NCBI GenBank assembly: GCA_958295955.1
Contig: OY282420.1
Coordinates: forward strand, 2,432,435 to 2,496,434
Direction: 5' to 3'
Length of the DNA: 64,000 bases
DNA from: an uncultured Bryobacterales bacterium
GTDB lineage: Bacteria > Acidobacteriota > Terriglobia > Bryobacterales > UBA6623
Shown: piece after piece, positions 1 to 64,000 of the stretch
Layout: each line of letters starts with the position of its first letter
How positions within the stretch are numbered: the stretch's first letter is position 1
Made by a program: the position numbers and the translations under genes
The notes under the pieces: model-generated
Told to the model about the DNA's origin: nothing
The model's input: only the letters and a program-made list of their open reading frames with translations
The model's database searches: none

Positions 1-268
1 GCGCGACCGTCCGGCGGCAGTGGTCGCGGAATCCATCAGCGATCTTGAAGCCGAGATCGGCCGCGCGCCCGTTGCCGAGCCGCGCCGTTCGCCGCCGATT
101 ATTCGTTCGAACAGCCTCGCGCCCAAGCCGCTGACCGCGGAAGGCGCCGCGCTCGAGCTCGAGGTCAGCGGACGCGATCACATTTCATACCGCGATGCCG
201 ACAGCGGCAAGGTCCATGTCTTGCTGCGCCGCCGGGACGGCGTGCTGGAACTCGTTGAAGGGGAATAG
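1..268 (+). CDS. hpf: Ribosome hibernation promoting factor, long form (C-terminal part)
   Basis: The frame is open from the window edge, so this is the 3' end of a longer gene; the GTG at 20 is probably internal. The last 55 or so residues match the C-terminal domain of long-form HPF/RaiA: a PKPLT entry, a GRDHISYRDADSG stretch and an RRRDG turn before an acidic end. In the family this domain dimerises to join two 70S ribosomes into inactive 100S particles, while the missing N-terminal domain binds the 30S decoding region. rapZ starts 4 bp after the stop, so the two are surely cotranscribed. Identification rests on the C-terminal domain only. Confidence 0.75.
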   Translation, partial: RDRPAAVVAESISDLEAEIGRAPVAEPRRSPPIIRSNSLAPKPLTAEGAALELEVSGRDHISYRDADSGKVHVLLRRRDGVLELVEGE

Positions 269-272
269 CTCC

Positions 273-1169
273 ATGCCTTCCGATGCGCAGTCCGCGGCAG
301 AAAATCCGTCCGCGGCCGTGCGCTTGGTGATCGTCACCGGTTTGAGCGGCTCGGGGAAAGGAACCGTCCTCAATGTATTTGAAGACATGGGCTTCTATAC
401 GGTCGATAATCTTCCGGTCAACTTGATTCCGACGTTCACCGATCTGTGTCAAACTTCGCCCGAGATCTCGCGGGCGGCGCTGGTCATCGATATTCGCGAA
501 GGGGAGGCGCTGAGCCGGTTGCCGCGAATTTACAGTCAGATCGCGACTGAAATTCCGTCGCAGCTTGTCTTTCTGGAAGCAACGGACGACGTGCTGCAGC
601 GCCGGTTCAGCGAGACGCGGCGGCCGCACCCTATGGGCGGCTCCACGGTGCAGGAGAGCATCGCGGAAGAGCGGGAGATGTTAAGCGCGGTTCGCAAACT
701 GGCGGACATCGTCATCGATAGCTCGCGGCACAACATTTACGAATTGCGGCAGAAGATTCGCACGTTGTTCGCGGAAGTCGATACGGCGCCGTCGATGCGC
801 GTCACGGTGGGCAGCTTCGGTTTCAAGCACGGCGTCCCCACGGATGCGGATCTGGTCTTCGACGTGCGCTTTTTGCCCAACCCGCACTACCAGCCGGGCT
901 GCCGTTACTTGACCGGCAAAGATCGTCCGGTGGCCGATTTCGTTGAGAAATTTCCCCAAACGCAGGAGTTCATCGCGCGTGCGGCGGATATGATTTCTTT
1001 TCTTTTGCCGCACTACATCGACGAAGGGAAAAGCTACATCACGATCTACTTCGGCTGCACGGGAGGCCGTCACCGCGCGGTTTTTATCGCCGAGACCATC
1101 GCCGGACATTTAACGGCCAACGGCGGCGAAGTGAAGGTTTTTCACCGCGACATCGAAAAAAGCATGTGA
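273..1169 (+). CDS. rapZ: RapZ family P-loop nucleotide-binding protein
   Basis: 298 residues, the usual RapZ length. A Walker A motif GLSGSGKG lies at residues 23-30 and the family C-terminal signature GCTGGRHRAVFIAE near residue 265. In Enterobacteria RapZ is an RNase E adaptor that targets the GlmZ sRNA and so controls glucosamine-6-phosphate synthase; in other phyla the role is less clear. I chose the ATG at 273 because it sits 4 bp after hpf, has a purine-rich AAGGGGA about 8 nt upstream, and leaves Walker A at the expected distance. In proteobacteria the order is hpf-ptsN-rapZ; here no PTS gene separates the two. Confidence 0.93.
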   Translation: MPSDAQSAAENPSAAVRLVIVTGLSGSGKGTVLNVFEDMGFYTVDNLPVNLIPTFTDLCQTSPEISRAALVIDIREGEALSRLPRIYSQIATEIPSQLVFLEATDDVLQRRFSETRRPHPMGGSTVQESIAEEREMLSAVRKLADIVIDSSRHNIYELRQKIRTLFAEVDTAPSMRVTVGSFGFKHGVPTDADLVFDVRFLPNPHYQPGCRYLTGKDRPVADFVEKFPQTQEFIARAADMISFLLPHYIDEGKSYITIYFGCTGGRHRAVFIAETIAGHLTANGGEVKVFHRDIEKSM

Positions 1170-1190
1170 CGCGGCGCGCTTGCCCGCCCT

Positions 1191-1655
1191 CTACTCTTCC
1201 TCGATCTCGGCGCTGATGGCAATATCGATCGCGTCCCTGACGCTCATTGCCGCAGGGCATTTTACCGGATGGGTGTCGATCGCGCGCTGCGCCCGGTCGC
1301 GCGCGCCGGCGGGAATCTTGAGGTGATAACGCACCCGGATGCGGGTAATGCGCATGATGCCGTCGACATTTTCGACGTCGCCTTCGACCTCGCTCCGAAC
1401 CTTGTCGGGATGGTTCGGAATCTTGCGGACTGCCAGGGCCCCTGACAGAGTGCCGGTCAGTCAACCCCCGACCGCGGCGACGATGTGATCGAGGGTTGCG
1501 GGCAGGTCCCTGGCGGGCTCCATGCCGTAGAAGTGCTTGATGCCGCCGTGGACTCCGAATACGAGCGGTTCCTCGAAGCCTTCGACGTACGCCCGGCGTT
1601 CCGGGGGCTTGTCTTGATGAATCCTGATGCGTGAAGTGTGGACGATTTCTCCCAT
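1191..1655 (-). CDS. OsmC/Ohr-family peroxidase, predicted selenoprotein (TGA = Sec65)
   Basis: Read through an in-frame TGA (1463-1461), this gives one 154-residue protein ending at TAG 1193-1191. Residues 1-64 have the OsmC opening (VFGVHGG, then LDHIVAAVGG). Residue 65 is the TGA, followed directly by LTGTL. In OsmC-like proteins this place is the conserved peroxidatic Cys of the GCLTGTL motif. The second conserved Cys is present as C133 in KCPAA. The reading frame is intact for 90 codons after the TGA, with no other lesion. A hairpin fitting the bacterial SECIS rules lies at 1448-1430. OsmC-like selenoproteins are a known bacterial family, so Sec in place of peroxidatic Cys is the natural reading; a nonsense mutation is the alternative. 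The HAD gene ends 26 bp upstream on the same strand, probably cotranscribed. Expected role: reduction of organic hydroperoxides. No sel genes lie in this window. Confidence 0.85.
1430..1448 (-). promoter_or_regulatory. Candidate bacterial SECIS element
   Basis: Starting 13 nt after the in-frame TGA (1463-1461), CTGTCAGG (1448-1441) pairs with CCTGGCAG (1437-1430): eight consecutive pairs, one of them T-G, closing a GGC loop (1440-1438). Bacterial SECIS hairpins lie within the coding region, with the apical loop roughly 16-37 nt after the UGA and a G in the first two loop positions; this loop is at +21 to +23 and starts with G. A competing shorter helix, CTGAC (1460-1456) with GTCAG, is possible. 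Function as a SelB binding site is inference. Confidence 0.7.
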
Positions 1656-1681
1656 AAAACGATTGTAGCCGTTCCGTCCGC

Positions 1682-2350
1682 TCAAGACACGGCCGGACCG
1701 GTCGATCGGTCGAGCCAACGCGGCAGGCCGGCGACGCTCGCGAATACCGCGGCGGGTTCGTACGGGTCGAAGGCTGCCGCCGGAGTCGTTCCGCTGAGCA
1801 CGGCGGCGAACGGAATCTCCGCGCGGCGGGCGGTCTCCGCGTCCGTAACGCTGTCGCCGACGTAAAGAACCGCTTCGCGGCGCTGCCCCATTCCGGCGGC
1901 CGCGGCGAGCAGGCCCTCCGGCGAGGGCTTGAACTCGCTTACGTCGTCGCCGCCGACGATCGGGTCGAACTGTCCCGCCAGACCGTCGCGTTGCAAAACG
2001 TCCTCGATGCGGCAGCGGAATTTCGTCGACACGATGCCCAGGCGCAAGCCGCGCATCCGCAAGGCGCGGACCGTCTCGCGTACGCAGGGTAGCAGCGTTG
2101 TCCGCGCGACCATGATTCTGTCGGAAAGTTCCCGGAAATAGCGCCGAAATTCCTGCGCGCGCGGGCGCTGACGCTCGCCTGCCAGGCGGACGAGAGTTTC
2201 CTCCAACGAGAGACCGATGGTTGCGCGCACGGCGTCTTCGCCGACCGGCGCGAGGCCCATCCGTTCGAACGCATGAGCCGTGCAGGCGATTACGGCGGGG
2301 GATGAGTCCGCAAGCGTATAGTCGAAGTCGAATACGACCGCCGCCGGCAA
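1682..2350 (-). CDS. HAD-superfamily hydrolase, phosphoglycolate phosphatase-like
   Basis: 222 residues. Motif I is DFDYTLAD with the nucleophile D8 and acid/base D10; an all-helical cap follows; a motif III lysine lies in EFKPSPEG and motif IV is GDSVTDAETA. This is the GmhB/Gph/PpaX type of phosphatase; the real substrate (2-phosphoglycolate, pyrophosphate or a sugar phosphate) cannot be told from the sequence. The start is TTG at 2350 with a GATAAT -10-like box (2362-2357) only 6 nt upstream and no Shine-Dalgarno. It precedes the OsmC selenoprotein gene by 26 bp and probably forms a two-gene operon with it. Confidence 0.82.
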   Translation of the reverse strand: MPAAVVFDFDYTLADSSPAVIACTAHAFERMGLAPVGEDAVRATIGLSLEETLVRLAGERQRPRAQEFRRYFRELSDRIMVARTTLLPCVRETVRALRMRGLRLGIVSTKFRCRIEDVLQRDGLAGQFDPIVGGDDVSEFKPSPEGLLAAAAGMGQRREAVLYVGDSVTDAETARRAEIPFAAVLSGTTPAAAFDPYEPAAVFASVAGLPRWLDRSTGPAVS

Positions 2351-2398
2351 TCCCCATTATCCGCGATCCGCCGGCGCGTCCCCTCTAAACTGAAGCAG
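2351..2398. promoter_or_regulatory. Divergent promoter region, both sides near-leaderless
   Basis: The 48 bp between the divergent HAD and membrane-protein genes hold GATAAT on the minus strand (2362-2357), 6 nt before TTG 2350, and TAAACT on the plus strand (2386-2391), 7 nt before GTG 2399. Neither start has a well-spaced Shine-Dalgarno. No clear -35 is visible. Confidence 0.45.
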
Positions 2399-3346
2399 GT
2401 GACGTTTTTCCGCTTTTCGCCCCGGACGCTGTTGATCGCCGCCGTCACGCTTGAAGTAGCCGGCGGCCTCTTGATTGTTTTTTCGCTTCCCGCCGGAGGT
2501 CCGCCGTTGTGGTTGGGCGTCGCTCTGATTGCGGTCGGCTCGCTGGCGATGCGCGGCGGCCTCGGCCGCGCGAACGCCGGACGGGAGGGGGAACCCGAGG
2601 CGCCTGCCGCAACCGCCGCCCGCGCAGCGGACATCGAACCCGAACTGAAAAAGCCCGCGCCGCGGGCCGTGAAACTGACAACGCGGGGGAATCTCGTCGC
2701 CGGCGTCTGGATAGCGGCGATGCTGTCGGCGGGCGCGCTGACCTACCAACACTTCAACCGCTTGCCTCCGCCGCGGATGAAGTCTATGCTGGCGTCCGAG
2801 GGAGAGTCGGCCGTCGCCGTGATTCACCGCAAGGAGACGCGCGCGGGCGAGACCGGGCAGGCGCTGTATGCGATCGGCTACAACTTCAGCGACGAGTCGG
2901 GGGCCGCGGTCCGGTCGAGCGCAACCGTGCCCCGCGCCGTATTCGCATCCCTTGCGGAAGGGGAACGTCTCGAAGTGGTTTACTTTCCGCCCGATCCGGC
3001 GATGCACTACCTGCCCGAGATTACGTCGCCGGTTTCAACGCGCACGGTCTGGTTGGCGCTGGGGATTCTGCTCGCCGCCGCGGTTTTCGCCGATGCGCAG
3101 CGGCGGGTTCACAAAAAACTCGTTGCCCAGGGCCGCGCCGTTTCCGGATGCGTCGCCGGCGTGCGGCGCCGGGGCGGCGTCCGCTCGTTTCTGGTGAACT
3201 ACGACGTTGCCGGAGAGCGTCGCAGCATCGGCGCCGCGGAACGCAACGCCGCACTCGAGAACGGTCAATCGGCGACCGTGCTCTACGATCCCCGCCGGAC
3301 GGAGCGGGCGGTTGTGTACAGGCTGGCGCTCTACCGCGCAAGATAG
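2399..3346 (+). CDS. DUF3592-like membrane protein
   Basis: 315 residues with four hydrophobic segments: a pair near residues 10-28 and 34-52, one near 100-118, and one near 217-235. The loop at about 130-205 resembles a DUF3592 domain (AVAVIHRKE, YAIGYNF, then EVVYFPPDP), and a second shorter copy follows the last segment (VSGCVAGVRR to VLYDPRR). The function of such proteins is unknown. The start is GTG 2399, 7 nt after a TAAACT hexamer. It ends convergently with the sigma factor gene, and a 9-bp hairpin spans its stop codon. Confidence 0.6.
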   Translation: MTFFRFSPRTLLIAAVTLEVAGGLLIVFSLPAGGPPLWLGVALIAVGSLAMRGGLGRANAGREGEPEAPAATAARAADIEPELKKPAPRAVKLTTRGNLVAGVWIAAMLSAGALTYQHFNRLPPPRMKSMLASEGESAVAVIHRKETRAGETGQALYAIGYNFSDESGAAVRSSATVPRAVFASLAEGERLEVVYFPPDPAMHYLPEITSPVSTRTVWLALGILLAAAVFADAQRRVHKKLVAQGRAVSGCVAGVRRRGGVRSFLVNYDVAGERRSIGAAERNAALENGQSATVLYDPRRTERAVVYRLALYRAR

Positions 3347-3352
3347 AGCGCC
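3325..3352. terminator. Hairpin between convergent genes
   Basis: GGCGCTCTA (3325-3333) pairs perfectly with TAGAGCGCC (3344-3352) around a 10-nt loop. The second arm contains the TAG stop (3344-3346) of the membrane protein gene. No T-run follows on either strand, so this is a weak or factor-assisted bidirectional terminator at best. Confidence 0.4.
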
Positions 3353-3361
3353 GGCCCGGGT

Positions 3362-4792
3362 TCAGTTGGTCAACAGGTAACGCAATTTCATCGCCCCTTG
3401 CGGATCGCGCCGCAGGGTATCCAGCGCCTTCGACTCGATCTGACGGATGCGCTCCCGCGTCAGATCGAACGCCTTGCCGATCTCCTGCAGGGTGTGCTCG
3501 TGATCGTAGCCGATGCCGAAGCGCATGCAGATCACTTCCTGCTCGCTCTTGCTGAGCGTATTCAGGATGGCCTTCATATGGTCCTTGACGTCGTCGTCTA
3601 TCAGCCCTTGCATGGGCGAGGTCGAGTTCTTGTCTTCGAGCAGATCTTCGAGCGCCGACTCGGCCTCGCGGCCGACGCGGGTCTCGAGCGAAACGGGCGT
3701 ACGCGAGATCGAGCGCAGCGTCTCCACCTTGTGGACGCCGGCGTCGAGCCACTCGGCGATCTCGGCGTTCGTCGGAGCGCGGCCCAAATCCTTTTCGAGC
3801 AAGCGCGCCGCCCGCAGAAACTTGTTGAGCTGCTCGTTCATGTGTACCGGGATGCGGATCGTCCTCGATTGGTCGGCCAGCGCCCTGGTGATCGCTTGGC
3901 GAATCCACCAAGTGGCGTAGGTCGAGAATTTGAAGCCGCGGCGGTAGTCGAACTTCTCGGCGGCGCGCGTCAGGCCGATATTGCCCTCCTGGATCAGATC
4001 CAACAGGTGCAGCCCGCGATTGACATACCGCTTGGCCACCGAGACGACGAGCCGCAGATTGGCTTCGACGAGCGCGCGCTTGGCGGCCTCGGCTTCGCGG
4101 GATCCGGCTTGCAGGTTCTTGAGCGCCTGGCGCACGCTTTCGCGCTTGAAGGGCATCCACTCGACCCCGAGATTCTTCTTGCGGGTCAGGGTCGGCGCGT
4201 CCTGCTGGAACTCTACGGCAAGCGAGCGCCAGATATCGGGATTCAACGGCGTCTTGCGGACCTCGCGCGACAGCCGAATCAGCGCGCGGCCGAGCGCCCA
4301 CGAACGTTGGCGGCGAACAACCTTGTCGGCGCGGGCATCCTTGTCGGCTGCCGCTTTTGCCCGCGCGGCTTCGCCCAGCAGAGTCGAGACGCGGGTCAGC
4401 CGGCGGCGCAGGCTCTTGCCTGCCCGGGCGATCCCCTCCGCATCGTCGGCGGGCACGCCGCCGATATAGTTGCGGGCCTGGTTGGGATGCGCATTCAAGC
4501 GGTCGCGCAAGTCGATGAGCTTGCGCCACATCCACGGGCTCCGCGACAGAGCGCGCCGCATGCGCAACTCTCCGTGCTCCATCTGTATGGCGAGACGGAC
4601 TTCGCCCGTCTTGTCGAGCAGCGGAACCTGACCCATTTCACTGAGATACAGGCGGACGCTGTCTTCCGCCGGGGACGCCTCCTCATGCTCTTGCGAGTCA
4701 GCGAACTCCGGCGGGCCGCCCGACCACGAAAACGGGTCGACACGCTCTTCAACCGCGCTCCTTTGCGTCATCGTGTCGTTCATGGCAGGCAT
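3362..4792 (-). CDS. RNA polymerase sigma-70 factor, RpoD/group 1-2 type
   Basis: 476 residues. Region 1.2 is at about 43-75 (SVRLYLSEMG); a charged non-conserved insert follows; region 2 is at about 240-310 with NLRLVVSVAKRY, LDLIQEGNIGL and TYATWWIRQAI; region 3 ends near 390; region 4.2 is TLQEIGKAFDLTRERIRQIE. There is no long region 1.1. Essential RpoD usually has region 1.1, so this could be the primary factor in reduced form or a group 2 relative such as RpoS/HrdB-like. The start at ATG 4792 has GGGAGG 11 nt upstream; the ATG at 4783 lacks a well-placed site. An upstream TATAAG may be its -10. Confidence 0.88.
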   Translation of the reverse strand: MPAMNDTMTQRSAVEERVDPFSWSGGPPEFADSQEHEEASPAEDSVRLYLSEMGQVPLLDKTGEVRLAIQMEHGELRMRRALSRSPWMWRKLIDLRDRLNAHPNQARNYIGGVPADDAEGIARAGKSLRRRLTRVSTLLGEAARAKAAADKDARADKVVRRQRSWALGRALIRLSREVRKTPLNPDIWRSLAVEFQQDAPTLTRKKNLGVEWMPFKRESVRQALKNLQAGSREAEAAKRALVEANLRLVVSVAKRYVNRGLHLLDLIQEGNIGLTRAAEKFDYRRGFKFSTYATWWIRQAITRALADQSRTIRIPVHMNEQLNKFLRAARLLEKDLGRAPTNAEIAEWLDAGVHKVETLRSISRTPVSLETRVGREAESALEDLLEDKNSTSPMQGLIDDDVKDHMKAILNTLSKSEQEVICMRFGIGYDHEHTLQEIGKAFDLTRERIRQIESKALDTLRRDPQGAMKLRYLLTN

Positions 4793-4936
4793 TGTTGGTT
4801 CGGCCTCCCTCGTCCATACTTATATTGACGATTCACAGCGCCGATTTGTTGCGGAGAAACAACTTTTTGTCGCTCCCGCCGTTTCGCCGCAGGAACCGGC
4901 CGGCCTCTGCGGGCCTGGCCGCAACCGGCGCCGCCC

Positions 4937-4942
4937 TATAAT
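4937..4942 (+). promoter_or_regulatory. Consensus -10 box of the S41 protease gene
   Basis: A perfect TATAAT ends 8 nt before the GTG start at 4951. The expected transcription start falls at about 4949-4951, so the mRNA would be leaderless. No convincing -35 lies 16-18 bp upstream. Confidence 0.6.
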
Positions 4943-4950
4943 GAGTTGGC

Positions 4951-6432
4951 GTGTGTTTTCCGGCTGCCAGGGCGGGTCTCGGAACGGTCTTGCTCGTGTT
5001 GGCGGGCGCCGCCGCCTCGGTGGAGGATCCGCAAGAGGCGGATGCCTTGGGCAAGCAGCTTACGCGATTCGTCGAGGTCTTCAATCTCCTCGAGCGCAAG
5101 CTGGCCGACCCGATCGAGCCTGCCGGCGCCATTTACAAAGGCGCGATTCCGGGCATGCTGCGGACTCTGGACCCGCATTCGGCGTTTCTCGATCCCCGGC
5201 AGTTCGAGAGCCTGAAGGAAATGCAGCGCTCCACCGAAAAAGGGTTCGGCAGCGTGGTGAATCTGCTTCCCGGAAGGGTGATCGTGCTGCAAACTCTCGC
5301 CGGCAGTCCGTCGGCCCGCGCGGGAATCGCGCCGGGCGACGAGTTGGTGGCGCTCAACGGCCGCCCGCTGACGCAAATGCCCGTCGAGCAACTCGTCGCC
5401 GTCCTGTCGGAATCGCGCAACGATCGCACGCAGTTGATGGTGAGGCGGCCGAATTTTCCCCGGCTGATCCCCATGACGCTGATTCCGGCGGAAATGGCGT
5501 CTCCCAGCGTTTCCAGGAACTTTTTCGTCGAGCCCGGACTGGCCTACGTCAAGATCGTCAATTTCGAGGCGGCGACCGCTCGGGAACTGCACGGCGCAAT
5601 CGAGAATATGGGTGGACGGAGCCTGCAAAGCCTCATTCTCGATCTGCGCGGCAATCCCGGCGGGATTGTCGAGGTGGCGGTGCAAGTTGCAGCGTTCTTC
5701 CTCGATGCGCGGAAACGCATCGTCTGGCTTGCGGGGCGTTCCGGCCCCAAGGAAGAGTTGACCGTTCCGGATGGATACGAGCCGTATCGGTTCCCGCTGG
5801 CCGTGCTGATCGACGAGCGGACTACAAGCGCCGCCGAGTTGGTTGCGGGAGCCCTCCGGGACCACGGCAGAGCAACCGTTGTCGGGGAGCGCAGCTACGG
5901 CAAGGGGTTGGTGCAAAGCGTTTACGAGCTCGGGGCGAAGACCGGGCTCGCGCTGACGACCGCTTACTACTTGACCCCCAATGAAAACCCGATCCAGCGC
6001 TCGCTGGGGAACTGCAGCGAGTATCAGCTTGCGCCCTGCGATGACGGGCGGTCCGCCGCTGAACTGCGCGGCGGCATTGAACCCGACCAGACGGTTTATC
6101 CGCCGCGGTTCAGCGGACTCGAGACGGTGCTGAAAGCGAGCAATTCCTTCCTCGAGTTCGCCCGCGACTACGTAGGGCAACAGCGGGGAATCGGCGAGAG
6201 CTTCGAGCCGACGAACGAGATGCTCGACGACTTTCAACTCTATCTATCCGCGCGGGGCATCCGGCCGACGGTATCGGAGTGGTCGACGGCGGTGGCGTTC
6301 GTTCGCGCCAACCTGAAGCAGGAAGTGCTCAATCTGACGGTCGGGGTTGCCAAGGGAGATGAAGTCGAGCTGCGCCGCGACCCGGTCGTAAGGGCGGCCG
6401 CCGGCGCGCTGCGGGCGCGCTTGCCGCAGTGA
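4951..6432 (+). CDS. C-terminal processing peptidase, S41 family with PDZ domain
   Basis: 493 residues. A hydrophobic stretch at about 9-24 acts as signal peptide or anchor. The CtpA-type N-terminal fragment contains LDPHSAFLDP; a PDZ domain lies at about 95-180 (GIAPGDELVALNG); the S41 core follows, with LDLRGNPGG, the catalytic Ser in TTSAAELVAGA and the Lys in SYGKGLVQ. These periplasmic serine proteases trim the C-termini of exported proteins; the substrate is unknown. The tail of about 130 residues after the core is poorly conserved. The start is the GTG at 4951, placed by the consensus -10 just upstream. Confidence 0.88.
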   Translation: MCFPAARAGLGTVLLVLAGAAASVEDPQEADALGKQLTRFVEVFNLLERKLADPIEPAGAIYKGAIPGMLRTLDPHSAFLDPRQFESLKEMQRSTEKGFGSVVNLLPGRVIVLQTLAGSPSARAGIAPGDELVALNGRPLTQMPVEQLVAVLSESRNDRTQLMVRRPNFPRLIPMTLIPAEMASPSVSRNFFVEPGLAYVKIVNFEAATARELHGAIENMGGRSLQSLILDLRGNPGGIVEVAVQVAAFFLDARKRIVWLAGRSGPKEELTVPDGYEPYRFPLAVLIDERTTSAAELVAGALRDHGRATVVGERSYGKGLVQSVYELGAKTGLALTTAYYLTPNENPIQRSLGNCSEYQLAPCDDGRSAAELRGGIEPDQTVYPPRFSGLETVLKASNSFLEFARDYVGQQRGIGESFEPTNEMLDDFQLYLSARGIRPTVSEWSTAVAFVRANLKQEVLNLTVGVAKGDEVELRRDPVVRAAAGALRARLPQ

Positions 6433-6475
6433 TTGCGGCCTCGGCGCGAGTCGATACACTACAAAAGTCGGCGTG

Positions 6476-7438
6476 ATGAAAAAAATCTTCAACTTGCCTC
6501 TCGCGGTTGCGCTGTGTCTGCTGCTTGCCGGCTGCGGCCGATCGGGCAAAAAGCGGATCGGCGTGGTCCCGAAGGCGATTTCTCATACCTTTTGGCAGAC
6601 GGTTCACGCCGGCGCGGTCGCGGCGGGCCGCGAGGCCGGCGTCGAGATCGAGTGGAAGGGGCCGCCCGCGGAAACCGATTTCTCGCGGCAAATCGAAATC
6701 GTCGACGCCATGATCAACTCGCGTATCGACGGCATCGTTTTGGCGCCGACCGAGGCGACGTCCATGATCGGCGTCGTCGACCGCGCGCAGCGCGACGGCA
6801 TTCCCGTCACGATCTTCGACTCCGGTCTCGCCTCGGACAACTACCTCTCGTTCGTTGCGACCAACAACTATGAGGCGGGAGCGCTGGCCGCGAGGACGCT
6901 CGCGGAGCTCATCGCCGGCAAGGGGCGAATCGCCATCGTCAAAATGGTTCCGGGCGCTTCGTCCACCATGCAGCGGGAAGAAGGCTTCGAAGATACGATC
7001 GCCGAGGAATTTCCGAATATCGAGATCGTCGATTTCAAGTACTGCCGATCGGACCCGGCGCAAGCCCTCGCGGTTACCGAAAATATGCTTACGGCGCACC
7101 CCGATCTCAACGGGTTGTTCGCCTCCGGCGAGCCGGCCACGATCGGCGCCGCCAAGGGGCTGCGCAGCCGCAACCGCCATGACCGGGTCCGCCTTGTGGC
7201 CTTCGACTTCACCGCTGCTCTCGAGGCCGATATCCGCGACGGCGTAATCCGCGCGACGATCGTGCAGGAACCGTTTCAGATCGGTTATCGGGCGGTGATG
7301 ACGGTCGCCGCGGCGCTGAACGGCGAAACCCCGGACAAGCGGATCGACACGGATATCCGCGTCGTGACGGCGGCGAATATCGACAGCCTGGAGATTGCCG
7401 CTCTGCTGCGCCCGAACTTGGCCGAATACCTCGATTAG
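6476..7438 (+). CDS. Periplasmic sugar-binding lipoprotein (RbsB/LacI fold)
   Basis: 320 residues from the ATG at 6476; a GTG at 6473 would add one residue. A lipoprotein signal ends at LLAGC with C20 as the lipidated Cys. The rest is a type I periplasmic binding fold: KRIGVVPK, SRQIEIVDAMINSRIDGIVLAPT, FDSGLASDNY and the C-terminal VQEPFQIGY. This is the solute-binding part of a ribose-type ABC importer, yet no permease or ATPase gene is adjacent, so partners must lie elsewhere or the protein is a lone sensor. A TACACT hexamer lies 15 nt upstream of the ATG. It converges with rocD, 19 bp away. Confidence 0.87.
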   Translation: MKKIFNLPLAVALCLLLAGCGRSGKKRIGVVPKAISHTFWQTVHAGAVAAGREAGVEIEWKGPPAETDFSRQIEIVDAMINSRIDGIVLAPTEATSMIGVVDRAQRDGIPVTIFDSGLASDNYLSFVATNNYEAGALAARTLAELIAGKGRIAIVKMVPGASSTMQREEGFEDTIAEEFPNIEIVDFKYCRSDPAQALAVTENMLTAHPDLNGLFASGEPATIGAAKGLRSRNRHDRVRLVAFDFTAALEADIRDGVIRATIVQEPFQIGYRAVMTVAAALNGETPDKRIDTDIRVVTAANIDSLEIAALLRPNLAEYLD

Positions 7439-7457
7439 GTTGCGCGGGGGGCCGGCG

Positions 7458-8681
7458 TCAGGCCGCAAACGCCGCGCGGACCCGGCCGGCCGCCCAAGCC
7501 AACTCTTCGCGCTCGACGATGAGCGGCGGGGCGATGCGGATCACGAGGTCGTGCGTTTCCTTGCAGAGCATGCCCAGCTTTTTGAGCCGCTCGCAGTAGG
7601 AGCGGGCGGGGACGCGCAACTCGATGCCGGCGAGCAGGCCGCGGCCGCGGATCTCTTTGATGTCGGGGTGCTCGATCCGCTGCAACTCGGATAGAAACCA
7701 GGCGCCCAGCTCGGCCGAGCGGCCGGCCAGGTTTTCGTCCAGCAAGACTTGCAGCGCCGTACGGGCGACCGCGCATCCCAGCGGGTTGCCGCCGTAGGTC
7801 GAGCCGTGGCTGCCGGGGCTGAAAACTCCCAGCACGTCCTTCTGCGAGACGACCGCGGAAACGGGATAGAAGCCGCCGGACAGCGCCTTGCCCAGGATGT
7901 AAATGTCGGGCTTTACGTTCTCGTGATCGCAAGCGAACAGCTTGCCCGTGCGGCCCAGCCCCGTCTGGATCTCGTCGGCGAGCAACAGCACGTTGTTGGC
8001 GCGGCAAATCTCGGCCGCTCGGGTCAGATAGCCGTCCGGGGGAATCAAAATTCCCGCTTCGCACTGGATAGGCTCCACCAGAAATGCGCAAGTGTTCTGC
8101 GTGACGACGGCTTCCAGCGCCGCGGCGTCCCCGTAAGGGATGACTTTGAAACCCGGCGTGAAGGGACCGAAACCCTCCCGGCTGTCTTCGTCGGATGAGA
8201 ACCCGACGATCGTCGTAGTGCGGCCGTGAAAGTTGTTTTCGCAAACGACGATCTCGGCCCGGTCGGCCGGAATCCCTTTGCGCATGTATCCCCACCGCCG
8301 CGCCGCCTTGAGCGCCGTCTCGACTGCTTCGGCGCCGGTATTCATGGGCAAGACGATTTCCTTGCCGCACAGCGCGGCGAGCTCTTTGCAGAACAGCGGC
8401 AACTGATCGTTGCGGAAGGCGCGGGAAGTCAGCGTGACTTTCGACGCCTGCTCTTGCAGGGCTTGCAGAATGCGCGGATTGCAGTGGCCCTGATTGACCG
8501 CGGAATAGGCGCTCAGGCAGTCGAGGTAGCAGTCTCCGTCAACGCTGTAAACCCATGAGCCGGCCGCCCGCTCGATGACCACGTCGAGCGGATGATAGTT
8601 GTGCGCGCCCCAACGGTCTTCAATGTCGAGCAGCCGTCCGGCGCGGTCGGCCGTCTGCGTGTCGATGCAGGATTCTTCCAC
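7458..8681 (-). CDS. rocD: Ornithine--oxo-acid transaminase
   Basis: 407 residues, normal for class III PLP aminotransferases. The PLP Lys is K265 in LGKALSGG, the pyridine-N-binding Asp is D236 in [12 protein letters not shown], and [12 protein letters not shown] binds the cofactor phosphate. The N-terminus ([12 protein letters not shown]) and the SRAFRND segment are typical of ornithine aminotransferase, which turns ornithine and 2-oxoglutarate into glutamate semialdehyde and glutamate in arginine catabolism or proline formation. The start is the GTG at 8681, with AAGGGGA about 8 nt upstream. The GntR regulator lies 110 bp upstream on the same strand and may control it. Confidence 0.88.
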
Positions 8682-8791
8682 GGTGAAATTCCCCTTGGCG
8701 CCTCAGCTTAGCATCAATCCGCGCGGCGCGGCGGATGGGCGCAGGCGCCCGGCGCGGCGGTTGCGCGTGCGCAGCCGAGACAACTGACCGC

Positions 8792-9472
8792 TCAAGCCTC
8801 CCAAGGCGAGCCTGCTTCCAGTTGAAACGAGTGCCAGGAGTCGATACTGGCTCTCATGAACGCCGCCGCCGCTTGCGGGTCGCCCTTGCGCATGATGTCG
8901 ACGATGGCTTGGTGCTGTTCCGCCAGCGGTTTGTAAGCGACCTCTTGCACCGTGCGCAGCCCGCCCAGGATGAACGCGATCGGAGCGATCCTCAGCGGTT
9001 TCATGGCCTGTACCAGAAACTCGTTTTCGGTCAACTCCGCCAGCTTGGAATGAAAGCGCACGTCGGCTTCGTAGAACGTCGAAAGGTCGTTGTCGCCGGC
9101 CGCCCTGCGCATGATCGCCACTTGGGATTCCAAGCTATCGAGACCGTCCGCATCGGCTTGGCGAACGGCGAGTTCCACGGCCGGCGGCTCAAGCCGCAGG
9201 CGAACGGCGAGCAGATTGCGCACGTCGCGGCCGTCCAGACGGCGGACCTTCGTGTGGCGGTTGGCTTCCTTGACCACCAGGCCCTCGTTAGCCAAGTCGA
9301 AAATCGCTTCCCTGACCGTGCTCTGCGCCACGCCGAGATCTTTGGCCACGGAACTCTCGATGAGGCGCGCGCCGGGCCCAAGCTTGCCCGTGAAGATAGT
9401 AGCGCGAACCTGGTGGGCGACGATCTCGCGCAATGTCGGATGCGAGATCGGCTGAAAGATTCGTTCCACCAC
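8792..9472 (-). CDS. GntR-family transcriptional regulator, FadR/FCD subgroup
   Basis: About 226 residues from GTG 9472; the GTG at 9469 is equally possible. The N-terminal winged helix (LIESSVAKDLGVAQSTVREA) is followed by an all-helical FCD ligand domain with the family acidic and histidine residues (EADVRFHSKL, EQHQAIVDIM). Such proteins usually repress catabolic genes and are released by a carboxylate. The frame stays open further upstream to 9643, but that stretch has no family similarity, so I begin at the tandem GTG codons. It is followed by rocD, its most likely target. Confidence 0.82.
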   Translation of the reverse strand: MVERIFQPISHPTLREIVAHQVRATIFTGKLGPGARLIESSVAKDLGVAQSTVREAIFDLANEGLVVKEANRHTKVRRLDGRDVRNLLAVRLRLEPPAVELAVRQADADGLDSLESQVAIMRRAAGDNDLSTFYEADVRFHSKLAELTENEFLVQAMKPLRIAPIAFILGGLRTVQEVAYKPLAEQHQAIVDIMRKGDPQAAAAFMRASIDSWHSFQLEAGSPWEA

Positions 9473-9812
9473 GCTGTTACCTGTCTGGGACCATTGATCG
9501 ATTATCGCACATGCGTTTCGGACGCTCCCCTCGTCTCGTTCCAATACAAGACGTCCAATACAAGACGAGGCTGAAGGAGGGCAGGCATGGGGGTAGGGTG
9601 GGGCAAGCTGCGGGCGGCCGCGGGCGCAGCCGCGCCCGTGCAACCTGCGCCGCAGCCGCGCCCGGCGCTGACGCCCCTCTCCCGCCCTCTGCTACACTCC
9701 TCGTGCCCGCGGTGCCCGCGGTTCCCACAGCCCCGCTTCAGGCTCATTCTTCGCTTGGAATAGAGGGGCGGGCCGTTCCTATCGGCGCCGCGTCTCTAAA
9801 ATAGAAGCTCTC
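9473..9812. other. 340-bp intergenic region between divergent regulator and phosphatase genes
   Basis: No gene is supported here. It holds the upstream region of the GntR gene, with an ATCGAT-centred segment near 9497 that could be an operator, the short tandem repeat at 9541-9567, a GC-rich stretch without recognisable features (about 9600-9700), and a TAAAAT -10-like box at 9797-9802 in front of the phosphatase. Confidence 0.5.
9541..9567 (+). repeat. Two tandem copies of a 13-bp sequence
   Basis: CCAATACAAGACG occurs at 9541-9553 and again at 9555-9567, separated by one T. The sequence just before (CGTCTCGTT) is a partial inverted match of the repeat end. It lies between the divergent GntR and phosphatase genes, so it may be a regulator site; it could also be a chance slippage duplication. 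Confidence 0.7.
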
Positions 9813-11795
9813 GTGGAAAAGATCCGCAGCAAGCCGGGCAAGAGCGACATCGTTCTTTTGATCCTCGCGGCTCTTTACGTTGGGCTGTGGCCGCTCGAGT
9901 CCTCCGCCTCGTTCGTTCTTCCCTTGCGTCAATTCCTGCTGAGCTTGCTCTACGTCGTGGGCGGCCTGGCGCTGATGCGCTGGACGGTCGTGGGCATGCG
10001 CTGGACCGCGCGGCGGTTTCTCTGGCGCGTGCGCCGCCGCATGGCGGCGGTGTTCTTCTTTGTCGGCGCCGTGCCCCTGGCGCTCGGCGGCCTGCTGGCG
10101 ACCTTGGGCGCGGCGTTGTTATTCGGACCGCTGACCGCTTACATGGTCACCGCCCAGTTCCGCCTCCACGCCGCGCGCCTCGACGCTACCGCTGAGTCGC
10201 TGCTCTGGCAACTGCGCGGCGCTCCGCCGCAGCAACGCGCCGACTTGCTCCGCGGGTTCGCCGCGTCCGCCGGGCGGCAATTCCCGGCAGTGGAGGTCCG
10301 CGCCGACGTGGACGGCGCCCAGCTCGCGGTTCCGCACAGCGCCGGGGCATGGGCGATCCCGGACAAGCTCGCGGGCATCGCCGGTCCCGTGCGGCGCGGC
10401 GGCGAAAATCTGTTGACGGCCTTGGCGACCGACGCCGGCTCCGGCGACCGGGTCTTGCTGGTCGTTCCCCTCAGGCCCGATTACATGCGACAGGTGCTGC
10501 CCGGCTTGGGAATCCTGAAGGTGAGCTTCAACGACGGAACGGGCGGCGCGCGTCAAAACATCCAAACGCAGGTCAGTCGCGCGCGAGAGACCGACGGCGC
10601 CCTGTTGGCCGACGATGTTCCGCCCCCCGCGCATCCCCTCGATTGGCAGATTGTCTGGCCGATCCAATCGCCGGTGCTCGATTGGGAGACGAACGAAATC
10701 CGCGACGGCGTTTTTTTCTTGCGGACAAGGCTGTCCGCCGTTGCGCGCATGATCTTTGCCGGGCAGGGGGAGCAGATCAACCTGTGGGCTCTCCGCCTCG
10801 GTTACGCGCTCCTGGGCGCATTCGGGATTGCCGTGCTGACTTCCTTCGCCGTGGCCGTGTCGCTCACCCGCACGCTGACGCGAACGGTCCACGACCTGTA
10901 CGTCGGCACGCAGCACGTCAACCGCGGCGACTTCGCCTACCGCGTCCCCGTTGCGGGCACGGACCAGGTCAGCGATCTTACCCGCTCGTTCAATACGATG
11001 ACCGCCTCGACCGAGCGCTTGCTCGAAGATTCGAAAGAGCGGGAAAGGCTCGAGGCGGAACTCGACATCGCCCGCGAGGTGCAAGCGAAGCTCTTTCCGC
11101 CGGAGCCGCCGCAACTTGAATCGCTGGAGTTGCTGGGGGTCTGCCGCCCGGCCCGCTCCGTCTCCGGCGACTTCTTCGATTACGCGCGTCTGTCCGACGA
11201 CCGCGCCGCGATCAGTTTCGGCGACGTTTCCGGAAAAGGCATTTCCGCCGCGTTGGTCATGGCGACGCTGCACTCGACCGTGCGCATCCAGCTTTCGCCG
11301 CTGGCCTGGGTCGACCCGCGGCGCCTCGAACACGCGGTCGCCGCGCTGGTCTCTCGAACGAACAAGCAACTCTGTCAACACACCGCCGAGGACAAGTTTT
11401 CGACTTTGTTCTTCAGCGTTTACGATGAGCAGAGCGGCCGGTTGTCCTATTCCAACGCCGGACACCTGCCGCCGTTGTTGATCCGCCGGGGCGCGGTCGA
11501 GCCTTTGGACGTTCATGGCATGGTAGTCGGCGCGTTTCCCTTCGCCGGTTACGAGTGCGGCGCCGTCACACTCGAACCGGGGGACCTGCTGGTCGCCTTT
11601 ACCGACGGCGTAACCGAGCCTGAAAATGCGTATGGGGAAGAGTTCGGCGAAGAACGCCTGCGCGAATTGCTCTTGCGCCACGCCGACCGGCCCGCGAAAG
11701 AAATCATTGCCGCCGTCATGACCGAAGTCGTCGAATGGACCGACGATCCGACGCTGCAAGACGACATGACCATGCTGGCCGCGAAAAGGTTGTGA
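9813..11795 (+). CDS. Membrane serine phosphatase, HAMP + SpoIIE/RsbU PP2C domain
   Basis: 660 residues. Hydrophobic segments near 15-32, 38-56, 72-105 and 327-348 frame an extracytoplasmic sensor region (about 110-325). A HAMP domain follows (SLTRTLTRTVHDL to FNTMTAST), then a coiled linker (ERERLEAELDIAREVQAKLFP) and a PP2C-type phosphatase domain with SGDFFDY, FGDVSGKG, NAGHLPP and FTDGVTE. RsbU/SpoIIE enzymes dephosphorylate anti-sigma antagonists; no partner gene is adjacent. The start is GTG 9813, 10 nt after TAAAAT. The stop overlaps the K+ channel start (GTGA). Confidence 0.87.
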   Translation: MEKIRSKPGKSDIVLLILAALYVGLWPLESSASFVLPLRQFLLSLLYVVGGLALMRWTVVGMRWTARRFLWRVRRRMAAVFFFVGAVPLALGGLLATLGAALLFGPLTAYMVTAQFRLHAARLDATAESLLWQLRGAPPQQRADLLRGFAASAGRQFPAVEVRADVDGAQLAVPHSAGAWAIPDKLAGIAGPVRRGGENLLTALATDAGSGDRVLLVVPLRPDYMRQVLPGLGILKVSFNDGTGGARQNIQTQVSRARETDGALLADDVPPPAHPLDWQIVWPIQSPVLDWETNEIRDGVFFLRTRLSAVARMIFAGQGEQINLWALRLGYALLGAFGIAVLTSFAVAVSLTRTLTRTVHDLYVGTQHVNRGDFAYRVPVAGTDQVSDLTRSFNTMTASTERLLEDSKERERLEAELDIAREVQAKLFPPEPPQLESLELLGVCRPARSVSGDFFDYARLSDDRAAISFGDVSGKGISAALVMATLHSTVRIQLSPLAWVDPRRLEHAVAALVSRTNKQLCQHTAEDKFSTLFFSVYDEQSGRLSYSNAGHLPPLLIRRGAVEPLDVHGMVVGAFPFAGYECGAVTLEPGDLLVAFTDGVTEPENAYGEEFGEERLRELLLRHADRPAKEIIAAVMTEVVEWTDDPTLQDDMTMLAAKRL

Positions 11796-12817
11796 GCAAG
11801 AGATTCCATTCGGAAAGTACCGCGCGCGCGATCTTTCTGGTCGTGGCGCTGCTCACGGCCGTCCTCCTGGCGGGCACGTTCGGCTTCGCCTGGATCGAAG
11901 ACCAACCGTTATTCGACAGCTTCTATATGGCGCTGATCACGCTGACGACGGTCGGCTATGAAGAGGTCTTTCAGTTGAGCCGGGCGGGACGGATTTTCAA
12001 CTCGGTGCTGATCGTCAGCGGAGTAACCGTCGTATTCATCGCCATTGGCGTCTTGGGCGACCTGTTGATTCAATTGGAGTTGGGAAACTATTTCGGGCAG
12101 AGAAAAGCGATGCGCAAAATCGAACGGCTATCCGACCACTATATTGTCTGCGGCCTCGGCCGTGTCGGCCGCGGGGTGGTCAAGGAACTGAAACGCAGCG
12201 GCGCGCCGAGCATAGCCATCGATCAATCCGAGGAGCTGGCCGCCTGGGCGCGGGAGCAGGGACTGCCCGTGCTGGTCGCCGACGCCACCTCTGACGCCAC
12301 GCTCGAACGAGCGGCGATCCGCCGCGCCAAGGGGCTCGTTGCGGCCATAGGCAACGACGCGGAAAACGTTTACGTCACGTTGTCGGCGCGGGAGCTGAAC
12401 CCCAACTTGTTGATTGCCGCCAGGGCGACCGACGAAGATGCCGAGCAAAAACTCAAACGCGCCGGGGCGCAGACGGTATTCACTCCCTACACTTTTATCG
12501 GCCACCGCCTGGCCCAGGCACTGCTCCGCCCGCACGCTTTAAGCTTCCTGGAGGTCGCCTCGGCGTTCGGAGGCTCGAAGCCGGATCTCGAGATCGCGCA
12601 GGTCAAGGTCTCGCCGTCGAGCCCGAGCGCCGCCATGACGCTCGAAGAATCGAAGCTGCGGCAGCGCCTGGGAATCGTCGTTCTGGCCGTGACCAAAGCG
12701 AGCGGCGAGATGCATTTCGACCCCCCGGGAACGACGCGCATCGAGTCCGCAGACGTTCTGGTTGCAGTGGGCGAGCGCCGCAAGCTTGAAGATCTTGAGC
12801 GCGAGCTCGAAAGCTGA
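11792..12817 (+). CDS. Two-TM potassium channel with RCK (TrkA-N/TrkA-C) domains
   Basis: 341 residues from GTG 11792, which overlaps the preceding stop by 4 nt. TM1 at about 13-32, pore helix and selectivity filter TTVGYE at 52-57, TM2 at about 68-92, then a Rossmann-type RCK domain (GLGRVGRG at 121-128, DATSDATLERA) and a C-terminal TrkA-C domain. This is the MthK-like layout: a tetrameric K+ channel gated by ligand binding to a cytoplasmic ring. A longer start at 11735 would extend into the phosphatase gene and adds only unrelated basic residues. Translational coupling to the PP2C gene suggests a shared stress or osmotic role (inference). Confidence 0.88.
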   Translation: MSKRFHSESTARAIFLVVALLTAVLLAGTFGFAWIEDQPLFDSFYMALITLTTVGYEEVFQLSRAGRIFNSVLIVSGVTVVFIAIGVLGDLLIQLELGNYFGQRKAMRKIERLSDHYIVCGLGRVGRGVVKELKRSGAPSIAIDQSEELAAWAREQGLPVLVADATSDATLERAAIRRAKGLVAAIGNDAENVYVTLSARELNPNLLIAARATDEDAEQKLKRAGAQTVFTPYTFIGHRLAQALLRPHALSFLEVASAFGGSKPDLEIAQVKVSPSSPSAAMTLEESKLRQRLGIVVLAVTKASGEMHFDPPGTTRIESADVLVAVGERRKLEDLERELES

Positions 12818-14424
12818 TGCAGCGCATTCTCACAGCCGCCGAGATGCGCGAGGCCGATCGGCTGACCATCGCGGAGCGCGGAATTCCCGGCCTCATCCTG
12901 ATGGAAAATGCGGCGGCGGCGGTCGTCTCCCTGTTGGTTCGCCGTTTCTCTCCGATCGGGAAGCAGCGCGTGGCGGTACTCTGCGGCAAGGGCAACAACG
13001 GCGGCGACGGTCTGGCCGCGGCGCGGCAGTTGTGGGTCCGCCGGCCTCCCGCGGCATTGCGCGTAGTCCTGTTCGCCGAGCCGGATTCTTTACGCGGCGA
13101 TGCCGCCGCCAATTGGCGGATGCTGCAGGCCGTCGATTTCGAGGCGGATGTCGTCACCGACGTCGAGAAATGGCGCGCGATTCGCGGCGACGTGCTGGCC
13201 TCGAACGTCCTCGTCGACGCCTTGCTCGGCACGGGACTGACCGGCCCCGCGCGCGGCCTGCCCGCCGCGGTCATCGCGGACATGCGAGCCGCCTCCGTCA
13301 GGCCGCGCATCGTGGCGGTCGATCTGCCTTCGGGAACGGCCTCGGACAACGGCGGGGTCGACGGTCCGGCGATGCCCGCGGACAATACCGTCGCCTTCAC
13401 CGCCCCGAAGATTGCGCAAGTCTTTCCGCCGGCGTGCGAGCGCATGGGGCGCTTGTCGGTAGCGTCGATCGGCACGGCGCGGTCCGTCGTGGACGGATTG
13501 CCCGGCCCGCGGCTGCTGTTGACCGAGGCCGCCGACATCGCGCCGTACACGGCCGCCCGCGACCGCTCGAGCCACAAGGGCAGCTACGGCCACGTGCTGG
13601 CGATCGGCGGTTCGCGCTCCAAGCCGGGCGCCATCCGCATGACGGCCGCCGCGGCGCTGCGCATGGGCGCCGGCCTGACCACGGTCGCGACCGCGGCGGG
13701 CGCCGCCGGGACCGTCGTTTCCGCCGCGCCGGAATTGATGGTCGAGCCGGCCGCCGAAACCGCCGATGGTTCGCTGGGGCCGGAGTCCTGGCGGCCCGAG
13801 TGGACGACGGGCAAGTCCGTCGCGGCCGTCGGCCCGGGTCTGGGCGTGTCCGCCGCCAACCGCGCCTTGCTGCTGCGGATTTACCGCGAGTGCTCTTTGC
13901 CCCTGGTCATCGACGCCGACGGCCTGACCGCTCTCGGCGCCGCAGCGCTGCCGCGCCGCGAACCTTCGACCGTGCTGACGCCGCACCCGGGCGAGATGTC
14001 GCGCCTGACGGGACGCAGCATCGACGCCATCCGGTCCGACCGCGTCTCCATCGCGCGCGAATACGCCGCGGCGAATCGAGTCTTCCTCGTTCTGAAAGGA
14101 AACCGCACGCTCATCGCCGCGCCCAACGGAGACGTGATCGTCAATCCGACCGGCTCGCCCGGCATGGCGACGGCCGGCGCCGGCGACATTCTGACCGGCA
14201 TGATCGCGGGGCTGTTGGCGCAATTTCCCGCCGAGCCGATCGCGCGTACCGTTGCCGCCGCGGTCTATCTGCACGGCGCGGCGGGCGAGCGCGCGGCAAG
14301 CGCGCGGGGCGAGCAATCGATGCTCGCATCGGACATACTGGAGTTTCTACCCGCTGCCGTCCGCGCGATCCGGGCGTATGCGCCGGCGGGACCGCAGCCG
14401 CCGGCGGTTCCCCTCGAAACTTGA
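12817..14424 (+). CDS. nnr: Bifunctional NAD(P)H-hydrate epimerase / ADP-dependent NAD(P)H-hydrate dehydratase
   Basis: 535 residues. The N-terminal YjeF/NAXE domain (to about 215) has MREADRLTIAERGI, GKGNNGGDGL and DALLGTG; the C-terminal ribokinase-like NAXD domain has SHKGSYGH, IDADGLTAL, LTPHPGEM, LKGNRT and the catalytic region GAGDILTGMIAGL. Together they repair hydrated NADH and NADPH made by heat or by GAPDH. The ATG shares one base with the K+ channel stop (TGATG), and the stop overlaps the tsaE start by four bases, so the chain is translationally coupled. Confidence 0.94.
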   Translation: MQRILTAAEMREADRLTIAERGIPGLILMENAAAAVVSLLVRRFSPIGKQRVAVLCGKGNNGGDGLAAARQLWVRRPPAALRVVLFAEPDSLRGDAAANWRMLQAVDFEADVVTDVEKWRAIRGDVLASNVLVDALLGTGLTGPARGLPAAVIADMRAASVRPRIVAVDLPSGTASDNGGVDGPAMPADNTVAFTAPKIAQVFPPACERMGRLSVASIGTARSVVDGLPGPRLLLTEAADIAPYTAARDRSSHKGSYGHVLAIGGSRSKPGAIRMTAAAALRMGAGLTTVATAAGAAGTVVSAAPELMVEPAAETADGSLGPESWRPEWTTGKSVAAVGPGLGVSAANRALLLRIYRECSLPLVIDADGLTALGAAALPRREPSTVLTPHPGEMSRLTGRSIDAIRSDRVSIAREYAAANRVFLVLKGNRTLIAAPNGDVIVNPTGSPGMATAGAGDILTGMIAGLLAQFPAEPIARTVAAAVYLHGAAGERAASARGEQSMLASDILEFLPAAVRAIRAYAPAGPQPPAVPLET

Positions 14425-14879
14425 CGATCCACAGCCGATCCCCGGAAGAAACGATGGCCGCCGGCCGCGCGATCGCCGCCCGTCTCCAGCCGCCGGCGCT
14501 GATTATGCTGATCGGCGACCTGGGCGCGGGAAAAACGACGCTGGCGAAAGGCATTGTCGAAGCCCTCGGCGCCGCTGCCGGGGAAGAAGTGCTCAGTCCG
14601 ACGTTTTCGTTGATCCACGAATACGGCGCAAGCCCGAAGGTGTACCACATCGACCTCTACCGCCTCGACCGCGTACCCGAGCTCGAAACGCTGGGCCTCG
14701 AAGACCTTTGGCGCCGGCCGGCCGTCGTCATCGTCGAGTGGGGCGAGAAATTCGACCGTGAGTTGCCGGGCGAGAGAATCGAAATCCGCCTGCGCTGCAA
14801 CGACGACGACTCGCGGACAATCGAGATCGCGCAGCCGGCCGCCGTTGCCGATCGGCTCCCGCGCCGCCGCCGGATATAA
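14421..14879 (+). CDS. tsaE: tRNA N6-threonylcarbamoyladenosine biosynthesis ATPase TsaE
   Basis: 152 residues from TTG 14421, which overlaps the nnr stop (TTGA). Walker A GDLGAGKT at 32-39, then SPTFSLIHEY and the Walker B-like HIDLYRLD, and VIVEWGEKF near the end, all TsaE hallmarks. TsaE works with TsaB and TsaD to form t6A37 in ANN-reading tRNAs. nnr-tsaE adjacency is common in bacteria and supports the call. The frame is open far upstream inside nnr, but that part is a shadow. Confidence 0.93.
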   Translation: MTIHSRSPEETMAAGRAIAARLQPPALIMLIGDLGAGKTTLAKGIVEALGAAAGEEVLSPTFSLIHEYGASPKVYHIDLYRLDRVPELETLGLEDLWRRPAVVIVEWGEKFDRELPGERIEIRLRCNDDDSRTIEIAQPAAVADRLPRRRRI

Positions 14880-14880
14880 T
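14875..14880 (+). promoter_or_regulatory. Consensus -10 box before ruvA
   Basis: TATAAT overlaps the tsaE stop codon (TAA 14877-14879) and ends 12 nt before the ruvA ATG at 14893. It predicts a leader of about 5 nt and lets ruvAB be transcribed apart from nnr-tsaE. Confidence 0.55.
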
Positions 14881-14892
14881 TCCAGTCTCGAT

Positions 14893-15483
14893 ATGATCGC
14901 CTGCCTGCGCGGAACCCTGCTCGAAAAACAGACCGGCTCGGTCATCGTCGATGCCGGTGGCGTAGGCTATCTTGTCGCCATCCCGGTTTCGACCTACACC
15001 GAGATCGGCGCGCCGGGCGATGCCGTCACGCTGCACGTTCACACCCACGTCCGCGAGGACGTGCTGGCCTTGTTCGGCTTTCACACCCTGCGCGAGAAAG
15101 AGCTTTTCCAAAAGTTCATCGCGGTGACCGGCATAGGGCCGCGGCTTGCCGTCACGATCCTTTCCGGGCTGCCCCCCGACGCATTGATCCGGGCGATCCG
15201 CTCGGAGAACGCGAAAGAGTTCGCCCGCATCCCCGGCGTGGGGCGGAAAACAAGCGAAAGGATTATCTTAGAATTGAAAGACAAGCTCGGCGACTTCGAA
15301 GACCCGGGAGTGGCGGCGCAGGCGCCGGCGACGCTCCTGGAGAACGATGTCGTTTCCGCGCTCGTCAATCTCGGCTGCACGCGCGACGCGGCCGAAAAAG
15401 GCGTACGCAAGGCTCTTGAAGCGGGGGTTGCCGCAGAGTTCGAGCCGCTGTTCCGGCGCGCATTGGAGTCGATCAAGCGCTGA
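14893..15483 (+). CDS. ruvA: Holliday junction DNA helicase subunit RuvA
   Basis: 196 residues, the normal RuvA length. The OB-fold domain (MIACLRGTLLEK, VDAGGVGY, THVREDVLALFGF) is followed by two HhH motifs (TGIGPRLAVTIL and IPGVGRKTSERII) and a C-terminal domain III that contacts RuvB (VSALVNLGCTRDAAEKGVRKAL). It forms the tetramer that holds the four-way junction during branch migration. The start at 14893 matches the family N-terminus; upstream in-frame codons belong to tsaE in another frame. ruvB follows 19 bp later. Confidence 0.96.
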   Translation: MIACLRGTLLEKQTGSVIVDAGGVGYLVAIPVSTYTEIGAPGDAVTLHVHTHVREDVLALFGFHTLREKELFQKFIAVTGIGPRLAVTILSGLPPDALIRAIRSENAKEFARIPGVGRKTSERIILELKDKLGDFEDPGVAAQAPATLLENDVVSALVNLGCTRDAAEKGVRKALEAGVAAEFEPLFRRALESIKR

Positions 15484-15502
15484 TCCGCCTTGCAGGCAAC
15501 CG

Positions 15503-16528
15503 ATGTCAGAGGAGCGCATTCTTTCGCCGGGGACTTTCGAGGACGATGCCCAATTCGACATCACGCTGCGCCCGCAGACGCTCGCCGAGTTCATAGGGCA
15601 GAAAAAGCTTAAAGAGAATCTCTCCATCGCCATCGAAGCGGCGCGCAAGCGGGGCGAAGCGCTGGACCATGTTCTGCTCTACGGGCCGCCGGGTCTGGGG
15701 AAAACGACTCTCGCCGCGATCATCTCCAACGAGCTCGGCGTCCACATCGATTACACCTCCGGCCCGGTTCTGCAGAAAAAACTCGATCTGACCGGCGCGC
15801 TGACAACGCTCCGGGAGCGGCAAGCGTTCTTCGTCGACGAGATCCACCGCCTGCTGCCCGATGTCGAAGAGATGCTGTATTCCGCCCTCGAGGATTACCG
15901 CGTCGATCTCATGGTCGGCACGGGACCCGGAGCGCGAACGCATTCGATTCCCCTGCCGCCGTTCACGGCCATCGGCGCGACGACCCGCCAGGGCCTGATC
16001 GGCGCTCCCCTGCGCGGGCGCTTCGGGCTGACGCTTCGCCTCAGCCCATACGAACCGGCCGACTTGACCGGCATCGTATTCCGCTCGGCCGGGCTGCTCG
16101 GCGTAGCGGTCGACGCCGAGGCGGCCGAAGAAATCGCGCGCCGGGCGCGAGGAACCCCGCGCGTCGCAAACCGTCTGCTGCGCCGCGTGCGCGACTACGC
16201 GCAGGTGCGGGCGGACGGCCGCGTTGACCTGCGCATCGCCCGCAGGGCGCTCGATCTGCTCGACGTCGATCCGTTGGGCCTGGATGAGATCGACCGCAAG
16301 ATCATGGACACGATCCTCTCGAAATACGGCGGCGGCCCCGTAGGGCTGAATACGATCGCGGCGTCGGTCGGCGAAGATGCCAGTACCATTGAAGAAGTGT
16401 ACGAGCCATACCTGATGCAGTTGGGTTTCCTCGATCGAACGCCCCGCGGGCGCGTGGGCGCCTTGCCGGCGTTCGACTATTTCAAGATCCACCGCCCGGG
16501 CGGGCCGCAAGCTACGCTGAGCTTTTGA
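15503..16528 (+). CDS. ruvB: Holliday junction DNA helicase motor RuvB
   Basis: 341 residues. Walker A GPPGLGKTT at 61-69, Walker B VDEIHRL at 111-117, sensor I and the arginine-finger region GAPLRGRFG, then the C-terminal winged helix (TPRGRVGALPAFDYF). The hexamer drives branch migration with RuvA. The ATG at 15503 is supported by the conserved RuvB N-terminus and a GGCA-rich stretch upstream; the open frame before it overlaps ruvA and has no family similarity. Confidence 0.96.
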   Translation: MSEERILSPGTFEDDAQFDITLRPQTLAEFIGQKKLKENLSIAIEAARKRGEALDHVLLYGPPGLGKTTLAAIISNELGVHIDYTSGPVLQKKLDLTGALTTLRERQAFFVDEIHRLLPDVEEMLYSALEDYRVDLMVGTGPGARTHSIPLPPFTAIGATTRQGLIGAPLRGRFGLTLRLSPYEPADLTGIVFRSAGLLGVAVDAEAAEEIARRARGTPRVANRLLRRVRDYAQVRADGRVDLRIARRALDLLDVDPLGLDEIDRKIMDTILSKYGGGPVGLNTIAASVGEDASTIEEVYEPYLMQLGFLDRTPRGRVGALPAFDYFKIHRPGGPQATLSF

Positions 16529-16541
16529 AGGAATCGACTGC

Positions 16542-17174
16542 ATGAGCGCCGCACACTATGTCGCCATCGAAGGCCCGTTACGGGTCGGCAAAAGCAGCCT
16601 CGCGCGCGCGTTGGCCGACCGCATCCACGCCCGCCCGCTGTTCGACACGGAAAACAACCCGCATCTGGAGGATTTTTACAACGGGCGGCCCGGCGCGTCG
16701 TTTCGGACGCAGATGCACTTCCTGATCAGCCGCTTCCAACAACTCGCCGGCGCCGCGATCGAGCAATCGCATACCCGCATCGTCGCCGACTACCTGTTCG
16801 AGAAAGACAAGCTGTTCGCCTATCTCAACCTCGACGACACCGAGGTGGCGATCTACGACGCCTACTATCAGCACTTCAAAAACATGCTGCCGACTCCCGA
16901 TCTCGTTGTCTATTTGAAGGCTGCTCCGCAAGTTCTCCGCGAGCGGATTGCGCGCAAGAACATCGCCGCGGAAGCCAAGATATCCGACCGCTACCTGGAA
17001 GAGACCGTCCGCGCCTACGAGCATTTTTTCGACCGCTACAAGGCGGCGGACGTCTTGGTCGTCGATACCAGCGAAGTGGATTTCGTACACAAGCCGAAGG
17101 ACCTGGAAGAACTGCTCGCCGAGTTGAGCCGGCCGGTGCGGGGAACGCAGTATTTCCTGCCGCTGGGTTCCTGA
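16542..17174 (+). CDS. Deoxynucleoside kinase family protein
   Basis: 210 residues with Walker A GPLRVGKSS at 11-19, a substrate-loop region ENNPHLEDFY, ADYLFEKDKLFA (matching the DRS-like region of dGK/dAK enzymes) and a lid segment RIARKNIAAEAKISDRY. The fold phosphorylates deoxynucleosides for salvage, with ATP; whether dA, dG, dC or dT is preferred is not visible. GAAGGAA upstream of ATG 16542 acts as ribosome binding site. It lies 13 bp behind ruvB and probably shares its transcript. Confidence 0.86.
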   Translation: MSAAHYVAIEGPLRVGKSSLARALADRIHARPLFDTENNPHLEDFYNGRPGASFRTQMHFLISRFQQLAGAAIEQSHTRIVADYLFEKDKLFAYLNLDDTEVAIYDAYYQHFKNMLPTPDLVVYLKAAPQVLRERIARKNIAAEAKISDRYLEETVRAYEHFFDRYKAADVLVVDTSEVDFVHKPKDLEELLAELSRPVRGTQYFLPLGS

Positions 17175-17233
17175 GCGCAAAACCGCGCTGCAACGAATAT
17201 GCAATGCGCCCGGACTATATTCGCTAGATTCCC

Positions 17234-18094
17234 ATGGAAATCGACGCAGCGGCGTTAGCAGCGGCATTCGGCGGCGGCCTTTTCGGGGCCGCGGTCGGTA
17301 CCTTGCCGGCATTTATCTTCACCGGCCTGCTGGTGCTGGCCGGCGTGGCCGCGGCCGCCTCCGGCGGCGGGACGGACATTCTGACGCATGCGGCTTTCGG
17401 CCCGGTGTTCGGTCCGCACATTTCGTTCGGCGGAGGAGCCGCGGCGACGGCCTATGCCTACAAGCGGGGGCTGCTGGAGACCGGGCGCGACATTTCCATT
17501 CCTCTGATGGGCCTCAACCGCACGGACGTGCTGCTCGTCGGCGGCGCGTTCGGCCTGATCGGCTACCTGCTCAACGCGCTGTGGCAGGCGGTCGGGCTGG
17601 GGCCGAAGACCGACACGATCGCCCTGACGGTCGTCGTCTCGGCCATGATCGCCCGCCTGGCGTTCGGCAACTCCACGCTTATCGGCAAGAGCTTTACCCC
17701 GAACGAAGCATTCCATTGGGTGCGCCATCAGGAAAGGCCGGCGCAAGCCGCCGCCATCGGCCTCGGCGTGGGCCTGCTATCGGCCTATATGGCCGGCGTT
17801 CTCGGCGTCGAGCGCGGCGGCGGCGTTCTGGGTTTCGGCATCGCCGCCGCAACGCTCGTCTTCGCCCAGTTCGGTCTGAAAGCCCCGGTCACGCACCACA
17901 TCGCCCTGCCCGCGGCGACCGCGGCCATTGCCTCGGGAAACCTCTATGTCGGCGCCCTGTTCGGCATCGTCGGCGCTTTCGCAGCCGAGGCGTTTTCGCG
18001 CATCGTCCACATGCACGGGGACACGCACGTCGACCCGCCGGCCGCGGGCATCGCCGCCGCCACGCTGCTGGCGCGTCTGATCTGGCCGCTGTAG
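17234..18094 (+). CDS. Polytopic membrane protein of unknown function
   Basis: 286 residues, very rich in Ala and Gly, with about eight to nine hydrophobic segments and almost no large soluble loop. Gly-rich repeats (AAAFGGGLFGAAVGT, GFGIAAATLVF, GALFGIVGAFAAEA) suggest an internally duplicated bundle. The C-terminal segment has HMHGDTHVDPPA, a small cluster of His and Asp that might bind metal. I do not recognise a transporter family. The start is ATG 17234, 12 nt after a TATATT hexamer (17216-17221). No neighbouring gene suggests a substrate. Confidence 0.65.
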   Translation: MEIDAAALAAAFGGGLFGAAVGTLPAFIFTGLLVLAGVAAAASGGGTDILTHAAFGPVFGPHISFGGGAAATAYAYKRGLLETGRDISIPLMGLNRTDVLLVGGAFGLIGYLLNALWQAVGLGPKTDTIALTVVVSAMIARLAFGNSTLIGKSFTPNEAFHWVRHQERPAQAAAIGLGVGLLSAYMAGVLGVERGGGVLGFGIAAATLVFAQFGLKAPVTHHIALPAATAAIASGNLYVGALFGIVGAFAAEAFSRIVHMHGDTHVDPPAAGIAAATLLARLIWPL

Positions 18095-18177
18095 CCGCCG
18101 CAATCCGCCGAACGCCGGCGGAGAGCGTCCTTCCCTCTCATTTCCCCTGTCTCCGTCTCCGCTACCATAGTCCCGGC

Positions 18178-19815
18178 ATGAATGCGCCCAAGCAAGCATC
18201 GGGCCGGCGGGACTTTATGCGCGCGGCATGTCTTGCCGCCGCCTCGAGCGCCGCGGCGTGCGGCAACGACTCCGCGGCGGCGCCCGCCCGCGGCCGCTTC
18301 GAGTTGGCCGAAATCACCCTCGCCGAACTGAACGCCGGCATGCAGCAGGGCCGCTGGACGGCGCGCTCGATCTGCGAGCTTTACCTGCAACGCATCGCCT
18401 CCATCGACCGCCGAGGCCCCGCCCTCAATGCGGTCATCGAGATCAACCCCGACGCCCTGAGCATCGCCGACCGCCTCGACGCCGAACGCGCCGCGGGTAA
18501 AATTCGCGGCCCCCTGCACGGCGCGCCGGTCATGCTCAAAGACAACATCGACACGGCCGACAAGATGCAGACCACGGCCGGTTCGCCGGCCCTGATCGAC
18601 TCCGGCGTGCAACGGGATTCGTGGGTTGCCGCGCGTCTTCGCTCCGCGGGCGCGGTCATCCTGGCCAAAACGAATCTCAGCGAGTGGGCCAATTTCCGCT
18701 CGAGAGATTCGACCAGCGGCTGGAGCGGCCGCGGGGGGCTGACGCGGAATCCCTATGCGCTTGACCGCAACCCCTGCGGCTCGAGTTCCGGGTCCGCGGT
18801 CGCCGTTGCGGCAAACCTCACCGCCCTGGCGATCGGCACGGAAACCAACGGCTCCATAGTCTGTCCTGCGTCGGTAAACGGAATCGTAGGCATCAAGCCG
18901 ACCGTAGGTCTCGTAGGCCGTTCCGGGATCGTCCCCATTGCGCATTCCCAAGACACCGCCGGCCCCATGGCCCGAACCGTTGCCGACGCGGCTGCGCTGC
19001 TCGGAGCGCTGACCGGCATGGACCCGAGAGATGCGATCACCGCCGGCAGTAACGGTTACGCCTACGCCGACTACGTGCAATTTCTCGACCCCGCCGGGCT
19101 GCGCGGCGCCAGGATCGGCTCGATTCGCAGTGATCGGGGTCGGAGGAAAACGATGGATGCGCTCCTCGATTCCGCAGCGGACGCCATGCGCAGCGCGGGC
19201 GCCGAGTTGATAGAGATCGAAGAATTGCCCGCCGGCGGCGGAGTGGACGCCGCGGGTTTCGAAGTCATGTTGTACGAATTCAAAGCCGGCCTGAATTCCT
19301 ATCTCGTCAATCTCGGCCCGGCGGCAAAGGTCAGAACGCTTGAGGAGATCATCCGCTTCAACAGAGACCGCCGCGGCGAAGCGCTGCGCTACTTCGGCCA
19401 GGACCTGTTGGAACTGGCGCAAGAGAAAGGGCCGCTCACCGAGCGGGCCTACGGAGAAGCGCTGAAGAAAAGCCAAGGGCTTTCGCGGGCGGCGATCGAC
19501 GGAACCCTGCAAGAGCATCGCCTCGACGCCCTTTTCGCCCCGACCGCCGGGCCGGCCTGGAAAACCGACCTGCTCCACGGCGACTATTCCGGCTTCACCG
19601 GCAGTTCGTCTCCCGCGGCCCGCGCCGGATATCCGCATATCACGGTTCCCGCGGGCTTCATCGCCGGGTTGCCGGTAGGCGTGTCGTTCTTCGGCGCGGC
19701 CTACGCCGAGCCCAAGTTGATACGCATCGCTTACGGTTTCGAGCAAGCGGCGCCGAGCCGGCGCGAGCCGCAATTTCCGCCTACGGCCAAAGCCCTATCG
19801 AAAATGGAACCATAA
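18178..19815 (+). CDS. Exported amidase-signature family hydrolase (Tat lipoprotein)
   Basis: 545 residues. A twin-arginine signal (GRRDFMRAA) ends in a possible lipobox with C28. The amidase signature is complete: Lys121 in MLKDNID, cis-Ser in GSSSGS (201-206), nucleophile Ser226 in TNGSIVCPA. Such enzymes cleave amides; exported ones may act on peptides, aryl-amides or cell-wall amides, and the substrate here is unknown. The ATG at 18178 lies 9 nt after TACCAT with no Shine-Dalgarno. The 3' end overlaps the convergent symporter gene by 21 bp. Confidence 0.88.
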
Positions 19816-21378
19816 CGCCAGCACGGCGCAACCCACGACTGCGGACAATGCCGCCAGCCGGCGGTCCGCAGCGGTTGCCGCGCCGGAATCCCGGCGGCTC
19901 GACCAATCGATCGTCAATCCGGCTATGTGCGCGCTCACTGAGCGTTCGCCGAGCTTGCTTGCCGCGTACATCGTCAGCAGGCAGCAGAAAAACACTCCGA
20001 CGCTGTAGTTCAGGAACGGAATCGCCGCCAAGCCTTCGAGCGGCCCCAACTGCATGCCGTAAACTTTGTGCAGGATATCCAGCAAGAACCTGCCCGCCCC
20101 GGCGAGGCCGCCTGCGACGAGCGTGATCAGCGCGGCCCGGGGCGTCGCTTTCCGCCACAGGACGCCGACCAGGAACGTCGCCGTAATCGGAGCGCCGATG
20201 TAAGCCTGCACGCTCTGCATGTATTGATAGACCTCGTTGCTTAGGTAGCGGATCATCGGTATCCACAGGATGCTCAGAACGACCACCAGGCCCGTAACGA
20301 TCCGCCCGACAAAAACCAGGCGCTTCTCGCCGGCGTCGGGCCGCAGCTTCTTGTAAATATCCATCGTGATCAGCGTCGAGCAGGAGTTCAGGACGCTGCT
20401 CAGAGACGACATCAGCGCGGCGAGCAGGGCGGCCACCATGAGGCCGGAGAGCCCCGCGGGCAGCAGGCGTTTCACCATCAACGGAAACGCCGCGTCCCCG
20501 GCCGCTTCCTGCGGCCAGAGTGCGCGCGCGATAAGCCCCGGCAGCACCAGAATGAATACCGGCAGTATCTTCAGGGCCGAGGCGAATATCGTGCCGCCGC
20601 GGGCATGCGCCAGGTTGCGGGCGCTGAGCGTCTTTTGGACGATGACCTGATCCGTACACCAGTACCACGTGCCCAGGATGAGTGTGCCCAGGGTCGTTCC
20701 CAGCCACGGATACTCGGGGTGGTTGAAACCCTTGATGAGATGAAAAAAGTCGTCCGGCAGGGTTGCGCGCAGTTGTCCGAAGCCGCCTGCCTCGCCAAGC
20801 CCGAGCCACGTCAGGAACACCGAGCCGGCGATCATGATGAAGGCTTGCAGCAGATCGGTGTAAATCACCGCCGCCAATCCCCCGGTGATGGTGTAAACTC
20901 CCGTCGCTGCGACCAACAGGATCGCCGTGGTCGTGTAATCCCAGCCGAAGATTTCCCGCGCCAGGATTCCCGCAGCGAATAGAGCGACCGATATTTTCGT
21001 CAGCACGTAGGCGAGCAGCGATACGGTAGTGAGGTACCAGCGGCAGCCGGGACTGAAGCGTTTCTCCAGGTATTCCGGCATCGTGAAGACGCCGCTGCGC
21101 AGGTACTGCGGGATGAATATCCAGCCGAGCAGCAGCAGGCAGAAGCTCGCCGACCACTCGTAGCAGCCGACGGCAAGCCCGCTCGACGCTCCCGACCCGG
21201 CGAGGCCGACCACGTGCTCGCTGCCGATGTTGGTCGCGAAGAGCGTGGCGCCTACCGCAAACCAGCCGATGTGCTTGCCCGCCAGGAAGTACTCCGTCGT
21301 CGTGTCTTTGTTGCGGGAATGGTAAAAACCGACGGCGAATACGGCGGCGAAGTAGGCGGCGATAATGAAGGTGTCCAT
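19795..21378 (-). CDS. Sodium:solute symporter, SGLT-like
   Basis: 527 residues with about 13-14 transmembrane segments. SSS-family landmarks are the N-terminal RNKDTTTEYFLAGK, FATNIGSEHVVGLAGSGA, GGLAAVIYTDLLQAF and the Na2-site region MAALLAALMSSLSSVLNS. The pattern is closest to the sugar-transporting SGLT branch (vSGLT-like, with WYWCTDQVIVQ), so Na+-coupled uptake of a sugar or sugar acid is likely; this is inference. It is divergent from cbiX, and the two share an overlapping -10 region. Its last 21 bp overlap the amidase gene end to end. Confidence 0.9.
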   Translation of the reverse strand: MDTFIIAAYFAAVFAVGFYHSRNKDTTTEYFLAGKHIGWFAVGATLFATNIGSEHVVGLAGSGASSGLAVGCYEWSASFCLLLLGWIFIPQYLRSGVFTMPEYLEKRFSPGCRWYLTTVSLLAYVLTKISVALFAAGILAREIFGWDYTTTAILLVAATGVYTITGGLAAVIYTDLLQAFIMIAGSVFLTWLGLGEAGGFGQLRATLPDDFFHLIKGFNHPEYPWLGTTLGTLILGTWYWCTDQVIVQKTLSARNLAHARGGTIFASALKILPVFILVLPGLIARALWPQEAAGDAAFPLMVKRLLPAGLSGLMVAALLAALMSSLSSVLNSCSTLITMDIYKKLRPDAGEKRLVFVGRIVTGLVVVLSILWIPMIRYLSNEVYQYMQSVQAYIGAPITATFLVGVLWRKATPRAALITLVAGGLAGAGRFLLDILHKVYGMQLGPLEGLAAIPFLNYSVGVFFCCLLTMYAASKLGERSVSAHIAGLTIDWSSRRDSGAATAADRRLAALSAVVGCAVLALWFHFR

Positions 21379-21391
21379 TCGAAAGACGCCC

Positions 21392-21399
21392 AGTATAAC
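21392..21399. promoter_or_regulatory. Overlapping divergent -10 boxes
   Basis: The 8-bp segment reads TATAAC on the plus strand (21394-21399), 14 nt before the cbiX ATG, and TATACT on the minus strand (21397-21392), 13 nt before the symporter ATG. RNA polymerase could not occupy both at once, so the two genes may compete. Confidence 0.45.
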
Positions 21400-21413
21400 G
21401 CGGCGGGCGGAAG

Positions 21414-21815
21414 ATGGCGGACTGCGAACGAATCGGCTTGGTAGTGTTTGCGCACGGCTCGCGCGTGGCCGCGGCCAACGAGGCCGTCGAGCGCGTCGCG
21501 CGCAAAGCCGCGGACGAGGGGGGCTTCGCGCTCTACCGCGCGGCTTTTCTCGAGCTCGCGGAGCCGACTCTGCAAGGCGCGGTCGTCGATCTGGCCGGCG
21601 CCGGCGCCCGCTGCATCGTGGTCGCGCCCTACTTTCTGACGATGGGGCTGCACCTGACGCGCGATTTTCCTGAAATCCTGAACGGCATCCGCACCAAGCA
21701 TCCCGGCCTGGAGTTGAAAGCGGCCCCGCCTCTCGACGGACACCCCGCGCTGGCCGGCATTCTCGTCCAGCGCGCCCGAGAAGCGCTGGGGATCAGGGCG
21801 CCCGGTGGAGGGTAA
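21414..21815 (+). CDS. CbiX/SirB-type chelatase
   Basis: 133 residues, the length of a single-domain CbiX-S/SirB. It begins with the chelatase motif VFAHGSR, whose His is a metal ligand, and carries LYRAAFLELAEPTL and VAPYFLTMGLHLTRD with the second His. The family inserts Fe2+ or Co2+ into sirohydrochlorin for siroheme or cobalamin; the metal cannot be told here. No other tetrapyrrole gene is nearby. A TATAAC box lies 14 nt upstream of ATG 21414 and a GGCGGAAG stretch just before the start could act as ribosome binding site. Confidence 0.82.
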   Translation: MADCERIGLVVFAHGSRVAAANEAVERVARKAADEGGFALYRAAFLELAEPTLQGAVVDLAGAGARCIVVAPYFLTMGLHLTRDFPEILNGIRTKHPGLELKAAPPLDGHPALAGILVQRAREALGIRAPGGG

Positions 21816-21824
21816 GCGCGCGGT

Positions 21825-22736
21825 TCAGCCTGTTTTCACTCCCGCTCGGCATTGCTGCATGCGCGGGAGCCATGCTTCGAACCAGCGCTGAAACTCCCGC
21901 AACTCGCGGCGGCGCTCCGGCGATGCCGCGAACGGCAGGCGCGCCTTGAAAAGACCGCGCCATTGCGCAATCCGCTTGAGCCCCCAAGGGTAGGGGAGCC
22001 GCTCGTTGCGCTCCACGAACTCGGCATACAACGCGGCCGCGCGGTCGAATCTCTCAGGGTCGCCCGCCGACTCGAACAGCGCCGCTGCCGCTTCGGGGAT
22101 CACGCTCGCCGGACCCGAGATCACGGCGTCGATCTCTCTCTCCCGCAGCGCGGCCGCCAGCGCCGCGTCGTGGCCGAGCACCCGCGCTGCGGCAAGCTCC
22201 CCGCGGCGGGTCAACTCTGCGAGCAGATCCAGGCTGCCGCTCGAGTCCTTCACCCCGATGATGTTGTCCTCCGTCTCGAGCAGATCGAGAACCACGCCGG
22301 CAGGTACGGGGCTCACGAACGAAGTCAGGTTGTAGATCAGCAGCGGCCCCTCGATCGCGCGCGCGGCTTGGCGGTAAAAGCCGGCCAGGTCGCGGCCCTC
22401 GTAGCGGTAAAAGTAAGGCGCCGGCAGCAGCACGGCGTCGGCGCCCGCCTGCAGAGCATGGCGCCCCAACTCGATCGACTCGCCGGCGGAGGCGCCGCCG
22501 ATGCCGGCAATCAGCAGACCCTTTCCGTGCATCGCCGCGGCCAGCCGCTCGACCGCTTGCTTGCGCTGATCCGCCGGCAAGTCGAAGTATTCGCCCGTCC
22601 CGCCGCACGGAACCACGCCGCGCATGCCTCGGCTCAGAGCATATTCGGCGGTGCGTTCGAGCGCTTCGAAGTCGATCCCGCCGGAATCCGTCCGTGGGGT
22701 CAGCAGCGCCGCGAGAGGTCCTGCGATCGGTTTCAT
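21825..22736 (-). CDS. DapA-superfamily aldolase/dehydratase, KdgD-like
   Basis: 303 residues forming a TIM barrel. The Schiff-base Lys is K163 in GVKDSSGS, the proton-relay Tyr is Y135 in LIYNLTS, and the N-terminal motif is PCGGTGEYFDL. A GGTGE(F/Y)F motif is typical of 5-dehydro-4-deoxyglucarate dehydratase rather than lysine-pathway DapA, so a role in sugar-acid catabolism is favoured. It is divergent from the D-threonine-aldolase-like gene, and the Na+ symporter 2 kb away might supply substrate (inference). Confidence 0.83.
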   Translation of the reverse strand: MKPIAGPLAALLTPRTDSGGIDFEALERTAEYALSRGMRGVVPCGGTGEYFDLPADQRKQAVERLAAAMHGKGLLIAGIGGASAGESIELGRHALQAGADAVLLPAPYFYRYEGRDLAGFYRQAARAIEGPLLIYNLTSFVSPVPAGVVLDLLETEDNIIGVKDSSGSLDLLAELTRRGELAAARVLGHDAALAAALREREIDAVISGPASVIPEAAAALFESAGDPERFDRAAALYAEFVERNERLPYPWGLKRIAQWRGLFKARLPFAASPERRRELREFQRWFEAWLPRMQQCRAGVKTG

Positions 22737-22810
22737 GCCGAATTTGCAAGTTTAGCGGAAAGCGCGGCGCCTGGCTGCTATGATCGAGAGCGGCGATTGG
22801 CGAGAGCGGC

Positions 22811-24046
22811 ATGCAACCTACCCGCAGGGAGTGGCTCCGGTCCGGCATAGGCATGGCGATGGCTCCAACGATGATGATTCCGAAGGCGGGCGCGTACAGC
22901 CTCGCCGAGATCGAAAGCAAGCTGGCGCAAGGCGCGGGCATCGAGGGCGTCGTCAAGGCGGACTTGCCGACGCCTTCGCTGATGCTCGACCTCGATGCGT
23001 TCGAAGCGAATGTTGCCCGCATGGCTGCTCATGCCGAGCAGGCCGGTCTCGACCTGCGGCCGCATGCCAAAACCCACAAGTGTTCTGAGGTTGCGAAGCG
23101 CCAGTTGGGCGCGGGCGCCTTGGGCGTCTGCGCCGCCACGATCCGCGAAGGCGAGGCGCTGGCCGCCGCCGGCGTCGGCGGGCTGCTGCTGACCTCCGAG
23201 CTGGTCGGGCCGAACAAGATTCACCGCCTGATCCGGCTCACTCGGAAACGTCCCGACACGATGTCCGTCGTGGATCATCCGCTGCATGCCGAGCAACTGA
23301 ACGAGGCCGCCGGCGCGGCCGGCGTCAAGTTGAACGCGATGGTCGATATCGACCCCGTCGGCCGGCGAACCGGCATTGCTCCGGGCCCGCGGGCCGTCGC
23401 GCTCGCCGAGACGATCGACAGGCTGCCGCATCTCAATCTGAAAGGCGTCCACGGCTATTCGGGCGCGTCGTCCCACGTCAAGGGATTCGAGAACCGCAAG
23501 GCGCATTCGGAGAAGTACATGACGCCGGTGCTCGAATCCTTCGCCGCGATGCGCAAAAAGGGAATGCCGGCCGAGATCATGTCGGGCGCGAGCACGGGCA
23601 CCTACAACATCGACTCCGAACTCGACGGCATGACCGAGATGCAAGTCGGCTCCTATGCGCTGATGGACGTGGATTACAGCATGATCGGCGGCAAGAGCGG
23701 CGAGACGTACGGCGATTTCCAACCGGCGCTGTTCGTGCTGGCAACCGTAATCAGCAAGAACCACGCCGACATCGCCACCGTGGACGCCGGGCTGAAGGCG
23801 TTCGCCACCGACCGCGATTTCGGCCCGCGGGTTGCCCGCCCGGCCGGACTCGAATACGCTTTCCGCGGCGACGAGCACGGGCAGTTGGAGCTTGCCGGCG
23901 CCGCGCGCGAGGTCAAGCTCGGCGACAAGATCGAGCTCGTCGTGCCGCACTGCGACCCCAACGCCAACCTCTACGACCGCATGTACTGCGTGCGCGGGGA
24001 ACGCGTCCGCCAAGTCTGGAAGATCGACGCGCGCGGCCACGTTTAG
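22811..24046 (+). CDS. Tat-exported D-threonine aldolase/D-serine dehydratase-like PLP enzyme
   Basis: 411 residues. The N-terminus RREWLRSGIGMAMA is a twin-arginine signal. The fold-type III (alanine-racemase-like) barrel has the PLP Lys K87 in RPHAKTHK and a metal site H380-x-D382 in VVPHCDP. The His-x-Asp pair is the form seen in D-threonine aldolase; D-serine dehydratase uses His-x-Cys, and here the Cys is at the middle position. Expected reaction: retro-aldol cleavage of D-beta-hydroxy amino acids, in the periplasm if the signal works. ATG 22811 lies 26 nt after TATGAT. Confidence 0.85.
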   Translation: MQPTRREWLRSGIGMAMAPTMMIPKAGAYSLAEIESKLAQGAGIEGVVKADLPTPSLMLDLDAFEANVARMAAHAEQAGLDLRPHAKTHKCSEVAKRQLGAGALGVCAATIREGEALAAAGVGGLLLTSELVGPNKIHRLIRLTRKRPDTMSVVDHPLHAEQLNEAAGAAGVKLNAMVDIDPVGRRTGIAPGPRAVALAETIDRLPHLNLKGVHGYSGASSHVKGFENRKAHSEKYMTPVLESFAAMRKKGMPAEIMSGASTGTYNIDSELDGMTEMQVGSYALMDVDYSMIGGKSGETYGDFQPALFVLATVISKNHADIATVDAGLKAFATDRDFGPRVARPAGLEYAFRGDEHGQLELAGAAREVKLGDKIELVVPHCDPNANLYDRMYCVRGERVRQVWKIDARGHV

Positions 24047-24142
24047 CGCCGGGGCGTAGGACTGAACACAAGGCGGAATAGCCGGCTGTTGCCGTGCGGC
24101 CGGCGCCGCGCCGGGCTTCGTGGAAGCGAATAGAATACAGCC

Positions 24143-25510
24143 GTGTCCGAGACGATGCCGGCTGCGAACGGGGGCGGGCGCCTAGGCGCCGCGGCGCGGC
24201 GCCGGGTGGACGCGGCGGGGCTCTGGTGCTTGCTGGGCTACGCCGCTCTCGCCTTTCTGGCGCGGCAACCGGGAGAACCCGCGCTGCCCGCGTTTTTTCT
24301 CCTCGTCGCCTGGACCGGCTTGCCGGCGTTCGCTCTCTATCTGTACTTGCGGCGGCGCGGCGAACCCCTCCCGCGCGGCCGCATGTTCCTTTGGGCGGCG
24401 GCGTTCCGGCTTTGCGGGCTTGCCGGCGGGCCCTTCTACGAGGACGACTTCTACCGTTACCTGTGGGACGGCTACCGCTTTGCGGCAAGCGGCTCGCCCT
24501 ATGGCGCGCCGCCGGAAGCGTTCTTCGCCGACCCCGGCGTGCCGGAGGCGTTGCAGCGCGTGCTGGACGGCATCGGCTACCCCGAATTGCCGACCATCTA
24601 CGCCCCGACCGCGCAACTTGTCTTCCTGCTCGGCTATCTGTTGCAGCCGGGCGGCGTCGCCGCGCTGCAAGCGATTTTGATTGTCTTCGATCTCGCAACC
24701 GTAGCGCTGCTGCTGCGCTTGGCGCCGGCCGGGAACGTCATGCTCTATGCCTGGTGTCCGCTGGTCGTCAAGGAAATCGCCTTCACCGCGCACCCGGACG
24801 GCGTCGGCGTCTGCCTGTTGCTTGCGGCGGTCGTGCTTGCCCGGGAGCGCCGTTGGCGGGGGGCCGCGGTCTGTCTGGGGCTGGCGGCCGGGGCCAAGAT
24901 ATTCGCGTTGGTTCTCGCGCCTTTGGTGCTGGCCGGCGCGAAAGTCAGGCACTGGCTGCTGTTCGGCGCCGCGTCGGCGGCGTTGTATGCGCCGTTCGTC
25001 CTGAGCGGCGGCGCCGAGTTCGAGGCGCTGCAAGTCTTCGCCCGGGAGTGGGAATTCAATGCGGCGCTGTTCGCGCTCTTCGCAGCCGTGTCGGACCGGG
25101 GCGCAGCCAAGCTCGCGCTGGGCCTGGCCTACGGCGCTTTCTGGGCGTGGTGTTTCGTGCGCTATCTACGCAGCGGCCTGCCGCGCGCCGTCCCGCGGGG
25201 CGACTGGCTGTACGGCGCGCTGCTCGCCGCGTCGCCGGTAATCAATCCGTGGTACCTGCTCTGGCTGCTGCCTTTCGCCGCGGTCTTTCCCGGCGTCTGG
25301 GCCTGGACGGCCTCGGCCGTGGTGTTGCTCGGTTACGTAACCGGGCTCAACTTGAACGACTATGCGCTGCAGCCCTACCAACAACCGGCGTGGGCGCGGC
25401 TGCTGGAGTTCGGCTCGATTCTGCTCGCGCTGCTCTACGATCTGTTCCGGCGGCGGCAGAATTTTCGCGAATGCCCCTGCGACAATGCAGGCAAGGAGAA
25501 ACGGTCATGA
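24143..25510 (+). CDS. GT-C-fold membrane glycosyltransferase (GT87-like)
   Basis: 455 residues with about ten hydrophobic segments. The first periplasmic loop carries FYEDDFYRYLWDGY, the acidic motif of polyprenol-sugar-dependent GT-C mannosyltransferases; further landmarks are IYAPTAQLVF, HPDGVGV, AAGAKIFALVL and a C-terminal INPWYLLWLLP. It probably transfers a sugar from a lipid-linked donor on the outer face of the inner membrane. The start is GTG 24143, 6 nt after TAGAAT, so the transcript should be leaderless. Its stop overlaps the DUF547 gene (ATGA). Confidence 0.82.
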   Translation: MSETMPAANGGGRLGAAARRRVDAAGLWCLLGYAALAFLARQPGEPALPAFFLLVAWTGLPAFALYLYLRRRGEPLPRGRMFLWAAAFRLCGLAGGPFYEDDFYRYLWDGYRFAASGSPYGAPPEAFFADPGVPEALQRVLDGIGYPELPTIYAPTAQLVFLLGYLLQPGGVAALQAILIVFDLATVALLLRLAPAGNVMLYAWCPLVVKEIAFTAHPDGVGVCLLLAAVVLARERRWRGAAVCLGLAAGAKIFALVLAPLVLAGAKVRHWLLFGAASAALYAPFVLSGGAEFEALQVFAREWEFNAALFALFAAVSDRGAAKLALGLAYGAFWAWCFVRYLRSGLPRAVPRGDWLYGALLAASPVINPWYLLWLLPFAAVFPGVWAWTASAVVLLGYVTGLNLNDYALQPYQQPAWARLLEFGSILLALLYDLFRRRQNFRECPCDNAGKEKRS

Positions 25511-26343
25511 AGACAATGCGAACCGCGGCTGTTCTGGTCGGCGCGGCGCTGATTTCCGGCGGCGCGAATGCCCAGCCCAAATCGAAACTGCTCTCGGCTT
25601 GGAACGCAAGCGACGAAGCCAACGCCGCCCCAATCGATCACGGCGCCTGGCAGGAGATATTGAACGATTACCTCCGCGCCGACGACTCGGGCGTCAATCG
25701 CTTCGACTACGCCGCGCTCAAAGCCAATGCTGCGGATGCCGCCAAGCTGGCCGCGTACCTGACGGATTTGCAGGGACTCGATCCAAAAAAATACTCCCGC
25801 GCGGAACAAAAACCCTACTGGATCAATTTCTACAATGCGTTGACGGTGAAGGTCGTGTTGGACGCCTATCCGGTCGACTCCATCCGCGACATCAGCGAGA
25901 GTTGGTTGAACCGCCGGATACTCAAGGGCCCTTGGGAAGACCTGCACGCCGAGGTTGCCGGTCAGGAGTTGACGCTGGACAACATCGAACACGGCATCCT
26001 GCGCCCCATCTGGCGCGACAACAGGATTCACTACGCGGTGAACTGCGCCAGCTACGGCTGTCCGAATCTGTCTGCGACGGCCTTTACCGCCGCCAATGCC
26101 GAGACGCTGCTCGATGCCGGCGCGCGCGCTTACGTGAACCATCCGCGGGGCGTCGATTTCGTCGACGACGATTTCATCGTCGTTTCGAGCATTTACGACT
26201 GGTTCGTCGAAGACTTCGGCGGCACGGAGGAAGGCGTGCTCGAACACCTCGTCCGTTACGCCGAGAAAGCGCTCGCGGAGCGCCTCAAGAACTTCGCCGG
26301 AGCGGTGGATTACGAATACGACTGGAGTCTGAACCGGCCGTAG
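25507..26343 (+). CDS. Exported DUF547 protein
   Basis: 278 residues with a signal peptide (about 1-22, ending GGANAQ). The DUF547 core is clear: QKPYWINFYNALTV, DSIRDI, LTLDNIEHGILRP, HYAVNCASYGCPNL and YDWFVEDFGG. The conserved Cys pair in NCASYGCP and the His of IEHGILR suggest a papain-like or metal site, but no activity has been proven for most members. The 4-nt overlap with the glycosyltransferase gene and an AAGGAGAAA ribosome binding site just upstream show coupled translation. Confidence 0.87.
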   Translation: MKTMRTAAVLVGAALISGGANAQPKSKLLSAWNASDEANAAPIDHGAWQEILNDYLRADDSGVNRFDYAALKANAADAAKLAAYLTDLQGLDPKKYSRAEQKPYWINFYNALTVKVVLDAYPVDSIRDISESWLNRRILKGPWEDLHAEVAGQELTLDNIEHGILRPIWRDNRIHYAVNCASYGCPNLSATAFTAANAETLLDAGARAYVNHPRGVDFVDDDFIVVSSIYDWFVEDFGGTEEGVLEHLVRYAEKALAERLKNFAGAVDYEYDWSLNRP

Positions 26344-26395
26344 CGCCCCGCTTCTCCGGCCGCGCGGCGGCGCCCGAGCCCCTGAGAGCGGCGGA

Positions 26396-27253
26396 TCAAA
26401 ACGAATAACCGAACGACACGCCGATGATTCTGGCCGCCGCCGTATTGCGGCCGTCGATGACCGACGCGTATGACAAGCCGATGGTGGTTCGCTCCGACAT
26501 GGGGAAGGTCACCGACGCGCCGAGAAGCTGGATGTCTTCCTGCAACTCGGGGAAACGGTCGGGCGAGAATCCGGGACCGCCGATGTCCAGGCCGCTCGCC
26601 GAGGCGTTGACCGCCTCGTAGTTGAGGCTCAAGCCGACGCCGCCCCCGAGCAGCACGCCGGCCGAAAATCTGCCGAAGATGTCGGAGGGAATGCCGTTGT
26701 TGCGGTAGCGGTAACCGAGCTCGCCGGACAAGGCGACGCGGTCAGCGACAAACTTTCCGGCCATCGCCGACAACTCGACCCCGTTGCCGCCGTCTCCCAG
26801 GGAATTGATGTATCCGGTCCGGTAGTCCCCGGCGAAGATCGCCCCGGCGCGGAAAGCGATGCTCGGCAGACCGCTCGTTACTTCGTCGGCGACCCGCCAG
26901 ACGACGCCGGCGTTGAAGTCCGCCAAGCCGGTGAAATTCTCCCGCGGCGTGGGGATGCCCTCGCCGGTGATGAAATCGCTGCGGGCGCCGCCCACGCGGA
27001 AGTCCAGGGAGACCGCATCCGACAAGCCGTAAACGCCGTCCAACCAAACGGTTTGCTGCGCGAGAGTCGCGCCGCCGCCCGGAGTGGGCATTTTCTCGGC
27101 GGCGAGGTAGAAATCGCCGGCGTTCTGCGACACCAACGAGATGTTGACCGATCCGCCTCCGGGAGCCGGCAGCCACGGCGAGCCGCCGGCAAATGCGGTC
27201 GAGCCGCTAAAAACGGCGGCGGCCGCCATAGGAATCAAGCACGAGCGTCGCAT
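26396..27253 (-). CDS. Outer-membrane beta-barrel protein
   Basis: 285 residues: a signal peptide (ending FAGG), then alternating polar and hydrophobic strands with paired aromatics and a C-terminal aromatic strand ending VSFGYSF, the usual BAM recognition signature. Around 12 strands can be read (for example GSVNISLVSQ, VSLDFRVGGA, SGELGYRYR, GVGLSLNYEA, TTIGLSYAS). The transported or bound compound is unknown. The small Cys-containing secreted protein is encoded 33 bp upstream on the same strand and probably belongs to the same operon. Confidence 0.8.
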   Translation of the reverse strand: MRRSCLIPMAAAAVFSGSTAFAGGSPWLPAPGGGSVNISLVSQNAGDFYLAAEKMPTPGGGATLAQQTVWLDGVYGLSDAVSLDFRVGGARSDFITGEGIPTPRENFTGLADFNAGVVWRVADEVTSGLPSIAFRAGAIFAGDYRTGYINSLGDGGNGVELSAMAGKFVADRVALSGELGYRYRNNGIPSDIFGRFSAGVLLGGGVGLSLNYEAVNASASGLDIGGPGFSPDRFPELQEDIQLLGASVTFPMSERTTIGLSYASVIDGRNTAAARIIGVSFGYSF

Positions 27254-27286
27254 TTTTGAAATTCCATCGGGATTCGTTGCCGGCGG

Positions 27287-27664
27287 TCACAATTTGTAAC
27301 GGCGCGTCAGATAGTAGTGGACAAGCTCCTGTTCGTCCGTCCCGCCGTCGCAATCGGCGCCGCGGCTGCCCGGACACAGCACCTGAATGTTGTCGTCGTC
27401 CGGCGTGCCCGGCTTTTCCGCCTCGTCTCGGGCTTCGAGGCTGTTTTTCAAGCTCAGGGCGCGGTCCCGATTCAAATCGCCCTTTTGCAGCGGACAGGAC
27501 GCGCACACGAGCTTCTTGAACGTAACCGCCTTGCCTTGCGTGTAGGCGTCCCTGGCGCTGATGCCGCGGCCCGCCGAAATGGAGCCGGAGGCGAATAACG
27601 CTGCCTGCGCAAGGAACCCGGCGCCGACCAACGCCGCCATGCCGATCACTCGTTTCATTTTCAT
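27287..27664 (-). CDS. Small secreted protein with four cysteines, unknown function
   Basis: 125 residues from the ATG at 27664 (MKMKRVIG). An earlier ATG at 27712 would put a Cys-rich 16-residue segment in front of a perfectly normal signal peptide, so I prefer 27664; 27658 is also possible. The mature part has a CxxC (C54, C57 in VCASCP) and two more Cys (C97, C105), an LNRDRALSLKN segment and an acidic PDDDN loop. The family is not known to me. CxxC plus two Cys could be two disulfides or a metal site. It precedes the outer-membrane barrel gene. Confidence 0.6.
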   Translation of the reverse strand: MKMKRVIGMAALVGAGFLAQAALFASGSISAGRGISARDAYTQGKAVTFKKLVCASCPLQKGDLNRDRALSLKNSLEARDEAEKPGTPDDDNIQVLCPGSRGADCDGGTDEQELVHYYLTRRYKL

Positions 27665-27842
27665 TTGCTCCAGCCTACAACAATGTTTGGGGCTGCAACC
27701 CGCGCAGCCCACTGTTCGCCTAACGTAGCATGAAAGACCGCGCCGCCCTGCCGGGAAAATAAATATCGCGCGATCCGGCCGCTTTTTTGTTTGATATTCT
27801 GAGGCTTGCCGCCTCCCCGGCGCTGAAACGGAACGTCCCCTC

Positions 27843-29453
27843 TTGAACCGACCTCACGGCGTGTGCATCCGTCAGACCGAGTTGCCGGGGATTCGGCCGC
27901 TCTTTGCGAGTCTGCTCTATCGGTTCCACGAGGTCGCGGATTTCTACCGTTACCCGCCCGTTCTGGATTCCGCCGAGGCCGCCGCCCGCGAAATTCGGTT
28001 CGACCCCCGACACCGCGCTGCTCTGACGGCCGAGCTGCGGCGCCAGAACGAGGGCTGCGGGCCGGAAACCGCCGCCAATCTGGACCGGCTGGAGAAGCCG
28101 GACACGGTAGTCGTCGCCACCGGCCAGCAAGTCGGACTCTTCGGCGGTCCGGTCTTCGCGCTTTACAAGGCGTTGACGGCGGTCCGGTTCGCGGCGGAAC
28201 TGACCCGGCGCGGAACCCCCGCCGTCCCGGTGTTCTGGCTGGCCACCGAAGACCACGACCTCGCGGAAGTCGATCATGCCTGGGTCTTTTCTCCGGACGG
28301 CGTCCCGGCCAAGCTGCGGGCGGTTACGCAAGGCGCCGCGGGCGCCGCCGTCGGCGCGCACAAGATCGTCGACGCCGACCTGGCCAAGCTCGAGGAGACT
28401 GTCAGCGGGTTCCCTTTCGCCGATGAAGCGGCGGCGTCGGCGCGCGAAGCCTACGCGGACGCCCCCTACTTCGCCGACGCTTTTCGGGCGCTGCTGCGCA
28501 AATTGCTCTGCCGCTTCGGCCTGATTTTTTTGTGCCCCATGCAGCGCGAGATTCGGCGTCTCGCGGCGCCCGTCATCGAGCAGGCGGTCGCGCGCTCCCC
28601 CGAGTTGACGGCAAAGCTGCTGGTCAGAGGACGGCAACTCGAACAGGCGGGCTTCCACCGGCAGGTCCGCGTCGATGCCGAGACGTCGCTGTTTTTCTTG
28701 TTCGAAAACGACGTGCGGGTTGCGCTCAAGAAGCAGGGGGACGCCTATCGGGCGGGGGCGAAGCGTTATACGCACGGCGATCTGCTCGCCAGGCTCCGCG
28801 AAAACCCTTCCGCTTTCTCGCCGAACGCGCTGTTGCGGCCGGTTATGCAAGATTTTCTCCTGCCCACCGCGGCGCTGGTCGGCGGCCCGGCGGAGTTGGC
28901 GTATCTCGGCCAATCGGCCGTTTTGTACGAATCCCTGCTCGGCCGCATGCCGGCGGTCTTGCCGCGCGCGAGTTTCACCGTTCTCGACGGCAGAGCCGCC
29001 AAATTGCTGGACCGTTACCGCCTGACGCCCGCGGAGTGCTTTGTGCCCGCGGCCGATCTCGAAGAGCGCATTGCCGCTTCCCTGGTTCCCCCCGAGTTGC
29101 ACGGCGCGTTCGCCGGGAGCGTGCGGGAAATCGAAACCGCGATGCTGCGCATGGAGCGGCGCCTCTCGAGTTTCGACCCTTCGCTGCATGCGAGCTTTTC
29201 TTTGTCGGCCGGCAAGATTCGCTATCAGCTTGAAAAAATCCAGGCCAAGACCGCGCGCGAAAGCCTGCGCCGGAACGAGACGGCTCAGCGCCACGCCGCC
29301 TACCTCAGCAGTTTCCTCTACCCCAACCGCAGCCTCCAGGAACGGGTTTACGGCATGCTGCCCTTTTTAGCGCAATTCGGCGGGGGCTTCGTCGACCGCA
29401 TCGCCGACGCAATTGCCCCCGATTGCGTCGATCACCAGGTCTTGACACTGTAA
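27843..29453 (+). CDS. bshC: Bacillithiol biosynthesis cysteine-adding enzyme BshC
   Basis: 536 residues, the BshC length. Family landmarks are VVATGQQVGLFGGPVFALYKA, VFWLATEDHDLAEVDHAW (the HxxD-type active-site region), LRPVMQDFLLPTAALVGGPAELAYLGQ and a long C-terminal coiled coil ending FPNRSLQER-like (LYPNRSLQERVYG). BshC adds Cys to GlcN-malate in the last step of bacillithiol formation. bshA and bshB are not in the window. The start is TTG 27843; a TATTCT hexamer lies 42 nt upstream. Bacillithiol would be the natural thiol partner for OsmC/Ohr-type peroxidases (inference). Confidence 0.9.
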   Translation: MNRPHGVCIRQTELPGIRPLFASLLYRFHEVADFYRYPPVLDSAEAAAREIRFDPRHRAALTAELRRQNEGCGPETAANLDRLEKPDTVVVATGQQVGLFGGPVFALYKALTAVRFAAELTRRGTPAVPVFWLATEDHDLAEVDHAWVFSPDGVPAKLRAVTQGAAGAAVGAHKIVDADLAKLEETVSGFPFADEAAASAREAYADAPYFADAFRALLRKLLCRFGLIFLCPMQREIRRLAAPVIEQAVARSPELTAKLLVRGRQLEQAGFHRQVRVDAETSLFFLFENDVRVALKKQGDAYRAGAKRYTHGDLLARLRENPSAFSPNALLRPVMQDFLLPTAALVGGPAELAYLGQSAVLYESLLGRMPAVLPRASFTVLDGRAAKLLDRYRLTPAECFVPAADLEERIAASLVPPELHGAFAGSVREIETAMLRMERRLSSFDPSLHASFSLSAGKIRYQLEKIQAKTARESLRRNETAQRHAAYLSSFLYPNRSLQERVYGMLPFLAQFGGGFVDRIADAIAPDCVDHQVLTL

Positions 29454-29552
29454 GATTCGCTGTGGGCAGCGTACAAACGGCGGCGGCATCCTCACCCGGC
29501 GGGGAACAACCGCGCCGCCGGCTGCGTACCATCGGATAGAAAGCGAACCGAT

Positions 29553-29984
29553 TTGCCCTACTGCATTCATTGCGGACGCGAGGTGCTCGGCGCGGACCGT
29601 TTCTGCCGCGGCTGCGGCCGCCCGCAGCCTTCCACGGCGCCCTCCGGCGACGGGCTGAGTCCGCGCGGCGCAGCGATGCTCTGCTATGTGCCCTGGCTGG
29701 GATTTATCGGCTCGGTCGTCGTGCTTGCCGGGCAAACCTTTCGCCATCATCCCGACGTGCGTTTTCACGCCTATCAGGGTCTCTATATTTTCGCAACGTG
29801 GCTGCTGGTGCGCTATGTCGCCGATCTGTGGACCGAGTTGCTGTTTTTCGGCGAGTTTCTGCCGCTCAGCGGACTGCTGCAAATGGCGGTGCTGGGCCTG
29901 TGGATTTTCATGCTTTTCAAAGCCTCGAACGAGCAGCGCTATTCGCTGCCGTTGCTGGGCGATCTGGCCGAGCGTTCGCTTTGA
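29553..29984 (+). CDS. Zinc-ribbon membrane protein, DUF4870-like
   Basis: 143 residues. An N-terminal zinc ribbon has C4-x2-C7 and C18-x2-C21. After a Ser/Pro linker come three hydrophobic segments (about 42-60, 74-92, 101-120) in a DUF4870-like arrangement, with GAAMLCYVPWLGFI and HAYQGLYIF. The function is unknown. The start is TTG 29553 with TACCAT 20 nt upstream. A strong intrinsic terminator follows the stop by 39 nt. Confidence 0.72.
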   Translation: MPYCIHCGREVLGADRFCRGCGRPQPSTAPSGDGLSPRGAAMLCYVPWLGFIGSVVVLAGQTFRHHPDVRFHAYQGLYIFATWLLVRYVADLWTELLFFGEFLPLSGLLQMAVLGLWIFMLFKASNEQRYSLPLLGDLAERSL

Positions 29985-30023
29985 GCAGGAACGATCCGCC
30001 CGTCTTTTGCGTATCTTTCAAAG

Positions 30024-30055
30024 AGGCGTCGGAAGGGTTGTTCCGATGCCTTTTT
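30024..30055 (+). terminator. Rho-independent terminator
   Basis: AGGCGTCGGAA (30024-30034) pairs with TTCCGATGCCT (30041-30051), eleven pairs including one G-T, across a 6-nt loop, and is followed at once by a run of T (30051-30055). This is the clearest intrinsic terminator in the window. It ends the zinc-ribbon gene and insulates the TolC gene that starts at 30128. Confidence 0.88.
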
Positions 30056-30127
30056 ATCATGGCCGCGTCATACCGCGAGAGCGTACCGCTCTCTTCGCCG
30101 CCGCTTTTTTCATAAGGAGACGCCCGT

Positions 30128-32020
30128 ATGTCCAAACCACTCGCCTCGCTTCTCGCCGCGTCAGTGCTTGCATTTTGCTCGGCGCCGCAACTGTGCGGCC
30201 AAACGATCGACTATTCCCGCGGCGCGAAGTTCTGGCCGCGCCTCGACACTTACCGGGTTCCCGAGGTGGCGCCGGCCGACCTCGACGATTCGGCCGCGCC
30301 GGCCGACATGATTCGCGGCGGCAAGCTCTATCTCTCGCTGCAAGATCTCATCGCGCTGGCCTTTGCCAACAATCTCGACATCGAGCTCGCCCGCTACGGG
30401 CGCCTGGAGGCGGATACCGATCTCCTGCGCGCCAAGGCGGGCGCCCAGCTTAGCGGCGTTCAGACGCAGATCAGCACGCTTTCGACAGGGCAGTCGGTGC
30501 AGTCTTCCGGCGCCCGGGTCGGCGAGCCGAGAGGGCAGGCCGACGGCATTACGACAAACGCGTCCGAGCAGGCGACGGGCAGCGCAAGCACCGGCAACGC
30601 GGCGTCTTTTTTCGGTACCCAGGTGACCGGTCTGGAGCCGACCGTCTCATCGACGATGACGTTCGTGCGTACGAGCAATCCTCAAATCAGCGACTTCGTT
30701 ACCGGCACCAACACGCTGATCCAGGACATCGAGTCCTACAACCTCAATTTTTCTCAAGGGTTTACGAGCGGCACGACCTTCAACGCCGGATTCACGGCAT
30801 TCGGCTCGCAAAACAACAACCTGCGCAATCTCTTCAACCCCACGTTGACCAGCGATCTATCCGTGTCGGTCAGCCAGCGCCTGTTGCAGGGCTTCGGGCG
30901 CGCGGTCAACAACCGCAACATCCGCATCGCCAAGAACAATCGGGAAATTCAGGATACGCAGTTCGAGATGCAGGTCATCGTCACGGTCAGCCAACTGCAG
31001 AACCTCTACTGGGACCTGGTGACCTTTGTCGAAGTCGCCTCGGGACGGCGGGCCGATCTCGAGCTTGCCGAGCTTTTGGTGCGCAACACGAAGCGCCAGG
31101 TGGAGCTCGGCCTGCAGCCGCGCTTCGAAATCACCCGCGTCGAAGCGGAGACGACAAGCTACAGCCGGCAAGTGCTCGACGCCGAAAACGATATCCGCCG
31201 GCAGCAGAACGTCATCAAGAATGCGATCTCGAAATTCGGCCCGACCGGCGCGGCGCTGCTCGGCGTCGAGATCGTGCCCACCGACCGCATCGAGGCGCCG
31301 CAGCGCGGGCCGGTCGAGCCGGTTCAAGATCTGGTCGAGAGCGCGCTCCGCTCCCGCCCTGAAATCGCCCGCACGCAGATGACGCTGACCAACTCCCGGA
31401 TCAACATCAAGGGCATCCGCAACGCCATGCTGCCCTCGCTCGATTTGACCGCGTTCATGCGCAACAACGCCTTGGCCGGAACGGTCAATCCGCAGATCGC
31501 CAACATCCCCGGCGTGGGCGCGCCGAACCCCTTCTTTACCGGTGGGTTCGGGACGGCGGTCGGGCAGCTTTTCAGACGCAATTTCCCTGACTACGGCGTT
31601 TTCCTGAACCTGAACGTGCCCTTGAAAAACCGCCAGGCGCAAGCCGACATGACGCGCGAGCTCCTGCGGCTCAGGCAGAGCGACATCCGCCTCCGCCAGG
31701 AGGAGAACAACATCAAGCTCGACGTGACGCAGGCCGTGGAATCCCTGCGCCGCGCCCGGCAGAACCACGAGATATCGAAGCAGGCCCGCGAGCTCCGCGA
31801 GCAGATGCTCGAGGCCGAGCGCAAGCGCTTTGCCTTGGGGTCGTCTTCGATTTTTCAAATCGTGCAGGTGCAGCGCGATCTGGCCGCGGCCCGCAACGAC
31901 GAAATCAACTCGCTCAACGGTTATATCCGCGCCCGCAACGAATTGGACCGGGCAACGGGGCAAGTTCTCGAGCGGCACGGCATCTCGATCGAGGCGGCTT
32001 ACCGGGGGGCGTTGCGCTGA
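30128..32020 (+). CDS. TolC-family outer-membrane efflux protein (large)
   Basis: 630 residues, longer than the usual 430-500. It has a signal peptide (to about 25), two OEP repeats (about 75-370 and 410-610) with long amphipathic helices (DIRRQQNVIKNAI, LRRARQNHEISKQA), and a low-complexity Ser/Thr/Gly insert at about 115-180 in the first half that accounts for the extra length. It should form the trimeric outer-membrane duct of an efflux pump or type I exporter; no adaptor is adjacent. AAGGAG lies 7 nt before ATG 30128. The end overlaps the convergent mutase gene by 22 bp. Confidence 0.86.
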   Translation: MSKPLASLLAASVLAFCSAPQLCGQTIDYSRGAKFWPRLDTYRVPEVAPADLDDSAAPADMIRGGKLYLSLQDLIALAFANNLDIELARYGRLEADTDLLRAKAGAQLSGVQTQISTLSTGQSVQSSGARVGEPRGQADGITTNASEQATGSASTGNAASFFGTQVTGLEPTVSSTMTFVRTSNPQISDFVTGTNTLIQDIESYNLNFSQGFTSGTTFNAGFTAFGSQNNNLRNLFNPTLTSDLSVSVSQRLLQGFGRAVNNRNIRIAKNNREIQDTQFEMQVIVTVSQLQNLYWDLVTFVEVASGRRADLELAELLVRNTKRQVELGLQPRFEITRVEAETTSYSRQVLDAENDIRRQQNVIKNAISKFGPTGAALLGVEIVPTDRIEAPQRGPVEPVQDLVESALRSRPEIARTQMTLTNSRINIKGIRNAMLPSLDLTAFMRNNALAGTVNPQIANIPGVGAPNPFFTGGFGTAVGQLFRRNFPDYGVFLNLNVPLKNRQAQADMTRELLRLRQSDIRLRQEENNIKLDVTQAVESLRRARQNHEISKQARELREQMLEAERKRFALGSSSIFQIVQVQRDLAAARNDEINSLNGYIRARNELDRATGQVLERHGISIEAAYRGALR

Positions 32021-34242
32021 GCGCCCGCAAAAATGCGTTTCTGCAGGCTGAGCCGCGCCGAATCGGCTTGGCCGGCGGCGTAAGCGGCGAAGGCGTTTCG
32101 CACGAGAAAACGGGCGTCCGGGCCGTAGGGCGCCAAGCTGCGGTCGACCCATTCGCCGACGGCTTCTTCGCCGGCGCGGCCCTGCGCCGCCGCTTCGGCC
32201 CGGCGCTCGAACTCCGGGATGAAGGTCTTGCCGAAGTGAATCTTGTGCGGCAGCGCAACGAGGTCTGAAATCTCGAGCGCGTAAGCGGGCAACTCCACGC
32301 CGATGAGCGCAAGCATCATCTGCAGAAAGGAGTTTGAGAACTCGCGCGCCTCGCGGTCGGTCTTCGCCCGCAGCGCGGCGAACGTCCGCTCGTCGGCATC
32401 CGCTCCGACGGGCTCCGCGCCCAGTTCCAGATAGACCTTGTTTTTGGGTTCCGTGCCCGACGGGCGGATGGTCGCCTTCATGCCGCCCTCGAGCAGGAAC
32501 GTAATCAGGTTGCGGCCGCTGCGGTCCGTCTCGGAGACGAACGGCCCGAACTTCGTCTCGTCCCAGTAGTCGATGACCTGCAGAACTTTTCGTCCGGCTA
32601 TTTCCGCAGGCGGCGCGGCGCGCAGCGCTTGCTGGATTTTACTGATGTCCGCCGAACCCGCCGCTCCCTGCATGACCGTCGAGCGCACGCTGTTGCGGAA
32701 ATAGCCGTAGCGCTTGTAGGTGTCGAGCAAATAATCGTAAACCGTTTCCCCTCGGGACCTGAGCTCGGAGGCCAGCTCGGCCAGCACCACCGCGGCGCCG
32801 GCGGCGTCTTTGTCGCGGATCTCGGGAGTCATCAGCAAGCCGTGGCTTTCTTCCGCGCCGATCACGAAGTCGTCGATGGAAGCCTCGATGCCGCCGAAAC
32901 GCCCGGTCCGCTCGAAGCGACCGAGAATGTCCCCGATATATTTGAAGCCCACCAGCAGGTCGCCGATGACGACCCCGCCGTAGGCTTCGATCAGGCGTCG
33001 GACCAACTCGGTCGTGACCTGCGTCTTGAGGCCCAGCGGCCTGGCGGGCAGCCGCCCGGCCCGTTTGAGAGACTCCAGTCGGAAGCGGGTCAGCAGAATC
33101 GCGAACTCGTTGCCGTTGATGAACGCGAAGTCCCCGCCTGCCGGCGCCGCTCCCCCCAGGCGGTCGGCGTCGGGGTCGGTGGCAAGCAGCAAATCCGCGC
33201 CCACTTCTTTCGCGCGGGCAATGCCGAGCGCTAGAGATTCGGGCAGTTCCGGGTTGGGGTTGCGGAACATGACGTTTTTGAAGTCGCCGCGGAACTCCCG
33301 CTGCTCTTCGACGACGAAAAACTTTTCGCCGGCGGCATAGCCCATCTCTTGCAGGCAGCGGCCCACGGTATTGATCCCCGTGCCGTGCAGTCCCGTGAAG
33401 ACGAACTTCGCCGGGCCGGCGCCGCGCTCCAGGCGCAGGCCGAGGTTCAGACCGATATAGGCTTGCCGGTCCTCGCCGCTGATCGGACGTATCAGGCCCG
33501 AGCGCAGCGCCTCGTCGTAAGGGATGCTTCGCACGCCGCCGACCGTCTCGACGATGCGCACCAACTCCTCGTCGTGCGGAGGAATCTCCTGCCCGCCGTC
33601 TTTGTTGTAAAACTTGCCGCCGTTATCGTCGGGGTGGTTGTGAGAGGCGCTGACGTTGATGCCGCCGTGCGCCCCATAGCGGCGAATCAGGTATGAAAGC
33701 TCCGGCGTCGAAATGTAATCGGCCGGTTCGTCGGGCGGCATGTACGCCGTAACGCCCGCGGCGCAGTACACCGAAGCCGCGATATGCGCCAGATCTTTCG
33801 AACTGAGCCCCAGCAGCGGGTTGGGCGCGCCGGCCGGATAGATGCCGCGCAGATCGTTGAATTCGCGGACGTCGTAGGCAACGACGACTTTGAGCCGCCG
33901 CTCGTCGGGCAGCTTTTTGCGCAGATACTCGACGTGCCCTTGAATCGACGAAGCGATGGTGTAGGGGTTGATCCGGTTGGGGCCGATGCCGACGGGTCCG
34001 CGGCGGCCGCCCGTACCGAAGGGGATGACCTGATAAAAGCTGTCCAGCAACAGATCGAAATTCCGGGAATCGATCATCCACTGCAGCAGGGGTCTGTAGT
34101 CGCCTGCCGCGATCAAGCCGGAAAACTTGTCCGTGCGCAGCCAATCCTGCAAGTGGTCGAGGGCCGCCTGCTTGATCTCGGCGGCAAGGTTAATGGGGCG
34201 GAAGCCCTCCCGGGCGGCCGCGGTCAAAATCGAATGGTTCAT
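31999..34242 (-). CDS. Alpha-D-phosphohexomutase (phosphoglucomutase/phosphomannomutase)
   Basis: 747 residues, about 150-180 more than a typical PgcA-like mutase. The phosphoserine loop is NVSASHNHPDDNGGK, the metal loop is DPDADRLG, the sugar loop is GAEESHG and the phosphate-binding loop is RPSGTEPKNK. A His in place of Pro after SASHN is unusual. A C-terminal extension (after about 600) has helices LQMMLALIGVEL and FIPEFERRAEAAA that I do not recognise. It probably interconverts glucose-1-P and glucose-6-P. The nucleotidyltransferase gene ends 20 bp upstream, fitting an NDP-sugar operon. Confidence 0.85.
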   Translation of the reverse strand: MNHSILTAAAREGFRPINLAAEIKQAALDHLQDWLRTDKFSGLIAAGDYRPLLQWMIDSRNFDLLLDSFYQVIPFGTGGRRGPVGIGPNRINPYTIASSIQGHVEYLRKKLPDERRLKVVVAYDVREFNDLRGIYPAGAPNPLLGLSSKDLAHIAASVYCAAGVTAYMPPDEPADYISTPELSYLIRRYGAHGGINVSASHNHPDDNGGKFYNKDGGQEIPPHDEELVRIVETVGGVRSIPYDEALRSGLIRPISGEDRQAYIGLNLGLRLERGAGPAKFVFTGLHGTGINTVGRCLQEMGYAAGEKFFVVEEQREFRGDFKNVMFRNPNPELPESLALGIARAKEVGADLLLATDPDADRLGGAAPAGGDFAFINGNEFAILLTRFRLESLKRAGRLPARPLGLKTQVTTELVRRLIEAYGGVVIGDLLVGFKYIGDILGRFERTGRFGGIEASIDDFVIGAEESHGLLMTPEIRDKDAAGAAVVLAELASELRSRGETVYDYLLDTYKRYGYFRNSVRSTVMQGAAGSADISKIQQALRAAPPAEIAGRKVLQVIDYWDETKFGPFVSETDRSGRNLITFLLEGGMKATIRPSGTEPKNKVYLELGAEPVGADADERTFAALRAKTDREAREFSNSFLQMMLALIGVELPAYALEISDLVALPHKIHFGKTFIPEFERRAEAAAQGRAGEEAVGEWVDRSLAPYGPDARFLVRNAFAAYAAGQADSARLSLQKRIFAGAQRNAPR

Positions 34243-34262
34243 TGAGAAAATTGAAAAACAGG

Positions 34263-34997
34263 TCAGCCGGCGACGAATGCGCCCGCGGGCGTGAGGTCTT
34301 CCGGACGGCCGACGTCGCGCCAGAAGCCCTCGATTTCAAGCCAACGAACCGTTTCGCCGGCGGCCGCGGTCTCTTGAATCGCGTCGGTCAGGTCGTATTC
34401 GCCCCGCGCCGAGGGTTGCAACCGCGCGAGCTTTTCGAATACTCGGGGACCGAAAATGTAAATTCCTGCGTTGTTGAAATTCGTCGTCGAAGATCCCTTC
34501 GGCGGCTTTTCGACGATCTTGACGACCCGCCCGCCGTCCACGTAAACCGCGGCGCCCCGGTAGGGGTCTTCGACGCGCTTGACGGTCAACACGATTTCCG
34601 CCCCGCCGGCAAGCGCGAACAGCCGGGCGTAAACCGCGGCGTCGACCATGATGTCGCCGAAGGTGAGCAGGAAGGGCTCGCCCGCCGCAAAATCCTTGGC
34701 CAGGCGCGCGGCGCTGCCGGTGCCGTCCGGCGTCGCTTGCAACTCATAGCGCAGCGAGGCCGCCCGCGGCGGATGAGCGGCGAAGTATTCCCTGACCATC
34801 TCGGCCTTGTAACCGACGACGATACAAATTTTCGCGATGCCTGCCGCTTCCAGCCGCTCGATCTGATGCGCCAGCATCGGCCGGCCGTTGAGCGGCAGCA
34901 TCGGCTTGGGGCAATCGTCCGTCAGCGATTTCATGCGCGTGCCGCGGCCGGCGGCAAGGATCACGGCTTTCTCGATCGGCAGGGGCATTTTTTCCAT
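34263..34997 (-). CDS. Sugar-phosphate nucleotidyltransferase
   Basis: 244 residues. The N-terminal signature LAAGRGTRMKSLTDDCPKPM binds the nucleotide phosphates; G-D-I in FGDIMVD provides the metal Asp, followed by VEKPPKGSS and NAGIYIF. It is a short, single-domain NTP_transferase of the GlmU/MurNAc-1-P uridylyltransferase or RmlA type without a hexapeptide tail. It activates a sugar-1-phosphate with an NTP. The downstream phosphohexomutase suggests glucose-1-P as substrate. ATG 34997 and ATG 34988 are both possible starts. Confidence 0.85.
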   Translation of the reverse strand: MEKMPLPIEKAVILAAGRGTRMKSLTDDCPKPMLPLNGRPMLAHQIERLEAAGIAKICIVVGYKAEMVREYFAAHPPRAASLRYELQATPDGTGSAARLAKDFAAGEPFLLTFGDIMVDAAVYARLFALAGGAEIVLTVKRVEDPYRGAAVYVDGGRVVKIVEKPPKGSSTTNFNNAGIYIFGPRVFEKLARLQPSARGEYDLTDAIQETAAAGETVRWLEIEGFWRDVGRPEDLTPAGAFVAG

Positions 34998-35057
34998 GAT
35001 AGAAAAGCTCCGGGGCCGAGCGCGCGCCGTCCCGGAGCGGCTGCAAGAAACGCCGCG

Positions 35058-36056
35058 CTATCGGCGCCCGTAAAACAAATCGCGGCCGGCGGTCAGCGCC
35101 CGCATCTTGCGGTCGGCGACGCTGCGCGAAAGCATCCAGAAACCGCAATCGGGGTTGACGTAGTGGATGCGTTCCTCGCCGAGCGTCCGCGCCGCGTTCT
35201 CGATGCGCGCAGCGATCAGGTCGGGGCTTTCGACGCCGTTGTCCTTGATGTCCACGACGCTCAGCCCCAGGCCGACCGCGGGATTCAGGCCGCGCAACTC
35301 GGCCAGCTCGTCGTACCCGCGCCGGGCGAACTCCAGCAGGAAATGGTCGCAATGCAGCGCGTTGAGAAACGGCAGCAGGTTTTTCCAAAACCCTTTCTGG
35401 ATCGTCTGCCCGCCGTAATTGCCGAAGCACAGGTGGACCCCGCGCGTCGAACCGATGCCGTCGAGGACGTGATTCAGCGCGGCGGCGGCCCATTCGGCTT
35501 CTTCCGGATGCCCCGTAATGTTGGCCTCGTCGAGTTGCAGGATGTCCGCCGGGATGCGTTCGAGTTGCCGCCGCAGGACGTCGGCAACGGCCATGCACAG
35601 CTTCTCGGCGCTGCCGTAATGGCGGTCGGTCAGCGTCTTGGTCAGCATGTGCGGGCCGGTGCAGGTGAACTTCAGCGGCTTCAGAGTCAAGCTGCGGACG
35701 AAGGCGTAATCGGCCGGCAAGTTGAGCGCGCCTGCGCCGATTGCTGCGCTTACAACGCCGGCGGGCGCCGTGCGGAAGCTCATCCCCGGGTCGGCCTTGA
35801 AAGCGTCGAGATCGCCGATCGAATACTCGGTGCGGACGCCGGAAAACCGGCTGACGAAATAGTCGATCATGCCGTTGGTTTCCGGGTGGGAGGGGTCGAA
35901 CCGGTTGAGCTCGCCGTCGGCGACCACGTCGATCCCGGCCAGTTCCTGCGTGCGCAGCACGACGGAGATCGCGTCGCTGAGCGTGCCCTTCGAAGTGTCT
36001 CCGTAAAGCCAGCGGGGGATCGGATAACTGCCGACAACGGTCGTTTTGATAGCCAT
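35058..36056 (-). CDS. MetE-like cobalamin-independent methionine synthase family protein
   Basis: 332 residues, matching the catalytic half of MetE alone. Zinc ligands can be seen as H208-x-C210 in VHLCFGNYGG and C304 in VNPDCGFW, as in MetE (HxC and NPDCG). The N-terminus is TVVGSYPIPRWL and the substrate-binding region is DILQLDEANI. Short MetE-like proteins include methyltransferases using other methyl donors and archaeal-type core enzymes; the donor is unknown. I start at ATG 36056, since a TATAAT ends 6 nt before it. The frame is open to 36149 but overlaps yraN. Confidence 0.82.
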   Translation of the reverse strand: MAIKTTVVGSYPIPRWLYGDTSKGTLSDAISVVLRTQELAGIDVVADGELNRFDPSHPETNGMIDYFVSRFSGVRTEYSIGDLDAFKADPGMSFRTAPAGVVSAAIGAGALNLPADYAFVRSLTLKPLKFTCTGPHMLTKTLTDRHYGSAEKLCMAVADVLRRQLERIPADILQLDEANITGHPEEAEWAAAALNHVLDGIGSTRGVHLCFGNYGGQTIQKGFWKNLLPFLNALHCDHFLLEFARRGYDELAELRGLNPAVGLGLSVVDIKDNGVESPDLIAARIENAARTLGEERIHYVNPDCGFWMLSRSVADRKMRALTAGRDLFYGRR

Positions 36057-36062
36057 GCGCGG

Positions 36063-36068
36063 ATTATA
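36063..36068 (-). promoter_or_regulatory. Consensus -10 box of the MetE-like gene
   Basis: TATAAT on the minus strand (36068-36063) ends 6 nt before ATG 36056 and contains the TAA stop codon (36066-36064) of yraN. The transcript is predicted to start at or within a base or two of the ATG. The upstream 30 bp are nearly all G/C with no -35 match. Confidence 0.6.
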
Positions 36069-36504
36069 GCCGCCGCCGGCCGCCCGGCCGCCGGAGCGCG
36101 GAAAAGGCGTTCTTCCACAGTTCGACGCGCTGCTCGGGTTCGACGACAACGCCGACGATATCGAAACGGATGCAGTCGTGCGCTGCGCCCGCGCGTCGGG
36201 CGTATTCGTGCGCCGTGCGGATCAACAGTTCTTTCTTCTCGTCGTCCACCGCGTCCGGGGGGGCGCCGAAGTCGCTGTTCTTGCGCGTCTTGACCTCGAC
36301 GAAGACGAGCTCGCCGCCGTCCCAAGCGACAAGGTCGATCTCGCCGCGTCCTTCGCGGGCGCGGTAGTTCCGCGCGACGATGCGGTAACCGCGTTCCTTC
36401 AGGAAGTTGTAAGCCGCGTCCTCGCCCCGCCGGCCTTCCCGTAGATGCCGGGGCAGCCCGCGGTCCGCCTTGCGCCGCAGCCGCTCCAGGAATCGGCGCA
36501 GCAT
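36064..36504 (-). CDS. yraN: UPF0102/YraN family nuclease-fold protein
   Basis: 146 residues from ATG 36504; the frame is open to an ATG at 36570, but the extra 22 residues are Ala/Gly-rich and atypical. The family core is present: GRRGEDAAYNFLKERGY, then GEIDLVAWDGG and FVEVKTR (E55, D57, E70, K72), the restriction-endonuclease-like active site. YraN proteins are thought to process or resolve DNA, but a proven role is lacking. The rlmN gene ends 72 bp upstream on the same strand. The stop lies inside the -10 box of the next gene. Confidence 0.86.
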   Translation of the reverse strand: MLRRFLERLRRKADRGLPRHLREGRRGEDAAYNFLKERGYRIVARNYRAREGRGEIDLVAWDGGELVFVEVKTRKNSDFGAPPDAVDDEKKELLIRTAHEYARRAGAAHDCIRFDIVGVVVEPEQRVELWKNAFSALRRPGGRRRL

Positions 36505-36576
36505 CTCACCGCCTGCCGCGGTCCGCGCCGCAGGCAACGACCCGGCGCCCGCTCGGACGCCGGAAAGCATTCGTGC

Positions 36577-37614
36577 TCATGAAGGCTGCGCCGTTCGCTT
36601 GAGTTGTCCGCATGCGGCGAAGATATCGCGCCCGCGCGGCTGCCGCACGAAACACGGCATGGCCGCCATGACGATCTTGTGGAACGCCTCGACGCGCGCC
36701 GCTGCGGGAGTTTCGAAATCGATGCCGGGTCCGGGGTTGAAAGGGATGAGGTTGACCTTGCACTTGATGTTCGCCAGCAGGCGCGTCACGTCCCGCGCGT
36801 CGCGGTCGGAATCGTTGACTCCCTTCAGCAGCACGTATTCGAACATCAACCACTCCCAGGGGCGCAGCGGATAGTTTCGGCAGACTTCGAGCAACTCGCC
36901 GAGGCGGTATTTTTTCGTGATCGGCATCAACCGCAGGCGCTGCTCTTCATTGGAGGCGTTCAGCGAGACGGCCAGCTTCGCCCTTACGTCATGCCGGGCG
37001 AATTCTTCGATCCTGGAAGCAATGCCCGCAGTCGAAACCGTCATCCGCCGCTGCGAAATCGCGACGCCTTGCGGATCGGCCAACAGGCGCGTCGCCTTCA
37101 TCACGGCGTCGAGATTCAGCAGCGGCTCGCCCATGCCCATCATCACGATGTTCAGCCCGCGCTCGCGTGCTTCGAGCGCATGCAGGCGCGCCAGCGTCAG
37201 CGCCTGCGCAACGATCTCGCCGCAGGTCAGATTGCGTTCGAGGCCCATCGCCGCCGTCAGGCAGAATCGGCAATCGACCGGGCAGCCGACCTGCGTGGAA
37301 ATGCACAGAGTATCGCGGGCGGCTTCGGGGATGAACACCGCCTCGATGCTTTTGCCGTCCGCCAACCGCAGCAGGTAGCGCGCCGTGCCGTCCGCCGCAT
37401 CGAACCGTTTTTCCACCGCCGGCAAGCCGCTGGTGAAATCTCTCTCCAGCGTCTCGCGGAGTTTCCGCGGCAGCGTCGAGATTCGATCGATGCCGCTCAG
37501 CCGCTCGCGGTAGAGGCCGCGGTAGATCTGCCGCGCCCGGTAGGCCGGCTCCTCGAGCGCGGCGGCCAGCGCCGTCAACTCCCCCAACTCCTGACCGATC
37601 AGCGCATCCTCCAC
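36577..37614 (-). CDS. rlmN: Dual-specificity 23S rRNA/tRNA (adenine-C2) methyltransferase RlmN
   Basis: 345 residues from GTG 37614. A radical-SAM cluster motif C111-x3-C115-x2-C118 in GCPVDCRFC, the GMGEPLLN loop, SLNASNEEQR, and a C-terminal Cys in FAACGQL together with C in MPCFVRQ identify RlmN/Cfr enzymes. It makes m2A2503 in 23S rRNA and m2A37 in some tRNAs. The frame is open to 37692, but TACAAT (37628-37623) ends 8 nt before the GTG and the added residues are low-complexity, so the shorter start is favoured. Confidence 0.92.
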   Translation of the reverse strand: MEDALIGQELGELTALAAALEEPAYRARQIYRGLYRERLSGIDRISTLPRKLRETLERDFTSGLPAVEKRFDAADGTARYLLRLADGKSIEAVFIPEAARDTLCISTQVGCPVDCRFCLTAAMGLERNLTCGEIVAQALTLARLHALEARERGLNIVMMGMGEPLLNLDAVMKATRLLADPQGVAISQRRMTVSTAGIASRIEEFARHDVRAKLAVSLNASNEEQRLRLMPITKKYRLGELLEVCRNYPLRPWEWLMFEYVLLKGVNDSDRDARDVTRLLANIKCKVNLIPFNPGPGIDFETPAAARVEAFHKIVMAAMPCFVRQPRGRDIFAACGQLKRTAQPS

Positions 37615-37622
37615 GACATCCC

Positions 37623-37628
37623 ATTGTA
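37623..37628 (-). promoter_or_regulatory. -10-like box of rlmN
   Basis: TACAAT on the minus strand ends 8 nt before GTG 37614. It predicts a leaderless rlmN mRNA and helps fix the start codon. Confidence 0.5.
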
Positions 37629-37741
37629 TCGGCGGGCTTGCCGCGGGCGGAGGGGTCGGCCGCAGGCGGGCGCAAGCGAAACCCGCGCGCAACCCGCAAC
37701 GTTACTATAAGTGAAGGCCGGCGCCGTCCGGTTTACCTGCA

Positions 37742-38548
37742 ATGCGCGCCAGGGTTCTCGCAGTTGCGGTCATGCTCGCGAGCTTCGCGGCCCTGCTCGA
37801 TGCTCAGCGGATCGCCCTCTATCTCACCGACGGAGACAAGATCGTCATTCGCGAATACAAGACCGCCGGCGACCGCATCCGCTATTTCAGCGTCGAGCGC
37901 AACCAGTGGGAAGAGATTCCCAAAGATCTGGTCGATATCGAGCGCACCCGCGAGGTCAACAAGCGTATGCAGGAAGCCGCTCGGGTGCGCAAGGAGGAGG
38001 TCGAGCGGGAGCGCAGAGCCGAGCGGCGGGCGCGAACCGAGTTGCACCAGGTGCCGCTCGACGACGGCGTCTATCACCTGCGCGGAAACGAGATCGTTCC
38101 CTTGCCGCAGGCCGTGCTGGCGGTCAACCGCAGCAAGAAACGAACCGTTCTGAAAATCCTTTCGCCGGCGCCGATCGTTGCCGACAAGCAGACCCTGGCG
38201 CTGGAAGGACTCGCCGCCGCACTGGCCACCGCGGCGCCCAAGCCGATCTTTTACATGCGGCTCGAGCGGTTTTCGCGGTTTGGAATCGTGCGCGTCAAGC
38301 CGGAAGAAAAACGCAAGCGGAGAGTGGTGCAGACGATTCAAACCATTCCCCAATCGACCGAGCAATTCGAGAATCAGGAAGATGTCGAGGTTTTTCGCCA
38401 GCAATTGGCGCCGCTCGTGTATAAAATTTGGCCGGTGGAAGACCTGCCGCCCGGCGAATACGCGCTGATCGATTTCACTCCGGGCGAATCGAATTTGCGG
38501 GTGTGGGATTTCTCGCACGATCCTCCGGCGGCCGAGACCGGCTCGTAA
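37742..38548 (+). CDS. Exported protein of unknown function, start of an efflux operon
   Basis: 268 residues with a signal peptide (about 1-21, ending LLDAQ). The mature part opens with a short beta-rich segment (RIALYLTDGDKIVIREYK and RIRYFSVERNQWEEIP), similar to small exported Acidobacteria proteins that sense or bind envelope components, then a highly charged helix (about 68-103, RVRKEEVERERRAERRAR) and a C-terminal domain with YALIDFTPGESNLRVWDF. I do not recognise a named family. It lies 16 bp before the HlyD adaptor gene and is the first gene of the five-gene export operon. Confidence 0.65.
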   Translation: MRARVLAVAVMLASFAALLDAQRIALYLTDGDKIVIREYKTAGDRIRYFSVERNQWEEIPKDLVDIERTREVNKRMQEAARVRKEEVERERRAERRARTELHQVPLDDGVYHLRGNEIVPLPQAVLAVNRSKKRTVLKILSPAPIVADKQTLALEGLAAALATAAPKPIFYMRLERFSRFGIVRVKPEEKRKRRVVQTIQTIPQSTEQFENQEDVEVFRQQLAPLVYKIWPVEDLPPGEYALIDFTPGESNLRVWDFSHDPPAAETGS

Positions 38549-38564
38549 CGGGCGCTTGCCAGGC

Positions 38565-39779
38565 ATGCTCAGGGCTTCGATAACCGTTGCGCCGTTGCTC
38601 GCGGCGCTCGTCTCGCCGGCCTGCTCCGACAGCGCGCCCGCGGTTGCCGCCGTCAAGCCCGAGCGCCGCGATCTGGTCAGCTACCTGGTAACCAACGGGC
38701 GGCTGCTCATGCCCGACCGGACCGCTGTTCATGCTGCGACGTCGGGACGCATCGCCGAGCTTCGCGTGAGACAGGGAGGGCAAGTGCGGGCCGGCGAAGT
38801 GTTGGCGCGCCTGGCGGATTCAGGAGAACGCTCGATGCGCATGCAAGCCCAAGCGAAGATGGACGCCGCGCGCGCGGAGCTTGCCGGCTTCGAGCGGGGA
38901 CCGACCCCGGCGGAACGGGCCGATTGGCAAGCGCGTCTCGAATCCGCCCGCAACGAGAGCAAGCGGCTGAGCGCCGCGATCGCCCGGGTCGAAAGACTGA
39001 TCGACAAGCAGGCCGCCGCGCGCAGCGAACTGGACGAACTGCAAGCCGCGGCCGCCGTCTCGCGGCTGGACATCGCATCGCTGGAAGCGAAGCTGCGCGG
39101 GCCGGTTGCGGAAGAACGCCGCCAGGCGCTTGCCGCGGCGGTCCGCGAGGCCGAGGCCGCCCTGCGGCAAGCGGACGAACGCGCGGCCGCGCTCGCCATC
39201 CGCGCGCCGCAGGCGGGCGTCGTCTATTCGTTAACGGTGGAAAACGGAGATTACCTGCAAGCGGGCGGCCTGATCGCCCGCATCGGCTCGCCGCAACGGC
39301 TGCGGGCGGCGATCTTCATCGACGAACCGGAACTCGGCCGCGTTGCGCGGGGCAGCAAGGCGGTCCTCGCCGCCGATGCCTATCCCGGCGCTTCATGGCC
39401 GTGTACGATCACAGATACGGCCGTCGAAATCGTCGAGTTGGAGACGCGCCGGGTCGGCGAAGTATCCTGCTCCGTCGAGAATTCCGACGGGCGCCTGATC
39501 CCCAATCTCACGGTTAGCGCGCGCATCGAAACGGGCGCGGCCGCCGATGTCCTCAGTGTGCCCCGGAGCGCCGTCGGACGGCGCCGGGGAGAGCCGTTCG
39601 TCTGGATTGCCGATGACGGCAAAGCATCGCGGAGACCGGTCGACTTGGGCTTGCAAGGCCCGGATTTTGTCGCCGTCGCCGCCGGCCTGACGGCTGCGGA
39701 TATCGTGCTGCTGCCGGGCGCGGCCGCGCTCGCGGAGGGGCAGCCCGTGTCTTTGCTGCAAGGAATCGACAATGAATAA
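38565..39779 (+). CDS. Periplasmic adaptor (HlyD/MacA-type membrane fusion protein)
   Basis: 404 residues from ATG 38565; a TTG at 38556 is possible. A short hydrophobic N-terminus ends in SPAC, which may be a lipobox. A biotinyl-lipoyl half (ATSGRIAELRVRQGGQVRAGEVLARL) and its partner (RAPQAGVVYSLTVENGDYLQAGGLIARIG) flank an alpha-hairpin rich in Ala, Glu and Arg, followed by beta-barrel and membrane-proximal domains (VPRSAVGRRRGEPFVWI). It would link the MacB-type permease to the TolC protein encoded downstream. The stop overlaps the TPR gene by 8 nt. Confidence 0.88.
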   Translation: MLRASITVAPLLAALVSPACSDSAPAVAAVKPERRDLVSYLVTNGRLLMPDRTAVHAATSGRIAELRVRQGGQVRAGEVLARLADSGERSMRMQAQAKMDAARAELAGFERGPTPAERADWQARLESARNESKRLSAAIARVERLIDKQAAARSELDELQAAAAVSRLDIASLEAKLRGPVAEERRQALAAAVREAEAALRQADERAAALAIRAPQAGVVYSLTVENGDYLQAGGLIARIGSPQRLRAAIFIDEPELGRVARGSKAVLAADAYPGASWPCTITDTAVEIVELETRRVGEVSCSVENSDGRLIPNLTVSARIETGAAADVLSVPRSAVGRRRGEPFVWIADDGKASRRPVDLGLQGPDFVAVAAGLTAADIVLLPGAAALAEGQPVSLLQGIDNE

Positions 39780-40572
39780 ACCGGCGCCGGCCTTTGCGTT
39801 TTTGCTCGCTGCGGCCCTGCTTGTCCCGCATCCGGCGCCGGCCGCGGACTCGGCCGCGGACGCATACGAAAAAGGCATCGAGCGCTACGTGGCCGAGGAC
39901 TACAAGAGTGCGCAGAAAGCGTTCGAGCAGGCGGTCCGCGCCGAGCCCGGCAACGCCGACTACCATGTCTGGCTGGGCCGGGCTTACGGCCGCCGCGCGG
40001 AAACCAACAGCGGCCTGAAGATACTTTCTTCCTACGGCTTGGCGCGCAAGGCCCGCGCCTCTTTCCAGCGCGCCGTCGAGCTCGACGGCGAAAACGGCGG
40101 CGCCCTGGAGTCGCTGTTCCGCTATTACCTCGAGGCTCCCCCTATCGTCGGCGGCAGCGTGCCGCAGGCGTTGGCGGTCGCGCGGCGAATCGAGGCCGTC
40201 GACAGGGCCGCAGGCGCGCGGGCCCGGGCCGCTTACCACGAAGCGAAGAAAGATTTCAGCGCGGCGGAGGCGGCGCTCGAAAAAGCCCGCGCTCTGCAGC
40301 CCGACGACAGCGGGCATCTGCTCGGCCATGCGTCCTTCCTCGCCCGCCGCGGGCGTTTCGCGGAAGCGGACGAGCTTTTCGACGAGGCTTTCCGCCGCGA
40401 CCCCGACAATCCGGCTGTCTGGCTGTCCCGCGCCAAAGCGTCGATCGCGGCAAAGCGGGAATCCGCATACGACGAGGCGCGCGCGCTGCTGCGGCGCTAC
40501 CTGGCGGCGCCTCTGACGGGGCCGGACGCCGAGCCCTACTCCAATGTGCGTAAACTGCTGAAGGGCATATGA
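39772..40572 (+). CDS. Exported TPR-repeat protein in efflux operon
   Basis: 266 residues with a signal peptide (to about 25, APAAD). Four to five TPR units follow: YEKGIERYVAEDYKSAQKAF, ALVARRI-type helices, FSAAEAALEKARALQPDD and RFAEADELFDEAFRRDPDN, with one unit interrupted by a TNSGLKILSS insert. Secreted TPR proteins act as scaffolds; a place between the adaptor and the permease genes suggests it helps assemble this pump, which is not usual for MacAB systems. The stop and the next start overlap (ATGA). Confidence 0.83.
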   Translation: MNKPAPAFAFLLAAALLVPHPAPAADSAADAYEKGIERYVAEDYKSAQKAFEQAVRAEPGNADYHVWLGRAYGRRAETNSGLKILSSYGLARKARASFQRAVELDGENGGALESLFRYYLEAPPIVGGSVPQALAVARRIEAVDRAAGARARAAYHEAKKDFSAAEAALEKARALQPDDSGHLLGHASFLARRGRFAEADELFDEAFRRDPDNPAVWLSRAKASIAAKRESAYDEARALLRRYLAAPLTGPDAEPYSNVRKLLKGI

Positions 40573-41789
40573 GGCGTCAAGGGGCCGTCCCGTTTGCGCA
40601 AACCCTGCGGTTCGCGTTTGCCGAGCTGCGCCGTCAGCGCCTGCGTTCTCTGCTCACCGGCATGAGCATGACGGTCGCCGTTGCCGCGCTGATCGTCGTC
40701 GTCACGGCGGCGCTGACCGGCCGCGATTTCGTGGTCTCGCGGATCGAGGGCGTCGGCTCGAATTTGATCTACGCCTACTACGAAGCCGGCGGAAATGTCT
40801 CTCCCGCGGAAGCCGACTACATCAACCTCGCCGATATCGACGCCGTGCGCGACCGGCTGGGCGGCCTCGTCGAAGCCGCCGCGGGCGTCATGAGCACTTG
40901 GGACCGGGTCTCCGTCAACGGCCGGCCGCGGCAGATCCGCGTACTGGGGTCGAGCGCCGAATACCGCGTCGTGCGCAATCTCCAAGTGCTTGCCGGGCGC
41001 TTCCTGGATGCCGGCGACCTGCTTTCCCGCGCCAAGGTCTGCCTGCTGACCCCCGCCGCCGCCGAGCGACTCTACGGCTCGGCGGATGCAGCCGTTGGCC
41101 GGACCCTCAAAGTCCACGATCTCGATTTCCGCATCGTGGGCGTCTTTAGCGAAGGCGTCGAGACTTTCGGCCAATCGGAGGTCGCCGCCGATTCGGTGCT
41201 CATTCCGATTACCGTGATGCGCTATTTCCAACCGGTGGAGCGCGTCGATCCGTTATACGTCTCGGTGCGCTCCCGCGAGCAGGTCGAGCGGGCGGCGGCG
41301 CTGGTGCGCGAAACTCTCGAGTCGCGGCATCGCCCCGGCTCTCTCTACCGCGTGGACAATCTGGCGGGCGTGCTCGCAGCCGCCGGACAGATCGCCTCGG
41401 CGCTCACTGTCGTGATGATGCTCATTGCCGCGGTCACGCTCGCGGTCAGTGGAATTTTCATCATGAATATCCTGCTGATTGCGGTGCGCGAGCGCACTGC
41501 CGAAATCGGTCTGCGCATGGCGGTCGGCGCGTCGCGCCGCGATATTCACCGCCAATTTCTCGCCGAAGCCGTCACGCTTTCACTGCTCGGCGGCTTCCTG
41601 GGCGCCGTTCTGGGCGTCGCGCTTCCCCTTCTCGCAGCGCGCCTGTGGCCGCAACTCCCGGTGCGCATTTCCGCCGTCTCCGTCGCCGTCGCGGTCGTCT
41701 CCGCTGCCGCGGTCGGCTGCGTTTTCGGCCTGCTCCCGGCCGCCCGCGCATCGAAACTCGACCCTGTAGAGGCTCTTCGCCATGATTAA
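40569..41789 (+). CDS. MacB-type ABC transporter permease without ATPase domain
   Basis: 406 residues. One TM at about 30-50, a MacB_PCD periplasmic domain (about 55-245), and an FtsX domain with three TMs (about 275-400) containing NILLIAVRERTAEIGLRMAVGASRRDI, the conserved coupling segment, and the C-terminal ARASKLDPVEALRHD. MacB-type machines use ATP hydrolysis to push substrates from the periplasm through TolC without moving them across the inner membrane. No ATPase gene is present in this operon, so the subunit must come from another locus. Confidence 0.88.
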   Translation: MRRQGAVPFAQTLRFAFAELRRQRLRSLLTGMSMTVAVAALIVVVTAALTGRDFVVSRIEGVGSNLIYAYYEAGGNVSPAEADYINLADIDAVRDRLGGLVEAAAGVMSTWDRVSVNGRPRQIRVLGSSAEYRVVRNLQVLAGRFLDAGDLLSRAKVCLLTPAAAERLYGSADAAVGRTLKVHDLDFRIVGVFSEGVETFGQSEVAADSVLIPITVMRYFQPVERVDPLYVSVRSREQVERAAALVRETLESRHRPGSLYRVDNLAGVLAAAGQIASALTVVMMLIAAVTLAVSGIFIMNILLIAVRERTAEIGLRMAVGASRRDIHRQFLAEAVTLSLLGGFLGAVLGVALPLLAARLWPQLPVRISAVSVAVAVVSAAAVGCVFGLLPAARASKLDPVEALRHD

Positions 41790-43095
41790 ACCGCTCTTTG
41801 CCTATGGATTTGCGCTGGCGACGGCGCTCTGCCTGCCGCCCGCGCCGCTGCCGGCGCAGGTCTTGCGCGAGATTACGCTGCGCGAGGCGATTCGCCTGGC
41901 GGCTCGGCAGAGCCCCGAATGGCGCCTCGGGCAACTCGAAATCGAGCAGGCCGACCGCGACGCCGCATTGGTCCGCGCCGAGCGGACGCCGCAACTCTTC
42001 GCCGGCTCGGGTCTGGGCTATACCGACGGCATTCCCCAAAGCATCGCCGGCGCCGCGCCGTCGATTGCGCAGGTCACGGCGATGCAGCCGCTGTTCGACG
42101 CGGGCCGCAAACAGCGCATCCGGCAGGCGCGGCAACTCTCCGTCGCCGCTGCGCACTCTGCCGAGGCGAAGCGCGCGAACGCCGTCCACCGGGCAGGCGC
42201 CCTCTATTTGGACATGGAGCTCGCAGCGCGCAGCATCGAGCTTCTGGAGCGGCAACTCGACCATTTCCTCCGCATCGAAGACGCAACCGCGGCGCGCGTC
42301 GAAGAAGGACGCGAAATCCCCGCGGCGCTGACCCGCGCCCGCCTCGACGGCGCCAGGGCCGCAGAGCGGCTGCGCGCCGCGCAAGCGCAATTCGACCTGC
42401 TGGAGGCCGACCTCCGCCGGCGCCTGGATCTCGAACCCGATGTTCGCCTGCGCCCCGTCGCGGACGATTCGCTGCAGCCGGTCGATCTCCCGGGCGACCG
42501 CGCCGAAGCGCAGCGCCGCGCCGTCGAAAACCATCCCGACATCGCAGCTCTCGAAGCCCGGCTCCGCGCCAAGGACTTTCAGCAGAAGACCGCTGCCCGC
42601 GGCCGTTACCCCAAGCTCGATCTTGTCGCGCAGTACGCGCTGCTCGCCAAGTTCAACAATTACGATGAATTTTTCAATCGCTTCCAGAGCCATAACTGGC
42701 AGGCCGGCATTTCATTTCAGGTACCGTTGTTCGCGGGCAAGGGCGTCGCCGAGCGCGTGGCCAAAGCCAGGCTGGAAGCCCGCGGTCTCGAAATCCAACG
42801 CAAGGTCAGGCAGGCCGACATCGAACTCGAAAGCCTGCGCGCGTATGAGAACGTGCGCGAGGCCGAGAGCGGTACCAAGCTGGCGCGCCTGGAGCTCGAC
42901 TATGCGCGGGAAAATCTCGGCGTCCTTCTGGCGCAGTTCGAGGAAGGCCGCCTGGCGATCGACCCGGTCGAGCGCGCCCGGGTGATCGAGTCCGCGGCTT
43001 GGCGGCGGCTTTATGAATCCCGCTATGCCTTCGCCAAGGCAAAGCTGGCCCTGTTGCACGCAACCGGCGATTTGATTGAGGCGTTCGCCGACTGA
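41782..43095 (+). CDS. TolC-family outer-membrane efflux protein
   Basis: 437 residues, a normal TolC length. A signal peptide (to about 26, PLPAQ) precedes two OEP repeats with long heptad-rich helices (LREAIRLAARQSPEWRLGQL; VAKARLEARGLEIQRKVRQA) and the typical YPKLDLVAQY strand. The start overlaps the permease gene by 8 nt. It supplies the outer-membrane exit of the pump encoded by the three preceding genes. This is the second TolC-like gene in the window and is only distantly like the one at 30.1 kb. Confidence 0.88.
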   Translation: MIKPLFAYGFALATALCLPPAPLPAQVLREITLREAIRLAARQSPEWRLGQLEIEQADRDAALVRAERTPQLFAGSGLGYTDGIPQSIAGAAPSIAQVTAMQPLFDAGRKQRIRQARQLSVAAAHSAEAKRANAVHRAGALYLDMELAARSIELLERQLDHFLRIEDATAARVEEGREIPAALTRARLDGARAAERLRAAQAQFDLLEADLRRRLDLEPDVRLRPVADDSLQPVDLPGDRAEAQRRAVENHPDIAALEARLRAKDFQQKTAARGRYPKLDLVAQYALLAKFNNYDEFFNRFQSHNWQAGISFQVPLFAGKGVAERVAKARLEARGLEIQRKVRQADIELESLRAYENVREAESGTKLARLELDYARENLGVLLAQFEEGRLAIDPVERARVIESAAWRRLYESRYAFAKAKLALLHATGDLIEAFAD

Positions 43096-43184
43096 TCTCC
43101 TCGATTCCGAGCGAAGAATGAATCTGAAGCGGGGCTGTGGGCCGCGGCCGCTCCGACGAACGTTCGCCTGATACCATAACCTTT

Positions 43185-44498
43185 ATGCAACGGCTGCCGT
43201 TCGTTCTCGCGGCGCTCGCAATCGCGGCCGCGCCGGCCGCGGCGAGCGACAACTGGCCGCAGTGGCGCGGCCCCCATGGCAACGGCACGAGCGATGCGAC
43301 CGGCCTTCCGGTTCGCTGGAGCGCGACGGAAAATGTAATCTGGCGCACGGCCTTGCCCAGTTGGGCGGCGGCGACGCCGATCGTCTGGGGCGATACCGTC
43401 TTCGTCACTTCGGCGGAAGAAGGCTCCAACTTGAACCGGCCGAACTCGCGGCTGTTCGGCGGGGGCGACGACGCGCGCGACCGGCTCTATCTGATCGCGC
43501 TCGACCGCGAGACCGGAGCCGTTCGCTGGCAGCAGTCGATGGGGCGCGGAAACCGCATCGGCAACAAGCAGAACATGGCTTCGCCGTCGCCGGTCACCGA
43601 CGGCGAGCGCGTCTGGGTCGTCAACGGCAACGGCGAGTTGCGCTGCTTCGACTTTTCCGGGCGCCTGCTCTGGATGCGGGACTTGCAAAAGGACTACGGC
43701 AAGTTCGGCGTTCAGTTCGGCTACGCCTCGTCGCCGGTGCTGCATGAAGGCGTGCTCTATCTGCAGAACCTGCAAGGGATGTACACCGACGACCCCTCGT
43801 ACCTTCTGGCTGCGGACGGCCGGTCCGGAGAAACGATCTGGAAAGTCGAGCGGCCGACCGACGCCCGCCACGAAACGCCCGATTCCTACTCGACGGCGAC
43901 GTTGGCCGAGACCGGCGGCGAGCCGCTGCTCATCGTTTCGGGCGCCGGCTACGTTACCGCCCACGATCTGAAGACGGGCCGCGAGCGATGGCGCGCCGGC
44001 GGGCTGAATCCCAACGACGCGACGAATTATCGGACGATCGCCTCGCCGCTCGTCGTCCGCGATATCGTGCTGGCGCCGTCTCGCAGAAGGCCCTTCATCG
44101 CCTTCCGCGCCGGCGGCGCGGGCGACGTCACCGATTCCAAAAGGCTCTGGTCCACCGATTACGGACCCGACGTTCCGACCCCTACGAGCGACGGCGAGCG
44201 GCTGTACATCATCGACGACAGGGGCGTCGCGCTCTGCTTGAGGGTGCGCGACGGCAGCATCGTTTGGGAGCGCACGCGCATCGAGCCGGGAACCTACAGC
44301 GCTTCGCCGCTGCTGGCCGACGGGAAGATTTACGCAATCAGCGAAGAAGGCGCAACGACCGTTCTGAAGGCCGGCGACGAGTTCGAAATCCTGGCCGTGA
44401 ACCGTCTCGACGACTACACCCTGGCCTCGCCCGCCGCGGCCGGGAACCGACTCTTCATCCGCACCGCCGGATACCTGTACTGCATCGGCAAGCCGTAA
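43185..44498 (+). CDS. Exported PQQ-like beta-propeller protein
   Basis: 437 residues with a signal peptide (to about 21, AAASD). The mature start DNWPQWRGPHGNGTSD is the hallmark of the PQQ-binding-like quinoprotein family common in Acidobacteria and Planctomycetes. Blades can be followed through repeats such as LYLIALDRETGAVRWQQ, LRCFDFSGRLLWMRD and VTAHDLKTGRERWRAGG. No PQQ catalytic Asp/Cys-Cys is visible, so it is more likely a scaffold or sensor than a dehydrogenase. ATG 43185 lies 7 nt after TACCAT (43172-43177); earlier in-frame starts are unlikely. Confidence 0.86.
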   Translation: MQRLPFVLAALAIAAAPAAASDNWPQWRGPHGNGTSDATGLPVRWSATENVIWRTALPSWAAATPIVWGDTVFVTSAEEGSNLNRPNSRLFGGGDDARDRLYLIALDRETGAVRWQQSMGRGNRIGNKQNMASPSPVTDGERVWVVNGNGELRCFDFSGRLLWMRDLQKDYGKFGVQFGYASSPVLHEGVLYLQNLQGMYTDDPSYLLAADGRSGETIWKVERPTDARHETPDSYSTATLAETGGEPLLIVSGAGYVTAHDLKTGRERWRAGGLNPNDATNYRTIASPLVVRDIVLAPSRRRPFIAFRAGGAGDVTDSKRLWSTDYGPDVPTPTSDGERLYIIDDRGVALCLRVRDGSIVWERTRIEPGTYSASPLLADGKIYAISEEGATTVLKAGDEFEILAVNRLDDYTLASPAAAGNRLFIRTAGYLYCIGKP

Positions 44499-44535
44499 CG
44501 GTCCGCGCCGCGGCCGCCGGCCATACTGAAAAACC

Positions 44536-45198
44536 ATGCCCGCAATCCGTCTCCTCCGGCGCCGCGCGTTGAGCGCCCAAGCCGTTCATTTGGTCTTCCA
44601 GGCGGAGTTCGAGCACGTTGCGGGTCAGTACCTGGCTCTCGGCGGCGCGGGGCGCAAGCGCTACTATTCGATCGCCTCCGCGCCGCGCGCCGACCGCACG
44701 CTCGACTTGTGCGTGGACGTTCGGGGAGATTTCGGGCAATATCTCAACACGCTCGCGTTAGGCGCGGAAGTCGAGGCCGAGGGGCCGGCAGGCAAAATGC
44801 GCCTGCTCGATGCGCGCCGCGCGGCGCTTTATTTTGCCGCGGGCACGGGCATAGCACCCGTCCGCGCCATTCTTCAGGCGCATCTCGCCGCGAACCCCGA
44901 CGCCGACGCACGGCTCTTTTTCGGCGCGCGGCGCGCGCAGGACCTGTTCTATCGAGACGAGTTCGAAGCCCTGGCCGAGCGCCGGCCGAACTTCGTTTTC
45001 CACCCGACGGTCAGCGGCGAAGACCCGCACTGGCGCGGTCGGCGCGGCCGCGTGTCCGCCCATCTCGAAGAAGCCCTGCAAGGCCGCGGCAGCCGCGACG
45101 CATATTTCTGCGGGCCGCGCGAGATGGTCGAGCGCCTGAAGATCGACCTGGCCGCCGCCGGCATCCCCGACGAGCGGCAGTCCTACGAGCGATACTGA
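44536..45198 (+). CDS. Ferredoxin/flavodoxin-NADP+ reductase-type flavoprotein
   Basis: 220 residues. The FAD domain is short (to about 95) with RKRYYSIASAP, the RxYS motif that binds FAD phosphate; the NAD(P) domain has AAGTGIAPVRAIL and YFCGPREMV near the end. It lacks any iron-sulfur or globin domain, so electrons must go to a separate partner, perhaps a ferredoxin or oxygenase encoded elsewhere. The pyridine nucleotide preference is not clear. It follows the propeller gene by 37 bp. Confidence 0.82.
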   Translation: MPAIRLLRRRALSAQAVHLVFQAEFEHVAGQYLALGGAGRKRYYSIASAPRADRTLDLCVDVRGDFGQYLNTLALGAEVEAEGPAGKMRLLDARRAALYFAAGTGIAPVRAILQAHLAANPDADARLFFGARRAQDLFYRDEFEALAERRPNFVFHPTVSGEDPHWRGRRGRVSAHLEEALQGRGSRDAYFCGPREMVERLKIDLAAAGIPDERQSYERY

Positions 45199-45200
45199 AT

Positions 45201-45275
45201 ATGCAGGCTGCTTTCCCTTCCATCGCGGAGCGCGTAGCGGAAAGCCCCAGGCTGCGCAAAGCGGTACTAAAATAG
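45201..45275 (+). CDS. Possible 24-codon small ORF before thrS
   Basis: An ATG two bases after the reductase stop opens 24 codons (MQAAFPSIAERVAESPRLRK then AVLK) ending in TAG at 45273-45275. The stop overlaps a TAAAAT hexamer (45268-45273), a likely -10 for thrS. There is no Thr run, so it is not a Thr attenuation leader peptide. It may be nothing more than a chance ORF coupled to the reductase gene. Confidence 0.2.
   Translation: MQAAFPSIAERVAESPRLRKAVLK
45268..45273 (+). promoter_or_regulatory. Candidate -10 box of thrS
   Basis: TAAAAT lies 72 nt before the thrS ATG at 45346. Unlike most promoters here it would give a leader of about 65 nt, which contains a short GCGG/CCGC hairpin around 45310-45326. 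This could leave room for translational control of thrS. Confidence 0.35.
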
Positions 45276-45345
45276 AAAAGCCGGTTTCTCTTCCATCCGC
45301 GCCGGGAGCGGGTTCGTAAACCGCCTCCGCAGTATTTCGCCGCCC

Positions 45346-47289
45346 ATGCCCAACATCCAAGTCACCCTGCCGGACGGCTCCGGCCGCACAGTCGCCCAAG
45401 GCGCCACCGTGCTCGAAGTCGCCGAGCAGATCAGCCCCGGCCTCGCCCGCGCGGCTCTTGTCGCCAAGCTCGACGGCGCGCTGGTCGACCTCGCAACCGA
45501 GTTGACCGCCGACGCCGACTTGCAGTTGCTGACCGACCGCGACCCCGAAGCGCTCGAGGTCTATCGCCATTCCTCGGCGCACCTGCTCGCCGCCGCAACG
45601 CTCGAGCTTTACCCGGAAACCAGGCTCGGCATCGGCCCGCCGACCGAACAGGGCTTTTTCTACGACATGTATAGGGAGCAGCCCTTCACTCCCGACGACC
45701 TGCTCAAGATCGAGGAGCGGATGCAGCAGATCGTCAAGCGCGATCTCAAGAACGAACGAGTCTATATCCCGCGCGAAGAGGCGCTTGCCGCGTACCGCGA
45801 GCAGGGCGAGTTCATGAAGTGCGAGCTCATCGAGGAGAAAACCGACGACCCGCAGGTTTCGGTCTATAAAACCGGCGAGGCGTTCAGCGATTTCTGCCGC
45901 GGGCCGCACATTCCTTCGATGGGCCGCATCAAGGCGTTCAAGCTGCTGTCCATCGCCGGGGCCTACTGGAAAGGCGACGAAAAACGGGAGCGGCTGCAAC
46001 GCATCTACGGCACGTCGTTTTTCAACGGGAAAGACCTCAAGGAACACCTGCGCCGCCTGGAAGAAGCCAAGAAGCGCGACCACCGCAAGCTCGGCAAGCA
46101 ACTCGACCTCTTCAGCATTCAAGAGGCCGCCGGGCCGGGTCTGATCTTCTGGCACCCCAAGGGCGGGACGGTGCGCCGCATCATGGAAGACTGGCTGCGC
46201 GACCAACTCGTCTCCCGCGGCTACGGCCTGGTGACCACCCCCCACGTCGCGCGCCGCCATTTATGGGAGACCTCGGGGCATGCGCAGTTCTATGCCGACG
46301 ACATGTTCAAGCCGATGGAGCTGGACGACTCGCTCTACCAGCTCAAGCCGATGAACTGTCCGTTCCACATCCTGATCTACAAAGACAAGCTGCGCAGCTA
46401 CCGCGACCTGCCCGTGCGGCTGGCGGAGTTGGGCACGGTTTACCGCTACGAGCGCTCGGGCGTGATGCACGGCCTGATGCGGGTGCGCGGCTTTACCCAG
46501 GACGACGCCCATATTTTCTGCGCGCCCGAGCAGGTCAAGTCGGAGGTGATCGGCTGCGTCGATTTCGCCCTGGAAGTGCTCCGCGTTTTCGGGTTCGACA
46601 AGTTCGAGGTGGAGCTCTCGACGTGGGACGGCGGCGCAAGCGGCAAGTATGCCGGAACCCCCGAGGAGTGGAAGCTTGCCGAGGACGGCCTCTTCGACAC
46701 GCTGCAGGAGCGCGGCATCGAAGCCAAGGTCATGACCGACGAGGCGGCATTCTACGGCCCCAAGATCGACATCAAGCTGGTGGACGCCATCGGGCGCTCG
46801 TGGCAACTCTCGACCGTGCAGTTCGACTTCAATCTTCCCCGGCGGTTCGGACTGGAATACATCGGCGAAGACGGCAAAGCCCACCTGCCGATGATGGTTC
46901 ACCGCGCCCTGTGGGGCTCGGTCGAGCGCTTTTTCGGCGTGCTGATCGAGCACTACGCGGGCGCTTTCCCGCTTTGGCTTGCGCCGGTGCAGGTCAAGGC
47001 GCTGCCCATAACCGACGCGCAGAACGACTACGCGCGCGGCGTCGTCGAGTGGCTCGAGGCGGCCGGCGTCCGCGCCGAGCTCGATGCGCGCAGCGAAAAG
47101 ATCGGCTTCAAGATCCGCGAAGCGCAGTTGGCCAAGGTCCCTTACATGCTGGTCGTCGGCCCGCGCGAGGCGGAATCGGGCCAAGTGGCGGTGCGCCACC
47201 GCAGCGCGGGCGATCTGGGGGCGGAGTCGGCGGACGATTTCCTGGCGCGCATCCGGCAGCCGATCGCCGACCGCGAACCCCGCGCCTGA
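45346..47289 (+). CDS. thrS: Threonyl-tRNA synthetase
   Basis: 647 residues, full length. A TGS domain (1-62), the N2 editing domain with H75-x3-H79 in RHSSAHLL and the CRGPHIPSMG segment, the class II core with motif 2 (TVYRYERSGVMHGLMRVRGFTQDDAH), the zinc Cys in MNCPFH, motif 3 (HRALWGSVERFFGVLIEHYAG) and the anticodon domain (PITDAQNDYA to the end). All expected residues for Thr activation and Ser editing are present. It ends 2 bp from the convergent pyrF. Confidence 0.97.
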   Translation: MPNIQVTLPDGSGRTVAQGATVLEVAEQISPGLARAALVAKLDGALVDLATELTADADLQLLTDRDPEALEVYRHSSAHLLAAATLELYPETRLGIGPPTEQGFFYDMYREQPFTPDDLLKIEERMQQIVKRDLKNERVYIPREEALAAYREQGEFMKCELIEEKTDDPQVSVYKTGEAFSDFCRGPHIPSMGRIKAFKLLSIAGAYWKGDEKRERLQRIYGTSFFNGKDLKEHLRRLEEAKKRDHRKLGKQLDLFSIQEAAGPGLIFWHPKGGTVRRIMEDWLRDQLVSRGYGLVTTPHVARRHLWETSGHAQFYADDMFKPMELDDSLYQLKPMNCPFHILIYKDKLRSYRDLPVRLAELGTVYRYERSGVMHGLMRVRGFTQDDAHIFCAPEQVKSEVIGCVDFALEVLRVFGFDKFEVELSTWDGGASGKYAGTPEEWKLAEDGLFDTLQERGIEAKVMTDEAAFYGPKIDIKLVDAIGRSWQLSTVQFDFNLPRRFGLEYIGEDGKAHLPMMVHRALWGSVERFFGVLIEHYAGAFPLWLAPVQVKALPITDAQNDYARGVVEWLEAAGVRAELDARSEKIGFKIREAQLAKVPYMLVVGPREAESGQVAVRHRSAGDLGAESADDFLARIRQPIADREPRA

Positions 47290-47291
47290 TC

Positions 47292-48038
47292 TTACCTGCC
47301 TGCTCGGCGGTCTTGCTCTCCGCCGGCAAACACGTCCGCAATCGTTTTCTGCATGGCCAGGGCAGCGGCGCGCGGGTCGGGAGCGTCGCGGATCGGCCGC
47401 CCCACGACGATATGGTCGGCGCCGTTCAAGAACGCTTGGCGCGCGTCGACGGTTCGTTTCTGGTCGTCCGCCGGACGGTTCTCGACCGGCCGGATGCCCG
47501 GCGTGACGACGACGAGCCTGTGGTCCAAATTTTCGCGCAGCGCGGGGACCTCCAGCCCCGACGAAACGACGCCGTCGCAACCGATCTCCAGCGCCCTCCT
47601 CGCGCGCGAAAGCACCAGCCGGGCAGGGTCGCAAGCGAACCCGAGATCGTCGAGATCGCCGCGGTCGAGGCTCGTCAGCACGGTAACGGCCAGCACTTTC
47701 ACGCCGCCCTTGTTGGCGCAGGCGGCTTCCAGAATGCCGTCGTTGCCGTGAACGCTGCAACAGGTCACGCCGCGCCCCTGCAGCCGGCGCACCGCTCGGC
47801 CTACCGTCGCCGGCACGTCGAAGAACTTCAGGTCGACAAAAATCTTCTTGCCCTGCGCGGCGAGCTCGTCGACGAGCTCGAAGTACCCCCCGGCCATGAA
47901 GAGCTCCAGTCCGAGCTTGTAGAACGTAACGCTGTCGCCGAGCGTTGCGGCCAGCGAACGGGCGGCGTCGGCGCCGGGCGTGTCGAGCGCGAAAATGAGC
48001 CGGTCTTCAAGCGCGATGGGCTTTGTCGAAAGAGGCAT
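47292..48038 (-). CDS. pyrF: Orotidine-5'-phosphate decarboxylase
   Basis: 248 residues from ATG 48038. The family active site FVDLKFFDVPATV supplies the catalytic Asp-Lys-Asp set, with LIFALDTP at the N-terminus, VTPGIRP near the phosphate loop and IVVGRPI at the end. It forms UMP in pyrimidine synthesis. The frame is open to 48113, but the added residues are Arg/Pro-rich. No other pyr gene is nearby. The 3' end faces thrS with 2 bp between stops. Confidence 0.94.
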   Translation of the reverse strand: MPLSTKPIALEDRLIFALDTPGADAARSLAATLGDSVTFYKLGLELFMAGGYFELVDELAAQGKKIFVDLKFFDVPATVGRAVRRLQGRGVTCCSVHGNDGILEAACANKGGVKVLAVTVLTSLDRGDLDDLGFACDPARLVLSRARRALEIGCDGVVSSGLEVPALRENLDHRLVVVTPGIRPVENRPADDQKRTVDARQAFLNGADHIVVGRPIRDAPDPRAAALAMQKTIADVFAGGEQDRRAGR

Positions 48039-48100
48039 CTCCGACCAGCGTAGCGGATGAGCGTCCCCGTCGTTCCGCGGGGGCGGCCGGCGCCGTCCCC

Positions 48101-48121
48101 AGTCACGAGTCACGAGTCACG
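48101..48121 (+). repeat. Three tandem 7-bp repeats
   Basis: AGTCACG is repeated three times without gap between pyrF and higA, just downstream of the toxin-antitoxin operon on its strand. The unit count may vary between strains. I see no sign that it encodes anything. Confidence 0.75.
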
Positions 48122-48182
48122 GGTCTTGGCGACGCGCGGCCCGCGACTCGAAACCCGCGACAGCCGCGCGCAGCGCGGTCTG

Positions 48183-48560
48183 CTACGCGGCGACGGCTTC
48201 CGATTCCGCAAGCATCTGCTTCACTTCCCGAACGACCGGCGCTTCGGAGCGCGGCTGGTTCAAGCGCTTGCGCGCTTGCGCAAGGTCCCACTTCAACTGA
48301 GATTCCAACCAGGAATCGGCTAATCCCCAGCCGACGGCTTCGAGCTTCATGGCCGTGTCGAGAGTTATCGGGCCGCGTTCGTTCAGGATGCGAGAGAGTG
48401 TGACCCGGCTAACCCCGATCTTGGCGGCGGCTTCGCCGATAGTCATTCCCGGCTGATCTTCCGGGAAATCGGGATCTTGAAATACAAGGTCTCGCAACAA
48501 ACAGCCGGGGTGCGGCGGATTCAGCCGCATGTAGGCGTTCTCATCGACTCCAACAATCAT
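48183..48560 (-). CDS. higA: HigA-type antitoxin, XRE-family HTH protein
   Basis: 125 residues. The N-terminus MRLNPPHPGCLLRDLVF is the HigA/VapI signature, followed by an HTH (MTIGEAAAKIGVSRVTLSRILNERGPIT) and GWGLADSWLESQLKWDLAQ. The C-terminal 25 residues are an unusual acidic and basic tail. Antitoxins of this type bind the toxin and repress the operon. It starts 12 bp after the toxin stop with GGGAG five nt upstream of ATG 48560. Order toxin-antitoxin is the reverse of most systems but normal for higBA. Confidence 0.9.
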   Translation of the reverse strand: MIVGVDENAYMRLNPPHPGCLLRDLVFQDPDFPEDQPGMTIGEAAAKIGVSRVTLSRILNERGPITLDTAMKLEAVGWGLADSWLESQLKWDLAQARKRLNQPRSEAPVVREVKQMLAESEAVAA

Positions 48561-48572
48561 GTTTGCTCCCTT

Positions 48573-48860
48573 CTAATGGTAGTCCGCAAGGTCAACGTCG
48601 TAGGCGTTCCCGTGTTCGTCGACGCGGAACGTGATTCGCCGGTTGCCGGTAACCCGCACCGTCCAAACTCCCTTGTCGCTTCCCGTCAATTCGTGCAGCC
48701 GGTAACCCCGGAATATGCGCAGGTCTTGCAGCGGCCTCCCGCTGTCTAAATGCTTCAATATCTTGACGATCTTTGCGAGTTGTTGGCGCTGGAGCTTCCG
48801 TGCGTCGTGCTTCTCGAAGAACCTCTTGAGCGCGTTGCTCTTGAATCCCGTTATCGCCAT
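48573..48860 (-). CDS. higB: HigB-type mRNA interferase toxin (RelE fold)
   Basis: 95 residues, the right size. Family features are FKSNALKRFFEKHD, LDSGRPLQDLRIFRGYRLHELTGSDKGVWTVRVTGNRRITFRV and VDLADYH at the end; the basic RVTGNRR strand and terminal His match the RelE-like active site. HigB cuts mRNA on the ribosome. ATG 48860 lies 11 nt after a TATGCT box (48877-48872), which overlaps a direct ACAGC repeat that may be the HigA operator. Confidence 0.9.
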   Translation of the reverse strand: MAITGFKSNALKRFFEKHDARKLQRQQLAKIVKILKHLDSGRPLQDLRIFRGYRLHELTGSDKGVWTVRVTGNRRITFRVDEHGNAYDVDLADYH

Positions 48861-49062
48861 AGCATCGTTACAGCATACAGCGATTTACGCCGAAGAATCC
48901 GGGGGCAGCGGCGGCGGCCCGTCCGCGGGAACCGCATGCCGCGGGCTTTTCAACTGCGCGCTGCCATCTCCCCGGCGGATATCGTACAATGTTCATTTAC
49001 GCCGCTTGGCGGGATGAAACAGTCCGGCGAAGGCGCAGCCGGTTGCAAAGGAAGCAGCGCAT
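48861..49062. promoter_or_regulatory. Divergent region between higB and the carbonic anhydrase gene
   Basis: 200 bp without a supported gene. The minus strand holds a TATGCT -10 for higBA. On the plus strand TACAAT (48986-48991) could start the carbonic anhydrase mRNA, about 70 nt before its start, and AAGGAAG about 8 nt before TTG 49063 is a good Shine-Dalgarno. The ACAGC-AT-ACAGC direct repeat at about 48870-48881 could be an operator. Confidence 0.4.
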
Positions 49063-49596
49063 TTGAAGCTCCCGCAATTCGAAGCGATGTCTCAGGGGCA
49101 GTCGCCCGAGGCATTGTTCATCACCTGTTCGGACTCGCGCCTGATGCCCAGCCGCATCACCCAGACCGGCCCGGGCGAGTTGTTCGTCATCCGCAACGCG
49201 GGCAACATCGTGCCGCCGTACGGCTCCGGCGTGGGCGGAGCGATCGCCGCTGTTGAATACGCCGTCGCCGTGCTCGAGGTACCCAACATCATCGTCTGCG
49301 GCCACACGCTTTGCGGCGCGATGAAGGCCGCCTTGCAGCCGGACGGACTCGAGACCGTTCCGCACGTCAGGGATTGGATCAAGTTCGCCGAGCCCGCCAG
49401 ATTGACGGTTGACGAGTTACGCCCCAACCTCGACCCTGCCGCTCGTTGGCGCGCGCTGGTCGAGCAGAACGTCTGCCAACAGATCGCAAACCTGAAGACT
49501 CATCCCTGGGTCGCGGCGCGCACGGCCGTGGGGCGCCTGCGGCTGCAAGGCTGGGTGTACGATCTTGAAGCCGGGCGCGTGCTCGGGGTGCGATAA
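49063..49596 (+). CDS. Beta-class carbonic anhydrase, short N-terminus
   Basis: 177 residues. All metal-site residues are present: C22, D24 and R26 in TCSDSRL, H81 and C84 in CGHTLCGAM. The fold continues to LQGWVYDLEAGRV. Beta-CAs usually have another 20-30 N-terminal residues forming the arm that crosses to the partner subunit; upstream in frame there is a TGA just 16 codons before and no such sequence. I therefore start at TTG 49063, supported by AAGGAAG. It reversibly hydrates CO2. A frameshift loss of the arm cannot be ruled out. Confidence 0.85.
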   Translation: MKLPQFEAMSQGQSPEALFITCSDSRLMPSRITQTGPGELFVIRNAGNIVPPYGSGVGGAIAAVEYAVAVLEVPNIIVCGHTLCGAMKAALQPDGLETVPHVRDWIKFAEPARLTVDELRPNLDPAARWRALVEQNVCQQIANLKTHPWVAARTAVGRLRLQGWVYDLEAGRVLGVR

Positions 49597-49749
49597 AGGC
49601 GTTCGACACGCTTCCGCCGATTCCAATCCGGCCGGCGCCGGGCAACCCGTTCCGTAAAAAATTTTCGCCGCGGCGCATCCGGCTGGTGTACTATTGAGGC
49701 CGACGCTTGCGCGCGCCGAGTCGCCGCAGTGATCGGGAGGTGGACAGCG

Positions 49750-52700
49750 ATGAGTAGAAACAAAGCGCGCCGCGGCTCTCTTGTCGGCATTTGGCTGACG
49801 GCCCTGACGCTCGTTGCCGGTCTCAACATGGAGCCGGCATACGCTCAGGTGCTTTACGGCAGCATCGTCGGCAACGTGTCAGACGGAACGGGCGCGGTGA
49901 TTCCCGGCGCTCAAGTCACGATCACGCACGACGAGACCGGCGCGACCCGCGCGGGGGAGTCGAACGCCTCGGGCGTTTACACCTTCCCCACGCTGGCCAC
50001 CGGCAGCTATACGGTCGAAGTCCGTTCGGAGGGCTTCCGCACGCATAACGAGACCGGCGTCACCGTCGGCGCCAACGATGTCACCCGCGTCGACGTGGAC
50101 CTGCAGGTCGGCCAGGTCACCGAGACCGTGGAGATCAGCGCGGAAGCCGTGCGTCTGCAAACCGACCGCGCGGAAGTGCGCGCCGAGGTTGACAAACGCG
50201 ACCTGCAAAACGTTCCCGTCCCCTTGGGCCGCAACTATCAAATGCTCTTGCAGACCATTCCGGGCTTCTCGCCGCCGCGCAACGCGCACTCGGTGCCCGC
50301 CAACCCGACGCGCGCGGTGCGTTTCTCGGTCAACGGCACCAGCGAGCAGAGCAACAACGTGCGCATCGACGGCGCTTCGAGTTACAACCCGAACCTGACG
50401 CACATGCAGGGCATCAACCCGGCGCTGGAGTCGATCGAAGTCGTCAACGTGGTGACCAACTCGTTCGACGCCGAGCAGGGTCTGGCCGGCGGGGCTTCGA
50501 TCAACCTGCAGATCAAGAGCGGCTCCAACGACCTGCACGGCTCGGCCTTCTGGTACCACAACAATCAGCGCTTCCAGGCGTTTCCTTACTTCAAGGGAAC
50601 GCTGACGCGCAAGCCGAAGTTCATCTACAACCAGGCCGGGGCCACGATCGGCGGACCGATCAAGAAGAACAAGGCGTTCTACTTCTTCAGCTACGAGCGC
50701 ACGGCGGAGCACTCGAACGCCACGAAACCCGTCAAAGTCCCCAACGCGGCGATGCGCGCCGGCGATTTTTCCGCCTCGCCGCAGCCGATCTTCGACCCGC
50801 TGTCCGCCGCCGTCGGCGACGAAGGCGCCCGCACGCAGTTCCCGGACAACAAGATCCCCGAGAACAGAATCGCGCGGGCCAGCCGCATGCTCGCCGGTAT
50901 GACCGACGATTGGCATCTGCCGAACCAGCCCGGCAGCGGCGCTCTCGGGCTGAACCGCAACTACCTGGCGGGCATCACCTACGCCTTCGACCGCCATCAG
51001 GTGGACAGCAAGGCGAACTTCAACCTGAGCGACAAATGGACGGCGTTCGCCCGCCTCAGCTTCTTCTATTACGAGCAGAACAATCCGGCTGCTTTCGGCA
51101 ACCTCTCCGGCGACTTCGTTCACCCGACCAACTTCCGCACCGACAACGGATTCGGCCCGACCTACAGCGGCACGGTGTCGACGACCTACGTCGCCCGCCC
51201 GAACCTGATCTTCGACGCCTACGTAGGCACGATGCTGCTCGACAGCAACGCCTTCGCCGGCAATCTCGACCAGAGAATCGGGCTCGACGTGCTGGGCATT
51301 CCGGGAACCAACGGCGACGGCGTCCCCGGCGAAGCCGGCACGTTCTACGGAGGCATGCCGCGCATGCGCTTCGACGCCGGATTCGGCAACCTCGGCTACC
51401 GCGCGACCTCGCCCTTCATCGGCCACGACTTCCAGTATCAGATCGCGCTCAACGGCAACTGGACCAAGGGCAACCACGAAGTGCGCTTCGGCACGGACAC
51501 CTTTCTCATCCACATCAACCAGGAAGTCGCCAACTTCCCCGGCGGCGACGCCCCGGCGGGCGGTTTCCGCTTCCGCAACTCCACCACCAGCCGCCCGGGC
51601 ACGGGCACCAGCGACTACAATGCGATCGCCTCGTTCATGCTCGGCCTCTCGCGCGACTCGGCGCGCAACTTCCTCACCGGCAAGAACCTGCAAACGCGCT
51701 CGCGACAATACTCGTTCTACATCCGCGACCGCTGGCAGGTGCGCCCCGACCTGACCCTGTCGTACGGTACGCGTTGGGAGTATTTCCCTTTTCCGGTGCG
51801 CCCCGACCGCGGCCTGGAGCGTTTCGACATCGACAACAACATCATGTTCGTCTGCGGCATCGGCTCGGTGCCCCGCAACTGCGACCTGCCGCAAAGCAAG
51901 AAGCTGTTCGCGCCGCGGGTGGGCCTCGCCTGGCGCGCGACCGACACGTTCGTCGTGCGCGCCGGCTACGGGCTGACTTACGACCCGTTCAACCTCGGCC
52001 GCGACCTGCGCGGCAACCTGCCGACCCAGTTCTCGCAGCGCCTGCCCCTGCCCAACTCGCGCTCGTGGTCCACCACTCTGGATGAAGGTTTCCCGGCGAT
52101 CCCGCCCGTGCCCGTGGAAGAGCGAATCGCCATGCCGTTGACCGCCAACGTGGCCACGGCCGACGGCAACTACAACCGCGGCTACGTGCAGTCCTGGAAC
52201 TTCACCCTCGAAAAGCAGGTCGGCTCGTGGATCGCCTCGGCGGGCTATGTCGCCACGCGCTCGGTGCGCCAAAGCTCGCGCTTGGAGGCCAACTGGAGCG
52301 ACCTTGGCGCCGGCAACCGCGGCCGGGTGCTGCGGCAGCGTTACGGGCGAACCGCCAATACGCTGTTCTGGGGCACGCTGGGGACGCCGAAATACGACGC
52401 GCTGCAGGTCAAGATCGTGCGCCGCACGACCAGCGGGCACCAGTTCAACCTGGCCTACACCTGGGCGCACGGCCGCGGCTATACCGCCGAGAGCTCGACG
52501 GCGCAGCCGCGCGCGCGGCATCCGCTTTACTACGGGAAGAATTACGGACCGTTGAACCAGGACATCCGCCACAACCTGGTCATCTCCAACGCCTACGAGT
52601 TGCCTTTCGGCAAGGGCAAGCGCTTCGCGCAAAGCGGGCCCGCGGCCGCGGTTCTCGGCGGTTGGCAGATCAACGGCTTGGCCTCGCTGCGCACGGGCAC

Positions 52701-53121
52701 TCCGGTAACCCCCACCGCCCCGACCTCTTCGCTCCAAAGCCAGGGGTCGGGACAGTTCGCCGACTGCCTCTCCGCCCCGCGCAAGCTCGGCTCGCCCGAC
52801 GGCTGGTGGGACATTTCCTCCTTCGCCGACCCCGACGAGGTCGGCGGAGGGTACCGCTTCGGCACCTGCGGCTCGAACGTCCTGCGCGGCCCCGGCCTGA
52901 TCAACGTCGATATGGGCGTCTTCCGCCGGTTCCAGGCCACCGAGAGCGTCAGCATTCAATTCCGCGCCGAGGCTTTCAACGTCTCGAATACGCCCCACTT
53001 CGCCAATCCATCCGGCAATGTCGCCAGCTCGAATTTCGGCTTTGTCGGGGGCATGCAGAACACCGGACGCGAGGGACTGGACCAGCGCGTATTCCGTTTC
53101 GGCCTGCGCATCGGCTGGTGA
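49750..53121 (+). CDS. Oar-like TonB-dependent receptor with carboxypeptidase-regulatory domain
   Basis: 1123 residues. Signal peptide (to about 32, PAYAQ), a CarboxypepD_reg-like beta-sandwich (GSIVGNVSDGTGAVIPGAQVTI to GFRTHNETGV), a plug domain (KRDLQNVPVPLGRNYQMLLQ; VRFSVNGTSEQSNNVRIDG) and a large barrel with repeats such as GGPIKKNKAFYFFSYERT, ending in RFGLRIGW. This is the expanded Acidobacteria Oar family, taking up glycans or peptides, or aiding adhesion. GGGAGGTGG lies 7 nt before ATG 49750, one of few strong ribosome sites in the window. A 34-bp palindrome follows the stop. Confidence 0.93.
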   Translation: MSRNKARRGSLVGIWLTALTLVAGLNMEPAYAQVLYGSIVGNVSDGTGAVIPGAQVTITHDETGATRAGESNASGVYTFPTLATGSYTVEVRSEGFRTHNETGVTVGANDVTRVDVDLQVGQVTETVEISAEAVRLQTDRAEVRAEVDKRDLQNVPVPLGRNYQMLLQTIPGFSPPRNAHSVPANPTRAVRFSVNGTSEQSNNVRIDGASSYNPNLTHMQGINPALESIEVVNVVTNSFDAEQGLAGGASINLQIKSGSNDLHGSAFWYHNNQRFQAFPYFKGTLTRKPKFIYNQAGATIGGPIKKNKAFYFFSYERTAEHSNATKPVKVPNAAMRAGDFSASPQPIFDPLSAAVGDEGARTQFPDNKIPENRIARASRMLAGMTDDWHLPNQPGSGALGLNRNYLAGITYAFDRHQVDSKANFNLSDKWTAFARLSFFYYEQNNPAAFGNLSGDFVHPTNFRTDNGFGPTYSGTVSTTYVARPNLIFDAYVGTMLLDSNAFAGNLDQRIGLDVLGIPGTNGDGVPGEAGTFYGGMPRMRFDAGFGNLGYRATSPFIGHDFQYQIALNGNWTKGNHEVRFGTDTFLIHINQEVANFPGGDAPAGGFRFRNSTTSRPGTGTSDYNAIASFMLGLSRDSARNFLTGKNLQTRSRQYSFYIRDRWQVRPDLTLSYGTRWEYFPFPVRPDRGLERFDIDNNIMFVCGIGSVPRNCDLPQSKKLFAPRVGLAWRATDTFVVRAGYGLTYDPFNLGRDLRGNLPTQFSQRLPLPNSRSWSTTLDEGFPAIPPVPVEERIAMPLTANVATADGNYNRGYVQSWNFTLEKQVGSWIASAGYVATRSVRQSSRLEANWSDLGAGNRGRVLRQRYGRTANTLFWGTLGTPKYDALQVKIVRRTTSGHQFNLAYTWAHGRGYTAESSTAQPRARHPLYYGKNYGPLNQDIRHNLVISNAYELPFGKGKRFAQSGPAAAVLGGWQINGLASLRTGTPVTPTAPTSSLQSQGSGQFADCLSAPRKLGSPDGWWDISSFADPDEVGGGYRFGTCGSNVLRGPGLINVDMGVFRRFQATESVSIQFRAEAFNVSNTPHFANPSGNVASSNFGFVGGMQNTGREGLDQRVFRFGLRIGW

Positions 53122-53134
53122 CCCCGGCCGCCGT

Positions 53135-53168
53135 TCTCTCCGCGGCGCAAGCTTGCGCCGCGGAGAGA
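53135..53168. terminator. 34-bp perfect palindrome after the TonB receptor gene
   Basis: The two 17-nt halves (53135-53151 and 53152-53168) are exact reverse complements, centred on AAGCTT, with a GC-rich stem CCGCGGCGC. It starts 14 bp after the receptor stop and ends 39 bp before the PSD1 start. No T-run follows, so it may be a Rho-helped terminator, an mRNA 3' stabiliser, or a dimeric protein site. A TATCAT -10 for the next gene lies 24 bp downstream. Confidence 0.6.
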
Positions 53169-53207
53169 CGCTTCTACGGTCTTGCTATCCGCTATCATGA
53201 GGCTGCT

Positions 53208-55685
53208 TTGCCGCGACGCCGTTTCATCCTGCTTCCCGCCGTCGTCGTCATCGCCGCCGCCGGCCTGAGCGCCGCCGACGATGCCGGCAAGGTTCGTTTC
53301 TTCGAAGAGCGGGTGCGGCCGGTGCTGGCCGCGAACTGCCTGAAGTGCCACAACGACCAGGCAAAAATGAGCGGCCTCTCGCTGGCCTCGCGCGAAACCG
53401 CGATGCTCGGCGGCAGCCGCGGCTCGGCCGTGATTCCGGGTCAGGCGGACGCCAGCCTGCTCGTCCGGGCGGTGCGCCGAACGGGCGCGCTCAAAATGCC
53501 GCCCGCCGGGCCGCTGCAAGCGAACGACGTTGCCGCGCTGATCGACTGGATCGGTCAAGGAGCGGTATGGGGCGGCGCGCCGCCCCGCGAACGCGCCACG
53601 GCGGAGCACTGGTCGTTCCAGCCGGTGCGCCGCCCTGCGCCGCCGCGCCTGCGCGATGCGTCGCAGACGCGCAACGCGATCGACTTTTTCATCCAGGCCA
53701 AGCTGGAGGAAAAGGGCGTCGCTGCTTCGCCCGAGGCCGACAGGCGCACGCTGCTGCGCAGGCTCTCGCTCGATTTGACGGGGCTGCCGCCGGCGCCGGA
53801 AGAACTGCGCGCGTTCCTTGACGACCGGCGCCCCGACGCTTACGAGCAAGCGGTCGAGCGCCTGCTGGCGTCGCCCCATTACGGCGAGCGCTGGGGGCGG
53901 CACTGGCTCGACGTCGCGCGCTACGCCGACTCGAACGGCTATTCCATCGACGGCGACCGCTCGATCTGGCGCTACCGCGATTGGGTGATCGACGCCTTGA
54001 ATCGCGGCATGCCTTTCGACCGCTTCGTCATCGAGCAGGTCGCCGGCGATCTTTTGCCCGACCCGACGCAGCAGCAGTTGATCGCCACCGGCTTTCACCG
54101 CAACACGATGATCAATCAGGAAGGCGGCATCGACTACGAGCAGTACCGCGTCGAGGCCGTGGTTGACCGCGTCAACACAACCGGAGCGGCCTTTCTGGGC
54201 TTGACGGTCGGCTGCGCGCGCTGCCACGACCACAAGTTCGACCCGATCTCGCAGCGCGAGTTCTACCGCTTGTTCTCGTTTTTCAACAACATCGACGAGT
54301 TGGGCGGCAACATCCCCGACGGCGAAGGCCCGGCCTTTCAGATGCAGCCCTTGCTGGAGTTCGGCAAGCCCGAGGATTTCGCTCGGCGGCAAGCGCTCGA
54401 GCGGCAAATCGAAGCGCTGGAAGCAGAGTTGCTGCAATATCAGAAAACGATCGAGAAAAATTGGGAATCGCGTTTCGAGCTTTCGGGGGATACCGTCGAA
54501 GAGCGCATCCCGGAGATTCTCAAAACGCCGATCGAAGAGCGGGCAACCATCGACCGCAACTTGCTCTCGCGCTTTTTCTCGAAAAAAGATGCGGCATGGA
54601 AAGCCCGTCAGGACGGCATCCGGGCGCTGCGCGCCGCGCTGCCCAAGCTCGAAGCGACCTTGATTATGCGCGAGTTGCCCGCGCCGCGCGAGTCGTACAT
54701 CCACGTTCAAGGGGACTTCACGCGCAAGGGAGACGCGGTCGAGCCGGGCGCGCTCGCCGTGCTGCCCCCGATGAAGAAGGCGGGCAACCTCAACCGGCTC
54801 GATCTGGCGCGCTGGCTTGTTTCCGCGGAGAATCCGCTGACTCCCCGCGTGACGATGAACCGCCTGTGGCAGCGTTATTTCGGCGTGGGCATCGTCGAGA
54901 CCGAGAACGATTTCGGCTCGCAAGGGACCGCGCCGAGCCACCCCGAGCTGTTGGATTGGCTGGCTTCGGAGTTCGTGCGCCGCGATTGGAGCCTGAAGGC
55001 GATGCACCGGCTGATCGTGACCTCGGCCGCCTATCGACGGTCTTCGGCCGCGCGTCCCGACGCGGCCGCAATCGACCCGGGCAACCGGTTGCTGGCGCGG
55101 CAAAACCGCCTCCGGCTCGAAGCCGAGATTATCCGCGACGCCGGCTTGGCGGTCTCGGGGCTGTTGGCCCCGGCCGTCGGCGGGCCGAGCGTGTACCCCC
55201 CGCAGCCCGCGGGCGCCGGGCAATTTACGCAGGTCGACCGCAAGTGGAAAGCCGACGAAGGACCCAACCGCTACCGCCGCGGGATGTACACCTTTTTCCG
55301 GCGTTCCGCGGCGTATCCGGGCCTGGCCTTGTTCGACGCGCCGGACGCGCAGGCGGCGGCCACCCGGCGCAACCGCTCGAACACGCCGCTGCAGGCGTTG
55401 ACGCTGCTCAACGACGAGGCGCAGACTGAATTTGCCGCAAATCTGGCCAAACGGATTCTGGCCGCCGCGGGAGACCGCGGCGGGCGCATTCGCTTTGCCT
55501 TCGAGACCTGCTTGGCGCGGCCCCCGAAAGAGCGCGAACAACAGAGAATGGCGCAGTATCTGGCGCGCATGACGGATGCCTTCGCCACCGCCGGCGGAGA
55601 CGCCGCCGACTCGCCGCAAGAGGCGGCTTGGCTGGCCGCCTCGCGCGTGATGCTCAACCTGGACGAGTTTGTGACCCGACAATGA
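53208..55685 (+). CDS. PSD1 and cytochrome c domain protein (DUF1549/DUF1553)
   Basis: 825 residues from TTG 53208. The signal peptide is MPRRRFILLPAVVVIAAAG. A cytochrome c-like domain has C44-x2-C47-H48 (CLKCHN), with a likely axial Met in LKMPPAG. DUF1549 (about 155-360) has a second heme-like motif CARCHDHKFDP; DUF1553 (about 530-800) has PLTPRVTMNRLWQRYFG and RRNRSNTPLQALTLLN. Such proteins abound in Planctomycetes and Acidobacteria next to DUF1501 genes; the function is not proven. TATCAT lies 9 nt before the TTG. The stop overlaps the DUF1501 gene (ATGA). Confidence 0.87.
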   Translation: MPRRRFILLPAVVVIAAAGLSAADDAGKVRFFEERVRPVLAANCLKCHNDQAKMSGLSLASRETAMLGGSRGSAVIPGQADASLLVRAVRRTGALKMPPAGPLQANDVAALIDWIGQGAVWGGAPPRERATAEHWSFQPVRRPAPPRLRDASQTRNAIDFFIQAKLEEKGVAASPEADRRTLLRRLSLDLTGLPPAPEELRAFLDDRRPDAYEQAVERLLASPHYGERWGRHWLDVARYADSNGYSIDGDRSIWRYRDWVIDALNRGMPFDRFVIEQVAGDLLPDPTQQQLIATGFHRNTMINQEGGIDYEQYRVEAVVDRVNTTGAAFLGLTVGCARCHDHKFDPISQREFYRLFSFFNNIDELGGNIPDGEGPAFQMQPLLEFGKPEDFARRQALERQIEALEAELLQYQKTIEKNWESRFELSGDTVEERIPEILKTPIEERATIDRNLLSRFFSKKDAAWKARQDGIRALRAALPKLEATLIMRELPAPRESYIHVQGDFTRKGDAVEPGALAVLPPMKKAGNLNRLDLARWLVSAENPLTPRVTMNRLWQRYFGVGIVETENDFGSQGTAPSHPELLDWLASEFVRRDWSLKAMHRLIVTSAAYRRSSAARPDAAAIDPGNRLLARQNRLRLEAEIIRDAGLAVSGLLAPAVGGPSVYPPQPAGAGQFTQVDRKWKADEGPNRYRRGMYTFFRRSAAYPGLALFDAPDAQAAATRRNRSNTPLQALTLLNDEAQTEFAANLAKRILAAAGDRGGRIRFAFETCLARPPKEREQQRMAQYLARMTDAFATAGGDAADSPQEAAWLAASRVMLNLDEFVTRQ

Positions 55686-57112
55686 ACCTTGAAAAGAAAC
55701 TGCTCCGGCAAACTACCCGCCGGCAACTGTTCGAGAATTGCGGCATCGGCCTCGGCAAGGCGGCGCTGACTTCGCTGTTTGTCGGCGACAAGCTGTTCGC
55801 CTCGCCGCCGGCGACAGGCTATCGTCACGCGCCCAAGGCCAAAAATATCATCTATCTGTTCATGGCCGGCGCGCCGAGTCAGTTCGAGTTGTGGGAACGC
55901 AAGCCGGAGTTGCAAAAACTGAGCGGCAAAGCCCTTCCGCCTTCATTGCTTGAGGGCAAGCGGTTCGCCTTCATGGACTCGTTCGTCAAGTCGCCACCGA
56001 AATTGCTCGGCACCCGGCGCGCGTTTCGGCAGCACGGCGAATCGGGCCAATGGGTTTCCGAATGCCTGCCGCATACCGCGCAAGTGGTCGACGACCTCGC
56101 CTTCGTCAGATCGGTCCATACTGAAAATTTCAATCACGCTCCGGCCAAGATCATGATGAACACCGGCTCGCCGATTTTCGGGCGGCCGAGCATGGGCGCG
56201 TGGGTCAGCTACGGCATCGGCAGCGAATCGAAAGACCTGCCGGGGTTTGTCGTTTTGCAGTCCGGTCCGCGCGGTCCGCGCGGCGGGGCGATGAATTGGG
56301 CCGCCGGTTTTTTGCCCACGTCGCATCAGGGAATTCCCTTCCTGAGCGGCGGCGCGCCGATCCTGAACATGGCCAATCCGCAAGGTTTCGACGCAAAACT
56401 CCAAGCGGCGACGATCGACGCGGTCCTCGATCTCAACCGCATGAACCTCGAAAAGTACGGCGACCCGGAAATCGAAACGCGCATCGCGGCCTACGAGATG
56501 GCGCACCGCATGCAGACCAGCGGCCCCGAGTTGATCGACTTTTCGACCGAGAGCCGGGCGACGCTCGACCTGTACGGCGCCAAGCCGGGCGAAAAGTCGT
56601 TCGCCAACAACTGCCTGCTGGCGCGGCGGCTCGTGGAGCGCGGGGTGCGTTTCGTGCAGCTCTATCATTCGAGTTGGGATCACCACGGCGGACCGGGCGA
56701 GAACCTCGACGAAAATCTGGACGAAGTCTGCCTTTCCGCCGACCGGGGCTGCGCGGCGCTGATCCGCGACCTCAAGCAGCGCGGCCTGCTTGACGACACC
56801 CTCGTCGTCTGGGGCGGCGAATTCGGCCGCACGCCCATGGGCGAGCAGCGCGATACGCTGGGCCGCAACCACCATATCGACGCCTTCACCATGTGGTTCG
56901 CCGGCGGCGGAACGAAACCGGGGCAGAGCATCGGCGCAACCGACGAGATCGGCTTCTCGCCCGTGCAAGACCCCGTTCACGTCCACGACATTCAGGCGAC
57001 GATTCTGCACCTGCTGGGCATCGACCATACCAAGCTGACGTTCAAGTTCCGCGGCCGCGATTTCCGGCTGACGGACGTTGGCGGGAACGTCATCCGCAAG
57101 CTCCTGGCCTGA
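55682..57112 (+). CDS. DUF1501 family exported protein (sulfatase-like fold)
   Basis: 476 residues. The N-terminus TTRRQLFENCGIGLGKAALTSLF is a Tat-like signal without a strict RR-x-FLK match. The DUF1501 body has NIIYLFMAGAPSQFELWERKP, HTENFNHAPAKIMMNTGS, YHSSWDHHGG, WGGEFGRTPM and GRNHHIDAF, whose Asp and His residues resemble the metal site of alkaline-phosphatase superfamily enzymes. Its role with PSD1 proteins is unknown, perhaps in carbohydrate breakdown at the cell surface. A 4-nt overlap couples it to the PSD1 gene. Confidence 0.87.
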   Translation: MNLEKKLLRQTTRRQLFENCGIGLGKAALTSLFVGDKLFASPPATGYRHAPKAKNIIYLFMAGAPSQFELWERKPELQKLSGKALPPSLLEGKRFAFMDSFVKSPPKLLGTRRAFRQHGESGQWVSECLPHTAQVVDDLAFVRSVHTENFNHAPAKIMMNTGSPIFGRPSMGAWVSYGIGSESKDLPGFVVLQSGPRGPRGGAMNWAAGFLPTSHQGIPFLSGGAPILNMANPQGFDAKLQAATIDAVLDLNRMNLEKYGDPEIETRIAAYEMAHRMQTSGPELIDFSTESRATLDLYGAKPGEKSFANNCLLARRLVERGVRFVQLYHSSWDHHGGPGENLDENLDEVCLSADRGCAALIRDLKQRGLLDDTLVVWGGEFGRTPMGEQRDTLGRNHHIDAFTMWFAGGGTKPGQSIGATDEIGFSPVQDPVHVHDIQATILHLLGIDHTKLTFKFRGRDFRLTDVGGNVIRKLLA

Positions 57113-57222
57113 CGGAACCCGGCCGCGCGGCGGCTCCTGCTGAAGCGTTTCAGTCTTGCCGCGCCCGCGCTCTGCGGCGCATAGTGAAGAGCAGCCGCAA
57201 GACCCGCGGCTCTTTGTTGCCG

Positions 57223-57579
57223 ATGACGCATCCCGACTCCCCGCGCGGCGGTTATGCCGCGATGTTCGCCGCAGCCGTCCGCCTGGCCGTGCTGCAGGTG
57301 TTGGCCGAAGCCGGCGATTACCGGCACAACGAGCACGTCATCCGCAGCGCGCTCGAAGTCTTCGGCATCGCGCCTTCGGCCGACGCGCTGCGCGGCCATC
57401 TCGCCTGGCTCGACGAGCAGGGCCTCGTCGCAGTCGAGTATGTTGTCGCCCCGCGCGACGGCGATCCCGGGCTGTGCGCCACGCGGCTGACCGAGCGGGG
57501 CGCCGACGTCGCCGCCGGGCGCGCTCGCGTTCCCGGCGTGGCCCGCCCGCGGGCGGGCAGGACAACGGGAGGCGCATGA
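57223..57579 (+). CDS. Mu-like phage protein, VpaChn25_0724 family
   Basis: 118 residues from ATG 57223; a GTG at 57184 is possible. The sequence follows the Mu-like phage family closely: FAAAVRLAVLQVLAEAGDYRHNEHVI, LAWLDEQGLV, ATRLTERGADVAAGRARVPGV and a Pro/Arg tail. In Mu-like phages this small winged-helix-like protein is encoded just before the DUF3486 protein, and the same order is seen here. Its function is unknown. No other phage gene lies near, so this is a remnant or a domesticated pair. The overlap with the next gene (ATGAGTG) is intact. Confidence 0.82.
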   Translation: MTHPDSPRGGYAAMFAAAVRLAVLQVLAEAGDYRHNEHVIRSALEVFGIAPSADALRGHLAWLDEQGLVAVEYVVAPRDGDPGLCATRLTERGADVAAGRARVPGVARPRAGRTTGGA

Positions 57580-58173
57580 GTGCCCCGACGTCTCCGACAG
57601 CAGCTCGGCAGACCCAGCTCCATCGACAGACTGCCTGCCGACCTGCGCGAGATGCTCGACGATTGGCTGCGCGATGCGTCCGTCACCCAAACCGAGGCGG
57701 CGGCCAGACTCAACGACTACCTCGCCGCCCGCAGCAAAAACTTCCGGGTCAGCCGCCATGCCGTCAGCCGCTACGACCGGCGCATGCGCCGCGTCGGAAA
57801 GCGGCTGCGCGAGTCGCGGCAGATCGCCGAGGCATGGATCGACAAGCTGGGGGCCGCGCCGCAGGGACAACTCGGGCTGCTGGTCAACGAGATCCTGCGT
57901 ACGCTGGCCTTCGACATATCCCTCAAGCTGCACGAAGACGAATTGACCGAAGAATCTCTGCCGCGCCTGATCGAGCAGCTCAAGAAACTGAGCGCGGCCG
58001 CCCAAATACTCGAGCGCACCGCTTCAGAAAACCTCAAGCTGAAAAACGAAAGCGAACGCCGCGCCGCCGAAGAACTCGCGCGCCAAGTCGAAAAGCGGAC
58101 GGCGGACGGCGAGCGAACGGTCACGCCGGAGCAACTGCGGCAGATCGTCCGCGATGTCTATGGCGGCGCCTAA
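57580..58173 (+). CDS. DUF3486 family protein, Mu gp27-like (packaging-associated)
   Basis: 197 residues from GTG 57580, directly after the preceding stop. The DUF3486 layout is clear: GRPSSIDRLPADLREMLDDWL, an HTH (VTQTEAAARLNDYLAARSKNFRVSRHAVSRYDRRM) and a long coiled coil with NEILRTLAFDISLKL, ending in EQLRQIVRDVYGG. In Mu the gene lies before the large terminase gene and is thought to encode the small-terminase-like DNA-recognition part. Here the next gene is an unrelated bacterial gene on the other strand, so no terminase, portal or capsid follows. Confidence 0.82.
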   Translation: MPRRLRQQLGRPSSIDRLPADLREMLDDWLRDASVTQTEAAARLNDYLAARSKNFRVSRHAVSRYDRRMRRVGKRLRESRQIAEAWIDKLGAAPQGQLGLLVNEILRTLAFDISLKLHEDELTEESLPRLIEQLKKLSAAAQILERTASENLKLKNESERRAAEELARQVEKRTADGERTVTPEQLRQIVRDVYGGA

Positions 58174-58236
58174 CGGGACCGCTGCGCGGCCGGCGGAGAG
58201 CGGAAAACGGAGAGCAAGACCGCCGCCGCGCAGCGC

Positions 58237-59520
58237 CTATTTCCCCGCGGGCTCGATCACGCCGAGCACTTCCCACTCGTTGAGTTGCTTTTTCAAGTGG
58301 GCGGCGCCGCTGCCGTCCGGCTGTTTCGCCAGGTAGGCGCGGTATTCGCCGGCCGCCTGGGCGAACTCCCCGCGCTGCGAGTGGATCAGCCCCATGATTT
58401 GATGGCTCTGGGGGAAGTCGTCTTTCCTGTCGCCGGCGCGGATGGCCCGCACGGTCTCTTCGGCCTTCTGCGGGTTGCCGTTGTTGATCGCGGCAACCGC
58501 CACGTAGAACTGCAATTGCATTTGATTCGGGTTCAGTTCCAGGTAGCGGCTGCCGAGCCGCTCCAACGATGTCCAATCCTGCTGCCGCAACGCCATCTGC
58601 AGCAGCGGATTGTAAGGCTTGAGGTACTTCGGATCGGCATCGAGCGATTTCGTAAACGCTTCCTGCGCCCCCGTCTCATCCTGCATGGCCATCCTGGCGT
58701 CGCCCAGCGCGGCCCAGGCGGCGGCGAATTCCGGGTACTCGGCCACGGCCTTCTCGAATTGCGCCACGCCTTTCTTGTAGTTGGGCTTCTTCTTGCGCAT
58801 TTCCTTCAAGCCGCTTTGATATGCCTTGTTAGCCTTGGGCGGAGCGGCCAGCGTTGTCACGCTCACGACGTTGCCGACGACGCCCGCAATGCGGTGCAGC
58901 ACGATGAGTCCGACGTCGGGATTGTCCATCGGTCTGCGTATGCCGAGTGAAAGCATATCGGAGGTATAGCCGGGCAGAGATGCGCGTAGATCGCAACCGG
59001 TCAGATCGACCCCGCCGCCGATGCCCGTCGAGCGGATGCCGGAGCCGAACGGACTTTGTCCGTAGCTGGGGCCGCCGCTCAACCCGCCGCCGCCTACGCT
59101 GGCGTCGCCCATCGACAAGGTGGGGTCGCCGCCGAATTGAAAGCTGAAACGCCCTTTGCGGTCGGTATATCCCTCCGGACGCACGTTGCCGTTGCACACG
59201 GTCTCGACAATCACCGATTCGGCCGGCGGCTGCCCGTCGTCGGTCAAAACCTGCCCGGCAAGAAAAATCGGCCGCGGCTGGTTGGCGAACGGGTCGCTCT
59301 GCCTCTGTTGGCCGAACGGATCGTTGGTGCTGCCGGATTGCTGGGTGTTGCTCCCGCCGCCGGAGTTCCCGCCTCCTGAATTTCCGCCTCCTGAATTTCC
59401 GCCTCCTGAATTTCCGCCTGTATCTCCCCCGCCTTGGCCTTGCGCCTGCAAGTCCGCAGTCGCCAAGGTCACCGCGCCGATCAGCAAAAAGATCGCAAAA
59501 ACCGAAACTCTGTTCTTCAT
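58237..59520 (-). CDS. Exported TPR protein with Gly-rich repeat linker
   Basis: 427 residues. A signal peptide (to about 27, LQAQG) is followed by a low-complexity linker with four NSGGG pentads (about 36-56), a beta-sandwich carboxypeptidase-regulatory-like domain (FLAGQVLTDDGQPPAESVIVE to SLPGYTSDML), and C-terminal TPRs (KGVAQFEKAVAEYPEFAAAW, AQEAFTKSLDADPKYL, FAQAAGEYRAYL). Such proteins are common in Acidobacteria and may be envelope scaffolds. AGGGGGG about 9 nt before ATG 59520 is a good ribosome site. Confidence 0.8.
   Translation of the reverse strand: MKNRVSVFAIFLLIGAVTLATADLQAQGQGGGDTGGNSGGGNSGGGNSGGGNSGGGSNTQQSGSTNDPFGQQRQSDPFANQPRPIFLAGQVLTDDGQPPAESVIVETVCNGNVRPEGYTDRKGRFSFQFGGDPTLSMGDASVGGGGLSGGPSYGQSPFGSGIRSTGIGGGVDLTGCDLRASLPGYTSDMLSLGIRRPMDNPDVGLIVLHRIAGVVGNVVSVTTLAAPPKANKAYQSGLKEMRKKKPNYKKGVAQFEKAVAEYPEFAAAWAALGDARMAMQDETGAQEAFTKSLDADPKYLKPYNPLLQMALRQQDWTSLERLGSRYLELNPNQMQLQFYVAVAAINNGNPQKAEETVRAIRAGDRKDDFPQSHQIMGLIHSQRGEFAQAAGEYRAYLAKQPDGSGAAHLKKQLNEWEVLGVIEPAGK
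59366..59410 (+). repeat. 15-bp tandem repeat inside the TPR protein gene
   Basis: Three units of 15 bp (59366-59380 with one change, 59381-59395, 59396-59410) plus a partial fourth encode NSGGG on the minus strand. The nearly exact DNA copies show recent slippage; the frame is kept in any copy number. Confidence 0.85.
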
Positions 59521-59707
59521 CGCGTTATCCCCCCTCTCGAACCTCGGTCCGATACGCGCCGTCTGGCGCCAAGCCTAGCACAGGCAAGCGGCGATGCCAA
59601 ATGAATTGCGTGCGTATCGATCCATTGCAAGACTTTCTTCAAGGGCAATGGGCGCGCCGCGGGCGTCGCCCCGAGCCGCGGCGCGCGCGGGCGGCTACAA
59701 TGGCCCA

Positions 59708-60589
59708 TTGCCTCCCCTGGAATTGCGCGGCGTTTTCGCCCCTGTCGCTACCCCGTTCGACCATCGGGGGGAAATTTATCGGGCGAAGGTGCGCCACAAC
59801 GTGAGCCGGCTGGAGCGGACCAGGCTCTCCGGGTATGTCGTCGGCGGCGACTGGGGGGAGGGCGCGTTGCTTTCGTCGGCCGAGCGCATCGGTCTGTGGC
59901 AAGAAACGGCCGCGCAAGCCGCCGACGGGCGGGCGGTGCTGGCGGCTGTCGGCGGCTGCGGCGTTGCCGAGGCCCGAGCGCTCTGCGCGGAAGCCGCCCG
60001 GGCGGGCTGCCGCGCCGTCCTGCTGGCGGCGCCCGATCTTTCGCGCACGGCCCCTTCCTGCAGCGGCGCCGGTCTGTTTTTCCGCGCGGTCGCCGACCGG
60101 GCGGAGTTGCCGCTCGTAATCGATGCGGCGCTTGGAGAGAGGGGCCTGCCCGCCGGTGAGATCGCGCGCTTGGCCGCGCACCCCGGAATCGGCGGCGCGC
60201 TGGTTGCCTCAGAGGATGCGGCGGCGGTGCAGGAACTTTGCGGCCGAGTCGGCCCGGGATTTGCGGTGCTCATCCGCAGCATCCGGCTGATGGCTGACTG
60301 CCTGACTGCAGGGGCCTGCGCGGTCGTGCCGGCCCTGGCGGCGGCGGTCCCGTTTTATTGCCTTTCCATCGAAGAAGCCGTGCGGACACGCGAGATCGAC
60401 GCCGCTCGGCAACTCATCGCCGCCGCCCTCGATCTCGATGCGCTGCTGGCCGAGCACGGCGCGCCGGCCTTGAAGCATGCGCTCGACCTGCGCGGATACT
60501 ACGGCGGCATCCCCCGGCTGCCGCTGCTGCGGCTGTCCGCCGGCGCGCAACGCTCGGTCGCGGCCGCCGGCCGCGAGTTGGTCGGATAG
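59708..60589 (+). CDS. DapA/NanA-superfamily protein lacking catalytic residues
   Basis: 293 residues from TTG 59708. The start GVFAPVATPFD and the general TIM-barrel pattern (SGYVVGGDWGEGALLSSAER, AGCRAVLLAAPD, LGERGLPAGEIARLA) place it in the DHDPS family. The Schiff-base Lys position is Leu165 (IGGALVASED in place of VGVK), the Tyr of IYN is Asp139 (VIDA), and the GGTGE motif is broken as GGDWGE. It can hardly be an aldolase. TACAAT lies 6 nt before the TTG. It heads the polysaccharide export cluster, 21 bp before wzm. Confidence 0.75.
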   Translation: MPPLELRGVFAPVATPFDHRGEIYRAKVRHNVSRLERTRLSGYVVGGDWGEGALLSSAERIGLWQETAAQAADGRAVLAAVGGCGVAEARALCAEAARAGCRAVLLAAPDLSRTAPSCSGAGLFFRAVADRAELPLVIDAALGERGLPAGEIARLAAHPGIGGALVASEDAAAVQELCGRVGPGFAVLIRSIRLMADCLTAGACAVVPALAAAVPFYCLSIEEAVRTREIDAARQLIAAALDLDALLAEHGAPALKHALDLRGYYGGIPRLPLLRLSAGAQRSVAAAGRELVG

Positions 60590-60610
60590 CATTGGTTCCG
60601 GAGTCGCTCG

Positions 60611-61429
60611 ATGGCATTCGCTGGGAACGTTCCGGGGCGCCACTTTTTGCGCTACCTGCGCCGGGACCGCAGCCTGGTTTACCAACTTGTCCGGCGGGAC
60701 TTCGAGCAGCGCTACGTCGGCTCGATTATCGGCTGGCTTTGGGGCGTGATTCACCCGCTCGTTTTGCTGGCGGTTTATACCTTCGTCTTCAGCTACGCGT
60801 TCGGGCAGAAACTGCCCAAAGGCGAAGTAACCGACAACTATCCGCTGTTTTTATTTGCCGGAATGCTGCCGTGGCTGCTGTTTTCCGAAACTTTGACGCG
60901 CTCGGCGCCGGCGCTCGTCGATTACGCCAACCTCATCAAAAAAAGCGTTTTTCCCTCGGAAGTCGTGCCGCTCGGCATTCTGCTCTCCGCGGCGGTCAGT
61001 CACCTGATTTCGGTTCTCGTTTTGATCGCCGCCGCGCTCTTCTGGATTCGAGAATTGCACGCGACGCTGCTGATCTTGCCGCTGTTCGTGCTCCTGCTGG
61101 GCCTGTTGAGCCTGGGACTGGCCTGGATCGCGGCGGGGCTCCAGGTCTATCTGCGCGACACGACCCAGGTGTTGACGGTGATGCTGACCGCGTGGTTCTG
61201 GTTGACTCCGATCTTCATCCCGGAGAGCTTCTTCCGGGGAAAGATGGACTTCGTCTTGACCTGGAACCCCATCGCCTTCGTAGTGCGCGGTTACAGGGAT
61301 ACGATCCTGGGCGGCCGGCTGCCCGCGGCCGGCGACCTGTCGGCCCTGACTCTGTTTGCGGTCGGCGTGTTTCTGGCTGGAGCGCTGTTCTTCCGCCATG
61401 CCAAGCGGGGATTCGCGGACGTGATGTAG
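60611..61429 (+). CDS. wzm: Polysaccharide ABC exporter permease (Wzm/TagG type)
   Basis: 272 residues with six TM segments. The N-terminal cytoplasmic helix LVRRDFEQRYVGSIIGWLWGVIHPL, then FLFAGMLPWLLFSE, and a C-terminal TWNPIAFVVRGYRDTI are typical of the ABC-2 polysaccharide and teichoic-acid exporter family. With the Wzt protein it would move an undecaprenyl-linked O-antigen-like chain to the outer leaflet. It lies 68 bp before wzt, which has its own -10-like box. Confidence 0.9.
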   Translation: MAFAGNVPGRHFLRYLRRDRSLVYQLVRRDFEQRYVGSIIGWLWGVIHPLVLLAVYTFVFSYAFGQKLPKGEVTDNYPLFLFAGMLPWLLFSETLTRSAPALVDYANLIKKSVFPSEVVPLGILLSAAVSHLISVLVLIAAALFWIRELHATLLILPLFVLLLGLLSLGLAWIAAGLQVYLRDTTQVLTVMLTAWFWLTPIFIPESFFRGKMDFVLTWNPIAFVVRGYRDTILGGRLPAAGDLSALTLFAVGVFLAGALFFRHAKRGFADVM

Positions 61430-61497
61430 GGCCGCTAACGCGGCCGCCGAGTTTTGCCGCGGATAACCGCAAGGTAAAATAGAGCAACGCCCCGCTT

Positions 61498-62808
61498 GTG
61501 ACGCCCGTCGCCTTCCATTCGGTATCCAAGAGCTACCCGATCTACCGCAGACCCGTGGATCGGCTGAAGGAGCTTGCCACGTTTAACCGCGCCGAGTTTC
61601 ACGGGAATCACTGGGCGTTGCGGGACGTTTCGTTCGAGACGAAGCGCGGCGACACGCTGTGCCTGATCGGAGAAAACGGCTCGGGCAAGAGCACGTCGCT
61701 GCAACTCGCCGCGAGAATTTTCGAACCGACGGGCGGAGCGGTGGAAGTACACGGCCGGGTTTCCGCGCTGCTGGAGTTGGGCGCGGGATTCAACCCCGAG
61801 TTCAGCGGCCGCGACAACGTGTTTCTGAGCGGTACGATTCTGGGCCTTTCCACCGCGGAAATCAAGCGGCGTTTCAGCGAGATCGAGCAGTTCGCGGAAA
61901 TCGGCGACTTCATCAACCGCCCGGTCAAGACGTATTCTTCGGGGATGCTGGTTCGGCTGGCGTTTTCGGTCGCGATCAACGTCGACCCGGATATCCTGCT
62001 CGTTGACGAGGCGCTTTCGGTCGGCGATCACTATTTCAGGCAGCGCTGCCTGCGCAAGGTTCACGAGTTGCGCCGCAAGCAGGTAACGATCCTCTTCGTT
62101 TCGCACGCGATGGGCGACGTGCAGGCCATCGGCACGAAGGCGGTATGGCTGGAAGGGGGGCGGGTGGTCGAGCAAGGCTCTCCGCAAAAGGTAGTGCGCA
62201 GCTATCTGCACCGCATGACCGAAAAGGACGCGGCCTATCTGCGGCGCAGAGGCGCGCCGGCCGGCGCGCCGGCGCCGGCCGCGGTGACGGCGCCCGAGGT
62301 CGTCGAGACGATCCCCAACGTGGACACCCGCCGCGGCAACCGGCGCGCCGAGGTGATCGGCATCGCGGCGCTCGACCCCGCCGGGAACGCGCTGCACCTG
62401 CTCGAACCCGGCCGTCCGTTGATTCTGCGCATCAGCGTTCGCGCCCACGAACGGATCGAGACGCCGAACGTCGGCTTTACGATGCGCAACCACCTGGGAC
62501 TCGATTTCGCCGGCAGCAATGCCCTGCGCGAGGGGCATCCTCTGCCGCCGATGAACCCCGGCGACATCTATACGGTCGATTTTCATCTCGATTTGCCCGA
62601 GCTATACCCGCGGGAGTTCTCATTCTCGCCGGCGATCGTGGACGGCGATCTCAGGGAATTCGAGGTGTGCGACTTGATCGACAACGCCCTCGTCGTCCCG
62701 ATGGCCGGCAGCGGCAGGGAAGTTTACGGCTACATCCATCTGCCCTGTCAGGTGCGCGCCAATGCCCGCCTCGCCGGCAACGCGGCCGAGGCTCCGGTTG
62801 CAACATGA
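61498..62808 (+). CDS. wzt: Polysaccharide ABC exporter ATPase with C-terminal carbohydrate-binding domain (Wzt)
   Basis: 436 residues. The NBD (to about 245) has Walker A GENGSGKST at 58-66, signature YSSGMLVRLAF, Walker B ILLVDEALSVGD and the His switch FVSHAMGD. An Ala/Pro linker (about 250-275) leads to a Wzt_C domain (GIAALDPAGNALHLLEPGRPLILRI to the end) that in O9a-type systems recognises the finished chain's terminal cap. GTG 61498 lies 17 nt after TAAAAT (61475-61480). The stop overlaps the glycosyltransferase gene (ATGA). Confidence 0.9.
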   Translation: MTPVAFHSVSKSYPIYRRPVDRLKELATFNRAEFHGNHWALRDVSFETKRGDTLCLIGENGSGKSTSLQLAARIFEPTGGAVEVHGRVSALLELGAGFNPEFSGRDNVFLSGTILGLSTAEIKRRFSEIEQFAEIGDFINRPVKTYSSGMLVRLAFSVAINVDPDILLVDEALSVGDHYFRQRCLRKVHELRRKQVTILFVSHAMGDVQAIGTKAVWLEGGRVVEQGSPQKVVRSYLHRMTEKDAAYLRRRGAPAGAPAPAAVTAPEVVETIPNVDTRRGNRRAEVIGIAALDPAGNALHLLEPGRPLILRISVRAHERIETPNVGFTMRNHLGLDFAGSNALREGHPLPPMNPGDIYTVDFHLDLPELYPREFSFSPAIVDGDLREFEVCDLIDNALVVPMAGSGREVYGYIHLPCQVRANARLAGNAAEAPVAT

Positions 62809-64000
62809 CCAAGCTCCGCGCCTGGATGCGGACTTTGGCCGAGTTCGCTTTCCTCCTGGTCGTCGTTCCCGTTCTATTGCCGGCGATCGCTGCGCTGCTG
62901 TTCGTGCTGGACGGGCTGGCCGGCTTGCGGCGCAAGAAGCGCTCGCCCGCGCCGCGTCCGGTTGCGCAGGGCGCCGCGACTGTGGTGATCCCGACCTGGA
63001 ACGGGAAAGAGCATCTGGCGCGCAACCTGCCGTCCGTCGTCAAGGCGGCGGCGGCGCATCCGAACCATGAAATTCTGGTGGTCGATAACGCATCCGACGA
63101 CGGCACGGTCGAGTTCCTGGCGCGGGAGTTCCCCTCGGTTCGGGTGCTCGAAATGGGCCGCAATCTGGGCTTCGGCGGCGGCTCGAACGCAGCCGTCAGC
63201 GCCGCCAAAAACGACATCGTCGTCCTGCTGAACAACGATATGCGGGTCGAGCCGGACTTTCTGCAGCCGCTCATCGACGGCTTTCGCGACTCCCGAATTT
63301 TTTCGGTTACCGCGCAGATATTTTTCTCCGATCCGAGCAAGCGCCGCGAGGAGACGGGGCTGGCGATGGGCCGCTGGGTGAACGGCGGCATCCATCTGAC
63401 GCACGTCGTCGATGACGCGGTAACCGAGCTTTTCCCCACGTTTTACGGCGGCGGCGGCTCGACGGCCTACGACAGGCGCAAGTTTCTGGAACTCGGGGGC
63501 TTCGACGAGCTGCTGGCGCCCTTTTACGTCGAAGACGTCGACCTCGGCTACATGGCTTGGAAGCGCGGTTGGATCAACATGTATGCGCCGGACAGCGTCG
63601 TCTATCACGAGCACCGGGGCACGATCGGCAAGCACTTTTCGGAAGCGTACATCGCCGCCGTAGTGCAGAAAAACCGGCTGCTGTTCGTGTGGAAGAACAT
63701 CCACGAAAAGGGCCGCTTGCTCGGTCATTTCTTTTGGCTTTACGCCGGCTTGTGGGCCGGCTTTCTGCTCGGTCCGGCGCCGCAGCGGCCGTCCGGCGGC
63801 GGGTTCCGACTGGCCGCGCGGCAACTGCCGATGCTGTTGCGGCGGCGCGCGGCGGCGCGCGACCCGGCCGCGATCAGCGACACCGAGGCGTTTTGCCGGC
63901 CGCTTGGAGGCTACTTCCGCGACCGTTACCATCGCTTCGAACCGAAGCCTGCTGCGCAGCTCAACGTCTTGTTCGTGGCGCCGTATCCGATTCATCCTCC
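62805..64000 (+). CDS. Two-domain glycosyltransferase, GT2 plus start of a GT-B domain (partial)
   Basis: ATG 62805 opens a frame that runs past the window edge (398 codons seen). A TM helix lies at about 13-40. The GT2 domain follows: ATVVIPTWNGKEHL, ILVVDNASDDGT, LLNNDMRVEPDF (DxD-type metal site NND), GGGGSTAYDRRKF and FYVEDVDLGYMAWKRG, resembling rhamnosyl- or N-acetylglucosaminyltransferases. After a linker of about 70 residues the last codons read LNVLFVAPYPIHP, the opening strand and glycine-loop region of a GT4-type GT-B enzyme. It extends the chain exported by Wzm-Wzt. Confidence 0.85.
   Translation, partial: MTKLRAWMRTLAEFAFLLVVVPVLLPAIAALLFVLDGLAGLRRKKRSPAPRPVAQGAATVVIPTWNGKEHLARNLPSVVKAAAAHPNHEILVVDNASDDGTVEFLAREFPSVRVLEMGRNLGFGGGSNAAVSAAKNDIVVLLNNDMRVEPDFLQPLIDGFRDSRIFSVTAQIFFSDPSKRREETGLAMGRWVNGGIHLTHVVDDAVTELFPTFYGGGGSTAYDRRKFLELGGFDELLAPFYVEDVDLGYMAWKRGWINMYAPDSVVYHEHRGTIGKHFSEAYIAAVVQKNRLLFVWKNIHEKGRLLGHFFWLYAGLWAGFLLGPAPQRPSGGGFRLAARQLPMLLRRRAAARDPAAISDTEAFCRPLGGYFRDRYHRFEPKPAAQLNVLFVAPYPIHP

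Follow-up and report, generated by a model that had tools for sequence, protein, structure and literature searches.

An OsmC-family gene of Bryobacterales with an in-frame TGA at the peroxidatic position: a very probable selenoprotein and its relatives

We found that the window, i.e., the whole 64,000-nt stretch of DNA analyzed here, carries on its minus strand an OsmC-family gene with a single in-frame TGA, located exactly at the codon of the peroxidatic cysteine. The TGA is almost certainly translated as selenocysteine (Sec), and the product is very probably a selenoprotein with an OsmC-type redox role. An earlier reading of the same DNA, made from the sequence alone, had proposed such a selenoprotein, and this proposal is now supported by the Sec machinery of the genome, by the presence of TGA in 53/53 related loci and by a SECIS hairpin with signs of purifying selection and covariation. 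Beyond what was recognized in the sequence-only reading, osmC represents a widespread group with Sec as the rule. On balance, we regard this group as an OsmC subfamily of its own, which occurs in at least five phyla and has Cys as a rare exception.

The features of the window referred to below are as follows:

195..1169, plus strand: rapZ, convergent neighbor of osmC (Pfam RapZ domains)
1191..1655, minus strand: OsmC-family gene, a very probable selenoprotein gene (154 aa and TAG stop, TGA read as Sec; supported by the frame, Pfam OsmC match and predicted fold)
1257..1259, minus strand: codon of C133, the second, conserved and putatively resolving Cys, which is part of a CP motif (no variation in the subfamily alignment; falls on the CP of OsmC structures)
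1430..1448, minus strand: predicted bacterial SECIS hairpin with an 8-bp stem (CUGUCAGG / CCUGGCAG) and a 3-nt loop GGC, which starts after 20 nt from the UGA
1461..1463, minus strand: in-frame TGA, the putative Sec codon, residue 65, at the peroxidatic Cys position of OsmC/Ohr (alignment to E. coli OsmC C59)
1682..2350, minus strand: HAD-family phosphatase-like gene, upstream of osmC (Pfam HAD_2, E 2.3e-36)
27843-29453: bshC, bacillithiol synthesis (Pfam, E 1.6e-76)

Reading frame and surroundings of osmC

The minus-strand frame 1655..1191 opens with ATG, contains the single TGA at 1463-1461 and terminates with TAG at 1193-1191. A standard ORF call splits the gene into two wrong pieces, 1461..2357, whose start is out of frame and lies inside the upstream HAD gene, and 1084..1464, which is also out of frame. 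The sequence-only reading had placed the break at the same TGA, and its coordinates and residue numbers proved correct. When translated through the TGA, the protein matches Pfam OsmC (PF02566) with 42 bits (cut-off 27.5; E 1.3e-10) over residues 55-147, thus spanning the TGA. A PF02566 search of the whole genome returned 0 matches; as it missed the window osmC too, the absence of an OsmC paralogue is not thereby shown.

The HAD gene ends 26 nt before the osmC start, and the two genes may be co-transcribed. Comparison of neighbors in the relatives did not find the HAD gene beside osmC, while rapZ was kept there only within Bryobacterales; apart from it, no recurring neighborhood that could give a clue to the function was found. 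Searches of the window for RNA families (Rfam) and tRNAs (ARAGORN) found none, and no further convincing candidate for a TGA read-through gene emerged when the window was scanned for codon-position bias. As for bshC, which the sequence-only reading had set beside osmC in the context of hydroperoxide defence, the gene is indeed present in the window, but it lies 26 kb apart from osmC and we found no evidence of a link between them. Its presence suggests bacillithiol as a low-molecular-weight thiol of the host.

Selenium machinery and the SECIS element

The host genome is 4.58 Mb in size and its near relatives are Bryobacterales (Acidobacteriota). It encodes a tRNA-Sec with the anticodon TCA (75.9 bits versus a cut-off of 47), SelA (518 bits), SelB (376 bits) and SelD (296 bits). 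The SelD domain (C1:3288338-3289255 and upstream) is the C-terminal portion of an open frame of 765 aa, the N-terminal half of which is presumably a NADH dehydrogenase-type flavoprotein, to judge by its sequence and by SelD fusions already known; selA lies ~4 kb from selD. In addition, a gene for the formate dehydrogenase alpha subunit (C1:246614-248485, minus strand) contains one in-frame TGA in the context NRTUHAPSVAG, where formate dehydrogenases classically carry Sec. The N-terminal part of the formate dehydrogenase model has a short match of its own at C1:243758-243916. Taken together, the tRNA-Sec, SelA, SelB, SelD and the formate dehydrogenase TGA indicate that the organism is equipped for making selenoproteins, for which at least two of its genes are candidates. 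The sequence-only reading had named a genome without the Sec machinery as an argument against itself; with selA, selB, selC and selD all present, that objection fails.

Co-occurrence of osmC with SelA points in the same direction. SelA was detected in 15/15 carriers from the order and in 15/15 distant carriers tested, i.e., in 30/30 carriers in all. As SelA is common in the order, the association there does not reach significance by itself (Fisher p 0.097). One carrier with SelA, in turn, belongs to a genus in which six of the eight sampled genomes do not have it.

The window hairpin fits the bacterial SECIS (bSECIS) model as given in PMC13188914. The features that the hairpins of the subfamily share with bSECIS elements are mostly a 3-nt loop starting with G, a stem of 7-9 bp, a loop located 20-26 nt after the UGA and a folding energy of < -7.5 kcal/mol. 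With an energy limit of -7.5 kcal/mol, 67/69 distinct UGA genes have such a hairpin versus 0/7 Cys OsmC genes. Considered alone, however, the window hairpin has an unremarkable folding energy (z -0.25 versus dinucleotide shuffles), 3.5% of synonymous recodings give an equally good fold, and when longer upstream sequence is included a competing fold has a lower energy. Since the folding energy of the window stretch alone gives no signal, we used synonymous-site conservation and covariation instead.

Across 11 window-clade orthologues, synonymous changes at amino-acid-invariant codons affect 4/15 codons at 62-79 versus 75/86 elsewhere (Fisher p = 3.7e-6), with zero synonymous changes at codons 64-75. 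A 34-nt block that starts at the TGA and contains the hairpin CUGUCAGG-GGC-CCUGGCAG is identical across all 11. In most relatives the hairpin is found in another register, 26 nt after the UGA, while it is placed at ~23 nt in one Chloroflexota group and at 20 nt in the window clade; the three registers look as if the hairpin had moved within the coding sequence. For the 39 sequences in the 26-nt register, 90.7% of cells are paired and the covariation score is 0.298 versus 0.199 for shuffled alignments, a value matched in 0/500 shuffles; four pairs show double-sided changes, and versions of the hairpin slid along the alignment all score far lower. The strongest pair links the third base of Ala73 (GCA/GCG, a synonymous difference) to the identity of residue 76, Val or Ala, with 14 A-T and 27 G-C combinations (counts that ignore kinship). 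Such pairing cannot easily be explained by selection at the protein level.

The TGA codon across relatives and its alternative explanations

The codon of residue 65 is TGA in 53/53 related loci, all of which also keep the second Cys. The loci comprise 14 genes from genomes of the same order and 39 loci from a species collection, two partly overlapping sets. The peptide patterns used for the collection loci exclude the Sec position, so the TGA was not selected for by the search. Seven more distant OsmC paralogues of the same order have TGC or TGT at this codon. As the same TGA recurs in 53 loci and the frame is conserved as protein on both sides of it, its position reflects more than chance. 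The relatives were also inspected for random stops and frameshifts, which the sequence-only reading had expected to find if the gene were decaying; they show the same single TGA in frames that are otherwise intact.

The pattern was also seen in samples of two phyla. In a sample of 347 Acidobacteriota genomes, 29/29 full-length subfamily hits contain one TGA (the codon position was checked in those fetched), and a wide gap in score separates them from ordinary OsmC genes. In 400 Chloroflexota genomes, one TGA was found in 36/38 full-length hits, with the position checked for 10. The two exceptions are L135 with TGC (Cys) and L134 with TGG (Trp); the TGG gene has a weak SECIS-like hairpin of -3.0 kcal/mol. 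The two scans together thus give ~65 full-length UGA members versus one Cys and one Trp member, and restriction of the subfamily to Sec, when tested in this way, is not absolute. In the tree, the Sec proteins, L135 and L134 form a clade apart from the Cys paralogues (100/100), which includes members from Acidobacteriota, Chloroflexota, Bacillota, Armatimonadota and one deltaproteobacterial genome placed in Myxococcota. L135 and L134 are nested within the Sec clade on long branches, as conversion of Sec to Cys, or its loss, would give. One of the carriers is Bacillus sp. FJAT-27225, whose genome does not come from a metagenome and which is thus probably cultured. Two genomes possess two Sec osmC copies each, ~20 kb apart in G698 (C1:7666395 and C1:7645725) and on contigs C134 and C149 in G736.

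The split made by an ordinary ORF caller is what a nonsense mutation or a sequencing error in a Cys-type osmC, i.e., a pseudogene, would also produce. Yet, the identical TGA occurs in dozens of independently assembled genomes of five phyla, the frame is otherwise intact and its synonymous sites are under selection, which makes such an origin scarcely credible; conservation of the TGA across phyla, without further disabling changes in the relatives, refutes it. For a genome-wide reassignment of TGA to Trp or Cys we found no support, and we regard it as vanishingly improbable: TGA terminates the upstream HAD gene, and osmC itself in several orthologues, and the genome encodes a TCA tRNA-Sec and SelB. 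The ordinary TGA stops in the same and neighboring genes refute this explanation, and both a pseudogene and a reassigned code are practically excluded. The UGA might instead act as a programmed stop or read-through switch, yielding mainly a 64-residue product with some other amino acid inserted at low frequency. The identity of the inserted amino acid is not readable from sequence, which leaves room for such a switch, but the location of the UGA at the catalytic Cys, the covarying bSECIS features and the presence of SelA in every carrier tested render it very improbable. Sec insertion thus remains the preferred explanation of the TGA.

Predicted fold, likely function and relation to known OsmC proteins

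With Cys in place of Sec, the AlphaFold2 model of the protein has a mean pLDDT of 96.8, and its top PDB fold matches are all OsmC/Ohr proteins, with Z from 15.2 to ~11. No PDB entry was matched when phmmer was run with the single protein, whereas a profile search gave matches. In the profile alignment to OsmC structures, residue 65 corresponds to C59 of E. coli OsmC (1qwi) and C133 falls on the conserved CP motif; both U65 and C133 are invariant in the subfamily. The placing of residue 65 at the peroxidatic Cys, as well as the second Cys in an intact remainder of the protein, had been noted from the sequence alone, and both agree with the alignment and with conservation of the frame on either side of the TGA.

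Based on the fold and these residues, the protein is most likely a selenenyl-sulfide organic-hydroperoxide reductase, with peroxide as its presumed substrate. We propose that UGA codon 65 would be recoded as Sec by Sec-tRNA(Sec) and SelB, guided by the SECIS hairpin 13-31 nt downstream of the UGA within the coding sequence; without selenium, translation would end after 64 residues. In the mature protein, the U65 selenolate would attack the peroxide, giving a selenenic acid, which C133 would resolve to a selenenyl-sulfide, and a cellular dithiol would then re-reduce the latter. For Ohr, dihydrolipoamide is the known electron donor. We consider this U65-C133 selenenyl-sulfide cycle likely.

The selenoprotein might also serve in another redox role or in the handling of sulfur or selenium, roles that YhfA-like OsmC proteins may have too. 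The curated OsmC/Ohr models are distant from the subfamily (31.6 bits and below versus cut-offs near 86-89), osmC has no conserved operon partner, and the residues flanking Sec differ from those of Ohr/OsmC, all of which leave some weight on such a role. Against it, the U65 and C133 positions and the OsmC fold are all kept, and a Sec in the place of the peroxidatic Cys is in keeping with peroxide chemistry. We therefore consider another role unlikely, although far from negligible, and favor the hydroperoxide reductase.

Many Acidobacteriota and Chloroflexota possess this selenium-dependent protein, probably a peroxidase. Automatic annotation splits osmC, so the protein is likely to escape notice or to be entered as fragments. 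For selenium in these lineages, the subfamily means one more redox role, and it also offers a natural set for asking why the OsmC active site keeps Sec and how a SECIS element moves in a coding sequence. The finding extends known biology rather than introducing a new principle.

OsmC-like selenoproteins with Sec in place of Cys are already known, as the sequence-only reading had held. The first report, from the Sargasso Sea, dates from 2005 and gives the motif UxxT (PMC1088965); a second followed in 2008 (PMC2398784), and two reviews, of 2022 and 2026, list them as well (PMC9312934; PMC13188914). The marine proteins are catalogued as UxxT, and in PMC9312934 as COG1765 (YhfA); MCS5647933.1 is an example of the published UxxT proteins. 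As described there, the marine OsmC-like selenoprotein (COG1765/PF02566) and the present one share the fold family, Sec for the catalytic Cys and a bacterial SECIS just downstream of the UGA. The subfamily described here is set apart by its motif U-x-x-G-T (U-L-T-G-T, or U-M-Y-G-T in Chloroflexota): an invariant Gly occupies the third position after Sec, where UxxT has Thr, and Thr comes next. In the text of these four papers, the passages on OsmC make no mention of carriers of the UxxT family in Acidobacteriota or Chloroflexota, and we found no description of a U-x-x-G-T subfamily in them.

The NCBIfam model NF041052 (OsmC_like_Se, "OsmC-related (seleno)protein") likewise describes OsmC-related proteins, and its name records Sec members. 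The similarity is weak: the window protein scores 19.5 bits and its Sec relatives at most 28, whereas the curated cut-off is 95 bits; every scanned Sec protein of the subfamily either stays far under this value or is not reported at all.

Compared with the OsmC/Ohr reductases, represented by E. coli OsmC (1qwi) and Xylella Ohr (1zb9), the window protein is alike in the predicted fold, in the CP motif at the second Cys and in the spacing of the two catalytic positions, which are ~66-68 residues apart. It differs in having Sec, as the TGA almost certainly specifies, where these enzymes have the peroxidatic Cys, and structural alignments give 9-18% identity. Moreover, its sequence falls outside the curated models for both groups, with 21.5 bits versus a cut-off of 85.8 for OsmC (TIGR03562) and no reported score for Ohr (TIGR03561; cut-off 88.85 bits). 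As for the bSECIS elements, the hairpins of the subfamily resemble them in loop, stem, distance from the UGA and folding energy, as given above, yet they differ in occupying three registers, at about 20, 23 and 26 nt, among clades of one osmC family.
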